A DNA stretch of 64,000 bases from Planctomycetota bacterium (GCA_013816485.1 JACDEI010000007.1:1-64000); one strand, 5' to 3'; numbered from the stretch's first letter, positions 1-64,000 are shown. Notes: a model not told the origin generated them from the letters alone. A program made the numbers and translations.

Positions 1-1
1 C

Positions 2-28
2 TGCGGGCCAGTGGCCCGCGGTCCCAGG
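2..28. repeat. REP-like dispersed hairpin, arm TGCGGGCCAGTGGCCCGCGGTCCCAGG
   Basis: identical 27-mer also at 11369-11395 and 19120-19146; internally palindromic (GCGGGCCA/TGGCCCGC). Confidence 0.9.
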
Positions 29-61
29 CCGACTGGCCCTCGTGCCTCCTGACGTCCTCAT

Positions 62-715
62 TCATTTCGGCACCTGCTTCGCCAGCGTGCGCAGGTGTTC
101 GTAGATGACGATGGAGTTCATCGGCTCCAACAGGACGACGCCGGGCTGGTAGGTCAGGCCGTAATATCGCATCGTCGCACCAAGCGCCTGTTGCGCGCTC
201 TCGGCGTGCGCGGGTTTCTCGGCGATCGCGACGTCGGTGAAGCGCAACTGTTTCAGGCGGGGATCCTGCTCACCGACCAGCGGTTCGATGCGGCGGTCGA
301 GGAACTGTACGATCGGTGTCGGCGGACGGCCGTGGCGCACCGGGTAAACCAGCACGATAGGCCGACCGGTGAGCAGGTCGGCGTCCTCCGGCAGATCATC
401 AAGACGCATCGGTTCACCGACGACGCCGAGTTCATCCAGCGCCAGCGCGATATCGTTGGCCACCGCCTTCGGGCCGAGCGCGTGATCGGTCTCGGTGGTG
501 GCCGCCTGGATCTCTTTCAGATTGATGGTCTCGCGCGTAGGCCAAGTGTCGGCGTAGAGGATCAGCGGACCCTTCGCCACCGGCTCGCCGTCCTGCGGCG
601 GTGCACGTTTCACCTGGCGTTTCGCCGGCTCGGCCTGCATCCAGACGATGACGAACGGCACCAGCCACACGGTGATCGCGAACACCACGATCAGGATCCA
701 CGGGGCGCGGTTCAT
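62..715 (-). CDS. hypothetical protein with N-terminal TM/signal anchor
   Basis: 217-aa ORF; hydrophobic N-terminus MNRAPWILIVVFAITVWLVPFVIVWM; 4-nt overlap with the following upstream gene (ApbE), suggesting an operon. Confidence 0.75.
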   Translation of the reverse strand: MNRAPWILIVVFAITVWLVPFVIVWMQAEPAKRQVKRAPPQDGEPVAKGPLILYADTWPTRETINLKEIQAATTETDHALGPKAVANDIALALDELGVVGEPMRLDDLPEDADLLTGRPIVLVYPVRHGRPPTPIVQFLDRRIEPLVGEQDPRLKQLRFTDVAIAEKPAHAESAQQALGATMRYYGLTYQPGVVLLEPMNSIVIYEHLRTLAKQVPK

Positions 716-1659
716 GCGGGGATCGCGTGCGGCGTGCGGCGAGCGGCGTGCGGCGTTGCGGCTGCCACTGGATCTACCCGGGCCAGCATACCCGCATCGG
801 CCAGCAGCGTGTCATCGCTGGCGCGTACCCAGGTCGGGAGACCACTGCTCCGTTCAGCGATGGCAGCGGGCGTCGCGTCAGCGAGCAGACAAACATCACT
901 GGCGTGAATGCCGGCGGTCAGGCAATCCGCTGCGATGACCGAGGCAGAGCGGATCATTCCAGGTGCCGGCTGACCGGTGCACACATCCATCAGGTGCGAC
1001 ACCGCACGTCCGGCGAGTACACGCCGACGTGTACCGATGCCGCTGGTGGCAATCGCTTCGTCACGCAGCGTCACCGCAGCGGCGACACCGGGCAGTAGGA
1101 CGAACCAGCCGTCGCGATCGGGTTGCGCGCCGCGCGCCGCACAATCGCCACCGAGTTCCACCAGCGTGTCGGCGCAGCCGTGTGCGACGAGCCGCGCCAG
1201 CACCTGGTCGACACACCACTCCTTACCTACGCCGCCGAGGTCGAGCGCCATGCCTGGACGCGTCAGACGAACGACGCCATCGCACTGCGCGACGGCTGAC
1301 CACGCGATCAACGCTTGAGCGTCGGTGATCTCCGCTGCGGTCGGCCACGTCGTACGCGCTGGCTCGTGCCACAGCCGCCAGAGCGGCAAGGCCGTGGCGT
1401 CGTAGCGGCCAGCGGTCAGGTGATGAGCACGTGCGGCAGCGGCGAGCACCGCGGTCAGATCAGCATCCGCTGGCACGGCGTCGCCGGCATTGAGCCGGCC
1501 GATCAGACTGTCGGCACGGAAACGGCTGAGCTTCGCTTCGACTGCGCGCACCCAGCGTACCGCATCGGCAACCGTGCGCTGCGCCGTGGCCTCAGCCATA
1601 CCGGCCATGCGGATCCGCCCGGTCGAGCCGAGCGCGGTGAAACGAAATCCGTGGATCAT
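712..1659 (-). CDS. apbE: FAD:protein FMN transferase (ApbE family)
   Basis: ALDLGGVGKEWCVDQVLARL and SGIGTRRRVLAGRAVSHLMDVCTGQPAPG match ApbE motifs. Confidence 0.88.
   Translation of the reverse strand: MIHGFRFTALGSTGRIRMAGMAEATAQRTVADAVRWVRAVEAKLSRFRADSLIGRLNAGDAVPADADLTAVLAAAARAHHLTAGRYDATALPLWRLWHEPARTTWPTAAEITDAQALIAWSAVAQCDGVVRLTRPGMALDLGGVGKEWCVDQVLARLVAHGCADTLVELGGDCAARGAQPDRDGWFVLLPGVAAAVTLRDEAIATSGIGTRRRVLAGRAVSHLMDVCTGQPAPGMIRSASVIAADCLTAGIHASDVCLLADATPAAIAERSSGLPTWVRASDDTLLADAGMLARVDPVAAATPHAARRTPHAIPA
725..752. repeat. heptanucleotide tandem array GCGTGCG x4 (one unit GCGAGCG)
   Basis: direct reading; lies in the 3' end of the apbE ORF and encodes its C-terminal TPHAARRTPHA. 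Confidence 0.85.
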
Positions 1660-1770
1660 CGGTGAGGCTCATCCTGGTAGGAACACACGCAGGCCAAGAT
1701 CGAAGCGCCCAGCCGGCTGGTGCAGTACCATCTGGACCACCAAGATGCGAGCAGAGATGGGCTGAGCACG

Positions 1771-1838
1771 GCGTGGCACGGGCGTCTCGCCCGTGGGCCT
1801 CAACAAACCACCTCACGGGCGAGACGCCCGTGCCACGC
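1771..1838. repeat. perfect 25-bp inverted repeat GCGTGGCACGGGCGTCTCGCCCGTG ... CACGGGCGAGACGCCCGTGCCACGC (REP-pair-like)
   Basis: arms 1771-1795 and 1814-1838 are exact reverse complements; each arm is itself palindromic. Confidence 0.92.
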
Positions 1839-1891
1839 TCAAGACCGCACGTTCTGCGTGGTGTCCTGGTGACGGGTCGTGGATTACCGGT

Positions 1892-3751
1892 TCACGACTT
1901 CTTCGGCTCGTCTTTCTTCGGCTCCTCCTTCGGCCACACCGCCGGGTAGCCGACCAGCTCGCGCAGTTCGCCGATGTGCTCCTTGCCGATCTCGCGCGGG
2001 GTCTTGCTGTACTTCTTGCACAACGCCGCGGCGTAACCGGTGGCGATGCCCATCTGCGCGGTGGTCTTCTGCACCCGCGGTCCGCCCAGGGCGACGTGGG
2101 TGCAACTGAAATTGCGCCCGGCCATCATCAGGTTGCCGATGTCCTTGGAATACAGTGTGCGGAACGGCAGGTAGTAGGTGCCGACCTTCATGAACATCGC
2201 TTCGCTGATGTAATCGACCGGGTAGCCCTTGAGCACCTTCTGGTAGTGCACGTCGACCTCGCGGACCTCCTCCACCACCGCGTCGTCGAACTTCACTTTG
2301 TTCACGATGTCGGACAGCGTGTAGATGTGGTCGCCCATCAGGCGGCGCGATTCGCGACGGCCAGCGATGAAGCCGACCCACTTGAGCGCGCGCTTCCCGT
2401 GTTTGGCCGGGTCCTTCTTTTTGGCGTTGGCGAAGCTGCCGTAGATCGCGCGGAACATGTGGTCGCGGATCTCCTCGCCATCCTGGATCTGGTCGAGATC
2501 CGGACGCGCGAACTCCCACTGCCACTCGCCATTGACCGAGGCGTAGTCCTTGGCCACCGGCTTGGTCCAGGGCACTTCGGGGAAGGTGCAGTCCGCAGCC
2601 TTTTCTTCGCTGTTCCACAACACCGAGACGCCCATGGTCCACTTGTCTTCTTTTTCCGGCGACCACAGCTCCTTGTACTTGTCCCACCCTTCGCCGAACT
2701 CGTTCTTCGATTCGCGGCCGTAACGGAACGAAGCACCGGCACGGAAACCGACCCACGCGTCGCCGGTGCAGTCGACGAACAGCGGTGCGCTCACGCGCAT
2801 GGCTTCGCCGGTGCGGTTGTGGTGTGCGTCGATGCTGGTGATGCGCTTCTCCGCCACCTGCACGTCGTAACAGCGCCAGTCGAGAAACTGGATGATGTTC
2901 TTCTCGGCGTCGATGGTGGCGTGGCGCTTCTTGTCGTCGGCGAGCGCCTCGTGCGAACCATTGGCCCAGTGTTTGGAATCGAGCTGACCGATGAGCGTCT
3001 TGTTCTTGCCCGCGATGCCGATGGTGTGCACGCGGATCTCGCCGCTGGCGTTGCCGCCGAGCACCGGGCGGTCATGTACCAAGGCGACCTTCAGGCCCGA
3101 ACGTGCCGCAGCGACCGCCGCGCCGCAGCCGGCCATGCCGCCGCCAATCACCACCAGGTCGAAAGCTTCCTTGCGCGCCGGCACCGCTGGGATGCCCATC
3201 AGCGTGCGCCGCCACGCCATCATCGGCGCGACTTCGACCGGCGGTTTGAAGTCGGCCTTCTTGGTGAAGAACAACGCGTCGCAGCGGCCGTCGAAACCGC
3301 TGAGGTCTTCGAGCGCGATTGCGGTGTCGACGTTGTCGATGGTGATGGTGCCGCCGTTCTGCCACGCCCAGCCGCCGGCCTCGGTGCCGAAAATGGTCGG
3401 CAGCGGTTTGCCAGCGACGTGGATCTTGTAACGGCCGGGAGCCTCCCACTCACCCGCGCACCAGTTACGTGTGCGCACCCACAAGTGGTACGTGCCGGCG
3501 GACGGGAACTTCGCCGTGGTGGTGGCGTTCGTCACCGGGATGCCCATGCCGTGCGCGAGCACGTAGGGCGAGCCCATCACGTCCTCGAATTGCGGATCGA
3601 GCACCCAGCCACCCAGGTCGCTGAAGGCGCGCGCCTCCAACAGCAGGCAGTCGGCACCATGGCTCTTCGACGGATCGGCGAAACCCATGCACGCCAGGGA
3701 CACCCCGGCAAGGCCGGCAACCTTCATGAACTCACGGCGGGACAAGGACAT
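1892..3751 (-). CDS. Tat-signal FAD-dependent oxidoreductase with N-terminal carbohydrate-binding-like region
   Basis: MSLSRREFMKVAGLAGVSLA Tat-like signal; FDLVVIGGGMAGCGAAVAAARSGLKVALVHDRPVLGGNASGEIR dinucleotide-binding motif; start set at ATG 3751. Confidence 0.88.
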   Translation of the reverse strand: MSLSRREFMKVAGLAGVSLACMGFADPSKSHGADCLLLEARAFSDLGGWVLDPQFEDVMGSPYVLAHGMGIPVTNATTTAKFPSAGTYHLWVRTRNWCAGEWEAPGRYKIHVAGKPLPTIFGTEAGGWAWQNGGTITIDNVDTAIALEDLSGFDGRCDALFFTKKADFKPPVEVAPMMAWRRTLMGIPAVPARKEAFDLVVIGGGMAGCGAAVAAARSGLKVALVHDRPVLGGNASGEIRVHTIGIAGKNKTLIGQLDSKHWANGSHEALADDKKRHATIDAEKNIIQFLDWRCYDVQVAEKRITSIDAHHNRTGEAMRVSAPLFVDCTGDAWVGFRAGASFRYGRESKNEFGEGWDKYKELWSPEKEDKWTMGVSVLWNSEEKAADCTFPEVPWTKPVAKDYASVNGEWQWEFARPDLDQIQDGEEIRDHMFRAIYGSFANAKKKDPAKHGKRALKWVGFIAGRRESRRLMGDHIYTLSDIVNKVKFDDAVVEEVREVDVHYQKVLKGYPVDYISEAMFMKVGTYYLPFRTLYSKDIGNLMMAGRNFSCTHVALGGPRVQKTTAQMGIATGYAAALCKKYSKTPREIGKEHIGELRELVGYPAVWPKEEPKKDEPKKS

Positions 3752-4054
3752 AGGATGGCTCCTGGGAAAGGGCTTCACGGGCTCGCCGGCAGGCGGTCGC
3801 CTCGGATATTGGTGCTTTATGTGCACCATATACCCAAAGCAAGCGAGGACGTTGAGCGGTCGTGGGGGACTGCCTCAAGCATACCCGACGAACCCAGGGG
3901 ATCCGGGGCGATTCAACGCCGTGCGCGGGGCGACGGTGTGAGCCGGTTCAGGGTTTGGCTGGGGCGCTGCGCAATGGCTAAAGCCAAGCCAGACAACCAG
4001 AGAAAACTCCGGCGCGGCAGCAGCGACGATGATGGTCTCCTGCGGCAGGACGCG

Positions 4055-5005
4055 CTACTTCGTCGTCAGCGCTGCCTCGATGGTCTGTCTGAGCGCGTCG
4101 GCCTGCTCCTCGACATCGGCGATGGTGGCGCGCGTGACGGTCTTCTCGCGGGTGAAGCCGACGTGATCACGCCAGCCGTTGGAACGCTGCTCGCGCCAGC
4201 GTTTGATCTGCGGATAGAGGGGATCGGCGCTGATGGTGGTGAACGCACCGGCGAGGTCGTCACCGACACTCGGGTAACCAAGGCCACGCAACACACAGTC
4301 CGCCATCAGCAGCAGGCCCTGGTCGTTGGGGTGAATGCCGTCGCCGCTGAAGGCGAACGTCGGCTCGCTTACGCGGCGCTTGGCCAAGTACGCGGTCATC
4401 GGCCCGTTGAGGTCGATCACCCTCGCCTGCGTTGCCGGCAGCGTCAGCTCCCAACGCGCGAAGGCTTCGAGCACGCCGCCGTAGCCATCGAACGGTGCCT
4501 TGAAGCCGTAGTCCGCCGCGCCGGCCGGCCGCAGCTTGGCTCGCACCGGCTGGGGATCGAACGGCGGCGGGGTCAACAGCACCACACGCGCGCCGGCCGC
4601 TTGGCAATCGCTGATGAGTTTACCGATGCCCTGCTGGAACGCCTGCAAGCGCGCGTCGTCGAGCGGCCAATAGATGCCATCGTTCATGCCGTAGCAGGCG
4701 ACCACCACCTGCGGTTTGATCCGCTCCAATGCGCGTCCCAATCGTTCATGCACACACGGCCGCGGGAACGGATGATCCTGTTCCGACAATCCTGACGCGG
4801 TCTCGCTCGCCAGACCGATCGCCACCACGTCGGGCAGGCGGCCGTGGTGACGTGCGAGCTGCTGCGTCAGACAAGTCACCCAGCCACCAGCATGGGTGAT
4901 GCTATCGCCAAGGATCAGCACGCGCCCACGCATCAGCAGATCGTCGACCGCCGCCAGGGGCAGGCTCAGACCAAGCAGCACGATGATAAGCAGGCGATGG
5001 GGCAT
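4055..5005 (-). CDS. exported SGNH/GDSL hydrolase
   Basis: signal peptide; ILGDSITHAGGW block I, GMNDGIYW, GDGIHPNDQG (D-x-x-H). Confidence 0.87.
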   Translation of the reverse strand: MPHRLLIIVLLGLSLPLAAVDDLLMRGRVLILGDSITHAGGWVTCLTQQLARHHGRLPDVVAIGLASETASGLSEQDHPFPRPCVHERLGRALERIKPQVVVACYGMNDGIYWPLDDARLQAFQQGIGKLISDCQAAGARVVLLTPPPFDPQPVRAKLRPAGAADYGFKAPFDGYGGVLEAFARWELTLPATQARVIDLNGPMTAYLAKRRVSEPTFAFSGDGIHPNDQGLLLMADCVLRGLGYPSVGDDLAGAFTTISADPLYPQIKRWREQRSNGWRDHVGFTREKTVTRATIADVEEQADALRQTIEAALTTK

Positions 5006-5175
5006 GGAGACTCCTGGCAGTACGCGAGACAGGATGGTGATGGCGGCGTGTACGACCATCTCCTACCCGCATGGCCATGGCGGCGTTCATCACTGTTCTC
5101 CGCGTGGTGCGTTATCCCTCAGCCTGCCCCTTCCGCTCAGCGCCAGCCACGCATGCTCATGCACAGGAGATCATC

Positions 5176-5505
5176 ATGCTGGTCGTAAATACCGAGACCC
5201 TGCCCGGCTACCGCATCATCGCTACCAAAGGTCTGGTGCAGGGCAGCACCGTGCGCGCCAAACACCTGGGGCGCGACATCGCTGCGGGGTTCAAGAACCT
5301 CGTCGGTGGTGAACTCAAAGGTTACACCGAACTGCTGACCGAAGCGCGCCGCGAAGCGTTGTCGCGGATGCTGGCGCAGGCACAGGAACTGGGTGCCAAC
5401 GCCGTGCTGAACGTACGTTATTCCACCAGCGCCATCACCGCCGGTGCCTCCGAACTGTTCGCCTATGGCACGGCGGTGACCGTGGCGCAGGACGGTCAGG
5501 CGTGA
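5176..5505 (+). CDS. YbjQ family protein (heavy-metal-binding domain)
   Basis: TLPGYRIIATKGLVQGSTVRAKHLGRDIAAGFKNLVGGELKGYTELLTEARREALSRM typical YbjQ. Confidence 0.88.
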   Translation: MLVVNTETLPGYRIIATKGLVQGSTVRAKHLGRDIAAGFKNLVGGELKGYTELLTEARREALSRMLAQAQELGANAVLNVRYSTSAITAGASELFAYGTAVTVAQDGQA

Positions 5506-6035
5506 TCGCCACGCTCGGTACCAGTTTGGCGGCGGCTGTCGTGGCGGCACGCAATCATGACGGGGACGTGATCGGCTTGGTGTTCAACCTGGGCATACCA
5601 CTGGTATTGTTCATCCTTGGTTGGGTGGTCGGCGGACGCCGTGAACGTGCACACTTGCGCGATTTGGCGCGGCGCGAAGCGCTCAATGCCAATATCCTGC
5701 GCACCGATCTGCGTGCCTATGGTCCGGCGGATCCGACCGCCGGCGCGTTGTTGGTGAGCGCAGAAGTGGTGATCGGCACCGATTACTGCAAGGCGTTCTT
5801 CGCGGGCCTGCGCAAGCTGGTTGGTGGCAACCTGCGCAGTTACGAAACCTTGCTCGAACGCGCGCGGCGTGAAGCGATCCTGCGGCTGATTGAGCAAGCC
5901 CGCAGTCGGCAGTTCAACGCACTGTGTTGTGTGCGTCTGGAAGCATCAAACGTCGGCAAGGGTATCATGCCGATGGTCGCCATACTGGCGTACGCCACCG
6001 CTTACCGCGTACCGGACACTGCGACCACGAACTAA
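5502..6035 (+). CDS. membrane-anchored YbjQ-like protein
   Basis: N-terminal TM followed by a YbjQ-like segment (VVIGTDYCKAFFAGLRKLVGGNLRSYETLLERARREAILRL); GTG start overlaps the upstream stop. Confidence 0.78.
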   Translation: MIATLGTSLAAAVVAARNHDGDVIGLVFNLGIPLVLFILGWVVGGRRERAHLRDLARREALNANILRTDLRAYGPADPTAGALLVSAEVVIGTDYCKAFFAGLRKLVGGNLRSYETLLERARREAILRLIEQARSRQFNALCCVRLEASNVGKGIMPMVAILAYATAYRVPDTATTN

Positions 6036-6041
6036 CCGACC

Positions 6042-6776
6042 ATGACCAACGGACACGGCATCGACGACGAACCGCACCTGCGTCCGCCACCGTGTCCGCC
6101 ACCATGTCCGGCACCGTGTCCGGCAGTGGGACACGGGGTAAACGACGAACCGCTTCGTGCGACGGTAATAGCCGCTGGACATGGCGTGGGCGACGAGCCC
6201 GGAGTGAGCGCACCCGCAGGGGTGACCACCTACCGTGATCACCTGAACGCTGGCCTGCACCGTACATCACCGACCACCACCTGGTTGGCAACGTTGGTTG
6301 CAGCACTCGCCGCCGGGCCATGGGCGATCCTCGCCGCGGTGTTCGGTACCAGCGCCGACACTCAGGGTGTGGCGATGGTGGTGGTCGGTCCGTTGTGTGA
6401 GGAAGTGGCCAAGGTCGCCGTGGTGTTTCTCATCGTCGAACGCTGGCCGTGGTTGTTCCGCTGGCGCGTGCAGGTGCTGCTCGCCGCCATCTGCGGTGGG
6501 CTGGTGTTCTCCGTGATTGAGAACCTGCTCTACCTGCACGTCTACATTCCGGACCCGGAGCCGTGGATGGTCCACTGGCGCTGGACCGTCTGTGTTGCGC
6601 TGCACAGCGGCTGTAGCCTGATCGCTGGCCTGGGCATGACCCGCGTGTGGAGCACGTGCTGGCGCGACCAGCAACCACCCGATGGCAATCATGCCATCCC
6701 CTTCATCGCAGCTGCCGCCCTGATCCACGGCACCTACAATTTTCTGGCGTTGACCGGCGAAATCGCCACGCGCTGA
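6042..6776 (+). CDS. PrsW-like intramembrane metalloprotease with Cys/Pro/His-rich N-terminal tail
   Basis: multi-TM; VGPLCEEVAKVAVVF, SVIENLLYL, LIHGTYNFLAL motifs. Confidence 0.78.
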   Translation: MTNGHGIDDEPHLRPPPCPPPCPAPCPAVGHGVNDEPLRATVIAAGHGVGDEPGVSAPAGVTTYRDHLNAGLHRTSPTTTWLATLVAALAAGPWAILAAVFGTSADTQGVAMVVVGPLCEEVAKVAVVFLIVERWPWLFRWRVQVLLAAICGGLVFSVIENLLYLHVYIPDPEPWMVHWRWTVCVALHSGCSLIAGLGMTRVWSTCWRDQQPPDGNHAIPFIAAAALIHGTYNFLALTGEIATR

Positions 6777-6956
6777 CCCAACCCCGACGGCTACTCGCCA
6801 GCTAGAGTTCTCCTACGAGCCGCGCAGCGGCGATGTCGGGTTGGGGCGCAAGCCCAGCTAGACCTCCTGTGGTTCACACGGAACAACCTTGGACAGGCGT
6901 TGCCGCGGCACGGACATCCAGGTGTGTTCGTCGCGGCACGCTACACTGCGCGCACC

Positions 6957-8960
6957 ATGGTCGGACCACCGTCACAGACGCAGCGTTTAGGCATCGCCAC
7001 CCTCGCCATCGTCGCTGGTGCCGGGATACAACTCGCGAGCCAGTATTTCACCAGCTCCACGCCACCATCGGTCGCGGTGTTCCTGCTCGCGATCGGCTTC
7101 AGCGCTTGGTACGGCGGTTTCGCTCCCGGCCTGCTCGCCCTGGCCTTGGCGGTTCCCGCCGGCGATCTGCTGACCGTGATCCTGGATCCCAATGCGACCA
7201 TGCGCACGCGCACGGTCGATGCCGCGGCGCTGGTGGTCGTCGGCATGCTCACCAATGCAATGCTGCTCTACCGCGAGACCCACGCGCGCATCCAGCTGGA
7301 ACGCCGCCAGGACGCAGTCGAACGTCGACGCACTGCCGACCACCTGACGCAGGAGCGCCATCGCCTGCTCATGTTGATGGAGCACTCGCCTGATCACATC
7401 TACTTCAAGGACCGCGACTGTCGCTTCATACTGGTCAGCCCCTCCCTGGTCCGTGGTTTCGGAATGCAGACCGCCGACCAAGTGATCGGCAAGACCGACT
7501 TCGACATCTTCACCAAGGAACATGCCCAACCGGCCTACGACGACGAGCAGCAGGTCATGCGCACCGGCATCCCGGTAGTGAACAAGGAAGAGAAGGAGAC
7601 CTGGCCTGACGGACGGGTGACCTGGGCGGAAAGCACCAAGGTGCCCTTTCGTGATACCACGGGCACCATCGTCGGCACCTTCGGCATCACGCGTGACATC
7701 ACCGAGCGAAAAATTGCGGCGGATGCCCTGCGTGAAGCCAAGGTCGCCGCCGAAGCCGCCAACCTCGCCAAGAGCCAGTTCCTCGCCAACATGAGCCACG
7801 AGATCCGTACGCCGCTGAGCGCGGTGGTCGGCATGGCCGAGGTCCTGCTCGAAAGCGGCCTGTTACCTGAACAACACGAATTCGCCGAGATCATCCACCG
7901 TTCCGGCAACGGTCTGGTGGCGATGCTCAACGACATCCTGGATTTTTCCAAGATCGAGGCGGGCAAGCTCGAACTCGAAGCCATCCCGTTCGATCTCGCC
8001 CTCGCGGTCGATGACGTGGTCCACCTGCTCGCCGCCAGCGCCGAGGCCAAGCGCCTGGAGCTGATCCAACGCGTCGCCCCAGGGACGCCGGTGCGTCTGC
8101 TGGGCGATCCCGGCCGTCTGCGGCAGGTGCTCAGCAACCTCATCGGCAATGCCATCAAGTTCACCGCGGGTGGCCATGTGTTCGTCGACGCCTCCGGTGA
8201 ACTGGTCGATGAACAGCACGCACGCGTGGTGATCTCCGTCAGCGACACCGGCATCGGCATCGCGAGCGACAAGCTCTCCAGCATCTTCGACAAGTTCACC
8301 CAGGCCGACACCTCGACCACGCGCCGTTACGGCGGCACCGGCCTGGGGCTGGCGATCTGCCGGCAGATCGCTGAGAACATGGGCGGGGCGCTGCGCGTCG
8401 ACAGCACGCCGGAGCAGGGGTCGACCTTCACCCTGATCCTGACCCTGCCCGTCGCACCCGGCTCATCGCCCAAGCTGCCGATCCAGATCGATCTAAGCGG
8501 CACCCACGTGCTGGTGGTCGAGGCCAATGCGATCTCACGTCGGGTGCTCGCCGAACAACTCGCTACCTGGGGTTGTATCCCGCATTGCCACGCGCGCAGC
8601 GAAGACGCCTTGGCCGAGACCGTCGTCTGCCGCTTGGCGGTGGTCGATGCCCAGCTCGGCGGTGCGTCCGGCCTCGGCCTGGGCCAGGGATTGCGCGAGG
8701 GCGTCCACGGCGCGGAGCTCGGCCTCATCCTGCTCACCGCACTCGGTCAACGCGGAGATGCCAAACTAGCGGAGGGCGCCGGCTTCAACGCCTACCTGGT
8801 CAAACCGGTGCGCAGCCTCGATCTACGCGATGCTCTGTCGGAGGTCGTCCAGGCCCAGCAGTTCAATGAGCTGCATGGACTGGTGACCCGTCACACCCTG
8901 GCCGAACGCCGCGGGCACGGTTCGTCAGCTGTGCATCGACGCGAGAGAACACGAAAATAA
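6957..8960 (+). CDS. hybrid sensor histidine kinase (DUF4118-like TM, PAS, HisKA, HATPase_c, receiver-like)
   Basis: [20 protein letters not shown]-box; [22 protein letters not shown]-box; [17 protein letters not shown]-terminal LAVVDAQ...YLVKP. Confidence 0.9.
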
Positions 8961-8973
8961 ATAAGGCCACGGA

Positions 8974-9053
8974 CTACAGGCTACAGACCACAGGCGGGAG
9001 AAGCTGATTCGCGATGATTTCGCCGCCTGTAGCCCGAAGCCTGTCGTCTGTCG
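8974..9053. repeat. inverted pair of heptad blocks (CTACAGG-type) between convergent genes
   Basis: left CTACAGG CTACAGA CCACAGG; right, as reverse complement, CGACAGA CGACAGG CTTCGGG CTACAGG. Confidence 0.78.
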
Positions 9054-9061
9054 CCTTCCCT

Positions 9062-9412
9062 CTAATACGGCTCGCTGCTGAACCCCTGCAGGCGGCCATC
9101 GCGCACCGAGTAGGTGACATGGATGGGACTGCAACAGACCGAGCAGTCCTGCACGTCGTCCTGATCGGGGCCGCTGAGGTCGACCGCGATATCGATGGTC
9201 TCGCCACAGTGCGGGCACGTGATCGGATGCTGCTGCGCGGGTTCGCCGACCGGAGCGGCCTCATCATCGTCGCTGACCGCCTCGGGATCGACCACCTCGG
9301 GGTTCTCTTCCGCGACGATGGCGACGAAATCGCGCAGACCCTGTTTCACCGCGTCCGTGAGGCGCAATCCCCGTCGTTTGAGCAAGCGACGCAGGCGTCT
9401 GGTCAGGCGCAT
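9062..9412 (-). CDS. CPXCG motif-containing cysteine-rich protein
   Basis: TCPHCGETIDIAVDLSG...DCSVCCSPIHVTY. Confidence 0.82.
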   Translation of the reverse strand: MRLTRRLRRLLKRRGLRLTDAVKQGLRDFVAIVAEENPEVVDPEAVSDDDEAAPVGEPAQQHPITCPHCGETIDIAVDLSGPDQDDVQDCSVCCSPIHVTYSVRDGRLQGFSSEPY

Positions 9413-9501
9413 GGAGGTATCTCCCGCCGCTACGGTGTCGCGCGTGCGTCCGACGGCAACCGTGGCAGCATCACTGACAACGGCTCACCGTCGAGGTCCA
9501 C

Positions 9502-10185
9502 ATGCCCCTTGCTCCCGCATCCTGGTCCATGCCCCACCGCCACCTGCTCGGCGGGTTGCTGCTGATGAGCATCAGCGTCCTCACGGGTGAGGACGCTCCC
9601 GGCGAGAAACCAAACGCCGATAAATTTTTCAGCGAGGGCGTGCGGTTGTTCTTCGATGCCCAGCCCGCCGCTTCAGCAACGGCTTTTGATAAGGTCATCG
9701 AACTCGCGCCCGGCGCCGCGCCGCAGCTGTGGCAGCGCGGACTCTCGCTCTATTACGCTGGACGTTTCGCTGATGGCCGCGCGCAATTCGAACTGCACCA
9801 GACCGTCAATGGCAATGACGTGGAGAACGCCGCGTGGCATTTCATCTGCGTGGTGAAGACCGATGGCCTCGCTGCCGCGCGCAAGGCGTTCATCCCCATC
9901 GCTGGCGATGCGCGCATCCCGATGCGCGAGATCCACGCGCTCTATGCCGGTACCGGCACCGCCGAGGCTGTGCTGCGCGCGGCGGACGCCGACGGTCAGC
10001 CGACGGAGGCCGAACGCGACCAGCTCTGTTACGCGCACCTCTACCTGGGGCTCTACTACGAAGCCGCCGGCGATGCCGCGCTCGCCCGCACGCACATGCG
10101 CCGTGCGGCGATCGACTACCGCATGGATCATTACATGGGCAAGGTGGCGCAAGTGCATGTGAAACTGCGGGGTTGGCAGGACTAG
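9502..10185 (+). CDS. exported TPR-like protein
   Basis: signal-like N-terminus; FSEGVRLFFDAQPAASATAFDKVIELAPGAAPQLWQRGLSLYYAGRF TPR pattern. Confidence 0.75.
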   Translation: MPLAPASWSMPHRHLLGGLLLMSISVLTGEDAPGEKPNADKFFSEGVRLFFDAQPAASATAFDKVIELAPGAAPQLWQRGLSLYYAGRFADGRAQFELHQTVNGNDVENAAWHFICVVKTDGLAAARKAFIPIAGDARIPMREIHALYAGTGTAEAVLRAADADGQPTEAERDQLCYAHLYLGLYYEAAGDAALARTHMRRAAIDYRMDHYMGKVAQVHVKLRGWQD

Positions 10186-10190
10186 CTGCG

Positions 10191-10385
10191 AGCTACGAGC
10201 TACGAGCTACGAGCTACGAGTCCGAAACACGTTGGATCGCCGAAAAAGACACTCGAAGTTCGAAGCTCGAAGCTCGTACCTCGAAGCTCGAAGCTCGAAG
10301 CTCGAAGCTCGAAGCTCGAAGCTCGAAGCTCGAAGCTCGAAGCTCGAAGCTCGAAGCTCGAAGCTCGAAGCTCGAAGCTCGAAGC
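10191..10385. repeat. heptad element: AGCTACG x4 (10191-10218), then TCGAAGC-type x19 (10253-10385)
   Basis: direct reading; reverse complement of TCGAAGC is a rotation of AGCTTCG, one base from AGCTACG. Confidence 0.95.
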
Positions 10386-10388
10386 TCA

Positions 10389-11279
10389 TCACCGGAACAG
10401 ATCGCTCGACAGATAGCGGTCGCCACGATCGCAGGCGATGAACACGATCACGCCCTGGGTGATCTCCTTGGCAACCTGCAAAGCGGCCCAGCACGCTCCC
10501 CCGGAACTCGGTCCGGTGAAGAGACCGGCGTCCTTCGCCAGACGACGAGCGGTGTGTTCGGCGTCCTTCTGCGTGATGTCGATGATGCGGTCGACGCGTG
10601 ACGGATCGTAAAACGTCGGCAGGTATTCTTTCGGCCAGCGACGGATGCCGGGGATCTGGCTGCCTTCGGACGGCTGGCAGCCGATGATCTGCACCGTCGC
10701 GTTCTGTTCCTTGAGATAGCGACTGGTCCCCATGATGGTGCCGGTGGTGCCCATCGCCGAGACGAAATGCGTGACCTGACCCATGGTGCCGCTCCACACC
10801 TCAGGACCAGTGCTGCGGTAGTGCGCCAAGGGATTGTCGGGATTGCCGAATTGGTTGAGCATCAGGAACGCATCGGGCTGGCCGGCGGTTTTCGCCACCT
10901 GCTCGGCGGCGTAGTCGCGCGCACGTTCCATATTGCCGTCGATCTGGTGCACGGTCGCGCCGAAAGCCTGCATGGTCTGCGTACGTTCGATGGTCAGCGT
11001 CTGCGGCATCACCAGGTGCATCTGAACGCCGACCGCCTGCGCGATCATCGCCAGGGCAATGCCGGTGTTGCCGCTGGTGGCTTCGATCAGGCGCATGCCG
11101 CGTTTGAGTTCGCCACGTTCGAGCGCGCCGAGGATCATGCCCTTGGCCGCACGGTCCTTCACGCTCGATGCCGGGTTGTGGCCTTCGCACTTGGCCAGCA
11201 GCGTGACGCCGGCTTTGCCGACGAGCGCGGTGAGGTCCATCAGCGGCGTGTTGCCGACGAGATCGAGGAGCGCGGGCAT
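10389..11279 (-). CDS. cysM: PLP-dependent cysteine synthase (CysM/CysK type)
   Basis: LVGNTPL; NPASSVKDRAA; EATSGNTGIALAMIA; MGTTGTIMG; TGPSSGG; start set at ATG 11279. Confidence 0.92.
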   Translation of the reverse strand: MPALLDLVGNTPLMDLTALVGKAGVTLLAKCEGHNPASSVKDRAAKGMILGALERGELKRGMRLIEATSGNTGIALAMIAQAVGVQMHLVMPQTLTIERTQTMQAFGATVHQIDGNMERARDYAAEQVAKTAGQPDAFLMLNQFGNPDNPLAHYRSTGPEVWSGTMGQVTHFVSAMGTTGTIMGTSRYLKEQNATVQIIGCQPSEGSQIPGIRRWPKEYLPTFYDPSRVDRIIDITQKDAEHTARRLAKDAGLFTGPSSGGACWAALQVAKEITQGVIVFIACDRGDRYLSSDLFR

Positions 11280-11330
11280 GGCGTCGCACCTTGGGGGCCG
11301 TGCGATGCCTGCAAGGCAAGGGCCGTCCCT

Positions 11331-11395
11331 CCTGGAACCGCGGACCACTGGCCCGCATGACGACAAACTGCGGGCCAGTGGCCCGCGGTCCCAGG
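11331..11395. repeat. REP-like inverted pair (27-bp arms, 11-bp spacer)
   Basis: CCTGGAACCGCGGACCACTGGCCCGCA ... TGCGGGCCAGTGGCCCGCGGTCCCAGG, near-perfect inverted repeat. Confidence 0.9.
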
Positions 11396-11401
11396 GGTAA
11401 T

Positions 11402-12661
11402 TCACCCAGGGATGTCGCCAGCGTGGCCCAGGTGCGTCAGCGCCTCGCCGGCGAGGTAGAAGCTGCCGGTGATGCAGAGGTCCGCGTGTGGTGGCTGGAT
11501 GGTCAGCGCCTCGCCGATGTGGTCGCACCAGCGCCAATCCTGCGCGGCGCGTGGCCACGCGTCCGCTCGGCGCGCGCGCGGCGAATCGTAGCCGCAGCGC
11601 GTGACCGGGATCCCGGACGGGATCACGCTCATGATCTCGTCGATCTCCTTGTCGCTGGCCAGGCCGATGATCAACCGCCAGCCGGCGCGCAGACGACGCC
11701 GTGCGACCGCCAGCGTCGCACTGATGCTTTCGCGGTTGTGCGCACCATCGATCAGCAGCGTGCGGCCGGCGTGGTCGACGACTTGGCAGCGAGCGGCGAG
11801 CTGCGCGCTGGCGAATCCTCGACGGATGGTGGCCGCATCAACCGCTGGTGCCCACCACGCCAGTGCCGCCGCTGCGGTCGCAGCGTTGTCCTGCTGGTGG
11901 TCACCGAACAGGGCGAGGTCGAATGGCAGACGTGGCGTCTGTGCCCACACCGTCGCTGCCGCTGGTCGCAGGTTGATGCGCAGCGAACGCTGCGGCTCGA
12001 CGATGGACGCACGAAACGACGGCACCAACCGCCACAGCGCCAACGCCGCCGCCGGCGTCTGCGGTGCGATGACCAACGGCGCATCCGCGCGCGAGATCGC
12101 GAGCTTCTCGCGGGCGATGTGGTGTAGCGTCGGCCCCAGCACCTCGCGGTGGTCATGCGACAGGTGGGTGATCACCGCGATCGCGCAGTCGAGCGCGTTG
12201 GCGCAATCGAGCCGTCCACCGAGGCCGACCTCGACGATGAAGCGTGTTCCTGGTCGTTGCCCGGCGAGCAGGCACGCCACCGCGAAGGTGCGCTCGAAGT
12301 AGGTCAGCGTGAGGTGATGCGACTGTTCCAGCTCCGCCACCCGCTCGCAGGCGACCGCCACCGCCGCGGCATGCGCCGGCTGGCCATCCACGCGCCAGCG
12401 TTCCAGCACGTTCGCCACATGCGGGCTGGTGAAGGCCACCGTTGGCTGGCCGGCGGCGACCAGCGCGCACTCGATCAGGCGCACGGTGCTGCCCTTGCCC
12501 TTGGTCCCGGCGACCGTGCACGGTGCCGGAACTGGCGGCAACAGGGCGACCAGGCGACGCACGCCCTCCACCTGCATGTCGCGGAACACGCCGGTGCGTT
12601 CGCGATTGGGCACGGTGTTTAGCCAGGCGTCGATGGCGGTGGCGGTGGGCGGGATGATCAC
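11402..12661 (-). CDS. folC: bifunctional folylpolyglutamate/dihydrofolate synthase
   Basis: VAGTKGKGSTVRLIECAL, FIVEVGLGGRLDCANAL, DGAHNRES; GTG at 12661 chosen as start, the ORF can extend to 12754. Confidence 0.88.
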   Translation of the reverse strand: MIIPPTATAIDAWLNTVPNRERTGVFRDMQVEGVRRLVALLPPVPAPCTVAGTKGKGSTVRLIECALVAAGQPTVAFTSPHVANVLERWRVDGQPAHAAAVAVACERVAELEQSHHLTLTYFERTFAVACLLAGQRPGTRFIVEVGLGGRLDCANALDCAIAVITHLSHDHREVLGPTLHHIAREKLAISRADAPLVIAPQTPAAALALWRLVPSFRASIVEPQRSLRINLRPAAATVWAQTPRLPFDLALFGDHQQDNAATAAAALAWWAPAVDAATIRRGFASAQLAARCQVVDHAGRTLLIDGAHNRESISATLAVARRRLRAGWRLIIGLASDKEIDEIMSVIPSGIPVTRCGYDSPRARRADAWPRAAQDWRWCDHIGEALTIQPPHADLCITGSFYLAGEALTHLGHAGDIPG

Positions 12662-12765
12662 GCGCCGCAGGGTTCGCAGCCACCTCGCGGTTGCAATGCT
12701 GCACGTGCGCGACCTCGCCACTACCCATCCTTGGCAGGCAACCCCCGCACCCATACTCCCCGCCC

Positions 12766-13788
12766 ATGGCCCGCGTCACGCTCCAACTCAAACTCAAGAC
12801 CAACGACCTGATCAACGGCAGGTACACCGTGCTGAAGAAGCTCGGCGAAGGCGGCTGTGGTTCGGTCTACCGCTGCAAGCCGCTCAAAGCGGTGAAGGGT
12901 TCCGAGAGCGAAGTGGCGGTGAAGATGCTGGAGAACGCCAGCGATCTCGCGCGTTTCAAACGGGAAAAGAAGGTGCTCGGCTCGATCCGCCACCAGCACG
13001 TGGTCAAGCTGCTCGACCACGGCCAACATGAGCGCCACCCCTACCTGGTGCTGGAGTACATGGAGGGCGGCAGCGTCCGCGACCTGATGGACAAGGAGGG
13101 CCGGCTCTCACCCGAGGATGCCGCGTGGGTGCTGGTCCAGGCGGTGCGCGGCCTGCGTGCGTCGCGCACGGTGCACCGCGACATGAAGCCGGAGAACCTG
13201 CTGGTCGGCCGCGGCATCGCCAAGAACGGCACGCTCAAACTGACGGTCGACGACATCAAGAAGGGTTCGGTCATCAAGGTCGCCGACTTCGGTTTGGCCA
13301 AGGCCCACGACCCCAACACCTTGAAGCTGACCAACACCGGCCAGGTGATGGGCACGCCGGTGTACATGAGTCCCGAGCAGTGCCGCAACACCCGCACGGT
13401 GACGCCGAAGAGCGACATCTATTCGCTCGGCATCATCTACTTCGAGATGATCGTCGGGAAGCCGCCCTTCGAAGCCAACAACGCCTACGATATCATGGCG
13501 ATGCACTGCAACGATGCGCCGAAGTATCCGTCGCGCCTGGATCCCCGCGTGAAGGCTGTGCTGGAGCAATGCCTGGCGAAAACGCCAAAGGATCGCTACG
13601 GCTCGCTCTATGCGCTCGAACGCGACCTCGCCACCATCGCCGGCCTGGGCGAACCGGAACCGGATCGCAGCTCGTGGGCGTGGATCATCATCCTCATCGG
13701 GCTGCTGGTGCTCGGCGCGTTGGCGTTCGTGTTGCGGGATGAGTTGATGCCGCTGGTCTCGCAGTGGTTCGAGAAGCTGCGTCGCTGA
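12766..13788 (+). CDS. Ser/Thr protein kinase with C-terminal TM anchor
   Basis: KKLGEGGCGSVYRC, HRDMKPENLL, VADFGLAK, GTPVYMSPEQ; C-terminal hydrophobic helix. Confidence 0.93.
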   Translation: MARVTLQLKLKTNDLINGRYTVLKKLGEGGCGSVYRCKPLKAVKGSESEVAVKMLENASDLARFKREKKVLGSIRHQHVVKLLDHGQHERHPYLVLEYMEGGSVRDLMDKEGRLSPEDAAWVLVQAVRGLRASRTVHRDMKPENLLVGRGIAKNGTLKLTVDDIKKGSVIKVADFGLAKAHDPNTLKLTNTGQVMGTPVYMSPEQCRNTRTVTPKSDIYSLGIIYFEMIVGKPPFEANNAYDIMAMHCNDAPKYPSRLDPRVKAVLEQCLAKTPKDRYGSLYALERDLATIAGLGEPEPDRSSWAWIIILIGLLVLGALAFVLRDELMPLVSQWFEKLRR

Positions 13789-14046
13789 GATGACCACTTG
13801 CGGGAGTCGCCCGTGGGACCGCACGACGCGTCCGACGTGCGACGTGTCCGTAAGCGCGCGAATCACCACCCATCTCCGCCTGCGATGAGCCTTATGACGA
13901 GGATCGGTAAAATCGCCCGGGTTCCGTGTCACACCAGCCCATACGGAAGCGCTTTCTTCCAGGGGAATTGTGCACTTCCCCCTCAACGTCCCCGCCCGCT
14001 CCGCCGTACTATCCCCGCTGCGTCCAGCTCCCCCTTGGAGATCCCC

Positions 14047-16758
14047 ATGCGTCCCCTCCGTACCCTGCTCGTCCCCCTCCTCGCCGCCCTGCCGTTCGGC
14101 GGTGCCTTTGCCGCGGAGGGCCTGATCGGCGAGTACTACGAGGGCACCACCGAGTACCCGGAGAAGCTCACGGGCAAGAAGCCGTTCCTGGTGCGCGTCG
14201 ACAAGCAGGTGAACTTCGGCGAGGTCACCGGCCCGTTCCATAAGACCAAACTCGCCGAGGGCTTCAGCGCGCGCTGGAGCGGCATGCTCAAGATCGAGAA
14301 GGCCGGCACCTACGAGTTCACCACCGAGTCCGATGACGGCTCGCACCTCACCATTGGCGGCAAGCTGGTGGTCGACAACGGCGGCGATCACGGGATGCAG
14401 AAGAAGTCCGGCAGCATCGAGCTGAGCGCGGGCGACCATCCCATCGTGTTGCAGTTCCAGCAGGGCGGCGGTGGTGCTGGCTGCAAGCTGCTGTGGAAGC
14501 CGCCCGGTGCCGGTGAGCAGGCGATCCCGGCCAAGTCGTTATCGCATGACAGCGAAGCCTTAGCCGCGATCGGCTGGGACAAGGCTGCGTGGGAAAAACG
14601 CAAGGGCAGCAGCGGCGGCGGCGGCTCCGGCAAATTCGCCACCATGGACCACGGCCCCTACTACACCGGCACGGTGATGCTGGGTGACGGCCACGAGGCG
14701 ATGAAGGGCATCACCCTGCGTCTCGATGGGGAAAAATCAGTGTACGCGTGCTTCGATCCCGAATCGATGGCCCTGCGTTTCGCCGGCGTCGATGTCAAAC
14801 TGGCCCATCCCACCGGCCGCGACGGCCTGGAAGGTCAGGTCGGCCTGGAGGGCGACACCGCGGTGCGCGTCGGCAACATCGGCTGGGCCAAACCCGGCAG
14901 TGCTGATTTCACCGACCCACGGCCCAAGAAACGCGGCAAATTGCCGACCGACTGGGTGGCGTACCGCGGCCTGCACCTCGACGGCCAGTCGGTGATTCTG
15001 TCCTACAGCGTCGGCAAGGCCGGCGTGCTGGAGCTCGATGCCTTCGAGCAGGGCGCGATCACCCGCAGCTTCACCCTGAGCGGCAACGACGATGCGCTCG
15101 CCTTGTTGGTGCATGAAGGCACGGCAACGCTCGCTGATGGTATCGCGGTCAGCGAGGACGGCGAGTTCGCTAACGCCATCGCCGTGGTCGGCGGCGGCAC
15201 GCTGTCGGCCGCCGACGGCAAGGTGGTGCTCGCCCTGCCGGCGAAGACTGCACTGGCCAAGGTCGCGTTGTGGCGTGGACCAAAGGCCGACCTCGCCAAA
15301 TTCACCGCCGCGGTGAAGACCATCGCCAAGCCGGTGGATCTCACCTCACGCACCAAGGGCGGCAAGCCGCGCTGGGCCGAAACCGTGGTCACGCAGGGCG
15401 AACTCGGCAAGCCGAAGGGCGACGAGGCCTACGTCGTCGACACCTTGACCATCCCCTACGAAAATCCCTGGAAGTGCTACATGCGCACGACCGGCGTGGA
15501 CTTTTTCAAGGACGGTCGCATTGCGGTGTCCACCATCGACGGCGACGTATGGATCGTCACGCCGAGCGGCCCCGACCTCGCGACGCTGACCTGGAAACGC
15601 TACGCCTCGGGCATGTTCCAGACGCTCGGCCTGCGCATCGTTGATGAGAAGGTCTACCTCACCAACCGCGATCGCCTGATCCGCCTGCACGACCTCAACA
15701 ACGACGGCGAGGCGGACTTCTACGAAAACTTCAACGGCGACTGCGAGGTCTCGCGTCACTACCATGAGTTCACCCTGGGCTTGGAGACCGACGGCGAGGG
15801 CAACTTCATCTTCAACAAGGGCGCCAACCTGGGCGGTGCCGACACGCCACACCAGGGCTGCGTACTGAAAGTCAGCAAGGATGGCTCGACGTTGTCCATC
15901 GTCGCCTCCGGGCTGCGCGCCCCCAACGGCCTCGGCGGCGGCGATGGCATGCCGCTGACCAACAGCGACAACGAAGGCAACTGGGTGCCGGCCAGCCGCG
16001 TGAACCTGATCAAGCCGGGCGGCTTCTATGGCTTCAAGGGCACCGCCCAGGGTTCGCCCAAGGTCGACAACTACGATCCGCCAATCGCGTGGCTGCCGCG
16101 TCCGCTCGACAATTCCAGCGGCGGTCAGGTGTGGGTCACCAGCGACAAGTGGGGCCCGCTGGGCGGCACGCTGCTGCACATGAGCTACGGCCAGTCGTCG
16201 CTCTTCGTCATGCCCTTCGAGGAGATCGACGGCGTGCCCCAGGGCGGCGTGGTGCGTTTCCCGCTGAACTTCCAGTCGTCGTGCATGCGCGCACGTTTCA
16301 GCAAGACCGATGGCCAGCTCTACCTGGTCGGCATGCGCGGCTGGCAGACCAACGCCGGCAAAGAAGGCGCACTACAACGCGTACGCTACACCGGCAAGGC
16401 CGTGACGCTGCCGCACAAACTGAACGTCACCGCCAAAGGCGTGACCATTACCTTCCCCGTCGCACTCGACGCCGAGACCGCTGGCGACAAGGACAGCTAC
16501 GCGGTGGAACGCTGGAACTACCGCTACACCGGGAGCTACGGCTCCAAGGATTACAAGCTGAGCAACCCCGAAGAGGTCGGCCACGACCCCGTCGAGGTCA
16601 CCGGCGTGACGCTCTCCGCCGACAAGAAGTCGGTCACCATCGCCATCGCCGACCTCAAGCAGGTCATGCAGCAGGCGATCAAGTACAAGATCGCCACGGC
16701 GGATGGGCAGGCGATCAGCGGCGAGTTGTTCCATACGATCAACGTCGCGCCGAAATAA
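14047..16758 (+). CDS. exported PA14-domain protein with C-terminal beta-propeller/dehydrogenase-like region
   Basis: signal peptide; GEYYEGTTEYP...FSARWSGMLKIEKAGTYEFTTESDDGSHLTIGGKLVVDN PA14; propeller-like blades thereafter. Confidence 0.85.
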   Translation: MRPLRTLLVPLLAALPFGGAFAAEGLIGEYYEGTTEYPEKLTGKKPFLVRVDKQVNFGEVTGPFHKTKLAEGFSARWSGMLKIEKAGTYEFTTESDDGSHLTIGGKLVVDNGGDHGMQKKSGSIELSAGDHPIVLQFQQGGGGAGCKLLWKPPGAGEQAIPAKSLSHDSEALAAIGWDKAAWEKRKGSSGGGGSGKFATMDHGPYYTGTVMLGDGHEAMKGITLRLDGEKSVYACFDPESMALRFAGVDVKLAHPTGRDGLEGQVGLEGDTAVRVGNIGWAKPGSADFTDPRPKKRGKLPTDWVAYRGLHLDGQSVILSYSVGKAGVLELDAFEQGAITRSFTLSGNDDALALLVHEGTATLADGIAVSEDGEFANAIAVVGGGTLSAADGKVVLALPAKTALAKVALWRGPKADLAKFTAAVKTIAKPVDLTSRTKGGKPRWAETVVTQGELGKPKGDEAYVVDTLTIPYENPWKCYMRTTGVDFFKDGRIAVSTIDGDVWIVTPSGPDLATLTWKRYASGMFQTLGLRIVDEKVYLTNRDRLIRLHDLNNDGEADFYENFNGDCEVSRHYHEFTLGLETDGEGNFIFNKGANLGGADTPHQGCVLKVSKDGSTLSIVASGLRAPNGLGGGDGMPLTNSDNEGNWVPASRVNLIKPGGFYGFKGTAQGSPKVDNYDPPIAWLPRPLDNSSGGQVWVTSDKWGPLGGTLLHMSYGQSSLFVMPFEEIDGVPQGGVVRFPLNFQSSCMRARFSKTDGQLYLVGMRGWQTNAGKEGALQRVRYTGKAVTLPHKLNVTAKGVTITFPVALDAETAGDKDSYAVERWNYRYTGSYGSKDYKLSNPEEVGHDPVEVTGVTLSADKKSVTIAIADLKQVMQQAIKYKIATADGQAISGELFHTINVAPK

Positions 16759-16783
16759 GCGGGCCGTTCCATCGATGATCCAC

Positions 16784-16816
16784 GCGGCGAGGAGCACTGC
16801 TCCTCGCCGCGTTTTT
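16784..16816 (+). terminator. intrinsic terminator
   Basis: GCGGCGAGGAGCA-C-TGCTCCTCGCCGC stem followed by G-TTTTT, 25 bp after the stop of the PA14 gene. Confidence 0.92.
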
Positions 16817-16887
16817 CTTGCTCCCTGGGTGCGCCGCTCAGCGTGTCCGGCGGCCGCGGGTATATCTGAGCGGCCAAAGGAATCCTC

Positions 16888-18972
16888 ATGCGTCATCTCG
16901 CCCTGCTATTTGTCGTCCTCACCCTGCCCGCGGAGGAATGGTTCGTCGCGCCGGACGGCAATGACCTGTGGTCGGGACAACCTAGTAGTGCAAATGCCGC
17001 CAAGTCCGACGGCCCCTTCGCCACCCTCGCACGTGCGCAGCAGGCCGCACGTGCCGCGCGCGATTCCGCCAACGGACCGCGCACCATCACCGTGCGTGGT
17101 GGTCGCTACGAACTGACCGCACCACTGATCTTCGCTGCGGAGGATTCCGGCACTGCCGAAAAGCCGATGACGTGGCGCGCAATGGCAGGCGAGACGCCAG
17201 TCATCAGTGGCGGCGTTCGCCTGACCGGTTTTGAGCGCGACGCCAACGGTCGTTGGACACTGACCATCCCCGCCGTGCAAAAAGGCGAATGGACTTTCCG
17301 TCAACTGTGGGTGAACGGCGAACGCCGCTTTCGCCCGCGTCTGCCGAAGGACGGCTACCACACCATCGAGGCGGAACTGCCGCCGAGCGCGGCCGCGCAG
17401 GGCAAGGGCTTCGACCGTTTTCGCTACGCTCCCGGCGCGTTCGATCCGACGTGGAAAAATCAGCGCGACATCGAGGTGCTGACCTTCCACCATTGGGCGA
17501 TGTCGCGTTTCCGCCTCCAGTCCATCGAGCCGGAGTCGCGTACGGTACAATTCACCGGGCACACCATCTCCAACGCGGACTGGAGCGGCCTCAAGACCGG
17601 CTGGCGTTACCTGATCGAGAATGTCGCTGAGGCCTTCGGTTCGCCTGGGGAGTGGTACCTCGATCCGCAGAGCGGCGTGCTCAGCTACATTCCCCTTCCT
17701 GGTGAAGACCTCGCCAGCGCCGAGGTCATCGCGCCACGCACCGACCAACTGCTGCGCATCGACGGCGATCCCGCTGCCGGTCGTTTTGTCGAGCACCTGC
17801 ACGTCAGCGGTCTGACCTTCGCACACACGCAATGGGCGCTGAAGCCCGAGGGCTACAGTTTCTATCAGGCGGAAATGATCATCCCCGCCACCATCGTTGC
17901 CACTGGCCTGCGTGACGCGTCCTTCAGCAACTGCGCCATCATCCACACCGGTGGTTACGGGCTGGAACTCGGCCGCGGGTGCAAACGTGTCGCGATCACC
18001 GGCTGCCTGCTCGCCGATCTCTCCGCTGGCGGCATCAAGATCGGCGACGGCAGCATCCACCAGGACGACACGCAGGTGGCGAGCCACAACACCGTGCGCG
18101 ATTGTCTGGTCACTCAGGGTGGACGCGTGCACCCCGCCGGCATCGGCGTGTGGATCGGCCAGTCGCACCACAACACCGTCGAGCACTGCGAGATCAGCGA
18201 CCTGTATTATTCATCGCTCTCGCTTGGCTGGACCTGGGGTTACGGCCCCAGCCTTGGCCACCACAACACCGTCGCGTGGTGCCACCTGCATCACATCGGC
18301 CAGGGCGTGCTCAGCGACATGGGCGGCATCTACAACCTGGGCGTGTCGCCCGGCACGATCTTCCACCACAACCACATCCACCACATCGAATCGTTCGGCT
18401 ACGGCGGTTGGGGCCTCTACACCGATGAAGGATCGAGCAACGTCACGATGGAGCACAACCTGGTGCACCACACCACGTCGAGCGGTTTCCATCAGCACTA
18501 CGGCAAGGACAACACGCTCAGGAACAACATCTTCGCCTACGGCGGCGAGGCGCAGGTGATGCGCACGCGCGACGAGGAGCACCTCTCGTTCACCCTGGAG
18601 CGCAATATCCTGCTCGCGAACGGTCGACCGCTGCTGGGCAGCAATTGGAACGGCGACGCGAAGAAGTTCGTCTTGAACCACAACGTCTACTGGGACGAGG
18701 ACGGCAGCATCGACTTCGCCGGGAAACCGTTCGACGAATGGAAGCAGAAGGGCATCGACGCGGAGTCGGTGGTGGCGGATCCGCGATTCGTCGATCCGAC
18801 GAAAGGTGACTTCACCCTGAAACCGGATTCGCCCGCACTCGCGCTCGGTTTCCAACCACTCGACCTGCGCGCCTCCGGCGTGCGGCGCGATCAGGCCAAC
18901 GGCCCCCTCGCCGCGTGGCTGGCGAAACCTCGCAGCGCACCGCGCGTGTTCCCGCCGAAGCCCGCGAAGTAG
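16888..18972 (+). CDS. exported right-handed parallel beta-helix repeat protein
   Basis: signal peptide; WFVAPDGNDLWSG...GPFATLARAQQAAR; repeated N/H-rich beta-helix coils. Confidence 0.85.
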   Translation: MRHLALLFVVLTLPAEEWFVAPDGNDLWSGQPSSANAAKSDGPFATLARAQQAARAARDSANGPRTITVRGGRYELTAPLIFAAEDSGTAEKPMTWRAMAGETPVISGGVRLTGFERDANGRWTLTIPAVQKGEWTFRQLWVNGERRFRPRLPKDGYHTIEAELPPSAAAQGKGFDRFRYAPGAFDPTWKNQRDIEVLTFHHWAMSRFRLQSIEPESRTVQFTGHTISNADWSGLKTGWRYLIENVAEAFGSPGEWYLDPQSGVLSYIPLPGEDLASAEVIAPRTDQLLRIDGDPAAGRFVEHLHVSGLTFAHTQWALKPEGYSFYQAEMIIPATIVATGLRDASFSNCAIIHTGGYGLELGRGCKRVAITGCLLADLSAGGIKIGDGSIHQDDTQVASHNTVRDCLVTQGGRVHPAGIGVWIGQSHHNTVEHCEISDLYYSSLSLGWTWGYGPSLGHHNTVAWCHLHHIGQGVLSDMGGIYNLGVSPGTIFHHNHIHHIESFGYGGWGLYTDEGSSNVTMEHNLVHHTTSSGFHQHYGKDNTLRNNIFAYGGEAQVMRTRDEEHLSFTLERNILLANGRPLLGSNWNGDAKKFVLNHNVYWDEDGSIDFAGKPFDEWKQKGIDAESVVADPRFVDPTKGDFTLKPDSPALALGFQPLDLRASGVRRDQANGPLAAWLAKPRSAPRVFPPKPAK

Positions 18973-18985
18973 ACGGCTGTCCGCC

Positions 18986-19146
18986 CCTGGGACCGGGGGC
19001 CACTGGCCCGCAATCCTTTGCTCCCAGAAGCGCAGTCCGTGATGCGATGCTGATCCCGATCTTTGATCGCAGCGGTCTTTGCCGAGCGCTGTGACGAGCA
19101 GCCTCCGCCAGACCAACGACTGCGGGCCAGTGGCCCGCGGTCCCAG
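18986..19146. repeat. REP-like inverted pair, 27-bp arms 18986-19012 and 19120-19146
   Basis: arms nearly reverse complementary and same family as 11331-11395 and 2-28. Confidence 0.88.
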
Positions 19147-19213
19147 GGGTAAAGAGATCCCGCTCCATGACGCATCTCTGGACACCCCACCTCACTGGCC
19201 ACGATGCGCCGCC

Positions 19214-20833
19214 ATGCGCATCGCCCTGGCCCAGCTCAACCTGCTCATCGGTGATCTCGACGCGACCGGCGCGGCGATCCGCGCGGCAGCGAACAAAGCC
19301 AAATTCGAAGGAGCCGACCTGCTGGTGCTGCCGGAACTGGCGGCCTGCGGCGGCTATCCGCCACGCGACCTGCTGGAGCGCCGCTGGTTCGTCGAGAAAC
19401 AGTGGGCGATGGTGCAGTCGCTCGCGCGTGATCTGCCACTGCCGACCATCCTGGGCTGCGTCGAGCCGCTCGATCCCGGTCCCGGTCCATCGCTCGCCAA
19501 CGCCGCGGTGGCCATCGCCCGTGGGCAGATCATCGCCAGCTACCACAAACGGCTGCTGCCGACCTACGATGTGTTTGATGAGCAGCGTTATTTCCGTCCA
19601 GGGACCGAACCCTGCATCATCACCATCGCCGGAAAACGCGTCGGGCTGACCGTCTGCGAGGATATTTGGAGCACTGATTTCACCGGCATCCGCTATGGCA
19701 GTGACCCGGTCAAAGAGCTCACGGGCAAGTGCGAACTGATCGTCAATATCTCCGCCTCGCCTTACCACGCCGGTAAACCGGAACTGCGCAACCGCGTCGT
19801 CGCGCAGGTGGCGAAACGTACCAAGGTGCCGGTGGCCTACTGCAACCAGGTCGGCGCCCATGACGAACTGCTGTTCGACGGCGACAGCGCACTGATCGGA
19901 CCGGATGGCAGCTACTACGTCGACGCACCACGCTGGCAGGAATCAGTGCTGATCGGCGACCTGAGCAAACCGGTGTTGAAACCCTCCATCCCCGATGCGG
20001 CGGAGGATCTCTACGACGGCTTGGTCGCCGGCATCCGCGATTACTGCGCGAAGACGCGGCAACGTCGCGTGGTGCTCGGACTGTCCGGCGGCATCGACTC
20101 CGCGCTCGTCGCCGCGATGGCGGTGGATGCACTTGGTCCCGACAAGGTCATCGGCCTGCTGATGCCCGGTCCGTATTCCAGCTCCGGCAGTATCACTGAT
20201 GCGCTCGCACTGACGAAGAACCTCGGCATCACGCACCACACGCTGTCGATCAAAGAAAGCTGCAAACACCTGCTTGATGAACTCGCACCGGCGTTCGTCG
20301 GCGGTCTCTCGACGGTGGCAGAAGAAAATCTCCAATCACGTCTGCGCGGCACGATGGTGATGGCGGTGGCGAACAAACACCACGCCATGGCGCTGACCAC
20401 CGGCAACAAAAGCGAACTCGCCGTCGGCTACTGCACCATCTACGGCGACATGAACGGCGGCCTTGCCCCGATCGGCGATATCTACAAAACCACCGTGTGG
20501 GAACTCGCGCGTCTGCGTAATCGCCGCGGTCCGGTGATCCCCGAAGCGAGCATCACTAAGGTCCCCTCCGCCGAACTGCGCGAAAACCAGACCGACCAAG
20601 ACAGTCTGCCGCCATACGACGTGCTCGACCGCATCCTCAAACGCTACCTCGAAGACAGCGCGAGTCCGGAAGAGATCATCCGCTCTGGCGAAGATGAAAC
20701 GACCGTGCGTCGCATCGCACGCTTGGTCGAAATCTCCGAATTCAAACGCCGCCAAAGCGCGCCGATTCTGCGCGTCTCACGCAAGGCGTTCGGAGTCGGG
20801 CGGCGCATGCCGATCGCGCGGCACGTGGGGTAA
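19214..20833 (+). CDS. nadE: glutamine-dependent NAD+ synthetase
   Basis: N-terminal nitrilase domain MRIALAQLNLLIGDL; VLGLSGGIDSALVAAMAVDAL; LTTGNKSELAVGYCTIYGDMNGG. Confidence 0.95.
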   Translation: MRIALAQLNLLIGDLDATGAAIRAAANKAKFEGADLLVLPELAACGGYPPRDLLERRWFVEKQWAMVQSLARDLPLPTILGCVEPLDPGPGPSLANAAVAIARGQIIASYHKRLLPTYDVFDEQRYFRPGTEPCIITIAGKRVGLTVCEDIWSTDFTGIRYGSDPVKELTGKCELIVNISASPYHAGKPELRNRVVAQVAKRTKVPVAYCNQVGAHDELLFDGDSALIGPDGSYYVDAPRWQESVLIGDLSKPVLKPSIPDAAEDLYDGLVAGIRDYCAKTRQRRVVLGLSGGIDSALVAAMAVDALGPDKVIGLLMPGPYSSSGSITDALALTKNLGITHHTLSIKESCKHLLDELAPAFVGGLSTVAEENLQSRLRGTMVMAVANKHHAMALTTGNKSELAVGYCTIYGDMNGGLAPIGDIYKTTVWELARLRNRRGPVIPEASITKVPSAELRENQTDQDSLPPYDVLDRILKRYLEDSASPEEIIRSGEDETTVRRIARLVEISEFKRRQSAPILRVSRKAFGVGRRMPIARHVG

Positions 20834-20836
20834 TCA

Positions 20837-23800
20837 TCAGGGTATTGGCGTAACCGGTGCCGGCGCTAGTGCCGGCTGCTCCACCAGGATGCCCATTACC
20901 TGTGGCGTACCTTTGATCACCGTGGCAGCGACATCGATGGCGCCATCGGTGACGTTGATCTCCACCGGCCCGACTTTCTCCCAGCCTGCCGCTGGAAGTG
21001 AACCAACACCGGGCAGCGTTACTCCTTCGATGACGAGATCGAACTGCCGGCTGTTGGCGCTGCCATTTTCACCAAGCCACAACCAGACGCGGCTCAGACC
21101 ATTGGGAACCTTTATCCGGAAGGCGAGGCTTTCCTTGGTACCGACGATGGCGGTGCCTAGCAGCATACGGAGTTTATTGTCGACCGCTGGCTTGGGCGTG
21201 AACGTTGCGGTTTTGCGCTGACCAATCTGAACCTGAAGTGCACCATCGTCGCCGCCCGGGATCAGGAACTGCGCGTTGACCCAATCAGCATGGTCCGCGT
21301 CATTCGGACCGTTTGAATCGACTACCAGCCGTAGTTCCTTGCGTCCAGTGAGTGGAACCGCGACCGGTTTGACCATGCCTTTGCGCACCACACCGCTGTC
21401 CCACGCCTTCTGACCATCGAGCCAGACCTGGAAGATCACCTCACCATTCGGCGCTTCGTCATCGATGCCGACCATGGCGGTGAAGCCGGATTGGCGACCA
21501 TCGAGGGCGTAGACCAGTTCGCTGACGGCGTGTACGCCCAGACCCTTGGCATAGACCTTGCCATCAAGCGTCAGCGGGCGGTTGTCCATGCTGCGATCCT
21601 TGCGGATCTCACCGTTACCCGTGGTTCCCCGAATCCAGTTAAGATCGCTGAGCCACGGTCCGGGCTGATGGCTGTTGGCCGGTGTAGCGCCATCGGCCTC
21701 AGCCTGGCGATGCCCGATAAACTTCACTCCGTCGAACTCGGTAGCCTCACCACCCAGGTTAATCGCGCGCACCACCTTCCAAGGAACCACTGCTGCCGGT
21801 GGCGGAGCAGTGAGCGAACGCACCGCACCGATTTCATCGACATCGAAGGTGCCATCCATATTGGCGGTGCTGGAGATATCGAACGCCACCTCCCACACCT
21901 TTGCGCGATCAAAATCCTGACCCTGGGGTACGAGTTCCGCCAACGGCACGATCACTTGATGCCAGGCGCCATCGAGCAATCCGGGCTGACGTGCGGTGAG
22001 GTTCACGTCCACGGTGCGCCGCACCGGATCACGCGGCGAACACGCTAGACGCATCACCACTTTTTGCGGTGCGGCAGGTCCGCTGAAACGCAGCCACATG
22101 GTCAGCGCGGCGAAACCGTTGAGGTCGGTGCCTGCGGTGTCGGACGACCATGCGTGCCAATTCCAGCCGACGTTCGCCGCATTGCCGCCCGCCAGACGCG
22201 CGCGTAGGCCGGCACCGCGGTGGCCCTGATCGGCGACCTCTTCGAACGCAGACTGGCCGGCGGCACCGAAACCCTTGTAGCCCGCTCCACCATTGGCGCC
22301 GTCGCCATCCCAGATAATCAGGTCCGGGCGGCGGGCAGCGCTGATGGCTGGTGCCGGTACGGCCGCGGGCGGCGGCGATCCTGGCGAGGCCTTGACGAAG
22401 CGTGGACTGCCATCGCCATACTCGCTCAACGCCACCGCCTGCAGGGTGATGTTGCCGTCGTTGGGGTTGTCGGAGCTGTAGCTGATGGTCAGCTTTGCAC
22501 CCTGCTCCTTGGCGCGGTACAGTAGCGTGTAGCACAAAGAGTCGCCGATGGCGTCGATAGTGATGCTGTCGTCGCGATAGAGTGGCGCGCTGTTGTCGCT
22601 GAGTGTGGCGGTGAGAATCGCATGGGTTTTCCAGCCACCGACCCACACCACCAGCCGGCGCAGCACCGGGTCGGCCGGCGCGGTGAAGGTAAAGCCCTTG
22701 CCGCCATTGTCGGTAAACCACCCGGTCTGGGTCTCAGCGATTGCGGCATCCGGCGTGCCGTTGCTCCAGCCGAAGCGGACCTTGTTGTCGTCGTAGCGTT
22801 CGATCAGTGCCTGGTCGGCGGTACGGGCGACCGCCAGCTGACCGCCACCGCTGCGGCGGGTGAACGAGGCCGCGTCCTTGAGACCATAGTGGATCCAGTC
22901 GCTGGTTCCCAGGTCGCTGAGATTAACCACCAGCGCTGATGGGGCGACCGCACCCTGCAACAGGCCACCGGCCGGCAGCACCATCACGAAATAATTGGAT
23001 TGCGCATTCGTGGTGTTGCGTTCGTTCGCGCCCAGTACTACCGGCCCGGCCGCAAAAGTGCGGCGATGCAACCGGAAGCCCCCACCCTTGTCGGCCCCCA
23101 CCACCACGTCGGTGGCGGTCCAGCCCTGCATCCAGCTCGGCAGGCTGGTCGCCGTGGTGGCATAGGCGAGGTAGACATCGACCGCAACGTCGGCGGTGAA
23201 ACGCAGGTGCGGATTCGCTACCGCGCCATCGTCATCATTACGCGTACGGATCAGCTGGCCCTGTTCGAAGAAGGGCGGCAGGTCCACCAGCTTGTACTCG
23301 CGATCGATGTAGACCTTCTCGCCATTGCGGGCCGGACCTAGGACATAGGCCGCACCGCTGGCGACGAAGTCGATGGAACGCACCAGTGCCGCTCGTGCCA
23401 CCAGTGGCGGTGCTGGCGCTGACGGCGGCACCGGATCCGTCGGCGGTGACAGATGCGCGCCGGGAATCGGACGTTCCAAGGTTCCATCAGGCAGTTGCCA
23501 ACCGACCGAGACATGATCCTGGTTGCCTCCTTCCTTGTGCAGCACCTCGACGTAATAACGCCGACCTTTTTGCAGCGTGATCGCACCAGAACGCTGTTGG
23601 TCGGGGTGGCGTTCCCATTCCTCGAAGCGGATACCCTCGTTGCGATTCACCGGCGACACGGCAATCCGGCGTAGGCCACTGCGGGTGTCATTGTCTGACA
23701 ACCACAGTTCCCCCTCGTCGTCACTGGCGATCCAGAAGACATAGGCACCATCGAGTGGCGGCACGATGAAGCCACGAAGACGCTGCAAGTAGTCATCGCC

Positions 23801-25354
23801 CCAGTCACGGCGTGCGGAGAATACCGGCTCGTCCGCCTCGCCCTGTGGACGGTCTGGGTAGCCGACCACGCTGACACCCTCAGCGATGCGATAACCGCTG
23901 ACACCGGTCCACCACTCGCGGCGGATGGTGCCACTTCCGTAAACCTGTGTGATCGTCACCGGGGTCGGCGCGGAGGTGGCCAGCGTACCTGCGGAGCCGA
24001 GCGCGCGCACGGTGAAGGTCGTAGTGCCGACTGGCGGTTGATCCCAGGTCCAAGCGAAGGGCTCAGCAGCGACCGTCGCCACGCGCTCGTCGCCTTTCCA
24101 GAACTCCACTGCGGTCACCCCCAAACTATGAGACAGGTCCGCGCGCAGGACGAGTGGTTGGCCGCCGTACGTGCGTCCGGTGGGGCTCAGCGCCACTCGC
24201 GGCGGTGGTGGCGGTGCTCCGGTCGTTCGTCCCGGATCGAGACGCAGCACACCTCCAGCCGCGGGCGCGCCGCGCTCCGGCGTGGTGGTCGGCATCACTG
24301 GTTCGGCCACCGTGCGGACCGCGGCAGGTTCAAGCGGACGCGGCGGAGCGGCCCGGGAGGTGCCGGTGCGCAAGGACATCGCCACCAGCGCAATGATACC
24401 CACCAGCACCATGCCACCACCGATGATCCACGGCATCGGTGACGGCCGTGGCGCATCGTCAATAAGCGGCATCACGTGACGATTGCTGGTGGTCATGCGC
24501 GCCACGCGGCGCGCATCACTAGCCGGCGGACGCAGCCCACTCACCGGACGCGGGCCTTCGCCCATCATCACGCGCCCGCTGTCGCCGGCGCCCAGCCCGG
24601 TCTGGCGCGTGATCACCACCGCATCCTCGCGCGAGAACGGCGCGAGCACGGCCGACAACGCCAGATGGACGCGTACCTGCCGGGAAAACTGTTGCGCTCG
24701 CTCCGGATCACGTCCCAGGTTAGTCGCCAACAACGCGCGCGAATCAACATCGATGGTGCCGTTCAACCAGTCTTCGATCAGCGGTGGCAGCAACCGATCG
24801 CCAGGTCCAGGCGGATGCGCGATGCCTCGCCAGTCGCACGCCGCGCGCGCGGCCGCAAGCGTGGTAGCCAGCTCCGCCTCACTGATCATCAGGCTGGCTG
24901 CCAGTGCGTCCGGACGCTGCCGTTGGGAGTAACGACGGATGAGCAGCGAGCGTGTCGCTTCAGGCAAGGCCGCGAGTTGCGACGGCAGCTGAAACACCTG
25001 GAGCTCACTGCCATCGGCAAGCGCTTCGCGACACTGCTCGATCACCTGGTGACTGAGTGCATCCTGAATGTCGATCGCACGGCGATCAGCCTGCGTCAGG
25101 TGGGCGGTGAGTGGATCAACCGCGACCTGGAGGATCCAGTCCGCGAACGGTGTCTCAGGCAACCATTCACCGAGCCGCGCGCGCACTGCGGACCACACGC
25201 TGATTTCCACCAACCCCAACGCTGGCGATTGATCCAAGTGCGCACCCAGCGCTAGGCGCAGCGTGGGCGCGAACTCCTGGACCAGCGCAACAAAGGCATC
25301 GACGTTGCCCGCCGCGGCCTGCTGCACCAAGACCTGGATCCGATCCGCCTGCAT
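20837..25354 (-). CDS. putative sigma-like/FecR-like N-terminus, TM, Ig-PA14-CBM-NPCBM ectodomain fusion (paralogue A)
   Basis: N-term VQQAAAGNVDAFVALVQEFAPTLRLAL...ALPEATRSLLIRRYSQRQRPDALAASLMISEAELATTLAAAR resembles ECF sigma regions 2/4; TM PWIIGGGMVLVGIIALVAM; PA14 and NPCBM-type segments. Confidence 0.82.
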   Translation of the reverse strand: MQADRIQVLVQQAAAGNVDAFVALVQEFAPTLRLALGAHLDQSPALGLVEISVWSAVRARLGEWLPETPFADWILQVAVDPLTAHLTQADRRAIDIQDALSHQVIEQCREALADGSELQVFQLPSQLAALPEATRSLLIRRYSQRQRPDALAASLMISEAELATTLAAARAACDWRGIAHPPGPGDRLLPPLIEDWLNGTIDVDSRALLATNLGRDPERAQQFSRQVRVHLALSAVLAPFSREDAVVITRQTGLGAGDSGRVMMGEGPRPVSGLRPPASDARRVARMTTSNRHVMPLIDDAPRPSPMPWIIGGGMVLVGIIALVAMSLRTGTSRAAPPRPLEPAAVRTVAEPVMPTTTPERGAPAAGGVLRLDPGRTTGAPPPPPRVALSPTGRTYGGQPLVLRADLSHSLGVTAVEFWKGDERVATVAAEPFAWTWDQPPVGTTTFTVRALGSAGTLATSAPTPVTITQVYGSGTIRREWWTGVSGYRIAEGVSVVGYPDRPQGEADEPVFSARRDWGDDYLQRLRGFIVPPLDGAYVFWIASDDEGELWLSDNDTRSGLRRIAVSPVNRNEGIRFEEWERHPDQQRSGAITLQKGRRYYVEVLHKEGGNQDHVSVGWQLPDGTLERPIPGAHLSPPTDPVPPSAPAPPLVARAALVRSIDFVASGAAYVLGPARNGEKVYIDREYKLVDLPPFFEQGQLIRTRNDDDGAVANPHLRFTADVAVDVYLAYATTATSLPSWMQGWTATDVVVGADKGGGFRLHRRTFAAGPVVLGANERNTTNAQSNYFVMVLPAGGLLQGAVAPSALVVNLSDLGTSDWIHYGLKDAASFTRRSGGGQLAVARTADQALIERYDDNKVRFGWSNGTPDAAIAETQTGWFTDNGGKGFTFTAPADPVLRRLVVWVGGWKTHAILTATLSDNSAPLYRDDSITIDAIGDSLCYTLLYRAKEQGAKLTISYSSDNPNDGNITLQAVALSEYGDGSPRFVKASPGSPPPAAVPAPAISAARRPDLIIWDGDGANGGAGYKGFGAAGQSAFEEVADQGHRGAGLRARLAGGNAANVGWNWHAWSSDTAGTDLNGFAALTMWLRFSGPAAPQKVVMRLACSPRDPVRRTVDVNLTARQPGLLDGAWHQVIVPLAELVPQGQDFDRAKVWEVAFDISSTANMDGTFDVDEIGAVRSLTAPPPAAVVPWKVVRAINLGGEATEFDGVKFIGHRQAEADGATPANSHQPGPWLSDLNWIRGTTGNGEIRKDRSMDNRPLTLDGKVYAKGLGVHAVSELVYALDGRQSGFTAMVGIDDEAPNGEVIFQVWLDGQKAWDSGVVRKGMVKPVAVPLTGRKELRLVVDSNGPNDADHADWVNAQFLIPGGDDGALQVQIGQRKTATFTPKPAVDNKLRMLLGTAIVGTKESLAFRIKVPNGLSRVWLWLGENGSANSRQFDLVIEGVTLPGVGSLPAAGWEKVGPVEINVTDGAIDVAATVIKGTPQVMGILVEQPALAPAPVTPIP

Positions 25355-25550
25355 CAACCGCTCCTTGGGCTCCCGCCCACGAGACCTGTGTCTCAACCGC
25401 TGGGAGGCAGGTGGCCACGTTACAGGTCCTGGCAGACTGACTCAACTGCTGTCAGGGAATCGCTCAGGCGGCAGACGCTTCACCGCGCAAATAGTGCGCC
25501 TCGACCCTTGGTTTGTGTCGTTTCTGTACCCACGCGAACCACCCCCCACC

Positions 25551-28500
25551 TCACGGGGTCGGCGACGGTTGCTCCACCAGGATGCCCATGATCTGGGGCG
25601 TGCCCTTGAGCACGGTGGCAGCGACATCGATCGTCCCATCGGCGACGATGACCTCGATGGGGCCCAGTTTCTCCCAGGCACTGGCGGGTAACTGACCGAC
25701 GCCGGGTTGCATGACGCCTTCGATCGAGAGATCAAATTGACGGCTGTTGGCGGCACCGTTCTCGGCAAGCCACAGCCACACCCGGCTGGGACCGTTGGGC
25801 ACCTTCACACGGAAAGCCAGACCGTCCTTGGTGCCGACCAGTGCGGTGCCGAGCACGCTGCGCAGCTTGGCGTCTGCGGCGGGCTTGGGCGCGAACGTCG
25901 CGGTCTTGCGCTGACCGGCCTGTACCTGCAGCCCACCATCGTTGCCACCCGGAACCAACATCTGGGCATTGCCCCAATCGGCATGATCCCAGTCGTTGCC
26001 GCCACTGGGATCGACGACCAGCCGGAGTTCCTTGCGGCCAACCAGCGGGACCGCCACCGGCTTGGCCACGCCATGGCGCATGGGACCGCTATCGAAGAGT
26101 TTCTGGCCATCGACCCACACCTGGAAGATCGCCTCCCCAGGCTCTGCAGCCTGATCGATACCGACGACAGCGGTGAATCCGGAGTAACGGCCATCAAGAG
26201 CGAACACCACCTCGGCAGCCGCATGCATGCCCAGTCCGTGTGGGAACTCCTGGCCGGCGATGTTCAGCGGTTTGTCCGACCATGAGCGATTGCGCCGCAC
26301 GTCGCCGTTGGCGTTGGTGGCGCGCACCCACGGCAGATCGCTCAGGCGCGGACCGGGCTGGTGCGAACCTACCGGCGTCGCGCTGTCGGCTTCGGCCTGA
26401 CGGTGGCCGAGGAAGCGCACATCGTCGATCTCCACCGGCTCGCCACCCAGGTTGATCGCGCGGACCATCTTCCAGGTCACGGGCCGAGGCGCCTGCATGG
26501 CTTGCTGCACCAGGACGAAATAATTGGAGGAGGCGCCGGTGACGTTGCGCTCATTGGCGCCCAACACCACCGGGCCGGCGGCGAAGGTCCGGCGGTACAG
26601 CCGGAAGCCGCCGCCCTTTTCCGCTCCGACCACCATGGGAGTCACCGTCCAGCCCTGCATCCAGCCCGGCAGCGCCGTCGCGGTCACGGAATATGCCAGG
26701 TAGACATCGACCGGAACGTCGGCGGTGAAACGCAGATGCGGATTTGCCGACGCGCCATCGTCATCGTTGCGCGTACGGATCAAACGACCCTGCGCGAAGA
26801 GCTCCGGCAGGTCGACCAGTTGGTAATCGCGATCGATGTAGACCCGCTCGCCGTTTCGCGCTGGCGCTTCAATATAGGCCGCGCCGCTGGCGACGAAGTC
26901 GATTGAGCGCACCAATTGTACTCCCGCCGCCAGTGGCGGCGCTGCAATCAGTGGCGGCGCTGCCTCCGTCGGCGGTGCCGCCGCTGGCGCTGACGGCGGC
27001 AGCGGACCGGTCGGTGGTGCAAGATGGACCCCTGGCACCGGGCGTTCGAGGGTGCCGTCCGGCAGGCGCCAGCCGACCGCCACATGGTCTTCGCCATTCC
27101 CTTCCTTGTGCAGCACCTCGACATAGTAGCGCTGACCACGTTTGAGCATGATGCCGTCGGAGCGTTGGCTCGGCTGGTGTTCCCATTCCTGTGACTGGAT
27201 GCCGAAATTGGGGATTCGCGGCGACGATGCGATACGACGCAGGCCAGCACGCTGGTCGTCTGGGGACAACCACAACTCCCCATCATCGTCGCTCGCGATC
27301 CAGAACACGTACTCGCCATCAAACGGTGGAACGATGAAACCATGCAAGCGCTGAAAATAGGCATCACCCCAGTTCTGTGGCGCGCTGAAGCTCGATTCAT
27401 CGACTGCGCCGTGCGATTGATTGGGGTATCCCTTCGTCGCAAGGCCGTCCGCAATGACCCAACCATCGACGTTGGTCCACCACTCGCGGCGGATGGTACC
27501 GCTGCCGTAGGCGTGATCGACCGTCACCGTAGTTGGAGCAGAAGAAGCCAACGTTCCCGCCGCACCCACCACACGCAGCGTGAAACTGGTCGTGCCAACC
27601 GTCGGTTGCTCCCAGGTCCAGGTGAATGGACGCGTGACGCTCGCCACCCGTTCGTCGCCCTTCCAGAACTCGACGGCGGTGACATCCAGCGTATGCGATA
27701 CGTCGGCGCGCAGGACCAGCGGCTGATTCTGATACACCCGACCACTCGGCATCAGGGCCACGCGTAGTGGAGGTAGCGCGCTGCGATCCGGCGTTGGTGT
27801 GGGTGGTGCCGGCATCAGATGAATACCAGGGATGGGACGTTGCAGCGTGCCGTCGGGCAGTTGCCAACCGACATCGAGGTGATCATCCCCGCCGCCTTCC
27901 TTGTGCAGCGCTTCGCAATAATAGCGCTGACCGGCGCGCAGGCGGATGGGCGCGGAGCGCTGACGGGTATCATGATCCCAGGCCTGGTAGGGCACGGCAC
28001 CGCCATTGCCGGCGATGCGAGTGCGCTTCTCGTAACTCTCATCGGTCGATAGCCACAACTCCGCCTCGTTGTCCGCGCAGATCCAGAAGACGTAGTCACC
28101 ATCGACTGGCGGGATGAGGTAACCGCTCAGGCGTTGAAGAAAAGAATCCTCCCAACTGCGCGGTGCCGAGAATTGACTCACCAGGCTCCGACCGGTCGGC
28201 GCCGTGCTGCTGGTGAGCCGGACAAGTCCCATGCTCAGCTCTTCGCCAGGCAGGCCACTCCACCATTCACGGGTGAACTGGCCGTTGCCGTTCGCCTTCA
28301 TGACGGTGAGCCACACCGGTTGCGACGACACCTTTGTCAGCGCACCAATCATGGCGCGCACCTGCACCTCGACTATGCCTGCCTGGGGCGGTGTCCACTT
28401 CAGACTGAAAGGGACCTCGCGGGCCGAACCGAGCCGCTGATTGCCAGACCAGTATTCGACCGCGGTCAGCTCCGGTACGCCCGACACCAGCGCGCGCAAT

Positions 28501-29702
28501 TCAAAGGGGATGCCAGTGTAGACCTGTGCCTCCGCCGTCACGCCCACGAGCATGACCTTCGGCGCACCTTGGGCGATTGGCTGCGGGCGCAGTGCGCTTC
28601 CACCAGCAGCTACGGGGTGAAGTGGTGATGTCTGCGACGCAGGCGGCGGTGATGTGGTTGCCGTTGCCGGCGTCGCCACCAGGGGCTCGTTTGGTGGCAG
28701 CGTACGCGATGTCCCTCCCCGTGAGGTCAGCACCAACGCCAGCACACCCACCACCACCATGCCGCCACCGATGATCCACGGTATCGGCGAGGGCCGCGGT
28801 GCTTCGTCAGTCACTGGTACCACATGACGATTGCTGGTGGTCATGCGCGCTGGGCGACGAGCGTCGCTGCCGGCCGGACGCGCGGGCGACGATGGACGAG
28901 CGATGTCACCCATCATTACTCGCCCGCTATCACCGACACCCAGGCCAGTCTGCCGCACCAATGCTGCCGCATCCTCACGGGTGAATGGTGCCAAGCAGGC
29001 ACCCAGGGCGAGGTGCACCCGTACCTGACGGGCGAATTGCGCCGCACGTTCGGGATCACGTCTCAGGTTGCTCGCCAGCAAAGCGCGCGAATCGACATCG
29101 ATGGTGTGGTTGAGCCAGTCTTCGATCAATGGCGGTAACAGACGCTCGCCCGCCGCCGGTGGACGGGCGAGCTCGCGCCAATCGCACAAGGCTCGCGCCG
29201 TCGCCAGCGAGATCGCCAGTTCGCTTTCGCTGATCATCAAATTGGCGGCAATGTCGGATGGGCGTTGGCGATCGCGGTAGCGCCGCGTCAGCAACGCGCG
29301 CGTCGCCTCGGGCAACGCGGCGATGCGTTGACGCAGCTGAGCGACCTGGAGTTCACGTCCATCGGCGAGTGCTTCGTGACAGGCTTGGATGTTCTGATGC
29401 GCCAACGCATCCTGGATATCCACTGCACGACGGTCGGCCTGCGTCAGGTGAGCGGTGACTGGCTCGATCGCGACCGATTGGATCCACGAGGCAAACGGCG
29501 GGTCGCCGATGAACTCGCCAAGCCGGCTGCGCACCGCGCTCCACACCGCCGATTCAACTGCCGCGAGGGCAGTCGGCTGATCGAGATGCGCCGCCAACGC
29601 CAAGCGCAAACCTGGAGCAAATTCCTGCACCAGTGCAATGAAGGCTTCGACGTTTCCCGCCGCAGCCTGTTGCGCCAGCACCTGGACCCGATCCGCCTGC
29701 AT
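25551..29702 (-). CDS. putative sigma-like/FecR-like N-terminus, TM, Ig-PA14 x2, NPCBM ectodomain fusion (paralogue B)
   Basis: N-terminal ~330 aa clearly homologous to paralogue A; two Ig-PA14 modules; NPCBM-like LNIAGQEFPHGLGMHAAAEVVFALDGRYSGFTAVVGID. Confidence 0.82.
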   Translation of the reverse strand: MQADRVQVLAQQAAAGNVEAFIALVQEFAPGLRLALAAHLDQPTALAAVESAVWSAVRSRLGEFIGDPPFASWIQSVAIEPVTAHLTQADRRAVDIQDALAHQNIQACHEALADGRELQVAQLRQRIAALPEATRALLTRRYRDRQRPSDIAANLMISESELAISLATARALCDWRELARPPAAGERLLPPLIEDWLNHTIDVDSRALLASNLRRDPERAAQFARQVRVHLALGACLAPFTREDAAALVRQTGLGVGDSGRVMMGDIARPSSPARPAGSDARRPARMTTSNRHVVPVTDEAPRPSPIPWIIGGGMVVVGVLALVLTSRGGTSRTLPPNEPLVATPATATTSPPPASQTSPLHPVAAGGSALRPQPIAQGAPKVMLVGVTAEAQVYTGIPFELRALVSGVPELTAVEYWSGNQRLGSAREVPFSLKWTPPQAGIVEVQVRAMIGALTKVSSQPVWLTVMKANGNGQFTREWWSGLPGEELSMGLVRLTSSTAPTGRSLVSQFSAPRSWEDSFLQRLSGYLIPPVDGDYVFWICADNEAELWLSTDESYEKRTRIAGNGGAVPYQAWDHDTRQRSAPIRLRAGQRYYCEALHKEGGGDDHLDVGWQLPDGTLQRPIPGIHLMPAPPTPTPDRSALPPLRVALMPSGRVYQNQPLVLRADVSHTLDVTAVEFWKGDERVASVTRPFTWTWEQPTVGTTSFTLRVVGAAGTLASSAPTTVTVDHAYGSGTIRREWWTNVDGWVIADGLATKGYPNQSHGAVDESSFSAPQNWGDAYFQRLHGFIVPPFDGEYVFWIASDDDGELWLSPDDQRAGLRRIASSPRIPNFGIQSQEWEHQPSQRSDGIMLKRGQRYYVEVLHKEGNGEDHVAVGWRLPDGTLERPVPGVHLAPPTGPLPPSAPAAAPPTEAAPPLIAAPPLAAGVQLVRSIDFVASGAAYIEAPARNGERVYIDRDYQLVDLPELFAQGRLIRTRNDDDGASANPHLRFTADVPVDVYLAYSVTATALPGWMQGWTVTPMVVGAEKGGGFRLYRRTFAAGPVVLGANERNVTGASSNYFVLVQQAMQAPRPVTWKMVRAINLGGEPVEIDDVRFLGHRQAEADSATPVGSHQPGPRLSDLPWVRATNANGDVRRNRSWSDKPLNIAGQEFPHGLGMHAAAEVVFALDGRYSGFTAVVGIDQAAEPGEAIFQVWVDGQKLFDSGPMRHGVAKPVAVPLVGRKELRLVVDPSGGNDWDHADWGNAQMLVPGGNDGGLQVQAGQRKTATFAPKPAADAKLRSVLGTALVGTKDGLAFRVKVPNGPSRVWLWLAENGAANSRQFDLSIEGVMQPGVGQLPASAWEKLGPIEVIVADGTIDVAATVLKGTPQIMGILVEQPSPTP

Positions 29703-29837
29703 CAATCGCCTCCGCTGAGCCGAGACAGTGTCGCGGTGGAAAGTGTGTTGCACCACCCTGGTCGGCAGGCCGTCAGGCTATACGCGTCCGGAATGCGACT
29801 CAACTGGCGGGAGTCGCAGGTCTGTCGGGCTGGACGG

Positions 29838-30173
29838 TTACTCAGAAACGATCACCACCGTCGCTCCCCGCTCGCGGCGTTTGCCATCGGGTTTCGCCGG
29901 CTTGGCCTTGGCCGAGCGTTTCAGCCGGGCCAGAACCTCCTCCAGAGCTTCGGTGGCGAGGGTGTCGAGGTCGGTCCCTGGGGTGACACTGATGATCTGC
30001 TCCAGGTCGTCGGCCAAGCGGCTGGGCACCGTCACGGTCAGGACGCTCGTATCCGGGCGCTCGCCGGCCTTGCGCCGGCCCTTGGACAACATCGCCGACA
30101 CCGCTTGGTCGCCGACCACCTGGTCGAGGGGATTGGTGCCGATGGTTTCGGGGACGGGTGGTTTCTTGGGCAT
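29838..30173 (-). CDS. small basic protein, putative ribbon-helix-helix partner of ParA
   Basis: TSVLTVTVPSRLADDLEQIISVTPGTDLDTLATEALEEVLARLKR has an RHH-like strand-helix-helix pattern; same strand and immediately downstream of parA. Confidence 0.6.
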   Translation of the reverse strand: MPKKPPVPETIGTNPLDQVVGDQAVSAMLSKGRRKAGERPDTSVLTVTVPSRLADDLEQIISVTPGTDLDTLATEALEEVLARLKRSAKAKPAKPDGKRRERGATVVIVSE

Positions 30174-30210
30174 GGGGGCTCGGGGATGGGGGAAAGGGGA
30201 TAGGGAAATT

Positions 30211-30313
30211 CAGAATGCAGAATGCAGAATGCAGAGCGCAGAGTGCAGAGTGCAGAGTGCAGAGTGCAGAGTGCAGAATATTGCGGAGATATTTCGCACT
30301 TCGCACTTCGCAC
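30211..30313. repeat. heptad element: CAGAATG/CAGAGTG-type x10 (30211-30280) and CGCACTT x2.7 (30295-30313)
   Basis: direct reading; reverse complement of CGCACTT rotates to GTGCGAA versus GTGCAGA. Confidence 0.92.
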
Positions 30314-30331
30314 GTGAACGCAGCGAGCTAC

Positions 30332-31090
30332 TCAGCGTTCCTGTCGCACGACCTCGGCCGCCAATGCGCGGTAATCTTCGGCACCATGGCAGCGGCTGTC
30401 GTAGACGGTGATCGGCTGGGCGAACGACCACGCTTCGGCGAGGCGGATGTTTTCACGGATGACGGTCTTGAACACCAACTTGCCGAACTTGGCGCGCAGC
30501 TGTTCGACCACTTCCTGCGTGTGACGGGTGCGGCCGTCGACGCGGCAGGCAACGATGCCGGTCAATTCCAGGTCGGCGTTGTGGCGCTCGCGCACGACCT
30601 CGGCGGTCTTGATGATCTGCGCCACGCCACCCAGGGCCATGACGTGGGCCTCGACCGGGATGAGCATCTCTTGCGCCGCGGCGAGCGCGCTGATGGCGAG
30701 CAAGCCGAGCGACGGCGGACAATCCATCAGCAGGTAGTCCCAACGATCCTTCGGCAGTTTCTTCAGTTTGCGTTTGAGCACGGTCTCACTGCCGATCTCA
30801 CCAGCGAGGACCTTCTCGACCCCGGCCAGCCAAGTCGAGCTCGGTATGATATCGATGCCGAGCGTGGCCGTCGCCTGCACCTGATCGATCAGCTCCGCAC
30901 GATCGGCCAACACATCGAGCAGACCCTTGCCACCGTCGGCGACACCGAACCACGCGGTGGCCGAGGCCTGTGGATCGAGATCGATGACCAGCACGCGTTT
31001 TCCGCGGTCGCCGAGTGCAGCAGCCAGGTTGACCGTGGTGGTGGTCTTGCCGCTGCCGCCTTTTTGATTGATGATCGCCAGGGTTCGCAT
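30332..31090 (-). CDS. parA: ParA/Soj family ATPase
   Basis: MRTLAIINQKGGSGKTTTTVNLAAAL deviant Walker A; VLVIDLDPQASAT; LLMDCPPSLG. Confidence 0.94.
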   Translation of the reverse strand: MRTLAIINQKGGSGKTTTTVNLAAALGDRGKRVLVIDLDPQASATAWFGVADGGKGLLDVLADRAELIDQVQATATLGIDIIPSSTWLAGVEKVLAGEIGSETVLKRKLKKLPKDRWDYLLMDCPPSLGLLAISALAAAQEMLIPVEAHVMALGGVAQIIKTAEVVRERHNADLELTGIVACRVDGRTRHTQEVVEQLRAKFGKLVFKTVIRENIRLAEAWSFAQPITVYDSRCHGAEDYRALAAEVVRQER

Positions 31091-31218
31091 GTCGTCTCCG
31101 TCCGTGGTGCCCATGACCAATGTCACGATGGGCGTTGGTCACCAGAAAGTAGAGGCCGCGGGTGGTTGCCCTCAAGTACGGGGATGGTGTTTCATGACCC
31201 AGCGTGGGATGGACGGGG

Positions 31219-31385
31219 CCGGAAGTCTGGAGTCCGGACTCCGGAAGTCTTTTACGTTCCGTGCCAATGATCCTCACCCTCCCAAACAATCACCCCGCGG
31301 TCATTGACCGCGGGGCGTGTTTCCTGCACGGGAATTTTCCGCTGTGCAAGACTCCGGACTCCGGACTCCGGACTCCGGACTCCGC
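31219..31385. repeat. heptad element: left TCCGGAN-type (31219-31246), right ACTCCGG x4 plus ACTCCGC (31351-31385)
   Basis: right unit reverse-complements to TCCGGAG (rotation); left units are each about one mismatch away. Confidence 0.85.
31293..31315. terminator. GC-rich hairpin, possible terminator
   Basis: CCCCGCGGTCA-T-TGACCGCGGGG; only weak T tract (CGTGTTT). Confidence 0.45.
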
Positions 31386-31390
31386 ACCTC

Positions 31391-32176
31391 CTATTTCAGC
31401 GGCACTGCCTCAACACCGCCCGGAGCCGGCTCACCGCCGCCAACCTTGATCAGCTCGACCTCAAAGATCAGCAGCGAGTTCGGCGCGATGCCCTGGTTAC
31501 CCTGTGGGCCGTAGGCCAGATCCGACGGGATGAAGAGCTTCCACTTGTCGCCCTCCTTCATCATCGGCAACGCTTCGAGCCAGCCCTGGATCAGGCCACC
31601 CGGATTCAGTGGAAAGTCGGCGGGTTCGCCGCGCGCGACCGACGAATCGAAGGTCGTACCATCAAGCATGGTGCCGACATAGTGCACCGTCACGGTCTTG
31701 CCCATCGCCGCCTGTTTGCCGGCGCCCTTGGTCAGCACCTGGTACTGGAGACCGCTGGCGGTGGTGGTGATGCCGTCCTTCTTGGCGTTCTCGTCGAGCC
31801 ACTTCTTGTTGTCGGCGACGCGCGACTCAGCGCGCTTGGCCTCCTTCGCCTGCATGCCGTCCTGGAAAGCCTGCATCACTGCCGGCTCTTCGGCTGCGGA
31901 CACCGCTGAGGGTTTGCCGGCGAGCGCGTCTTCGATCGCTTTGACGATCAACTTGGCGTCGAGATCACCAGCGAACGGCTTGAGGCGCTTGCCCATGTTC
32001 AGGCCGATCAGATAGCTGGCCTTCTGGTCGTTGGTCCAGCCGGCGGTCGCAGCAGCATCAGCAGCCGGAGCCGGAGCCGGAGTCGTGGCCGGAGCTGGTG
32101 CCGGAGCATCGGCGCCAACCAGACGGGTGAGACTGGCCACGCACAGCAGCGCAGCGACGAGAGGAAGACGGATCAT
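31391..32176 (-). CDS. exported FKBP-type peptidyl-prolyl cis-trans isomerase
   Basis: signal peptide, Pro/Ala linker, VTVHYVGTMLDGTTFDSSVARGEPADFPLNPGGLIQGWLEAL...LIFEVELIKV. Confidence 0.93.
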   Translation of the reverse strand: MIRLPLVAALLCVASLTRLVGADAPAPAPATTPAPAPAADAAATAGWTNDQKASYLIGLNMGKRLKPFAGDLDAKLIVKAIEDALAGKPSAVSAAEEPAVMQAFQDGMQAKEAKRAESRVADNKKWLDENAKKDGITTTASGLQYQVLTKGAGKQAAMGKTVTVHYVGTMLDGTTFDSSVARGEPADFPLNPGGLIQGWLEALPMMKEGDKWKLFIPSDLAYGPQGNQGIAPNSLLIFEVELIKVGGGEPAPGGVEAVPLK

Positions 32177-32327
32177 GACGGGCTCCGGGGTCGGCAGGCG
32201 GCAGACATGCCGGACCCGCACAGGTTGGATTGAAGGAGGACGGATGCTGAGACGCCCCCCCGGACGGCCAAGGGAAAAAGTGCACCTCGCGTGGCGATCC
32301 CCGCCGGGTGTGTGGACCTGCCGTGCC

Positions 32328-33506
32328 CTATTTCTTCGCGCCAAACGCGGTGAGCGCCGCCTGTTTGAAGATCGGCAGGATCTTGCCGCCGTTGGTGCCG
32401 GCGAAGCCGTTGTGCTGCACCAGAAAGATGGTGGCGAGGCCGTGTTTGCGCTCGAATGCCAGGTCGGTGGCGTAGGCACCGCCGTGGCCGTAGTAGTCGC
32501 CATTCACCGAGAAGCAGAAGCCGTACCCGTTGGGCAGGTCTCCCGTCTGTTTGCTGATCATCTGCGCCAGTGATGCCGCCGAGAGGTATCGCCGGCCATC
32601 GAGTTCACCGCCAGCGAGGATCATGCGCGCATAACGCGCGAGATCCTTGGCGGTGGAGAACAAGCCACCGCCCGGGCAGGCGAAACGTGTCGACGCATCG
32701 AGCGGGTAGCTCAGGTAGTTGATCTGGATCTCGTCGAGCGCGCTCTTGTCCTTGGTCGGGCGGTAGGATTTGGCCAACCGCGTGAGCTGCGCCGCAGTTG
32801 GAAAGCTGGTGGTGTCGACCATGCCGAGCGGAATGAACAAGCGTGTACGCATGACCTCCTCGAACGGTTTGCCCTCGACCAGTTCGATGATGCGCCCGGC
32901 GACGTTGGTGCCGCAGTTGCTGTACGACCAGCCGGTGCCCGGCTCGAACGTGAGCGGCAGCTTGGCTGATTGCGTGACCGACTCGGCGATCGGCAGGACG
33001 TCGATCTTGCCCTTTTCCGCCGGCAACAGGAACAGCAGGCCGCTGGTGTGCGCCAAGACATGGCGCACCAGGATCGGACGTTCGGCTTTCTTCCGCGTGA
33101 CCTGATCGCCGGTTTTGGTTTCGACCTGCATCTCGGCGAACTCCGGCAGGTACTTCGCCACCGGCGCATCGACGTCGATCTTGCCCTCGTCCACCAGCAT
33201 CATCAGCACGGTGGCGGTGAGCGGCTTGGACATCGAGGCGATCCACACCAATGCGTCCGGCGGCATCGGTTTGTTCGCGGCGATGTCGGCCAAGCCAATC
33301 GCCTGATGACTGAGGACGCCGTCCTTGTTCACCACCATCGTTACCGCACCGGCAAGCGCGTGGTTCTCGACGAACGGTTTCAGCTTGCCGACGAGATCAA
33401 CCTGCGGCGCTGCCTCTCCAGCGAACGCGGACGGGCTGGCGATGGCGAATAACGCGGCCAACGACCAGGCAAGGCAACGACTCCACGGACGGATACTGAG
33501 CGACAT
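32328..33506 (-). CDS. beta-lactamase class C-like serine hydrolase
   Basis: SMSKPLTATVLMMLVDEGKIDVD (SxxK), WSYSNCG (YxN). Confidence 0.9.
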   Translation of the reverse strand: MSLSIRPWSRCLAWSLAALFAIASPSAFAGEAAPQVDLVGKLKPFVENHALAGAVTMVVNKDGVLSHQAIGLADIAANKPMPPDALVWIASMSKPLTATVLMMLVDEGKIDVDAPVAKYLPEFAEMQVETKTGDQVTRKKAERPILVRHVLAHTSGLLFLLPAEKGKIDVLPIAESVTQSAKLPLTFEPGTGWSYSNCGTNVAGRIIELVEGKPFEEVMRTRLFIPLGMVDTTSFPTAAQLTRLAKSYRPTKDKSALDEIQINYLSYPLDASTRFACPGGGLFSTAKDLARYARMILAGGELDGRRYLSAASLAQMISKQTGDLPNGYGFCFSVNGDYYGHGGAYATDLAFERKHGLATIFLVQHNGFAGTNGGKILPIFKQAALTAFGAKK

Positions 33507-33574
33507 GAGATCTCCTGATGGTCTTGGTAACTACCGGCCAACGCCGTTGACATTGACGACGATCTGCTTGCCCA

Positions 33575-33770
33575 GGAGACCAGAGAAATTGAACCAGAGG
33601 AACGGAGGAACGGAGGAACGGAGGGAAAGACGAGAAACTGCCAACTTCTGGATAGGCTTCGGCCGGCTCCTACTGTTGCTCCCCGTTGCTCCCCGTTGCT
33701 CCCCGTTGCTCCCCGTTGCTCCCCTCCGTTGCTCCGTTCCTCTTGTTCAATCCCTGTCTTCCGTCTTTTC
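33575..33770. repeat. MITE-like imperfect inverted element with 8-bp (AACGGAGG x3) and 10-bp (CCCCGTTGCT x4) tandem repeats
   Basis: left ATTGAACCAGAGGAACGGAGGAACGGAGG versus reverse complement of right ATTGAACAAGAGGAACGGAGCAACGGAGG. Confidence 0.82.
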
Positions 33771-34904
33771 TTACTGCCAACGCACTCCACGCCAGTCGCG
33801 GCGTTGACGCTCGTCGAGGAAAGTCCAGGCAACGATGCGGCTGCGTTTCTGCCCGTGTGCGAGGTCGATGACACGGCGTTCACGCACATGCGCGGCCTGC
33901 AAGGCGCGCACGATCATCGGCACGCTGCTTTCCTTCGACACCAATGAGGTGAACCACAGGCACAGCCCCGGCGTCTGACGGCTCTCGCCGATCATGCGGG
34001 TGATGAAGCCGATCTCACCACCGGGGCACCAGAGTTCGCCGTCCTTGCCACCGAAGTTGAGCACCGGCGTGCCACCGCGGACGGCCGCGTGTTTGCCTAG
34101 GTGATGCCATTTGCGCGTGCTGCCGGCGGCGGCCTCTGCCGCCGAGGCGTGGAAGGGCGGGTTGCACAACGAGACATCGAAATGTTCATCCGTCTGCACC
34201 ACGCCCGCAAACAACGTCTGCGGTGAACGCTGACGGCGCAGGGTGATGGCGTCACCAAGTCCGTGATTGGCTTTTATGATGCGCTGGGCCGAGGCGAGCG
34301 CGTCGGCATCGCAGTCGGTGCCGACGAAATGCCAGCCGTACTCGCGGTGACCGATCAGCGGATAGATCGCACTGGCACCGACGCCGACATCGAGCGCTGA
34401 AATCTTTGGCCCACGTGGGGTCTTGCCGTCGTTGCCCTCCGCCAACAGATCGGCGAGGTGATGCAAGTAGTCCGCGCGCCCAGGAATCGGCGGACAGAGG
34501 TAGCCCGCCGGAATATCCCAGTCGCTGATGCCGTAGTGCGTCCGCAGCAGCGCCTGGTTGAGCGCCTTCACCGCTGCTGGGTTGGCAAAGTCGATCGAGG
34601 GGTTGCCGTACTTGGTGGTAATGACGAAACGTGCCAGCGCCGGACTGTCGGCGATCAACCTTGCGAAATCGTACTGCCCGTGATGGCGACTGCGGGGATG
34701 GAGACCGTCCTTCGCCTGGGTGTTGACCCCGCTCGCTAGGGGTTGACCGCCCGTGGGTTTCTTCCCTTGGACCTTTGATGTCGCCGGCTTTTTTCCGCGC
34801 GCGGGCTTATCTGCACTCGTCGGTTTTTTCCCGGGCGCAGACGCGACTGCATCCGGCACCGCAACAACAGGAGTGGGAGCGGTGGAGGGCTTGGGGCGAC
34901 GCAT
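33771..34904 (-). CDS. rlmF: 23S rRNA (adenine1618-N6)-methyltransferase with Lys/Pro/Ala-rich N-terminal extension
   Basis: [58 protein letters not shown]. Confidence 0.92.
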
Positions 34905-35026
34905 GGTCGTCTGATGTAACGGACGAAGCGGAAACGCCTAGAGTCCTTGAGAGGGGCGATTGCGACCTGCCGCATGGCTGTCCACGGCGACATCACCCCG
35001 TCGTTACACGATGACGACGCTCGTGA

Positions 35027-35836
35027 TCACAAGCTCTGGAGGTAACCCGCGATCATTTCGCTGCCGTAATCCACCTCCAACTGATCACCGGCGGCGAAGG
35101 TCCCGGACTTCAATTCATCGCGCAGATCCTTGACCATGAGGGAACGCTCGCCGACTTTCCAGGAATTGTAGACGCTGGCCTCCTCCATCGCCTCCAACAG
35201 TGCGATGGCATCCGGGATCAGCTTTCGTTTGACCAAGTGCACCACCAGGGCGGTGACCGCCTTATGCATACCGCGGTCGATGATCGACCGCTCCTCATCA
35301 CGGATCTCATCCGCGCTTTTCGCCAAGTATACGCCAACGATCTTGAATCCATTGCTCAAGGTCCGCGGCGACAACGCGGTGAGTTTCCTCAGCGGCATGA
35401 AGACCACCCCCTGCTTGAGATTGGCGATGAGGAAGTTGTCGATCTCTTTTTTCGCGGTGACCACACCTTCGTCCCGGCGCTTCGTTTCATATTTCACCAT
35501 GAAATCAGCGCTCACGGCCTGCTGCCGTGACTGCACCATCAGACCAGCAGCCACCAGCAGCACGATGCCGCCGACATAAACACCATTGAGCGCGAGGCAT
35601 ACCCGCGATGGCACGGAAAAACGTTCACTGCGTGCATGCAGGATGGCGAGCACGATGCCCGCGATGCCACTGACGAACGACACCAAGCCGAACACCCCGG
35701 CAGCAACCGCTCCCGGTGGCGTGCCGATGACGAACATACGTCCACCCATGGTCACGCCTGTCACGCCAACGATGACCCCTGAAATAATGAGGGTGACAAA
35801 CGAGGTGATCAGACAGATGTAGGCGAGCTTGCCCAT
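35027..35836 (-). CDS. multi-TM hypothetical protein
   Basis: several N-terminal TM helices; start ATG 35836. Confidence 0.72.
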   Translation of the reverse strand: MGKLAYICLITSFVTLIISGVIVGVTGVTMGGRMFVIGTPPGAVAAGVFGLVSFVSGIAGIVLAILHARSERFSVPSRVCLALNGVYVGGIVLLVAAGLMVQSRQQAVSADFMVKYETKRRDEGVVTAKKEIDNFLIANLKQGVVFMPLRKLTALSPRTLSNGFKIVGVYLAKSADEIRDEERSIIDRGMHKAVTALVVHLVKRKLIPDAIALLEAMEEASVYNSWKVGERSLMVKDLRDELKSGTFAAGDQLEVDYGSEMIAGYLQSL

Positions 35837-35961
35837 GGCGAATCTCCGCGGGCGGAGTGATAGCCGGAACGGCGGCACCCGCAATGCGCCACGCCATCAC
35901 CTGCAGAATGCGCGGACAGCCCGGATAGACCGTGAGGCGCCCGCGCTCGACCACGACACGA

Positions 35962-36816
35962 TCAGGGCGCTGGTGTCGCCGCAATTCTGCGCGTGGTGTG
36001 TCCGACGATGAAGTCGACCACCGGCGTGGGATCATCCAGACCATGCGGATGGTGCCCGACACCAGCTTTGTGGATGACCTCGATGGTGCCTTTGAGAGCG
36101 CGGTAGCGTTGTTCGATGATGGCGGTGTTCTCCGCCACTGGCACCACGTCATCGGCGTCGCCGACCACATGGATGAGTGGAATGCCGGCCTCGGCCAAGG
36201 TGCTGAGCACGTCGATGGGATTGCCGAGGTACGCCAGCGCATCCTCCTCAGTAGGGAATTCGTAGAGCTTCATCAACGCTGCCCAATCCTTCGGGCTACC
36301 TTTGCTCATCCCCTTGCCACCGGGCCAGCTCTTGAAGTCGCACACCGGCGCATCGCCATAGATCACCGCGACCTTGTCGGGGTTCTCGGACGCGAAGCGG
36401 TAGGAATAGAGTCCGCCGCGACTGATGCCGATCAGCGCCGCTTTCGCTGCCAGACCCTTGGCCACCAGCGCAGCGTGGAAGGCGACGAAGTGTTTCTGCG
36501 CCGGCGGACTGCCGAAGGTGTTGCCGACGGCGATATGCGCGTGGTGGAACCCAGCGGCCAACAATTGCGGAGCAGCACAGCGCCCGGTGAACGCATCGGG
36601 GAACTCCAAACACCACGACCACGGCTTACCCGGCAACGCCTGCTTGGGTTCGACCACCCAGGCCGTGCAGCCGTCGATGACGGTGGTGTGCCGCGTGTGG
36701 CCATGCCAAGTGTCAATGGTCGCGCCGGGCCACAACGGTTCACTGGCGGTGCAGACCGCGGTCACCAGGACGAGGCCAAGGAACAGGAACGGTCGCGGGA
36801 TCATCATGCGCGCCAC
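35962..36816 (-). CDS. exported alpha/beta hydrolase
   Basis: signal peptide; ALIGISRGGLYSYRFA nucleophile elbow; HVVGDADDVVPVAEN; GVGHHPHGLDDP. Confidence 0.83.
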   Translation of the reverse strand: MARMMIPRPFLFLGLVLVTAVCTASEPLWPGATIDTWHGHTRHTTVIDGCTAWVVEPKQALPGKPWSWCLEFPDAFTGRCAAPQLLAAGFHHAHIAVGNTFGSPPAQKHFVAFHAALVAKGLAAKAALIGISRGGLYSYRFASENPDKVAVIYGDAPVCDFKSWPGGKGMSKGSPKDWAALMKLYEFPTEEDALAYLGNPIDVLSTLAEAGIPLIHVVGDADDVVPVAENTAIIEQRYRALKGTIEVIHKAGVGHHPHGLDDPTPVVDFIVGHTTRRIAATPAP

Positions 36817-36873
36817 GGTGGATGCCCCTGGTCATGACACCAGCAGCGACTCCGCCGTCCACGCGCGCTGATG

Positions 36874-39800
36874 TCAGCCACCCGCCGCCGGCACGAACAC
36901 CACCTGCTCGAACACCGCGGTGGTGCGCACAGCGTTGTCGTGCGCGGTGACCGCCAAGCCGATCACCGGCGTGGTGCCGAGCGGCACGCTGATGGTGGTG
37001 CCCACTTGGGTCCAGGCGATCCCATCATCCGACACCCATCCACTGAGCGTGGAGCCGCTGCGCACGATGCGCACCCATCCAGGAGCGGCACGCCCCGCCA
37101 CCGCCGCGCTACCGGAGGTACCGCCGGTCGCACTACGATACTGGAACGACGCACCGTTCGCCGGCGTCAGTACCATCATGCCGTGGACGCTGCCGGCCGC
37201 GGTACTGGCACGCACCATCACCCCCGCTTTGGCCCAGGCATTGGTGTTGCCCAGCGACACCACGCGCGCGATCAGTTCCCCGTCCGTGGTGAGCGGACGA
37301 TGGACGAACTGGAACGCATCGGCATTGCCCCAGATATCGGCACCACCACCGAGGAGCGTGAAATCATCACCATCACCGGTGACGGAGCCCGCCAGCCCTA
37401 CCGCACCGATGTCGGTCGAAGTCCACGGTGCCGGCAGGCCAGCAACCGCCGCAGGCAGACGCCAGAGCGCCGAGGTCGGAACCAGTTGTTTGGCGATGCC
37501 CGGACCCGACCAGCTGAATTGCAGGCCGGCACCACCACCGTTCTCGAAGAACTCGACACGCAGCGGATGGTAACCAGCGGCAAGCGTGAGCGTCGCCGAA
37601 CGTTCCTGCATCCCATGCAGGCCATCATTGTCGATGACCATGGCTCCATCGAGGAATACCCGCGAGCCATCGTCCGAACTGATGAACAACGTATACGAAC
37701 CAGCGGTGTCGATTTTCAGCCAGCCGCTGTGTCGACTGGCGAAGGTGTCGACCATCGTCGTCGGTAATCCGCTCCACGCGGTCGAGACGCTGGCATAGGC
37801 GATCTGCGCATCGGTGCGGCTGGCCTCAGGTACCCGCCCAGTCAAATCAGGAATCACCGATAACGCAGTGGTGAAGTCGAAGAACTCCGCCAGCAGGCCA
37901 GCGACATACGGCGGCGCCACGGAGTCCTCCTGCCACAACGCGGAGGCAGGCACGATCTGCTTGGCGATACCAGGACCCGACCAGCGGAACTCCAGACCAG
38001 CGCCACCACCGCTCTCGAAGAACTCGACCCTCAGGTGGTGGTAGCCGGCGTTGAGCGTTACCGTCGCCGAACGCTCCTGCATACCATGCAGGCCGTCGTT
38101 GTTGATCAGCAACGCACCATCCAGGTAGACCCGTGAGCCGTCATCCGAACTGATGAACAACGTGTACGAACCAGCGGTGTCGATCTTCAGCCAACCCGTG
38201 TGCCGGCTAGCGAAGGTATCGGCCATCGTCGTCGGCAGACCACTCCACGCGGTCGACACGCTGGTGTAGGCAATCTGCGTATCGGTTCGCGTGACATCCG
38301 CCGTCCGTCCGCTGAGGTCGGGGATCACCGACAACGCGGTGGTGTAATCGAAGAACTGGGCCAGCAGACCCGGCTTGAACGCCGCCGGCGGATCATCGAC
38401 CGCTGTCACCGTGATGGTGACGGTCGCAGACTGGCTATCGACTTGGCCATCGTTGGCGACGTAGGTGAACGAGTCAGTGCCGTACCAGTCGAGCGATGGC
38501 ATATAACGATAACCACCACTGATGCTGGTGAGCGTGCCGTTCGCCGGCTGGTTGGTCACGCGCACCGTCAATGGATTGCCGTCTGCGTCGCTGTCGTTGG
38601 CGAGCAAGCTGGCAGTTGTGATGGTGAGTGCGGTGTCCTCTGACGTGGTGAACACATCGCCGATTGCAGCAGGCGGACTGTTGGTGGGCACCTGCGTGAA
38701 TGCGAATTTGCGTATGCTCGGCGATTGAATGTTCGAATCGCCGTCCGCGATGTAGAGGGCATTGCCCGCTAGTGCGAGCGGGCCTACCTGGGACAGGGGG
38801 AAGCGTATACCCAGGGTTGCACGATCGAGGAAGCAGGTGGCCTTGCTATAAGAACTATCTGCGCACCCGACGATCACTGCATCATCGGTTACGATCGGTC
38901 CATACAACGGTGCGTACGGAAGAGCGATGGAGGCCAGACGACGACCAGACGCGAGGTCGAATACGTCCATCCCCATGTGTCGCGGAGCATAGACCACACC
39001 ATCGTGAATCACTGGAGTCAGCTTCCAGTTCCCCAAAGGGGGGACGGCCTGCCAGGACACCGACAGATCGTTTGCATCACAGACGATCAGGCGCCTGTCG
39101 TCACGCAGGACGAGTTTGTTTCCGCTGAGCACGGGAACCGTCCTCATCCATCCGTTCGCCGACTGGGTCTGCACCAACTGGCGCTGCTGCTGCAACGCAC
39201 CAGTGGTGGCGTCATGGCGGCGGATGGTTCCCTGCATCCAGGTGAAGAGCACGCCATTTCCATAGGTCGGACTCCAGTCATCAAAGGTTGGGAGCGCCGT
39301 ATACGTGAACCGCTGGGTACCTGATGCGGCATCATATCCGTACAACCGGTTTGATCCTCCACTCCACACCATGCCGTTGGCTACCGTTGGCGGCCAACCA
39401 GTTGTGACCTGGGCGGAGGAGGTCCAACGCTGCGCCCCGGTCGACAGATCCATGGCCTGAAGACGGTTTCCGTTGGAGTAGGTGTTGTTGGCGACAAAGA
39501 CCGTGGATTGGTCGATGGTCGGAATGGTGGCATCGCCCGCCTCGAATCCCCGCTCCCAGATGCGTTGTCCCGTGGCTGTATCAAAACCACTGACCAACAT
39601 CTGACCGTAGGCGTAGTAGTCGATCGCTGCGACCAACCGGTTGCCGACCACGGCCGCACCACGCATGCGATTGACCGATGACGAACCTGCTGAGTAACTG
39701 GCAGTCCAAGCAAGGGTCGGTGCCACCTCACCGACAAAACCAGGGAAGTGCCCGGTATGCTGCGGATCACGACCGATCATCGGCCAGTCGCCGATCAGTC

Positions 39801-41589
39801 TGGCTCCAGATGCTGATGCACGCACCTGAATGCGCACCTCCGTCTCACGAGAACTGGCAGCGCCATCGTTCGCGCGGTAGGAGAAACGGTCGAAGCCGAT
39901 GAAACCGGGAGTCGGTGTGTAGGTGAATGCGCCAGTCGCACTCAATGACACCGTACCGTGACGGGCTTGGCTCGCGATGATGGCGCTCAAGGCGTCGCCA
40001 TCCGGATCCGCATCATTCGCGAGAACACCAGAGCCACCGACCGTCAGGCTGCCACCCGAGGAGACCACATAGGTATCGGTGACTGCACTGGGGATGGCGT
40101 TAACCACCATGAAGGTGGCGCTGGCGAAACTGCCTGACCCTGCCAGACGCACATTGGCGGAGTCGACCAGTTCCACATCAAGGCGATGGCTCTGACGCGT
40201 CAGACCAGTAAGCGGGATCAGGCCATCGCCGTTATCCTCGGTCCATGCTCCACCATCCAGGCTCCACCGCACCTTGGAGCCGCTCGGCCACGGACCCCAC
40301 CGGTCATAACCCGCCACCAACGACGCTCCGGTCCAGTGCCCACTTCCCTGCCACGGTTTGCGGATGGCGACCGTGGGAGCTCCATATGGCCAGGAGTATC
40401 CTGATGTGCGCACACTGTTGAGGTGCACGTGGGATGAGACCGGAAGGTTCGGTTCGTTCTCCTGATTGAAATCCAACCACACTGGCATCGCCGTGCTCGC
40501 CTCCCCTCCCTGACGGACGGCCTGCATACGGGCAATCTCCGCCGCCGGGATCGGCACTTCGATGATGATACTCGTCGCGCCCTCCGGCCAGGTTTCCAGC
40601 AGAGGCAACAAGGACGTGACGTGGACCGCGCGATTGCCGAGCCAGGTCGTCATCTCTGGATACCGCCATACCGCCGGCTGAGGATTGCTCAGTTGCACAT
40701 ACAACGGCGCGGTTCCGCCTTCCGGCACCACCAGGGTCCCGCCATTACCGAGTCCGACGATCTTCGCATCCATCAGTGGCAGGGGCAGCGCCGTCGCATC
40801 GGTAGCCGTGAGTGCCGGCATGCGGAAGGCCTTGGTGGCGTAGTTTGCCCGACCCGCACCGTCGGTAAAGAACACCACCACCCGCGCATCGAATTCCTGA
40901 TCACGCTGGAAGGGACGCAGGTGACAGCGGGATACTAGGCCGCTATCGCCGAAAGGCGGAGTCAGCGTGTTCCACCGGAAACGACCGAGCACCGATTCGC
41001 CGAGGTGTGCGATCATCTGGATGGGGGCAGCGGTGGTGAAGCCGCGGTCTACTCCGCCTGGAGTCCTGTCGTCAGCCATCGTCGCATCCCCGCTGAGATA
41101 GTAATCTCCCTCCTGCCCGAGCGATGGGGTCCAGCCAAATGACGAGAAGGACAATGTCGGCAGCAGGCGATCACCGTTCGGTGCCGGATTCGCGTTCTCG
41201 CTGATGAGCGTGAAGGTCGCGAAGTTGAAATCCGCTCCGTACGGTTCGCCAGCCTGATTGTGCGGATGCACGTGCACGCTGAGCTGGTTCTCGCCATCGT
41301 AGAACCTCCGCGTGTCGACCTGGGTCGTGCGGCTCCACACCGGCGTGTCGGGGGCATGGCCGGGTTCGTTGAACGGCAAGAGTATCATGTTGCCGTACGC
41401 CGCGGTGTGCATGGCGATGCCATTGGTCACCGTCACGGTGATGTTCACCTTGCCGCTGACGGTCTGCCCTTGGCTGACTGGTTGACCGTTGGCTGTCACA
41501 GCGAAGGCGATGCTCGGGTCAGCCCCCTCAGCTATGGCTGCGATCCCGGCGAGCAGGCAGATGGCGGTGAGGTACAGGATACGGGGCAT
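36874..41589 (-). CDS. giant exported protein: cadherin-like/VCBS-type repeats, PQQ-like propeller, two PA14 domains, C-terminal DUF1349-like region
   Basis: signal peptide MPRILYLTAICLLAGIAAIAEG; GVLANDADPDGDALSA...GAFTYTPTPGFIGFDRFSYRANDG; two PA14 copies FFDYTTALSVIPDLSGR/FFDFTTALSVIPDLTGR. Confidence 0.85.
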   Translation of the reverse strand: MPRILYLTAICLLAGIAAIAEGADPSIAFAVTANGQPVSQGQTVSGKVNITVTVTNGIAMHTAAYGNMILLPFNEPGHAPDTPVWSRTTQVDTRRFYDGENQLSVHVHPHNQAGEPYGADFNFATFTLISENANPAPNGDRLLPTLSFSSFGWTPSLGQEGDYYLSGDATMADDRTPGGVDRGFTTAAPIQMIAHLGESVLGRFRWNTLTPPFGDSGLVSRCHLRPFQRDQEFDARVVVFFTDGAGRANYATKAFRMPALTATDATALPLPLMDAKIVGLGNGGTLVVPEGGTAPLYVQLSNPQPAVWRYPEMTTWLGNRAVHVTSLLPLLETWPEGATSIIIEVPIPAAEIARMQAVRQGGEASTAMPVWLDFNQENEPNLPVSSHVHLNSVRTSGYSWPYGAPTVAIRKPWQGSGHWTGASLVAGYDRWGPWPSGSKVRWSLDGGAWTEDNGDGLIPLTGLTRQSHRLDVELVDSANVRLAGSGSFASATFMVVNAIPSAVTDTYVVSSGGSLTVGGSGVLANDADPDGDALSAIIASQARHGTVSLSATGAFTYTPTPGFIGFDRFSYRANDGAASSRETEVRIQVRASASGARLIGDWPMIGRDPQHTGHFPGFVGEVAPTLAWTASYSAGSSSVNRMRGAAVVGNRLVAAIDYYAYGQMLVSGFDTATGQRIWERGFEAGDATIPTIDQSTVFVANNTYSNGNRLQAMDLSTGAQRWTSSAQVTTGWPPTVANGMVWSGGSNRLYGYDAASGTQRFTYTALPTFDDWSPTYGNGVLFTWMQGTIRRHDATTGALQQQRQLVQTQSANGWMRTVPVLSGNKLVLRDDRRLIVCDANDLSVSWQAVPPLGNWKLTPVIHDGVVYAPRHMGMDVFDLASGRRLASIALPYAPLYGPIVTDDAVIVGCADSSYSKATCFLDRATLGIRFPLSQVGPLALAGNALYIADGDSNIQSPSIRKFAFTQVPTNSPPAAIGDVFTTSEDTALTITTASLLANDSDADGNPLTVRVTNQPANGTLTSISGGYRYMPSLDWYGTDSFTYVANDGQVDSQSATVTITVTAVDDPPAAFKPGLLAQFFDYTTALSVIPDLSGRTADVTRTDTQIAYTSVSTAWSGLPTTMADTFASRHTGWLKIDTAGSYTLFISSDDGSRVYLDGALLINNDGLHGMQERSATVTLNAGYHHLRVEFFESGGGAGLEFRWSGPGIAKQIVPASALWQEDSVAPPYVAGLLAEFFDFTTALSVIPDLTGRVPEASRTDAQIAYASVSTAWSGLPTTMVDTFASRHSGWLKIDTAGSYTLFISSDDGSRVFLDGAMVIDNDGLHGMQERSATLTLAAGYHPLRVEFFENGGGAGLQFSWSGPGIAKQLVPTSALWRLPAAVAGLPAPWTSTDIGAVGLAGSVTGDGDDFTLLGGGADIWGNADAFQFVHRPLTTDGELIARVVSLGNTNAWAKAGVMVRASTAAGSVHGMMVLTPANGASFQYRSATGGTSGSAAVAGRAAPGWVRIVRSGSTLSGWVSDDGIAWTQVGTTISVPLGTTPVIGLAVTAHDNAVRTTAVFEQVVFVPAAGG

Positions 41590-41882
41590 GGGACCTCCAA
41601 CTGGACGTTGATAGTAAATCTTCGCATCGAAGCTCAGGTGACCTATCAGGCCAAGCTGGCCATTTCCGGGGGGGTCTCGTACTGCTGCACGTTGACGGCG
41701 CAAGGATCCACCTGCTGAGATGTCAAATCCCGGCCATTACTCAGCATTGGGAATTCGAGCGACCCCTGAATTCATCTCATCTTCACCCGAATATGCAGCC
41801 GGCCGGGTGATTGTCACACTTTCCCTGGCAGGTTATCGCTCCAGGGCTGGCACCGCCCCCCATCAGGCGAATGCTGCGCACC

Positions 41883-43157
41883 ATGAAACCATTGCACACG
41901 CTGGTCATTGGGGCCCTACTGACGGTTTTTTCCCATAGCTACGCTGCCGATTCGTGGCCGCAGATGCGCGGCCCGACCGCGCTCGGTGTCAGTGCTGCCA
42001 AAGGCCTGCCGCTGACCTGGAGCGAGACCGAACACGTCGCGTGGAAGACTGCGATCGCCGGAGAAGGCTGGTCGTCGCCGGTGGTCGGTGATGGCGCGGT
42101 GTACGTCACCAGTGCGCTTGATGACGGTCGTTCGTTGCATGCCTACCGCATCGATCTGGCGAGTGGCAAGATCGTGTGGGATGTGACGGTGTTCACCAAC
42201 GAGGTGGTGCCGGTCAAACACGCGCGCAATTCGCACGCTTCGCCGACGCCGGTGCTGGCGGGTGATCGGCTGTATGTGCACTTCGGCACCATGGGCACGG
42301 CGTGCTTGGCGGTGAAGGACGGCAAGACCCTGTGGGCCAATCGTGAACTGAAGGTCGATCACGCGGTCGGCGCAGGCGGATCGCCGGTGCTCTATCGCGA
42401 CAAGCTGTTGTTGAGCTGTGATGGCGTCGATGCGCAGTACGGCGTCGCGCTTGATGCCAAGACCGGCAAGATCGCGTGGAAGAAAGACCGCTCCGCCATC
42501 GAACGCTTGGCCAAGGTCAAAGATGAGAGCCGGAAATGTTTCAGCACACCGTTGGTGGTGACTGTTGGCGGTGTCAGCGGCGGAGTCAGCGGCGGTGTCG
42601 ATCAGGCGATCGTCAACGGTGCCGAACGCCTCTACGCGCAGGATCCACTCACCGGCGAGGATCTGTGGCACGTGGATTTCACCGGCTATTCCAACGCCAC
42701 CATGGCGGTGAGCGACGGCAAGATGTTGGTGTTCAACACCGCCTTCAACACCTCCTCGCTGTGGGGCGTGCGTCTGGACGGTGCCAAGGGCGACGTCACC
42801 GCCAGCCATGTGGTCTGGAAGGTGAAGTTCCCCTCGCTCTCGCAGTCGTCACCGATCCTGCTTGATGGGCGCGTCTACGTGGTCAATGACAGCGGCATCC
42901 TGCTGTGCCTCGACCTCGCCACCGGCAAAGAGATATATAAGGAACGCCTCGGCGCCGACTTCGCTGCGTCACCAGTGCTGGCCGACGGCCGGATGTATTT
43001 CTTTGACGCGCGCGGCAAGGCCACCGTGGTCGAGCCGGGAGCGACCTTCAAGATCCTCGCCACCAACACGCTCGCCGACGGCTGCATGGCCAGTCCGGCG
43101 GTGGTGGGCAAAGCACTGATCGTGCGCACCAAGACCAGCCTCTACCGCATCGAGTGA
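41883..43157 (+). CDS. exported PQQ-binding-like beta-propeller protein
   Basis: WPQMRGPTALGVSAAKGLPLTWSETEHVAWKTAIAGEGWSSPVVGDGAVYVTS and following blades. Confidence 0.9.
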   Translation: MKPLHTLVIGALLTVFSHSYAADSWPQMRGPTALGVSAAKGLPLTWSETEHVAWKTAIAGEGWSSPVVGDGAVYVTSALDDGRSLHAYRIDLASGKIVWDVTVFTNEVVPVKHARNSHASPTPVLAGDRLYVHFGTMGTACLAVKDGKTLWANRELKVDHAVGAGGSPVLYRDKLLLSCDGVDAQYGVALDAKTGKIAWKKDRSAIERLAKVKDESRKCFSTPLVVTVGGVSGGVSGGVDQAIVNGAERLYAQDPLTGEDLWHVDFTGYSNATMAVSDGKMLVFNTAFNTSSLWGVRLDGAKGDVTASHVVWKVKFPSLSQSSPILLDGRVYVVNDSGILLCLDLATGKEIYKERLGADFAASPVLADGRMYFFDARGKATVVEPGATFKILATNTLADGCMASPAVVGKALIVRTKTSLYRIE

Positions 43158-43172
43158 CTCCCGACGCGCCCG

Positions 43173-44129
43173 ATGTCGGCGCCGCATCCGATGTCTGATG
43201 TCCGGCGTCCGGTGTCGGACGCGCACCTCACCCGACGACACCTGCTGCTGGCAGCGGCGAGCGTGGCGATGCTGCCCAGCTGCCAGGATCGGACTCCGGA
43301 GCGCACGAGCATGATCATCGACACCCACGTCCATTGTTTCGCTGCGCCGGATGACGCACGTTTCCCGGCGCATCAGCGGGCACCATACCGGCCGACGACG
43401 GCGGCAACGCCGGAACACTTGCTGGCGTGCATGGATGGGGCTGGTGTCGCGCGCGCGATCATCGTCCATCCGGAGCCCTACCAGGATGATTATCGCTACC
43501 TGGAGCACTGCCTGACGATTGGCGCCGGGCGCTTCGCGGGCACCTGCCTGTTCTTTGCTGAGGATCCTGATGCAGCAACGAAACTCGCCGCGCTGGCGAA
43601 ACGCGCACCGCTGATCGCCGCACGCGTACACGCCTACGCCCCTGGACGGCTTCCGCCCTTCGGCAAACCGGAGCTGCGGGCGTTGTGGCGCGCGGCGGCC
43701 GATGCCGGGCTGGCGATGCAGCTCCACTTCGAACCACGTTGGGCTCCGGGGTTCACGCCGCTGATCGATGAATTCCGTTCGACCACGGTGATCATCGACC
43801 ACCTGGGACGACCACTGCAAGGCACTGAAGAAGAACACCAGGTGGTGGTGCGCTGGGCCGACAAACCCAACACCATCGTCAAGCTGTCCGCCCTCAGCGA
43901 AGTGACCCAGTACCCGCACCGCGATCTAACGCCGGCGATCCGCGCCCTGACCGGGGCCTATGGTGCTGGACGGATGATGTGGGGCGGCGCGTTCAGTGCG
44001 GCCTCGACGCCGGCAAGCTGCGTAGCGGATCAGGAACGCGCACGACGCCACCTCGTCCACCTGACGCACGCTGACCAAGAGCTGATCATGGGCGGCACGG
44101 CAACGCGGGTGTTCGGCTTCAGCACATGA
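43173..44129 (+). CDS. amidohydrolase family protein with lipoprotein-like signal; start uncertain
   Basis: MIIDTHVHCFAAPDD; VIIDHLGRPL; lipobox-like AAASVAMLPSC; predicted N-terminus overlaps the heptad array, so the true start may be the GTG at 43212. Confidence 0.83.
   Translation: MSAPHPMSDVRRPVSDAHLTRRHLLLAAASVAMLPSCQDRTPERTSMIIDTHVHCFAAPDDARFPAHQRAPYRPTTAATPEHLLACMDGAGVARAIIVHPEPYQDDYRYLEHCLTIGAGRFAGTCLFFAEDPDAATKLAALAKRAPLIAARVHAYAPGRLPPFGKPELRALWRAAADAGLAMQLHFEPRWAPGFTPLIDEFRSTTVIIDHLGRPLQGTEEEHQVVVRWADKPNTIVKLSALSEVTQYPHRDLTPAIRALTGAYGAGRMMWGGAFSAASTPASCVADQERARRHLVHLTHADQELIMGGTATRVFGFST
43187..43221. repeat. heptad array TCCGATG TCTGATG TCCGGCG TCCGGTG TCGGACG
   Basis: direct reading; degenerate 7-bp period 30 bp after the stop codon of the PQQ-propeller gene. 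Confidence 0.78.
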
Positions 44130-44812
44130 CGCCGACGCTGCCGGCTGCGCTCCTGCTGGTCATCTGCCTTGTGCTGGGGATGTCCGGCTGCGGTGAGCGT
44201 CAGGAGGCCAGCGCACCAACTGCCCCACGGCCACCAACGCTGCCACCACCCGGTTCACCGATCACCTTCGGCAACCTCTGCGCCGCCTGCCACGGTCTGC
44301 GCGGCGAAGGCAACCGCGAGTTGCGCACGCCCTCGATCGCCGGCCTGCCGGCGTGGTACGTCAGCGAACAGTTCGACAAATTCCGCCGCAATCTGCGCGG
44401 CAGCGATCCCGCGGATCCTGACGGACAACGCATGCACGCGATCGCACGCCTGCTCGACGAGACCCAGATCGCGACCCTCGCCAGCACCGTCGCGGCGATG
44501 GAGCGCCAGCCCACTCGCAACACCCTCGGCGGCGATGCTGGTCGTGGACGGGAACTGTTCGAGGAACGCTGCATGCCCTGCCACCGCTACAACGGCAGTG
44601 GCGAACTGGCGTTCAAGGCCGCGCCGCTGACCGGCCTGCAGGACTGGTACCAGGTGGCGCAGTTGCAGAAGTATCGCGCCGGCATCCGTGGCGGCTCCGC
44701 CAGCGACGAGGACGGCAGCAAGATGCACCTGATCACCAGCGATCTGAGCGACAGCGAATTCCGCGACGTGGTCGCACACATCGCCGTGCTCGCGGAGCGC
44801 TACCGCGAGTGA
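44126..44812 (+). CDS. diheme cytochrome c (two CxxCH), lipoprotein-like signal
   Basis: NLCAACHG and ERCMPCHR; 4-nt overlap with amidohydrolase gene. Confidence 0.9.
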   Translation: MTPTLPAALLLVICLVLGMSGCGERQEASAPTAPRPPTLPPPGSPITFGNLCAACHGLRGEGNRELRTPSIAGLPAWYVSEQFDKFRRNLRGSDPADPDGQRMHAIARLLDETQIATLASTVAAMERQPTRNTLGGDAGRGRELFEERCMPCHRYNGSGELAFKAAPLTGLQDWYQVAQLQKYRAGIRGGSASDEDGSKMHLITSDLSDSEFRDVVAHIAVLAERYRE

Positions 44813-44844
44813 GCGAGCGGTGCTCGCCGGTGCTCTTCCCTCTA

Positions 44845-45011
44845 AGAAGCTGTCCGGAAAGGCACGACCGACATGGAGGACCGGAGGACCGGAGGACCAG
44901 AGGAACACAGCGCGGCGGAACCTCGGCGGTTCATCGACACTTCGTTTCTCGCTTCTCTCCGGTTCTTCGGTCCTCCATGTGAATTTCGGTCTTTTCAGAC
45001 AGCTTCTAAGG
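44845..45011. repeat. MITE-like imperfect inverted element with GGAGGACC x3 octamers in the left arm
   Basis: left AGAAGCTGTCCGGAAAGGCACGACCGACATGGAGGACCGGAGGACC; reverse complement of right AGAAGCTGTCTGAAAAGACCGAAATTCACATGGAGGACCGAAGAACCGG. Confidence 0.85.
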
Positions 45012-45737
45012 CTGGCGCGCCTTGAAGATCGGGAACGAGTTGGCCTTCGCACTCGGCGGCAAGGTGATGCTTTCACCGGCGCGCACGAGCTTGCGCACCA
45101 CCGCATACCGTCCGGCAGCGCCCTGCACGTAGAGTGATGTGACTTCGAAGCCGAGGGCGGGGAAATCCAAACCATCCGGTGGATCGCCGACCGCGATGTG
45201 CAGCACGCCGCCGGTGAGCACCTTGATCGTTATCGGCGTCGGTTCCTTGAACGGACGCTGGGTGAAATGCAGGCCCTGGAGCTCGTTCGACACCTCGCTG
45301 ATGAGGTAGTCGCGGTTGTTGAAGATCTGCTTGTTCGGCGCGAGCACCTCGACCGGATCGCCGGTGCTGAAGGTGATCACCGCCGGACCATCGCTAACCG
45401 TGGTGTCGTTGCCGAGCAGATCGGTGGTGCTCGGTTCGAGGTACGGTTTCAGCAGTTCACCGCTCTTGGCCTTTTCGAGGGCGCTCTTGAGCGCCAACGC
45501 ATCATCGAGCTTCCCCGCCTTGGTCGCCTTCTCCATCGCCTTCTGGATGATGGTGATGAGTTTGTTGTTCTCGTCCTGGACCTTCTTGCGGTACTCGCCC
45601 TGCGCCTTGTTCAGCGCCGGCTGCACCTGCGTGAGTTGGTCCTGGACGATCTTCGGCAGTTCCTCGGCACCGATGTTGCCACTCACCGCGAAGCTGACGA
45701 CGCCGAACACCAGGATGCGGATGAGGCAGGACGTCAT
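45006..45737 (-). CDS. exported hypothetical protein
   Basis: signal peptide; coiled-coil-like Lys-rich region followed by beta-rich C-terminus. Confidence 0.7.
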   Translation of the reverse strand: MTSCLIRILVFGVVSFAVSGNIGAEELPKIVQDQLTQVQPALNKAQGEYRKKVQDENNKLITIIQKAMEKATKAGKLDDALALKSALEKAKSGELLKPYLEPSTTDLLGNDTTVSDGPAVITFSTGDPVEVLAPNKQIFNNRDYLISEVSNELQGLHFTQRPFKEPTPITIKVLTGGVLHIAVGDPPDGLDFPALGFEVTSLYVQGAAGRYAVVRKLVRAGESITLPPSAKANSFPIFKARQP

Positions 45738-45850
45738 GCGATACCCCTTGATGATGACCAGGATGTCACTGCGGGCCGCCATGCCAGAATGGGATCCGGC
45801 GTATGGCGGTGGGACGTTGATCCACCGCCGGGGTCGGGAGCACCGGTGGC

Positions 45851-46834
45851 TCAGTTGCCCAGGGTGCGGGCCTGCTCGGCGTAATAGCCGGTCGGGTACT
45901 TCTTGATGAAGGCCTCGACCAGCTTGGCAAACCGCGGGTCCTTGCGCGCTTCGCCTGGGGCCGCAGCAAGCTTCTGATATTCCTTGCCGGCGGCGTAGCC
46001 CGGATCCTTCTTCAACTCGCCCGCGAGCTTCTGGTAGACTTTGGCGTCATCGTGGCCGGCGTAGCTGGTCGCCACGCTTTCGGCCAGTTCGGCTGCGCTG
46101 TAGACGTCGCCGGCATCCTTCTGCTTGGTGATCTCGCCATCGATCTTGGTTTTCCACGTGGCGATGGCTTCCAGCGTCGTGGTGGCCGCGGCGGCAGTGC
46201 CGGCGTCCTTGTCACCGGCAAGCTTCTCCAGCGCCTTCACCCCGGTGCCGACCTTGCCGGTGGCGATGCCGGCTTCGATGCGTGCGACTTTTTCCACGCT
46301 CGCTGGCTTGGCGAAACGCGGTGCCGGGCTGGCGGAAAGGCGCACGTTTTTCAGCGCGTTGGTGATGGTGCTCTCCTGCATATCACCGGGATGACCGTGC
46401 CAAGCGACCTTGCCATCGGGATCGATGACGAACACGTGCGGGATGCCGCTCACGCCGTAGGCATCGCCGATGTCGGCGCCGACACTGATCAGGTACGGGA
46501 TGTCCTTGGCCTTGATGAAGGCTTCGAGCCCGGTGCTGCTGCCGTCGGTATGGCCGACGATCACCAGGCCCTGCTCAGCGTACTTCTGGTGTAGTTCGAT
46601 GAGGTGCGGGATCGACGCCACGCACGGTCCACACCACGTGGCCCAGAAGTCGAGCACCACCACCCGCCCGCGCAGACTGGCGAGGGTGACCGGCGAACTC
46701 ATGGTCGGCGGCAGATTGTGGAACTGCTTGCCGCCGAACTCCGGCGCCGGTGAACCGACCGCCGGCTGCGCCGCGGCGAACACGCCCGCGCACATGACTG
46801 ATAACAGCAGCGTGGTGAAGGAGCGGGGCAGCAT
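45851..46834 (-). CDS. TlpA/ResA-like exported thiol-disulfide oxidoreductase
   Basis: VVVLDFWATWCGPCVASIPHLIELHQKY; VSGIPHVFVIDPDGKVAWHGHPGD. Confidence 0.92.
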   Translation of the reverse strand: MLPRSFTTLLLSVMCAGVFAAAQPAVGSPAPEFGGKQFHNLPPTMSSPVTLASLRGRVVVLDFWATWCGPCVASIPHLIELHQKYAEQGLVIVGHTDGSSTGLEAFIKAKDIPYLISVGADIGDAYGVSGIPHVFVIDPDGKVAWHGHPGDMQESTITNALKNVRLSASPAPRFAKPASVEKVARIEAGIATGKVGTGVKALEKLAGDKDAGTAAAATTTLEAIATWKTKIDGEITKQKDAGDVYSAAELAESVATSYAGHDDAKVYQKLAGELKKDPGYAAGKEYQKLAAAPGEARKDPRFAKLVEAFIKKYPTGYYAEQARTLGN

Positions 46835-46865
46835 GGAACCTCCTGCGACGAGTGGTGGAAACGCA

Positions 46866-46921
46866 AGCGAGTGGAGACGCTAGCGACAAGCGGAGACGCA
46901 AGCGACAAGCGGAGACGCAAG
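46866..46921. repeat. ~19-bp direct repeat GCGACAAGCGGAGACGCAA x2 plus a degenerate copy
   Basis: direct reading. Confidence 0.8.
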
Positions 46922-47037
46922 GCATCGGAGAAGCTAACGGGGTTTGCCCGCGCTGCATCCGCCGGTTGCAGACATTCCACTCTACCGGCCCGGTCGCTGC
47001 CGCAGTCCATCAGGCGACCCGCGAGGGTGCGCTCTGT

Positions 47038-48294
<1,257 letters not shown>

Positions 48295-49950
48295 TCAGGG
48301 AACCGGCGTCGCCGGTGGTGGTGGCGTCACCGGTGCCACCGGTTTCTGCTCCGCCGCCGCGCTGCGCGCGTTTTCGACCATCTGCCGGATGCTCGCTGCC
48401 TGCCCGGACTTCAGCACCAGGTCCATGCTCGCCGGGACCGGATCATCGGTGCCGGTCAGCCAGCTGCGGGTGAAGGCCGCACGACGTTCCTCCGGCAGTA
48501 GGGTGAGGAACGTACGGTCCCAGTCGGCGCGCGTCACCACGCCACCGGAATGCTGCCGGTACCACTCGCGCAGCGCGGCGAACAACGCGTCGTCGCCGAC
48601 TTCGACGCGCAGGGCCTGGTACATCAGCGGACCACGGCAGTAGAGCAGCACGCCGAACTGCATCTCGCTCATGCGGTCGCCAGCAGTGTCGAGCGGCGCG
48701 GATTCCTTGGCGATCGCCATCATCGCCGGCAGACGGGTGCCGATCAGCATCTGCATGGTGTTCTCGGAGCGCAGGCGCTCCATCACGTACCACGTGCTCC
48801 ATTCGGTCAGCGGTTCGTCGAGCCACGGTTCGCGGTGCGTGTCGTTGCCGACCTGATCGTACCACCACGAATGCAGCACCTCGTGGATGGTGGCGTGCAA
48901 CAGGCTGTTCTCTTGATCGGTCAGCGGATCCCTGCCACGCCAGTTGAGTTTGGCGAACAACGGTTCGTGCAGGAAGGTCATGCCGCTGGCTTCCATGCCA
49001 CCGACCTGGAGCGCGAAGGTGGCGAAGACGATGTCATAGCTGCGGCGCGGGTACGCACCGAACATCTCGCTGGCGATGATCAGTGCATCGCGCGCAACGC
49101 TGGCACAGAACGCCGCACGTACCGTGTGTTTGCCGATGTAGGCGACGCGCACCTCCGGACCGCTCGGCGGTGTCAGGCGCATGACCTCCACTGGCTGGTC
49201 GCTGACCCACGCCACCAGGTTGCGGATGCGTGGCGCGAGCACCAGCCAGGTGCCATCCGTCTGACGTGATTCCTGGCCACCGGCGACCAGCGTCCACCCC
49301 GTCGGCAGGGTCAAACGCCAGCGGTAATCGGCGGCGCGCACGAATGACGGATCAGAGAAGGCCACCAGCGCGGGAAAATCCCAGCCGCCACGGTGGATCG
49401 CCGGCTCGGGCAGCCAACTGTACAGGTGGTGTCCGTGCGCGCTGCGCGTCAGCAAACCAGCGCGTCCGCCTTCCTCTGGGATGGTAGTGGTGAACGCCAG
49501 CGTGCAGGTGGTCCATGCTCCGGGAGCCAGGGGCGTGGTCAGCGGCAGCAACACCCCGCGACCATCCGCGACCAGCCGCGGCACGACTGCACGGCCGTCG
49601 ACCGTCGCCGCGTTAATGGTGATGCCGGTGCCGACGTAGGAACGCGCATTGTTGGCATGCAGTACGAAGCCTATTTCGCTCCACGGTTCGGCTCCATCGT
49701 TGTGCAGCGCCACCTGCATGCTGCCCTGCATGCGCCCCTGCGCCGGATCGTAGGTGCTGGTCACCTCAATCGCGGGTTGCACCTGCGCCAGCGGCAGGGC
49801 CTCGGCGGACAGTTCGGCCGCCACCGCGGAACGCAGGTCAGCGACCCACGCCGGCGGTTCGGCGGCGGACACCCGGTGGAGGAACAACAAGACCGCGATG
49901 AGACCCAGGTGCCAGCCTACGCGACGCTGGTTGACGATCGTGCTCATCAC
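48295..49950 (-). CDS. M1-family-like zinc metallopeptidase
   Basis: GGMEASGMTF; HEVLHSWWYDQVGND with downstream WLDEPLTEW. Confidence 0.87.
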   Translation of the reverse strand: MMSTIVNQRRVGWHLGLIAVLLFLHRVSAAEPPAWVADLRSAVAAELSAEALPLAQVQPAIEVTSTYDPAQGRMQGSMQVALHNDGAEPWSEIGFVLHANNARSYVGTGITINAATVDGRAVVPRLVADGRGVLLPLTTPLAPGAWTTCTLAFTTTIPEEGGRAGLLTRSAHGHHLYSWLPEPAIHRGGWDFPALVAFSDPSFVRAADYRWRLTLPTGWTLVAGGQESRQTDGTWLVLAPRIRNLVAWVSDQPVEVMRLTPPSGPEVRVAYIGKHTVRAAFCASVARDALIIASEMFGAYPRRSYDIVFATFALQVGGMEASGMTFLHEPLFAKLNWRGRDPLTDQENSLLHATIHEVLHSWWYDQVGNDTHREPWLDEPLTEWSTWYVMERLRSENTMQMLIGTRLPAMMAIAKESAPLDTAGDRMSEMQFGVLLYCRGPLMYQALRVEVGDDALFAALREWYRQHSGGVVTRADWDRTFLTLLPEERRAAFTRSWLTGTDDPVPASMDLVLKSGQAASIRQMVENARSAAAEQKPVAPVTPPPPATPVP

Positions 49951-49991
49951 GGACTCCCAACGCTAAAGGATACTGCCGATCCGCCTCAGAT

Positions 49992-50750
49992 TCAGCGGCG
50001 GTACGGCACCCACTCGGCGGAGGGCGGCGAGCCCCACCCGTCGCTGAGCGCGGAGTTCCACTCCGGTCTGGCGCCGGTGGCTGACGGCTTGGTGCTCAGC
50101 ACCGTCCCGTTCGCGGTCACGGCAAAGGCGCGACGGCCGCTCTCGCCCCACTGCTCGGGCCACGCGTAGGCGATCCAATGGCTCTCACGCTCCTTGATCG
50201 CTTCCGGGGAATGGTCGGTGATTTTCCCACGTGACGCTGCGGCGCCATTCCCATCGGGCAGGTAGAGCGCGAAGCGATAACCATTCAGCAGCGGCTCGGC
50301 GCTGTTCCATGACGGTGGGAGCAACGACAGGCGCGCGTCCGACACCGCATCCGTGCCGCTCAGTTCGGTGATGAAACCGTTCTCGCCCACACCATTTTTG
50401 TCCTCGTCGACAAAGGCACCGCCCTGGAACTGGATCTGGGAAGGGAATACGCCGGATTTGAGACTCGTCGCGGCGGCCGCCTCGTTGGAGATGACGCGGC
50501 TCTCCAACAGGTTGGGGATGGCGATCGCCGCGATGATCGCCAATGGCAGCAACAAGACCCCGAGACCGCCAAGCACCACTCCGGGAATGGCCAGGCCTTT
50601 GCTCTGGCCCTTGGTCAGCGCGATGATGCCGAGCACCAACGCGACGATGGCGAGCGGCAGCAGCACCAGGCCGAGGATGCCGAGCACCAGCGAAGCGATG
50701 GCAAGGCCGGAGCCCGGGGTCGCGGTTTGCATTTGATCGACATCATCCAT
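49992..50750 (-). CDS. DUF4190-like TM domain fused to a type IV pilin-like segment
   Basis: GLAIASLVLGILGLVLLPLAIVALVLGIIALTKGQSKGLAIPGVVLGGLGVLLLPLAIIAAIAIPNLLESRVISNEAAAATSL. Confidence 0.78.
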   Translation of the reverse strand: MDDVDQMQTATPGSGLAIASLVLGILGLVLLPLAIVALVLGIIALTKGQSKGLAIPGVVLGGLGVLLLPLAIIAAIAIPNLLESRVISNEAAAATSLKSGVFPSQIQFQGGAFVDEDKNGVGENGFITELSGTDAVSDARLSLLPPSWNSAEPLLNGYRFALYLPDGNGAAASRGKITDHSPEAIKERESHWIAYAWPEQWGESGRRAFAVTANGTVLSTKPSATGARPEWNSALSDGWGSPPSAEWVPYRR

Positions 50751-50953
50751 GGCGGGTCTCCTGAAGGCCTGGGACTATGGCCATGCCCCAAGGAACGCGC
50801 AAGCCCTGGGACACAGCGTGCGGAGGTGAGTTGCCAGCGATGTGTGCCGGCGAGTGGCAGGGAATACTGCACGCGCCAAGTGGATGAAGGCCGCGAGGAC
50901 TAGCTCGCGCGTCAACGCAGGCTGTGGGAGAAATGCTTCGACCAGCTCGACAG

Positions 50954-50989
50954 CTACCTGCTCTACCTGCTCTACCTGCTCTACCTGCT
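50954..50989. repeat. 9-bp tandem repeat CTACCTGCT x4
   Basis: direct reading. Confidence 0.9.
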
Positions 50990-51025
50990 CTCACTCAAAG
51001 CCCGAACGCTCAAGGAAAAGAAACC

Positions 51026-51154
51026 TTGATCATCGATCCCAAACTTGACCTCGTGTTCGAACGCATCGTCGATGTCCCACCCAGCTTGGTGTGGGAAGCA
51101 TGGACCGACGCGCTGCGACCCGGCTTCCGACCGGCGCTGGCTCATTGCTGTTAA
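51026..51154 (+). pseudogene. truncated SRPBCC/AHSA1-like gene 5' fragment
   Basis: LIIDPKLDLVFERIVDVPPSLVWEAWTDALRPGF matches the start of SRPBCC proteins and then stops. Confidence 0.65.
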
Positions 51155-51491
51155 GCTCAGGCCCCGCCCACATCAAATCCGATTGAACCGCCACGACGCT
51201 ACGAAGCGAAACCGCAGCCAGCCGCACGGTACGGGCACGAAGTACACCGCGATTGCCCTGCACGGCGACGAGGCCGGGCGCACAAAACACCAGGATAATG
51301 GGGTTCCACGCGGGCTGGGGCACCTACCTCGACCGTTGGTGGCACACGCCAAGACCTTGTGATGATGGGCACTGTGACGCCGCATCGGGCAGATTCTGGC
51401 AATTCCCTGGCTTTACCTGGGACGGATGAGTAGGTTCCCGCCCGCCACCGGCCTGTCGCTGGTGGTCCCCAGGCGCGGGTAGCGCCATCCC

Positions 51492-51530
51492 GATGTCGCA
51501 AGACATCACCAGAGGACGCCTCGTGCGTCC
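51492..51530 (+). promoter_or_regulatory. structured 5' leader of the RRM gene (two hairpins)
   Basis: GATGTC-GCAA-GACATC (GNRA-type loop) and GGACGC-CTCGT-GCGTCC directly upstream of the RRM ORF. Confidence 0.5.
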
Positions 51531-51547
51531 ATCCCGAGGTTATCCAG

Positions 51548-51877
51548 TTGGAACTCTACGTAGGCAATCTTCCCTGGTCGATGACTGATGCCAGTCTGTC
51601 GGCCCTCTTCGCAACCCATGGCAACGTCGAACGTGCCAAGATCGTGAACGATCGCGACACCGGCAAGAGCCGTGGTTTCGGCTTCGTCACCATGACCGAT
51701 GAAGCGGCCGGCCAGAAGGCTGTGCAGGCGCTCAACGGCACCGCATGCGACGGTCGCAACATCACCGTTCGTCCTGCTGAAGACCGTGCCAAAGCGCCCC
51801 GCGCTGGCGGCGGCGGCGGCGGATACGGCGGCGGTCGCGACGGCGGCGGCGGCGGCGGCGGCGGATACAATCGCTAA
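51548..51877 (+). CDS. glycine-rich RRM RNA-binding protein
   Basis: ELYVGNLPWSMTDASLSALF (RNP2), KSRGFGFVTM (RNP1), Gly-rich tail; TTG start. Confidence 0.92.
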   Translation: MELYVGNLPWSMTDASLSALFATHGNVERAKIVNDRDTGKSRGFGFVTMTDEAAGQKAVQALNGTACDGRNITVRPAEDRAKAPRAGGGGGGYGGGRDGGGGGGGGYNR

Positions 51878-51903
51878 GCGCTAGAGAACTTCTGGTTCCT
51901 CAA

Positions 51904-51941
51904 CGCGGCCCGCTGGATTTCCAGCGGGCCGCGTCGTTTTT
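51904..51941 (+). terminator. intrinsic terminator
   Basis: CGCGGCCCGCTGG-ATTT-CCAGCGGGCCGCG then TCGTTTTT, just after the RRM gene. Confidence 0.93.
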
Positions 51942-52101
51942 GTGGGCTCTCGCCTCGGCGCTCTCGGCGGTTCATCTGCTTTCTTTCAGAATGACGCTCA
52001 TGGCCATCGATCCGCCATTGACGATCCCGAGATCCGATAAATACAGATTTTTCTCAGCGGATCACTGCCCGGATGCGTAGACGTTGCTCTGCGGAGCTTC
52101 C

Positions 52102-54771
52102 ATGCGCACCATTACCTCGTCATCCCTGTTGTTGCTGTCGTCGCTGCTGGTTGCCAGCGAGGCACCACCCGACTACCGCTTCACCGTTGAGACGCTGCTC
52201 GAAGGCATGCCACAACCGATGGAGTTGGAGGTCGCGCCGGACGGACGGATCTTCTTCAACGAGTACGGCGGCACGCTGCGCATCTATGATCCCAAGACCA
52301 AGCTGACGGTCGAGGCCGGACACATCGAGGTATGGAACGGCCAGGAGAACGGCTTCCTCGGCTTCGCACTCGATCCCGATTTCGCCAAGAACAACTGGAT
52401 CTTCTGCCTGCACTCGCCGAAGGATTTCGACGGCCAGCACCTGACGCGCTTCACCATGGTCGGCGACAAGCTCGATATGAGCAGCGCGAAACTGGTGTTG
52501 GCATTCGAGGAACAGCGCAAGGACTGCTGTCACCACGCCGGCTCGGTCGAGTTCGGACCGGGCGGGATGCTCTTCATCTCCACTGGCGACAACACCCATC
52601 CGCATGGCGACAGCGGCGGCTACGCGCCGATCGATGAACGGGCGGAAAGGTATCCGTGGGACGCGCAGAAATCGGCGGCCAACACCAACGCGCTCACCGG
52701 CAAGATCTTGCGCATCAAACCCAAGCCCGACGGCACGTATGAGATCCCCGCCGGCAACCTTTTTCCGCCCGGCACGGCGAAGACGCGACCAGAAATTTAC
52801 GCCATGGGGTGTCGCAATCCCTGGCGCATGTCGGTCGATCAGCAGACCGGGATCGTCTATTGGGGTGATGTCGGCCCGGATGCCGGCGACGATGGTCCAC
52901 GTGGGTCGCGCGGGTACGACGAGATCAATCAGGCGAAGCAGGCTGGCAACTTCGGCTGGCCGTATTTCATCGGCAACAACTTCGCCTACGCGGATTACGA
53001 CTACACCACCAAACAGGTCGGCGCATTGTTCGACCCGCAGAAGCCGATCAATGAAGGCCCCAACAATACCGGGCTGAACACCCTGCCGCCGGCGCAACCA
53101 GCGATGATCTGGTGGCCCTACCGCAAGCCGAAGGAGTTCCCCGAGATGGGCGAGGGCGGTCGCACTGCCTGCGCCGGGCCGGTGTTCCACTTCCGTCCTG
53201 AGTTCGAGAAAACCGGCGGTTTCCCCAAGGAGTTCGACCGTTGTCTGCTGTTCTGGGACTGGCAGCGTCCGACCATCCGCTGGGCGCGGATGGATTCGCA
53301 ACAGAACTTCCAACGCATCGAACCCTTCACCGGCGCGGTGGTGACTGGCAACTCCGCCGACCAGATCGAAAAGCTGAAGCCCGCCATCGCAGATGGCGCG
53401 ACACTCCTGCAACGTCCGGTCGACGCGGTGTTCGGTGCCGATGGTGCGCTGTATATGCTCGACTACGGCGAGACCTGGGGCGCCAATCACGATGCCAAGC
53501 TGGTGAAGATCAGCTACCTGCGTGGCAATCTCCCACCGGTGGTGAAGGTCGCAGCCGAACCCTCGTCGGGACGCGAACCGCTGACGGTGAAAATCTCCGG
53601 TGCCGGATCAAAGGACCACGAAGGCGACACGCTGAGCTATGCGTGGAAACTTTTTCCGGCGGGCGGCACCACCGGCAAAGCGGTCGCGAAAACCACGGAT
53701 GCGACCATCACCATCGCCGAGCCGGGCAACTACCGCGTAGAACTGACGGTCACCGACGCCAAGGGCGCAAGCCGCAGCGCCAGTGTGCCCGTGCTAGTGG
53801 GCAACAGCGCACCGATCGTCGCCTTCAACGCGCCGCAGGACGGCGACTTCTTCACTCCAGGCAAACCGGTCGCCTATGCCGTGACGGTGAACGATCAGGA
53901 GGACGGCCGCTCCGCCGACAAGGCCGGCGAGTTCGCCGCGCGCACGCTGGTCAGCAGCAGCACGCTCAGCGCCGACGGTAAAGGCCCCGCCGTCGATCCA
54001 GGATTCACCCTGATGAAATCCTCCGACTGCTTCAACTGCCATGCGGTCGATTTCAAGATCATCGGCCCGTCCTTCCTCGACATCGCCAACAAGTACCGCG
54101 GTCAACCTGGCGCACTCGATGCCAGCGTCGGACGCGTACGCGCCGGCAGCAGCAAGGTGTGGGGCGAGATCCCCATGCTGCCGCACCCGCAGCACTCGGT
54201 CGATGAAGTGAACATCATGCTGCGCTGGGTCTTCGCCCTGGAAAAAGGCAAGGGCGGCCCGGCGCTGACACGCGGCCTCAGCGGTGAACTCACCGCGCCG
54301 AAGGACGACAAGGTCGGCCTGTTCGTACTCGAAGCGACCTACGCCGATGCCGGACGCGCGCCTGCCGGTTCGCTCAGCGGCAAGGCCAGCGTGACGCTGC
54401 GCTCGCGGCGGCTCGACGCCGAACACGCCGATGTGCAGGGACCGAAGAGGATGGGCAACGTCATCGGCTCGATCGATCATGGACATCATGTGCGTTTCGC
54501 CGGCATCAACCTCGCCGATGTCGGAGGCTTCACGGCACGCGCCGGTTCGGGCAATGTTGGCGGTAAGGTCGAGTTCCGTGTTGGCTCGCCGACTGGCGAC
54601 CTGATCGCTACTATCGAAGTCCCCAACACTGGTGGCTGGGACAAGTACATCGAACCGTCGGTGAAGCTGGACGCTGCGCGTAGTGAACGCGCGGATGTCT
54701 ACGCGGTGTTCGTCAATCCCGGCAAGGGCGGGCTGATGAACCTCGACTGGGTGCGCTTCGAGCCGAAGTGA
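52102..54771 (+). CDS. exported sorbosone/glucose dehydrogenase-like propeller + PKD + cytochrome c + C-terminal carbohydrate-binding module
   Basis: PQPMELEVAPDGRIFFNEYGGTLRIYDP; CRNPWRMSVDQQTG; PKD-like SYAWKLFPAGG; SDCFNCHAVDFKIIGPSF heme motif. Confidence 0.9.
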   Translation: MRTITSSSLLLLSSLLVASEAPPDYRFTVETLLEGMPQPMELEVAPDGRIFFNEYGGTLRIYDPKTKLTVEAGHIEVWNGQENGFLGFALDPDFAKNNWIFCLHSPKDFDGQHLTRFTMVGDKLDMSSAKLVLAFEEQRKDCCHHAGSVEFGPGGMLFISTGDNTHPHGDSGGYAPIDERAERYPWDAQKSAANTNALTGKILRIKPKPDGTYEIPAGNLFPPGTAKTRPEIYAMGCRNPWRMSVDQQTGIVYWGDVGPDAGDDGPRGSRGYDEINQAKQAGNFGWPYFIGNNFAYADYDYTTKQVGALFDPQKPINEGPNNTGLNTLPPAQPAMIWWPYRKPKEFPEMGEGGRTACAGPVFHFRPEFEKTGGFPKEFDRCLLFWDWQRPTIRWARMDSQQNFQRIEPFTGAVVTGNSADQIEKLKPAIADGATLLQRPVDAVFGADGALYMLDYGETWGANHDAKLVKISYLRGNLPPVVKVAAEPSSGREPLTVKISGAGSKDHEGDTLSYAWKLFPAGGTTGKAVAKTTDATITIAEPGNYRVELTVTDAKGASRSASVPVLVGNSAPIVAFNAPQDGDFFTPGKPVAYAVTVNDQEDGRSADKAGEFAARTLVSSSTLSADGKGPAVDPGFTLMKSSDCFNCHAVDFKIIGPSFLDIANKYRGQPGALDASVGRVRAGSSKVWGEIPMLPHPQHSVDEVNIMLRWVFALEKGKGGPALTRGLSGELTAPKDDKVGLFVLEATYADAGRAPAGSLSGKASVTLRSRRLDAEHADVQGPKRMGNVIGSIDHGHHVRFAGINLADVGGFTARAGSGNVGGKVEFRVGSPTGDLIATIEVPNTGGWDKYIEPSVKLDAARSERADVYAVFVNPGKGGLMNLDWVRFEPK

Positions 54772-55003
54772 TGCTGGCGCGCGACCGGGGCCCATCCGCT
54801 TCGACGCTGCGGAACCCGCCCGTCAGCAGCTCGGTGTCGCACGCCTGAGCGTCGCACGCCTGAGCAACGGTGCCACGACCCTCCTGATACCAATCCTCCA
54901 TCTGCCGTACCGCCTGGTCACATCCGTGGCTTGGCAACGCCTGGGAAACGGGCATAGCGCAGCACCTCTCCAACCGCGGCACCCACCAACCCCAGGACTT
55001 TCC

Positions 55004-55696
55004 ATGCTGATCACCCGCCGACTGTCCCTCGCCTTCATCGCCCTGCTGGCGGTCAGCGCATCCACCGGTGCGGAGAGCACCCCGGTCGATGTCGCCGGCT
55101 ACACCGGTCCGATCAAGCTCGCCTGTGTCGGCGATAGCATCACCCAGGGTGTCGGCGCGGAAAAAGGCAAGTCGTGGCCGGACCAGATCCAGGCGATGCT
55201 CGGCGACAAATGGCAGGTGCGCAATTTTGGCGTCAGCGGTTCGACGCTGCTGAACGCCGGCGACAAGCCGTACCAAAAGGAAGGCGCGTTCGAAAAGGCG
55301 CTAGAGTTCACCCCCGACGTGGTGGTCATCATCCTCGGCACCAACGACACCAAGCCGCAAAACTGGAAGCACAAGGACAGCTTCACCGCCGACTACCAGG
55401 ACCTCATCGGAAAATTCGCTGCGCTGCCATCGAAGCCGAAGATCTTCATCAGCTACGCCCCCTATATCGCCGGCAAGGGCAACTTCGGCATCACCGAGGA
55501 GAACACCGTCGCCGAGTTCCCGCTGATCGATGCCGCCGCGAAAGCGACGTCGTCCGGCATCATCGATGTGCATGGCGCGCTGGTCGGCAAGGACGCGCTG
55601 ATCCCTGACCGGGTGCACCCGAACAACGAGGGCATGACCGCGATCGCGACGGCGGTTTTTCAGGCGCTGACGGGCAAGGCACCAGTCGCGAAGTGA
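55004..55696 (+). CDS. exported SGNH/GDSL hydrolase
   Basis: LACVGDSITQGVGAEKGKSWPDQIQAMLG; ILGTNDTKP; PDRVHPNNEGM. Confidence 0.92.
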   Translation: MLITRRLSLAFIALLAVSASTGAESTPVDVAGYTGPIKLACVGDSITQGVGAEKGKSWPDQIQAMLGDKWQVRNFGVSGSTLLNAGDKPYQKEGAFEKALEFTPDVVVIILGTNDTKPQNWKHKDSFTADYQDLIGKFAALPSKPKIFISYAPYIAGKGNFGITEENTVAEFPLIDAAAKATSSGIIDVHGALVGKDALIPDRVHPNNEGMTAIATAVFQALTGKAPVAK

Positions 55697-55820
55697 TGGT
55701 GGCTGGGCCAAATCGTCACCGGCCCAGCCCGAATCCGTGCGCCCCGAAGCAGAGATTCAAACTCAGCCCCGTCAGCCTGGGGACCAAGCTGCGAACAAGG
55801 AGTTCACGTCCCGCAACCAA

Positions 55821-56462
55821 TCACGGTCGCTTTTCCGGATGCTCTCGCGCATAGGCCACACACTCGGCGGCGAAGGTGTTGCCACCTGCCGCGAGGCGTT
55901 CGGCGTGGCGCAACACCTCGGGCCATTGGGCGGCGTTCGATTTGTATGACCACTGGGCGCTGGAGCCGGCGAGATCGATGACGGTGCTCTTGCCCTCTGT
56001 GCGTGACGCGTCGACGAAGGCGACTGCCATCAAGCGATCCAGATAATGCTCCTCGCCAGTACAGAAGAATGCCATCCACAACACGTCGTTCTTCGCCGGG
56101 CTGGCGCTGCCGTCATCCAACCAGGCGGTGAATTTCATGTGATCCGCGGTGCGGAAGCGACTAAGCGGCAGACTGTCAGGTGCGTCATCGATGCTCAGAC
56201 CGTATTTCCCGGTGGCGAACACCACGAACGAGGCCATCAGCGAGGCGTTCGCGCGCATCTCCGGATTGCTGTCAAAGCGGTTGAAGCTGTTTAGAATGAC
56301 GCGGAACTCATCCTGCGTCGGCTGACGATGGAAGGTCGACAGCCGACGGGAGAGGTCGTCGATGGAGGTTGCGGAGACGTTCCGCTCGGCGCCACAGCCG
56401 CCCAGCAGGACGAGCGCACCCAGCGTCAGCAGTAACACGACGGGCGATGAGGAGAATGGCAT
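55821..56462 (-). CDS. hypothetical lipoprotein
   Basis: MPFSSSPVVLLLTLGALVLLGGCGAE lipobox. Confidence 0.75.
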   Translation of the reverse strand: MPFSSSPVVLLLTLGALVLLGGCGAERNVSATSIDDLSRRLSTFHRQPTQDEFRVILNSFNRFDSNPEMRANASLMASFVVFATGKYGLSIDDAPDSLPLSRFRTADHMKFTAWLDDGSASPAKNDVLWMAFFCTGEEHYLDRLMAVAFVDASRTEGKSTVIDLAGSSAQWSYKSNAAQWPEVLRHAERLAAGGNTFAAECVAYAREHPEKRP

Positions 56463-56562
56463 GGGATGCGTGGTCGTAAGCGACCGGCGGCGTCTGTGAA
56501 GAGCAGAGCCATTCTGCTGTGTGGTGGAGGTGGCGGGCAAATGGCAGGCGCGGGGAACTAGA

Positions 56563-56668
56563 GCGACCGGCGAAAGGCGAATGGCGAATAGCGCTGTCTT
56601 CTTTTTCACCGGTCGCCAGTGGCAGGTCGCCGCTCGCCAGTCGCCAGTCGCCAGTCGCCGCTCGCCGG
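56563..56668. repeat. inverted heptad element: left GCGANNG-type x4 (56563-56590), right TCGCCAG-type x8 (56613-56668)
   Basis: direct reading; reverse complement of the right unit rotates to GGCGACT versus GGCGAAT on the left. Confidence 0.87.
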
Positions 56669-56675
56669 AGCGCGC

Positions 56676-57782
56676 TCATCTGCCCAGGACCCGGACACTG
56701 TTTGCCTGATAGAGATCCCGCAGCGTCTCATCGCTCAGATCAAGGCCATGCAGCGGCCAGTGGTAGCCGAAACGGATGTCGTAGAAATGTTCGTCGGCGG
56801 TTTCCAGGATGCGGAAGGACACCGGATACAGGCCCGCCTTGTAGTGGTTGTCGGTGCCGTAGAGCAGGCGCGTGCGGTATTTCTCCATGAAGGCACGGAC
56901 GGCGCGTGGGATCGGCGCGATCTCACCGTAGCGCGCGCCGATGTCGGCGTAGAGGTTGGGATAGGCATCGAACAGACGCGCCAGTTGGCTGAGATCGGCG
57001 CAACAATTCGCCAGGTGGCAGGCGATGAAGGTGGTCTGAGGATTGTCGCGCACTGCCTCCGCCAACGTGGTGATGAGCTGGTCGTGATCGGCGATGCCTT
57101 TTTTCGTGAGATCGACCCGCCACTTGGCGGCGTTCATCAGGCCATCGTTGCTGGCGTCCGGCGGCAGGTACATCCAGGCATCCTCGGCCACGTGGATGTT
57201 GATCGGCATCTTCAACTCGGCGCATTTCGCCAACAGCGGTTTCATCCGCGGATCGTTGATGTGCATGCCGAGTTCCGGTTCGGTGAGTTGCGCCACGGTG
57301 GCCTTCTGTGACATCGGCCGGAAACCCATGCCCTTGTCCATCAGCTCGCCGACGCCGCGGGCACCCTGACGATGGCAGCGCTCCAGTTCGGCGACCGCCC
57401 GCTCCGACCAGCCCGGCTGGTCCCAGCCGGTGAAATCGAAGTAACACCACAGTTCGAAGCGTTGCGGATGACGTCCATATCTGGCGACCAGCGCGTCAAA
57501 CTCATCGCCGGTGGCGAAGGTCAGGATGATCGAACGCGCGACGTTCGCTGCGTCCATGGCTGCCACCCACGCATCGACCTCGCCTGGGGTCTTGGCGTAG
57601 TCATGGGTGTGGAAATCGATCGCCGGGTAACGGGCTTTGCGCACCTCGGTCTTGGGCACGTTGTAGATCGAGACCGGACGGTAGTCCTTGAGCTTGATCT
57701 CGTCGGCCGGCGTCGTCGCCGAATCGCCGGCGCTGAGGCATGAGACCAGCAGGGCGAGGCCACAGAGTCGGGCACAGAACAT
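56676..57782 (-). CDS. exported amidohydrolase family protein
   Basis: signal peptide; YPAIDFHTHDYAK; MPINIHVAEDAW; RLLYGTDNHYKAG. Confidence 0.87.
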   Translation of the reverse strand: MFCARLCGLALLVSCLSAGDSATTPADEIKLKDYRPVSIYNVPKTEVRKARYPAIDFHTHDYAKTPGEVDAWVAAMDAANVARSIILTFATGDEFDALVARYGRHPQRFELWCYFDFTGWDQPGWSERAVAELERCHRQGARGVGELMDKGMGFRPMSQKATVAQLTEPELGMHINDPRMKPLLAKCAELKMPINIHVAEDAWMYLPPDASNDGLMNAAKWRVDLTKKGIADHDQLITTLAEAVRDNPQTTFIACHLANCCADLSQLARLFDAYPNLYADIGARYGEIAPIPRAVRAFMEKYRTRLLYGTDNHYKAGLYPVSFRILETADEHFYDIRFGYHWPLHGLDLSDETLRDLYQANSVRVLGR

Positions 57783-57956
57783 GGGATTCCCTCCGGGAAG
57801 ACGACGATTCGCGGCGGACAGTCCGTGGCCAGGCAAACCTGTCCTTAGAATGCCGCTGGGCACGCGCACCGATCCGTCTCATAAAATTGCGATGGACCAA
57901 CGTTTGGGGCGAATGGCGAGCTGCTGCGGCGGTCACTGGCAGCGCTCACCTGCCAT

Positions 57957-57988
57957 GAAAAAGGCCCGCTGCGCATGCAGCGGGCCTT
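57957..57988 (-). terminator. intrinsic terminator (minus strand) downstream of the tiny basic ORF
   Basis: AAGGCCCGCTGC/GCAGCGGGCCTT stem; reads into TTTTTC on the minus strand. Confidence 0.85.
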
Positions 57989-57990
57989 TG

Positions 57991-58028
57991 AGATTCAACT
58001 CGGAGATTCAACTCGGAGATTCAACTCG
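57991..58028. repeat. 13-bp tandem repeat AGATTCAACTCGG x3
   Basis: direct reading. Confidence 0.9.
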
Positions 58029-58070
58029 TGATGAACGTCTGCTCCTAACGGAGCGACGCCACCGTGCAGA

Positions 58071-58172
58071 CTACTTCTGGGCGCGCTTGGCGGCTTTGGC
58101 CGCACGCTTTTCCATCATGGACTTGGCCGGCGCCTTTTTGGCTGCCTTCATGCTGCGTTGTTCTTTGGCCAT
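58071..58172 (-). CDS. 33-aa highly basic Ala/Lys-rich protein
   Basis: MAKEQRSMKAAKKAPAKSMMEKRAAKAAKRAQK; Shine-Dalgarno-like GAGGAG upstream on the minus strand; terminator downstream. Confidence 0.6.
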   Translation of the reverse strand: MAKEQRSMKAAKKAPAKSMMEKRAAKAAKRAQK

Positions 58173-58540
58173 GGGTGGCTCCTCGTAAGTGGTGAAGCAG
58201 GGATGATGGGAACAAGGGTGGATTTTCCTATCGCCGAATAGCCTTGAGCGATTGAGCAATGGACGATCGGGTGCCCTGACCGTGCGGGACTACAATTACC
58301 GGTAACGTGATTGGTGAACCTCAGGTCACATCCGTCGTTCACCGACATGCCACTCATGACCGTGCTGATGACCTTATACCTGGGCTTTAGGATGATCTGC
58401 AGGACATGAGGCAGCTGCCACTGATCCGCACGCACATCAGTTCGCCGGCGAAATGAGGTCGCACGACACGAGTTATACGAACGGGCAAGCAGCCTCCTTA
58501 ATCACCTGACCTTCAGTCGCCTAGGCGATGCGACGACGGC

Positions 58541-59251
58541 CTATTCAGCTTTGTGGTAGGCCATCTTCTTTTCGTAGAGCGCGAGTCGGGTGGCCAGATC
58601 GGCCTTATCCTCCGCATTGGTTTCTAGTTCGAGGGCTTTCTTCTGCGTCAGGGTGGCATTCTCGAAATCGCCGGCCTCGGCATAGGCCGCGCCCAGGGTG
58701 TCCAGATAGGACGCATTTTTATGGTCGGTCTTTTCGCAGGCGATGAGGGCATATTTGATCGCCTTCGCGCCATCACGGACCTTGGCGTCGGAGCAGGTGG
58801 CCAGTAGCCATGCCAAATTGTTGTGCACCGACTTGATCTCGGAATCGATGGCGATGGCTTTTTCATAATCGGGGATCGCCAACGCCGGTTTCTTGTTCCG
58901 TTTATACGCCTCACCACGGTTGTAATAGACCTCGCCCAACTCCTTCACCGACTTGTCCGGAAAGGCGTCGAGGACCTTGTTGTAATCCTTGAGCGCCAGA
59001 TCGAGTTTCCCCAGCATGGAATAGGCGTTGGCGCGATTGACGTAGGAACCGTAGTTGGCCGGCAGGGCGGGATAATACTTGATCGCCTTGGTGAACGAGG
59101 CCGCCGCCTTGTCCCATTTCCCTTCCGCGCTGTAACGATCGCCCTCCGCCCAGTGCTTATTGTACAGTTCCTCATCGGTCGCGGCGTGTAGTTGGATCGT
59201 CAGGACGCAGAGGATGGTCAGAATCCAGGGGAACAGGCATTGTAGTTTCAT
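58541..59251 (-). CDS. exported TPR-repeat protein
   Basis: signal peptide; several TPR units (WDKAAASFTKAIKYYPALPANYGSYVNRANAYSMLGKLDLALKDYNKVLDAFP). Confidence 0.88.
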   Translation of the reverse strand: MKLQCLFPWILTILCVLTIQLHAATDEELYNKHWAEGDRYSAEGKWDKAAASFTKAIKYYPALPANYGSYVNRANAYSMLGKLDLALKDYNKVLDAFPDKSVKELGEVYYNRGEAYKRNKKPALAIPDYEKAIAIDSEIKSVHNNLAWLLATCSDAKVRDGAKAIKYALIACEKTDHKNASYLDTLGAAYAEAGDFENATLTQKKALELETNAEDKADLATRLALYEKKMAYHKAE

Positions 59252-59336
59252 CGGCGATCCCTGTGTTAGTCCGACGCTAACGATCGCCGCCGGGCTGCCA
59301 AGTCAGGCGGTGGATTCTGTCGGGGGTACGGGGCAG

Positions 59337-59385
59337 CGACAGGTTTCAGGCGACAGGCGACAGGTGACAGGTGACAGGTGACAGG
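59337..59385. repeat. heptad array CGACAGG/TGACAGG x7
   Basis: CGACAGG TTTCAGG CGACAGG CGACAGG TGACAGG TGACAGG TGACAGG. Confidence 0.92.
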
Positions 59386-59398
59386 CCACTCGCGCCGT

Positions 59399-60904
59399 TC
59401 ACGGCGCCACGAGATCTTCCAGACGGCCGACACGACCGTTCAGAGGAATGAAGCGGGCGTTGTAGAACGCGGCGCTGGCATTCCAGGCACCGAGACCCAG
59501 GGCTCCGGGTCTGGTCGGGTGGGCTTTGCGGTGATTGCCGAAGCTGGTGCTCGCAGGGCCCTTCCAGCGGAAGATCTCATGGCCATCGAGGTGCAGCACG
59601 ATGCTGATCTGTGCACCTTGTTTAACTTCGGCGACGAAGGTGTGACGGGTCTTGGGTGTAATCCGACCACGAGGGCTGTTGCTGCTGACCATATCATCAT
59701 TGATCAAGTGAAACGCCGAGCCGTCGTCGTAGAGGAAGTAGTTCAGCGAATGCGGGCTATCCTCCGCCATCACTGGGATGAGGAACATCACCTCGCCCTT
59801 GTCGGACAACTGTTCGAAGGTGGATTCGAAGCGGTAATCACCGAAGGGAACCACCGGAATGGTGACGTGATCGCCGGCGTCATTCTTCTCCACCACCAAG
59901 ACGCCGTTGACGTTTTTCCATTCGCCCTGGTAGGAACCCTTGGCCAGCGACATCAGGGGCCACAGATCCACTGACCCGGTATGTTTCAGCACATCGAAGG
60001 GCAGGTCGCTCAGGCGCTTGTCGATGCGTGACAGCGTAATGCCGGTCAATTTCGGCAGCGCCGTGCGATACCAGGATTCGGCGTGGCGCTGCACCAGGGT
60101 GCGACTGAAGCCGCGAAGCTTTTCGCTGACCGTCCACCACCCATCGGCAATCGCCACCGCCTGCGCCACTTCACCAGTGCTCGCCAGTTCGTTGGTCGCG
60201 AGCTTCGCCAGTTGGGTGTCGTTACCACTCGCCAGCGATGGCAGACCAGTTTTCCAATCACCCAGCAAGAGGCAGGCATGGCGACCAACCATCGTCGCAT
60301 CGCTCGCGCTCACGTTGCCAAGCAGATCTGCCGCCGGGAGGGCTTTGCGCGAGGCGATGATCTCGGTGACCCAGGCCGGCAGCTCTTTCGCCAACGTGGT
60401 CAGCGCCGCATCCTTATGACGACCACTCAGCGCTGTCGCTGCCGTCGCCAGCCGAGCGGCCAAGGCATCATCGCCGGTCGCTACCGCCTGACGACACAAG
60501 GCGATGAGGAAGTGCGCGGCGATCGAGGCATCAACCACCTGTTTGGCCTGACGGCTGAGTTGAAGCCCAAGGTCGGCGCGTTCGACCAGCGCATTCACTG
60601 CGAAACCCGCGGTCAGGGCATCCATCGCCGAGATCGCGATGGTGCTGTCGCCGGACTTGCTCGCAGTGTCGAGCGCCTCACGCAGGTAGGCGTATCGTTC
60701 CACCGGATCACTGGTGGTGCGCGCACTCTCCATCAGGGAAGTCGCCAACACGGCCGGACCACGTTTGGGCTGATCGCGCAACAACGCCTGCACGTCCTTG
60801 GTCGCGCGAGCGAACGCGTCACCGGTTGGCACCGGCTCCTGGGCCGCCAACGGCAAGATGAAATGAGCGCACAGGACCAGGAAAGCCAACGGACGTAGTC
60901 GCAT
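59399..60904 (-). CDS. exported hypothetical protein with C-terminal LamG/DUF1080-like region
   Basis: signal peptide; C-term GDYRFESTFEQLSDKGEVMFLIPV...IVLHLDGHEIFRWKG. Confidence 0.75.
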   Translation of the reverse strand: MRLRPLAFLVLCAHFILPLAAQEPVPTGDAFARATKDVQALLRDQPKRGPAVLATSLMESARTTSDPVERYAYLREALDTASKSGDSTIAISAMDALTAGFAVNALVERADLGLQLSRQAKQVVDASIAAHFLIALCRQAVATGDDALAARLATAATALSGRHKDAALTTLAKELPAWVTEIIASRKALPAADLLGNVSASDATMVGRHACLLLGDWKTGLPSLASGNDTQLAKLATNELASTGEVAQAVAIADGWWTVSEKLRGFSRTLVQRHAESWYRTALPKLTGITLSRIDKRLSDLPFDVLKHTGSVDLWPLMSLAKGSYQGEWKNVNGVLVVEKNDAGDHVTIPVVPFGDYRFESTFEQLSDKGEVMFLIPVMAEDSPHSLNYFLYDDGSAFHLINDDMVSSNSPRGRITPKTRHTFVAEVKQGAQISIVLHLDGHEIFRWKGPASTSFGNHRKAHPTRPGALGLGAWNASAAFYNARFIPLNGRVGRLEDLVAP

Positions 60905-60980
60905 AGCCGCGCAGTCTGTCCGCAACATCGGCATTGCCAGCGTGTGTTCCGTGTGGGTGTAAAATCACGCCAGGGGCTGG

Positions 60981-61092
<112 letters not shown>

Positions 61093-61166
61093 CTCCCCCC
61101 TCCACCCGCAACACTTCCGCAAACACCGCGCCTACGCCATGCCCGGCCATCAGCGTCCTCAGGCCG

Positions 61167-61850
61167 TCACGACATCAGGCTGGCCATCAATCTCGTCCGG
61201 TTCATCGCCGGCACGGCCTTGATGCCACCCACCGCCCAATACCGCTTGCCGGCCGGATTCGACCACTGTCCGCGTTCATCGCACACATTGAACATCAGGA
61301 TCGAATGGAAGGCTCCGGCAGCGGTGATGAGACCGAAAATCCTCGGGGTCGCTTTTGCTGGACCACCGAAACGTCCCAGGATGACATTGGTTTCCGGCCA
61401 GACGGCTGCCGGCGAGAATCCTGTGGCATCGGTCGGCAAGGCCTGGGCGAAATTCCGTTTGACGGTCCGGTTGACCGCCGGGTTGTTGTCGATCGTGCCG
61501 ACATGGAACGCGCTCATCACGCCGGTGTAAGTCCCGCGTATGATCAGGCAGCCGCTCATGTAGCCGGTCAGGATGTCCTGACCTCCGGTCGGCAGACGGG
61601 CGATGCCACCCGGCGCATAATCGAGCCAATCATGCGCAATGTTCGCGCCTTTGGCGATGCCCAAGACACTGGTGACGTTGACCGTCAGCAGCATCGGGTC
61701 CACCGCGGCGCGATTGCCATCCAACCCATCATAGGTCAGTGGCGTGGCGGCTTTGCTGCTGTTGATGATCGGGCCCGTCTGAGGACATCCCGTATCGTTC
61801 GGCTTGTTCCACAGGTAGCGCACTCCGGCTCTGAAGTAGCGTTCGATCAT
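61167..61850 (-). CDS. hypothetical protein
   Basis: 227-aa ORF without a recognised family. Confidence 0.65.
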   Translation of the reverse strand: MIERYFRAGVRYLWNKPNDTGCPQTGPIINSSKAATPLTYDGLDGNRAAVDPMLLTVNVTSVLGIAKGANIAHDWLDYAPGGIARLPTGGQDILTGYMSGCLIIRGTYTGVMSAFHVGTIDNNPAVNRTVKRNFAQALPTDATGFSPAAVWPETNVILGRFGGPAKATPRIFGLITAAGAFHSILMFNVCDERGQWSNPAGKRYWAVGGIKAVPAMNRTRLMASLMS

Positions 61851-62194
61851 GATTCATCCTTGGTCATGTGGGCGTGAAAATGCGGGCGTGAAAATGCGGG
61901 CGTTGAAACCGCACCCTGCAACTCGACGGCATAGCTACCAAACCGTGCGCCCGAGGCAAGGCGACAAGATGCACTCTGCGTAGGTATCAGCCAAGCACAG
62001 GCGCCAACCATAGCCGTTCGCGTCCCTACTTCGCTGGCGCTGGAGCATGAAAGCGGCTCATTCGGTCACCCATCACCGAGCCGCCAAGCAGCAGGTGACG
62101 TGAAGACGGGGTTGGTGTCCTTAACCGGAAACCTGCACGTCGAACACCGCTATGCCCAAAATATCCCCACGGAACACCGCAGAGCCCGTTCATC

Positions 62195-62758
62195 CTATTT
62201 GCAGCCGCTACTGAATTGGAGCGTCCTATCCGGCATCTCGTGATTGAAGGAACGGCCGGAGACCAGATTGGAAAAGATCCGACGCCAATCGTCATAGGCC
62301 CGGTACTGCGTCCCACCGCCGAAGAAGGTGATGGTCTCGCTGGTTCCATCTGACCATTGTCGCATCAGTTCTACTCGATTGCCATCCATCCCATTCGGTT
62401 CGTTGGAGAACTGATGGCTCTGAATCAGGGCGAGCAGATCTCGGTAATCTGCCTCAACCGGCTCGCAGGACCCCGACACACGTGCACTACTGGCATCCGT
62501 TTCGCTAGGCAGAAACGCGAGTGAAAAGCGCACCGTTCCCTCCGCTGCCGCCATCTCCAGCAGGCCCTTTGATCCCTGTTTCATCAAACTTTCTTTGATG
62601 CTGACCTCGGTCAATCGAGGCGGTGACGCGCGCGCGCAACTGGTCACCAGCCCAAGCACGATCAGCGCTGACAGGCAAATGATGGGCGTCTGCACAAACA
62701 CACGCAGCCGTTTGATCATCGGCATGGCTGCCTGCTTGCCGGGCAGTCGATACGTCAT
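62195..62758 (-). CDS. hypothetical lipoprotein
   Basis: LIVLGLVTSCARA lipobox-like; start uncertain. Confidence 0.65.
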   Translation of the reverse strand: MTYRLPGKQAAMPMIKRLRVFVQTPIICLSALIVLGLVTSCARASPPRLTEVSIKESLMKQGSKGLLEMAAAEGTVRFSLAFLPSETDASSARVSGSCEPVEADYRDLLALIQSHQFSNEPNGMDGNRVELMRQWSDGTSETITFFGGGTQYRAYDDWRRIFSNLVSGRSFNHEMPDRTLQFSSGCK

Positions 62759-62770
62759 TCGCCGCGCGCT

Positions 62771-63967
62771 CTACTTCGCCGGCGCTGGCGAATAGAAACG
62801 ATTCATGCGGTCAAGGATCGCGTTCACAGTTTCCGCGCGCTCGATGACCCCGTTGTGGCGCCACACGATCTCGCCACCCGGAGCGACCAGGATGGTGTGG
62901 GGAATCGGACCGGGCATGTCTTTGTCCAAGGCGGCGGCGAGGTCGTCGGTGGATCCGGTGAAGAGGTAGCTGTTGGTCGTGCGGCCTTCCTTCGCGATCG
63001 TGCCCGCGACCTTCTTGCTCATCCCGGCGGCTTGTTTGAAGAGAAAGGCCTCGGCCTTGGCGAGATCCTCGGCGGCGTCGAGCGAAATGGTCACCAGCTC
63101 GAAATCGCGCATGTCGAATTGGCGCGAGATGCCGACGAGATCGGGGAACTCCTTGACGCAGGGCGCACACCAGGTGGCCCAGACATTGATCAGACGGTAC
63201 TTGTTCGTCGCGTTGGCGCGCAGCTTGATGATCCCGGGCGCATCTATGGTCTCGATCTTCACCGGCGTGGCGGCCCAGGTCTCGTGTTTGGCGTCGTGTC
63301 CGACCTTCTTCTCGCGCCACTTGGTCGAGCAGCCGTGCGGCTTGGTCAACTCGACCGGCACCGGCTTGCCGGCCAGCATGGCATCGACGGCGTTTTGCGC
63401 GTCCTTCGACTTCACCGTGCTGTCGTCATAGAAACGCGAATCATCGAAGCGACCGGCGTATCGCAGCTTCAGCTCCTGGTCGAAGATGAAGACATGTGGC
63501 GTGGCCAGACAGCCATACGCGCGGGCGATGAGCTGCTGGTCACCGTCGTAGAGGTAGTCGAAGGTCCATTTGTTCTTCTCGGCGTAGGGTTTCATCTCCT
63601 CGAAGGAATCGCCGAACTCGCCGTAGCCCAGCTCATCCTTGCTCAGGCCATCGGGATGATTGGGGTTGATGGCGACGAGTTTCACGCCCTTGGGTTGATA
63701 CTCGTCCCAGAAACGCTGGAGCCGTTTCTCGATACTGTGCGAGGTCGGGCAGTGATTGGACGTGAAGAGCACCACCAACACCTTGCCACCGGTGTAGTCG
63801 GCGAGTTTGTGGTTCTTCCCATCGATCCCCGGCAGATCGAACTCCGGCGCGGCATCCCCGATCTTGAGCGCGCGGATGTCCGGCGGGTTGCCGTTGACGA
63901 GCCCGTCGGCAGCCCCAGCGCAGAGCGAAACACCGAGGACCAGGAACAGAGCGAGTAGGTGGCGCAT
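62771..63967 (-). CDS. exported tandem redoxin/thioredoxin-like protein
   Basis: KIGDAAPEFDLPGIDGKNHKLADYTGGKVLVVLFTSNHCPTSHSIEKR; second domain LINVWATWCAPCVKEFPDLVG. Confidence 0.92.
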   Translation of the reverse strand: MRHLLALFLVLGVSLCAGAADGLVNGNPPDIRALKIGDAAPEFDLPGIDGKNHKLADYTGGKVLVVLFTSNHCPTSHSIEKRLQRFWDEYQPKGVKLVAINPNHPDGLSKDELGYGEFGDSFEEMKPYAEKNKWTFDYLYDGDQQLIARAYGCLATPHVFIFDQELKLRYAGRFDDSRFYDDSTVKSKDAQNAVDAMLAGKPVPVELTKPHGCSTKWREKKVGHDAKHETWAATPVKIETIDAPGIIKLRANATNKYRLINVWATWCAPCVKEFPDLVGISRQFDMRDFELVTISLDAAEDLAKAEAFLFKQAAGMSKKVAGTIAKEGRTTNSYLFTGSTDDLAAALDKDMPGPIPHTILVAPGGEIVWRHNGVIERAETVNAILDRMNRFYSPAPAK

Positions 63968-64000
63968 AGGCGGGAAATCTCCTTGGGCAGATGGCGCTTC

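Follow-up and report, generated by a model that had tools for sequence, protein, structure and literature searches.

IutY of Pseudomonas putida (ECF243) is a fused ECF/FecR-family anti-sigma protein that signals with a TonB receptor, and its sigma domain is active after cleavage by Prc and RseP (PMC5411451, PMC8999054). ECF48, ECF52 and ECF53 of the Actinobacteria are ECFs fused to a transmembrane anti-sigma factor, and SCO4117 among them carries an extracytoplasmic carbohydrate-binding domain (PMC8999054). In the Alphaproteobacteria, PhyR is a sigma factor mimic whose sigma2/sigma4-like domain has an anti-sigma factor, instead of RNAP, as its binding partner (PMC4598750). As far as the cited papers and a limited search of the literature show, every known fusion of an ECF to an anti-sigma has an active sigma domain, and sigma mimicry is known from the cytosolic PhyR.

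Here we analysed two tandem genes, P1 and P2, carried by a stretch of Planctomycetota DNA of 64,000 nucleotides (the window). The ECFs of this phylum are very numerous and, as far as a limited literature search goes, mostly unstudied.

Gene organization and domain architecture

The two tandem ORFs predicted beforehand at 20837-29702 were verified, on the minus strand, together with the peptides quoted for them. Ribosome-binding-like sequences (AAGGAG / GGAGG) are located immediately 5' of both ATGs, and the two proteins share 72-74% identity across the N-terminal region. The coordinates of both genes and of their domains are given in Table 1.

Table 1. Coordinates of P1, P2 and their domains in the window.
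Feature	Position	Strand	Remarks
Gene P1	20837..25354	-	1505 aa; ATG 25354, stop 20837-20839; pseudo-sigma/FecR_N/TM/Big_7/PA14/NPCBM
P1 sigma2-like domain, residues 1-95	25070..25354	-	clamp-contact and DNA-contact residues lost
P1 sigma4-like domain, residues 123-178	24821..24988	-	fusion-only profile against solved ECF sigmas
P1 FecR_N-like anti-sigma segment, residues 186-250	24605..24799	-	HMM match to FecR-protein N-termini
P1 transmembrane helix, residues 310-328	24371..24427	-	hydropathy
P1 Big_7 Ig-like domain	24008..24178	-	Pfam E 1.4e-6
P1 PA14 domain	23468..23788	-	Pfam E 4.3e-9
P1 NPCBM domain	21266..21655	-	Pfam E 2.2e-43
Gene P2	25551..29702	-	1383 aa; ATG 29702, stop 25551-25553; tandem paralogue, same architecture as P1
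P2 sigma2-like domain, residues 1-95	29418..29702	-	fusion-only profile; TIGR02989
P2 sigma4-like domain, residues 123-178	29169..29336	-	low-confidence model matches solved sigma4 domains
P2 FecR_N-like segment, residues 186-250	28953..29147	-	alignment to P1
P2 transmembrane helix, residues 307-325	28728..28784	-	hydropathy
P2 first PA14/GLEYA-type domain	27882..28133	-	Pfam GLEYA E 1.2e-7; two PA14 stretches in P2
P2 Big_7 domain	27570..27737	-	Pfam; better of two stretches
P2 second PA14 domain	27039..27407	-	Pfam PA14 E 7.8e-19 (figure for the whole protein)
P2 NPCBM domain	25959..26345	-	Pfam E 1.5e-39

The original prediction had described an ECF-sigma-like N-terminus of about 190 aa, a FecR-like N-terminal segment, a single transmembrane helix and an ectodomain of Ig, PA14 and NPCBM modules, and all four were recovered. 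The first was found with TIGR02989 and with a fusion-only profile against the solved structures 6in7 and 1or7, the second by homology to FecR proteins encoded beside standalone ECFs, the third as one strong helix at residues ~307-328 with a mean hydropathy of 2.4-2.5, and the last by Pfam as Big_7, PA14 and NPCBM.

The N-terminus is predicted to be cytoplasmic in P1 and P2 because of the homology to FecR proteins, the lack of an N-terminal hydrophobic segment and the type of ectodomain; the charges flanking the helix do not settle the orientation. Pfam analysis of the fusion paralogues revealed that the ectodomains are long and modular and differ from one paralogue to another. The NPCBM and PA14 families suggest carbohydrate binding, and the ligand of the P1 and P2 ectodomains is probably a glycan.

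Distribution and phylogeny of the fusion family

At least 18 fusion genes were found in one Planctomycetota genus, whose four genomes all carry them, with 7, 5, 5 and 1 fusions in these incomplete assemblies. The genome of the window has at least seven of them, and its matches to separate ECFs number about 30; its seventh fusion, L111, is divergent. No fusion of this clade was found in the 20 other genomes of the same family that were searched, which are also every other genome of the class searched, nor in the rest of a phylum-wide sample of 297 genomes. In the class-wide search an E-value gap from 1e-83 to 1e-34 separates the fusions from the next matches. A genome scan gave one matching locus in the related Planctomycetota isolate CH-Jul18-104.

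The phylogenetic tree constructed without the degenerate columns indicated that the fusions form a single clade with an SH-aLRT support of 95, a value possibly inflated by long-branch attraction following rapid divergence. Comparison of the gene context revealed no partner gene common to all fusions. An upstream PSCyt1/DUF2231 gene is common to three related fusions, while the P1/P2 pair has no such gene.

Relationship of the N-terminal domain with ECF sigma factors

Pfam was nearly silent on the sigma part, giving no sigma region 2 match and a region 4 match of only E 0.053 for P1 and P2, and none of 17 fusion N-termini had a Pfam sigma match better than E 1e-4; sigma ancestry is thus not decided by Pfam. 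These Pfam results would be expected if the resemblance were one of chance between all-helical proteins and the domain were unrelated to sigma factors, a reading to which we attach hardly any probability. On the contrary, the NCBIfam model TIGR02989, a sigma-70 model of the 'Rhodopirellula/Verrucomicrobium family', matched P1 and P2 as single sequences with E 6e-8 and 4e-9 and with scores short of the curated cut-off. A profile constructed from 15 fusion N-termini, with no true sigma factor included, matched P. aeruginosa AlgU/SigH (6in7) with E 5.9e-17 over residues 7-177 and E. coli sigma-E (1or7) with E 1.1e-14, spanning sigma2 and sigma4 in both cases. The domain is also colinear with ECF-FecR operons, and profile matches cross one stop codon from the ECF into the FecR gene, which argues further against chance. 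By these profile comparisons the N-terminal domain of P1 and P2 is homologous to ECF sigmas across sigma2 and sigma4. The fusions occur at 18 or more loci across four genomes, which rules out chance resemblance or an assembly artefact.

The AlphaFold models, obtained from three-sequence alignments, were weak (pLDDT 46 and 59), so that the sigma4 part alone was used. Whole-chain structure matches of the pLDDT-59 model were weak (best E 1.7e-3), the top ones being ECF sigmas, while the sigma4 part of the P2 model superposed on several solved sigma4 domains with target-normalised TM-scores of 0.75-0.80 and rmsd of 1.2-1.3 A.

Origin from an ECF-FecR gene pair

HMMs built separately from each half of the fusion match pairs of adjoining genes, several in the same genome and others in related genomes, in which an ECF gene is followed by that of a FecR-like protein. 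In other planctomycetes the match of the full-length profile extends from the ECF, past a single stop codon, into the gene that follows (FecR). The FecR-like partner proteins of standalone ECFs carry Pfam FecR together with PA14, CBM_11 or CBM96, and the FecR_N-like segment of the fusions is homologous to the N-termini of FecR-domain proteins encoded next to standalone ECFs. Since both halves are homologous to adjacent separate genes, the fusions are shown, at the level of homology, to be one-polypeptide descendants of an ordinary planctomycete ECF-FecR gene pair.

Both halves are retained in all 15 aligned fusion paralogues, and the Q and R of the FecR_N motif R-Q-x-R are invariant in 14 fusions. 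A Pfam FecR domain was identified between the transmembrane helix and the ectodomain of the paralogues L042 (E 2.3e-7) and L044 (E 1e-5), above the cut-off, and of L043 (E 0.002), below it. The periplasmic FecR domain PF04773 gave no Pfam match in P1 or P2 with E up to 1.

Loss of RNAP-docking and DNA-contact residues

To compare the two groups, 37 columns with at least 80% class conservation in 67 standalone ECFs were scored in 15 fusions. Thirty of them are still conserved above 45% in the fusions and seven fall below 35%, namely 48, 51, 55 and 58 of region 2.2 and columns 64, 129 and 171. D/E48, Q51, aliphatic 55 and aromatic 58 are present in 100, 96, 94 and 91% of the standalone ECFs, respectively, versus 20, 0, 33 and 7% of the fusions. 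The corresponding residues D48, Q51, I55 and Y58 of E. coli sigma-E belong to the RNA-polymerase-docking face, and P1 has L48, I51, S55 and R58 in their place. At most positions the lost residues have no common replacement, while at column 58 arginine is found in 11 of the 15 fusions. The motif change noted originally in P1 and P2, replacement of the acidic residue and Q of region 2, thus extends across the whole fusion family.

In sigma32, D77, I84 and M87 are reported to contact the beta' clamp helices (PMC10216364), and by-eye alignment on the shared D-x-x-Q motif equates them with columns 48, 55 and 58. All three of these clamp-contact columns are among the lost ones, for which the chance, given seven of 37 lost and columns treated as independent, is 35/7770 = 0.0045. 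The basic or N residues R79, N80, R87 and R171, which contact DNA in regions 2.3-2.4 and 4.2, are mostly lost as well, and from standalone ECFs to fusions the net charge falls from +4.3 to 0 in region 2.3-2.4 and from +3.5 to +0.2 in region 4.2. An eight-marker score averaged 1.0/8 in the 15 fusions versus 6.9/8 in the 67 standalone ECFs; the positions of this score and of a six-position one were picked after inspection of the alignment, a choice from which the 37-column test is free. Extension or fusion alone is not the cause of the loss, because two membrane-extended ECFs keep 6-8 of the eight markers: L132 (8/8), a 586-aa ECF from another genus of the same family with a hydrophobic segment and, by eye, a FecR-like region, and L140 (6/8), a 649-aa C-extended membrane ECF from the genus of the fusions. 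As read from these residues, the sigma domain is a pseudo-sigma, which after fusion kept its helical fold and lost the predicted surfaces for promoter DNA and for the beta' clamp of RNAP.

These data bear on whether regulated proteolysis frees the N-terminal domain, which would then guide RNAP to promoters with an unusual specificity. The domain order is that of IutY, activated by Prc and RseP (PMC5411451), ancestry and fold are intact, and an M50 site-2 protease family is present in the genome of the window, which is weak evidence since it also occurs in 14 of 14 control genomes. However, the near-universal acidic residue and Q of region 2.2, the aromatic/aliphatic clamp-facing residues and the basic residues of 2.4/4.2 are lost in every fusion tested, while L132 and L140 keep such markers. 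With RNAP-docking and DNA-contact residues lost, an active released sigma, as the original prediction had favoured, is improbable; the degenerate sigma acting as a protein-interaction module, offered there as a fallback, agrees better with residue loss in a kept fold. Of the one-polypeptide sigma/sensor for extracellular glycans the architecture is supported, and the active-sigma part is unlikely from the residue loss.

Selective constraint on the cytoplasmic part

The hydrophobic core columns of the fusion sigma domain are intact. Between P1 and P2, dN/dS was 0.18 for sigma2, 0.15 for sigma4, 0.10 for FecR_N and 0.18 for the ectodomain, rough values given a dS of 1.1-1.8, close to saturation of synonymous sites; the values of the pair C41/C70, and those of the pair C19/C266 in most regions, were saturated and discarded. 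Purifying selection on the sigma and FecR_N parts was therefore equal to or stronger than that on the ectodomain, which shows that a folded domain is retained and says nothing of what this domain binds.

In 72 of 91 fusion pairs the better conserved half was FecR_N and not sigma, versus 205 of 629 for the two-gene pairs overall and 37 of 190 for those within the same class. These counts are not independent, and the two-gene partners were collected by a profile seeded from the fusions. Because conservation is reversed between fusion and two-gene pairs, constraint appears to have shifted from sigma to FecR_N; this supports, and does not prove, that the sigma part has been freed of RNAP/DNA constraint and that the anti-sigma domain is now the more constrained half.

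The same measurements weigh on the view that P1 and P2 are mainly surface glycan-binding proteins or adhesins, the former sigma/FecR part being a cytoplasmic plug for a type II membrane anchor. The long, modular ectodomains that vary among paralogues, the loss of sigma function residues with no common replacement at most positions and the missing Pfam FecR match in P1 and P2 agree with it. On the contrary, selection on the sigma-like and FecR_N parts as strong as or stronger than that on the ectodomain, the invariant FecR_N motif residues, the new arginine of column 58 and the retention of both halves in 15 of 15 aligned paralogues do not. This view is the poorer fit, since it leaves the constraint on both cytoplasmic parts unexplained, and we consider it rather unlikely.

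Proposed mechanism

The reading that we prefer, with roughly even chances of being right, is that P1 and P2 descend from an ECF-FecR pair and that their pseudo-sigma, tethered to the membrane, signals by protein-protein interaction as a sigma mimic. The pseudo-sigma would be held in cis by its own FecR_N on the cytoplasmic face. Binding of a ligand, probably a glycan, to the PA14/NPCBM ectodomain would alter this cis contact, perhaps with a contribution of site-2 proteolysis. FecR_N may then capture one of the ~30 true ECF sigmas of the cell, the presumed partner in trans; alternatively, the pseudo-sigma may displace a true ECF sigma from another FecR. A wider form of this proposal, which we advance tentatively and hold to be doubtful, is that sigma mimics tethered to the membrane have expanded within this genus, with one glycan-binding ectodomain each, and that binding of extracellular polysaccharides would lead to ECF release or capture through the cis pseudo-sigma:FecR_N contact.

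Comparison with known systems

If descent from a fused ECF and the PhyR-like appearance both hold, the family would show a transcription factor becoming a membrane signalling module, and it may provide a testable link between extracellular glycans and the ECF networks of Planctomycetota. Fusion by itself is not new, because IutY and ECF48/52/53 are already known, and P1 and P2 share the architecture class of these proteins and appear to lack what makes a functional sigma. Like IutY, they combine a cytosolic ECF sigma domain, a FecR-family anti-sigma part and a transmembrane helix in one polypeptide, but they have lost the residues that a sigma needs for RNAP, and their ectodomain, of Big_7/PA14/NPCBM type, has a length of ~1000 aa or more. 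ECF48/52/53 are similar in the fusion of an ECF to a transmembrane anti-sigma and, for SCO4117, in the carbohydrate-binding ectodomain, while they differ in having a zinc-finger anti-sigma instead of FecR_N and a functional sigma domain, and belong to another phylum. The planctomycete two-gene operons of an ECF (TIGR02989) and a FecR/PA14 or CBM protein, several of them in the same genome, carry homologues of both halves in the same order, but as two genes and with an intact sigma. PhyR differs in being cytosolic, with a receiver domain and NepR as its partner, and has no transmembrane helix, FecR or ectodomain; Pfam scans detected no receiver domain in the fusions. By analogy, we infer that P1 and P2 may work by PhyR-type sigma mimicry in a membrane form.

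The divergent fusion L111 has an ectodomain that matched the arabinofuranosidase B catalytic family over the N-terminal portion of that family; a weak match to Laminin_G_3 was also found. A PSCyt1/DUF2231 gene adjoins three related fusions in three genomes (loci L012, L042 and L048); past it, on the opposite strand, lies a MEKHLA-domain gene, which was assigned by Pfam in L012 while its counterparts in L042 and L048 are similar ORFs. Read by eye, the 1609-aa ORF of the window has a signal-like stretch at its N-terminus, repeats of the Ig/cadherin-like and PQQ-like kinds, and a pair of PA14-like modules that are nearly identical to each other.

Features of the window and of other loci
Feature	Position	Strand	Remark
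C-extended ECF, 649 aa	L140:191-2137	(-)	G002:C136
C-extended membrane ECF	L132:153-1877	(-)	G010:C350
PSCyt1/DUF2231 membrane cytochrome gene	L012:8927-9811	(-)	directly upstream of fusion gene
PSCyt1/DUF2231 membrane cytochrome gene	L042:5908-6963	(-)	directly upstream of fusion gene
PSCyt1/DUF2231 membrane cytochrome gene	L048:2889-3848	(-)	directly upstream of fusion gene
1609-aa ORF	window 36874-41703	(-)	modules read by eye
ParA/MinD-like ATPase gene	window 30332-31126	(-)	upstream of P2 (second tandem fusion), same strand
Divergent fusion, seventh, 692 aa	L111:4180-6255	(-)	G000:C50

The L140 protein carries a sigma part with six of the eight sigma markers, followed by a hydrophobic segment, and no FecR match was found in it. 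The L132 ECF, distinct from the fusions, derives from a different genus of the same family as the genome of the window. All eight markers are kept, Sigma70_r2 and r4_2 score above the Pfam cut-off, and a hydrophobic segment is followed by a region read by eye as FecR-like. Judged from its sequence, L132 is a candidate Planctomycetota system resembling IutY, the sigma/anti-sigma polypeptide of Pseudomonas putida.
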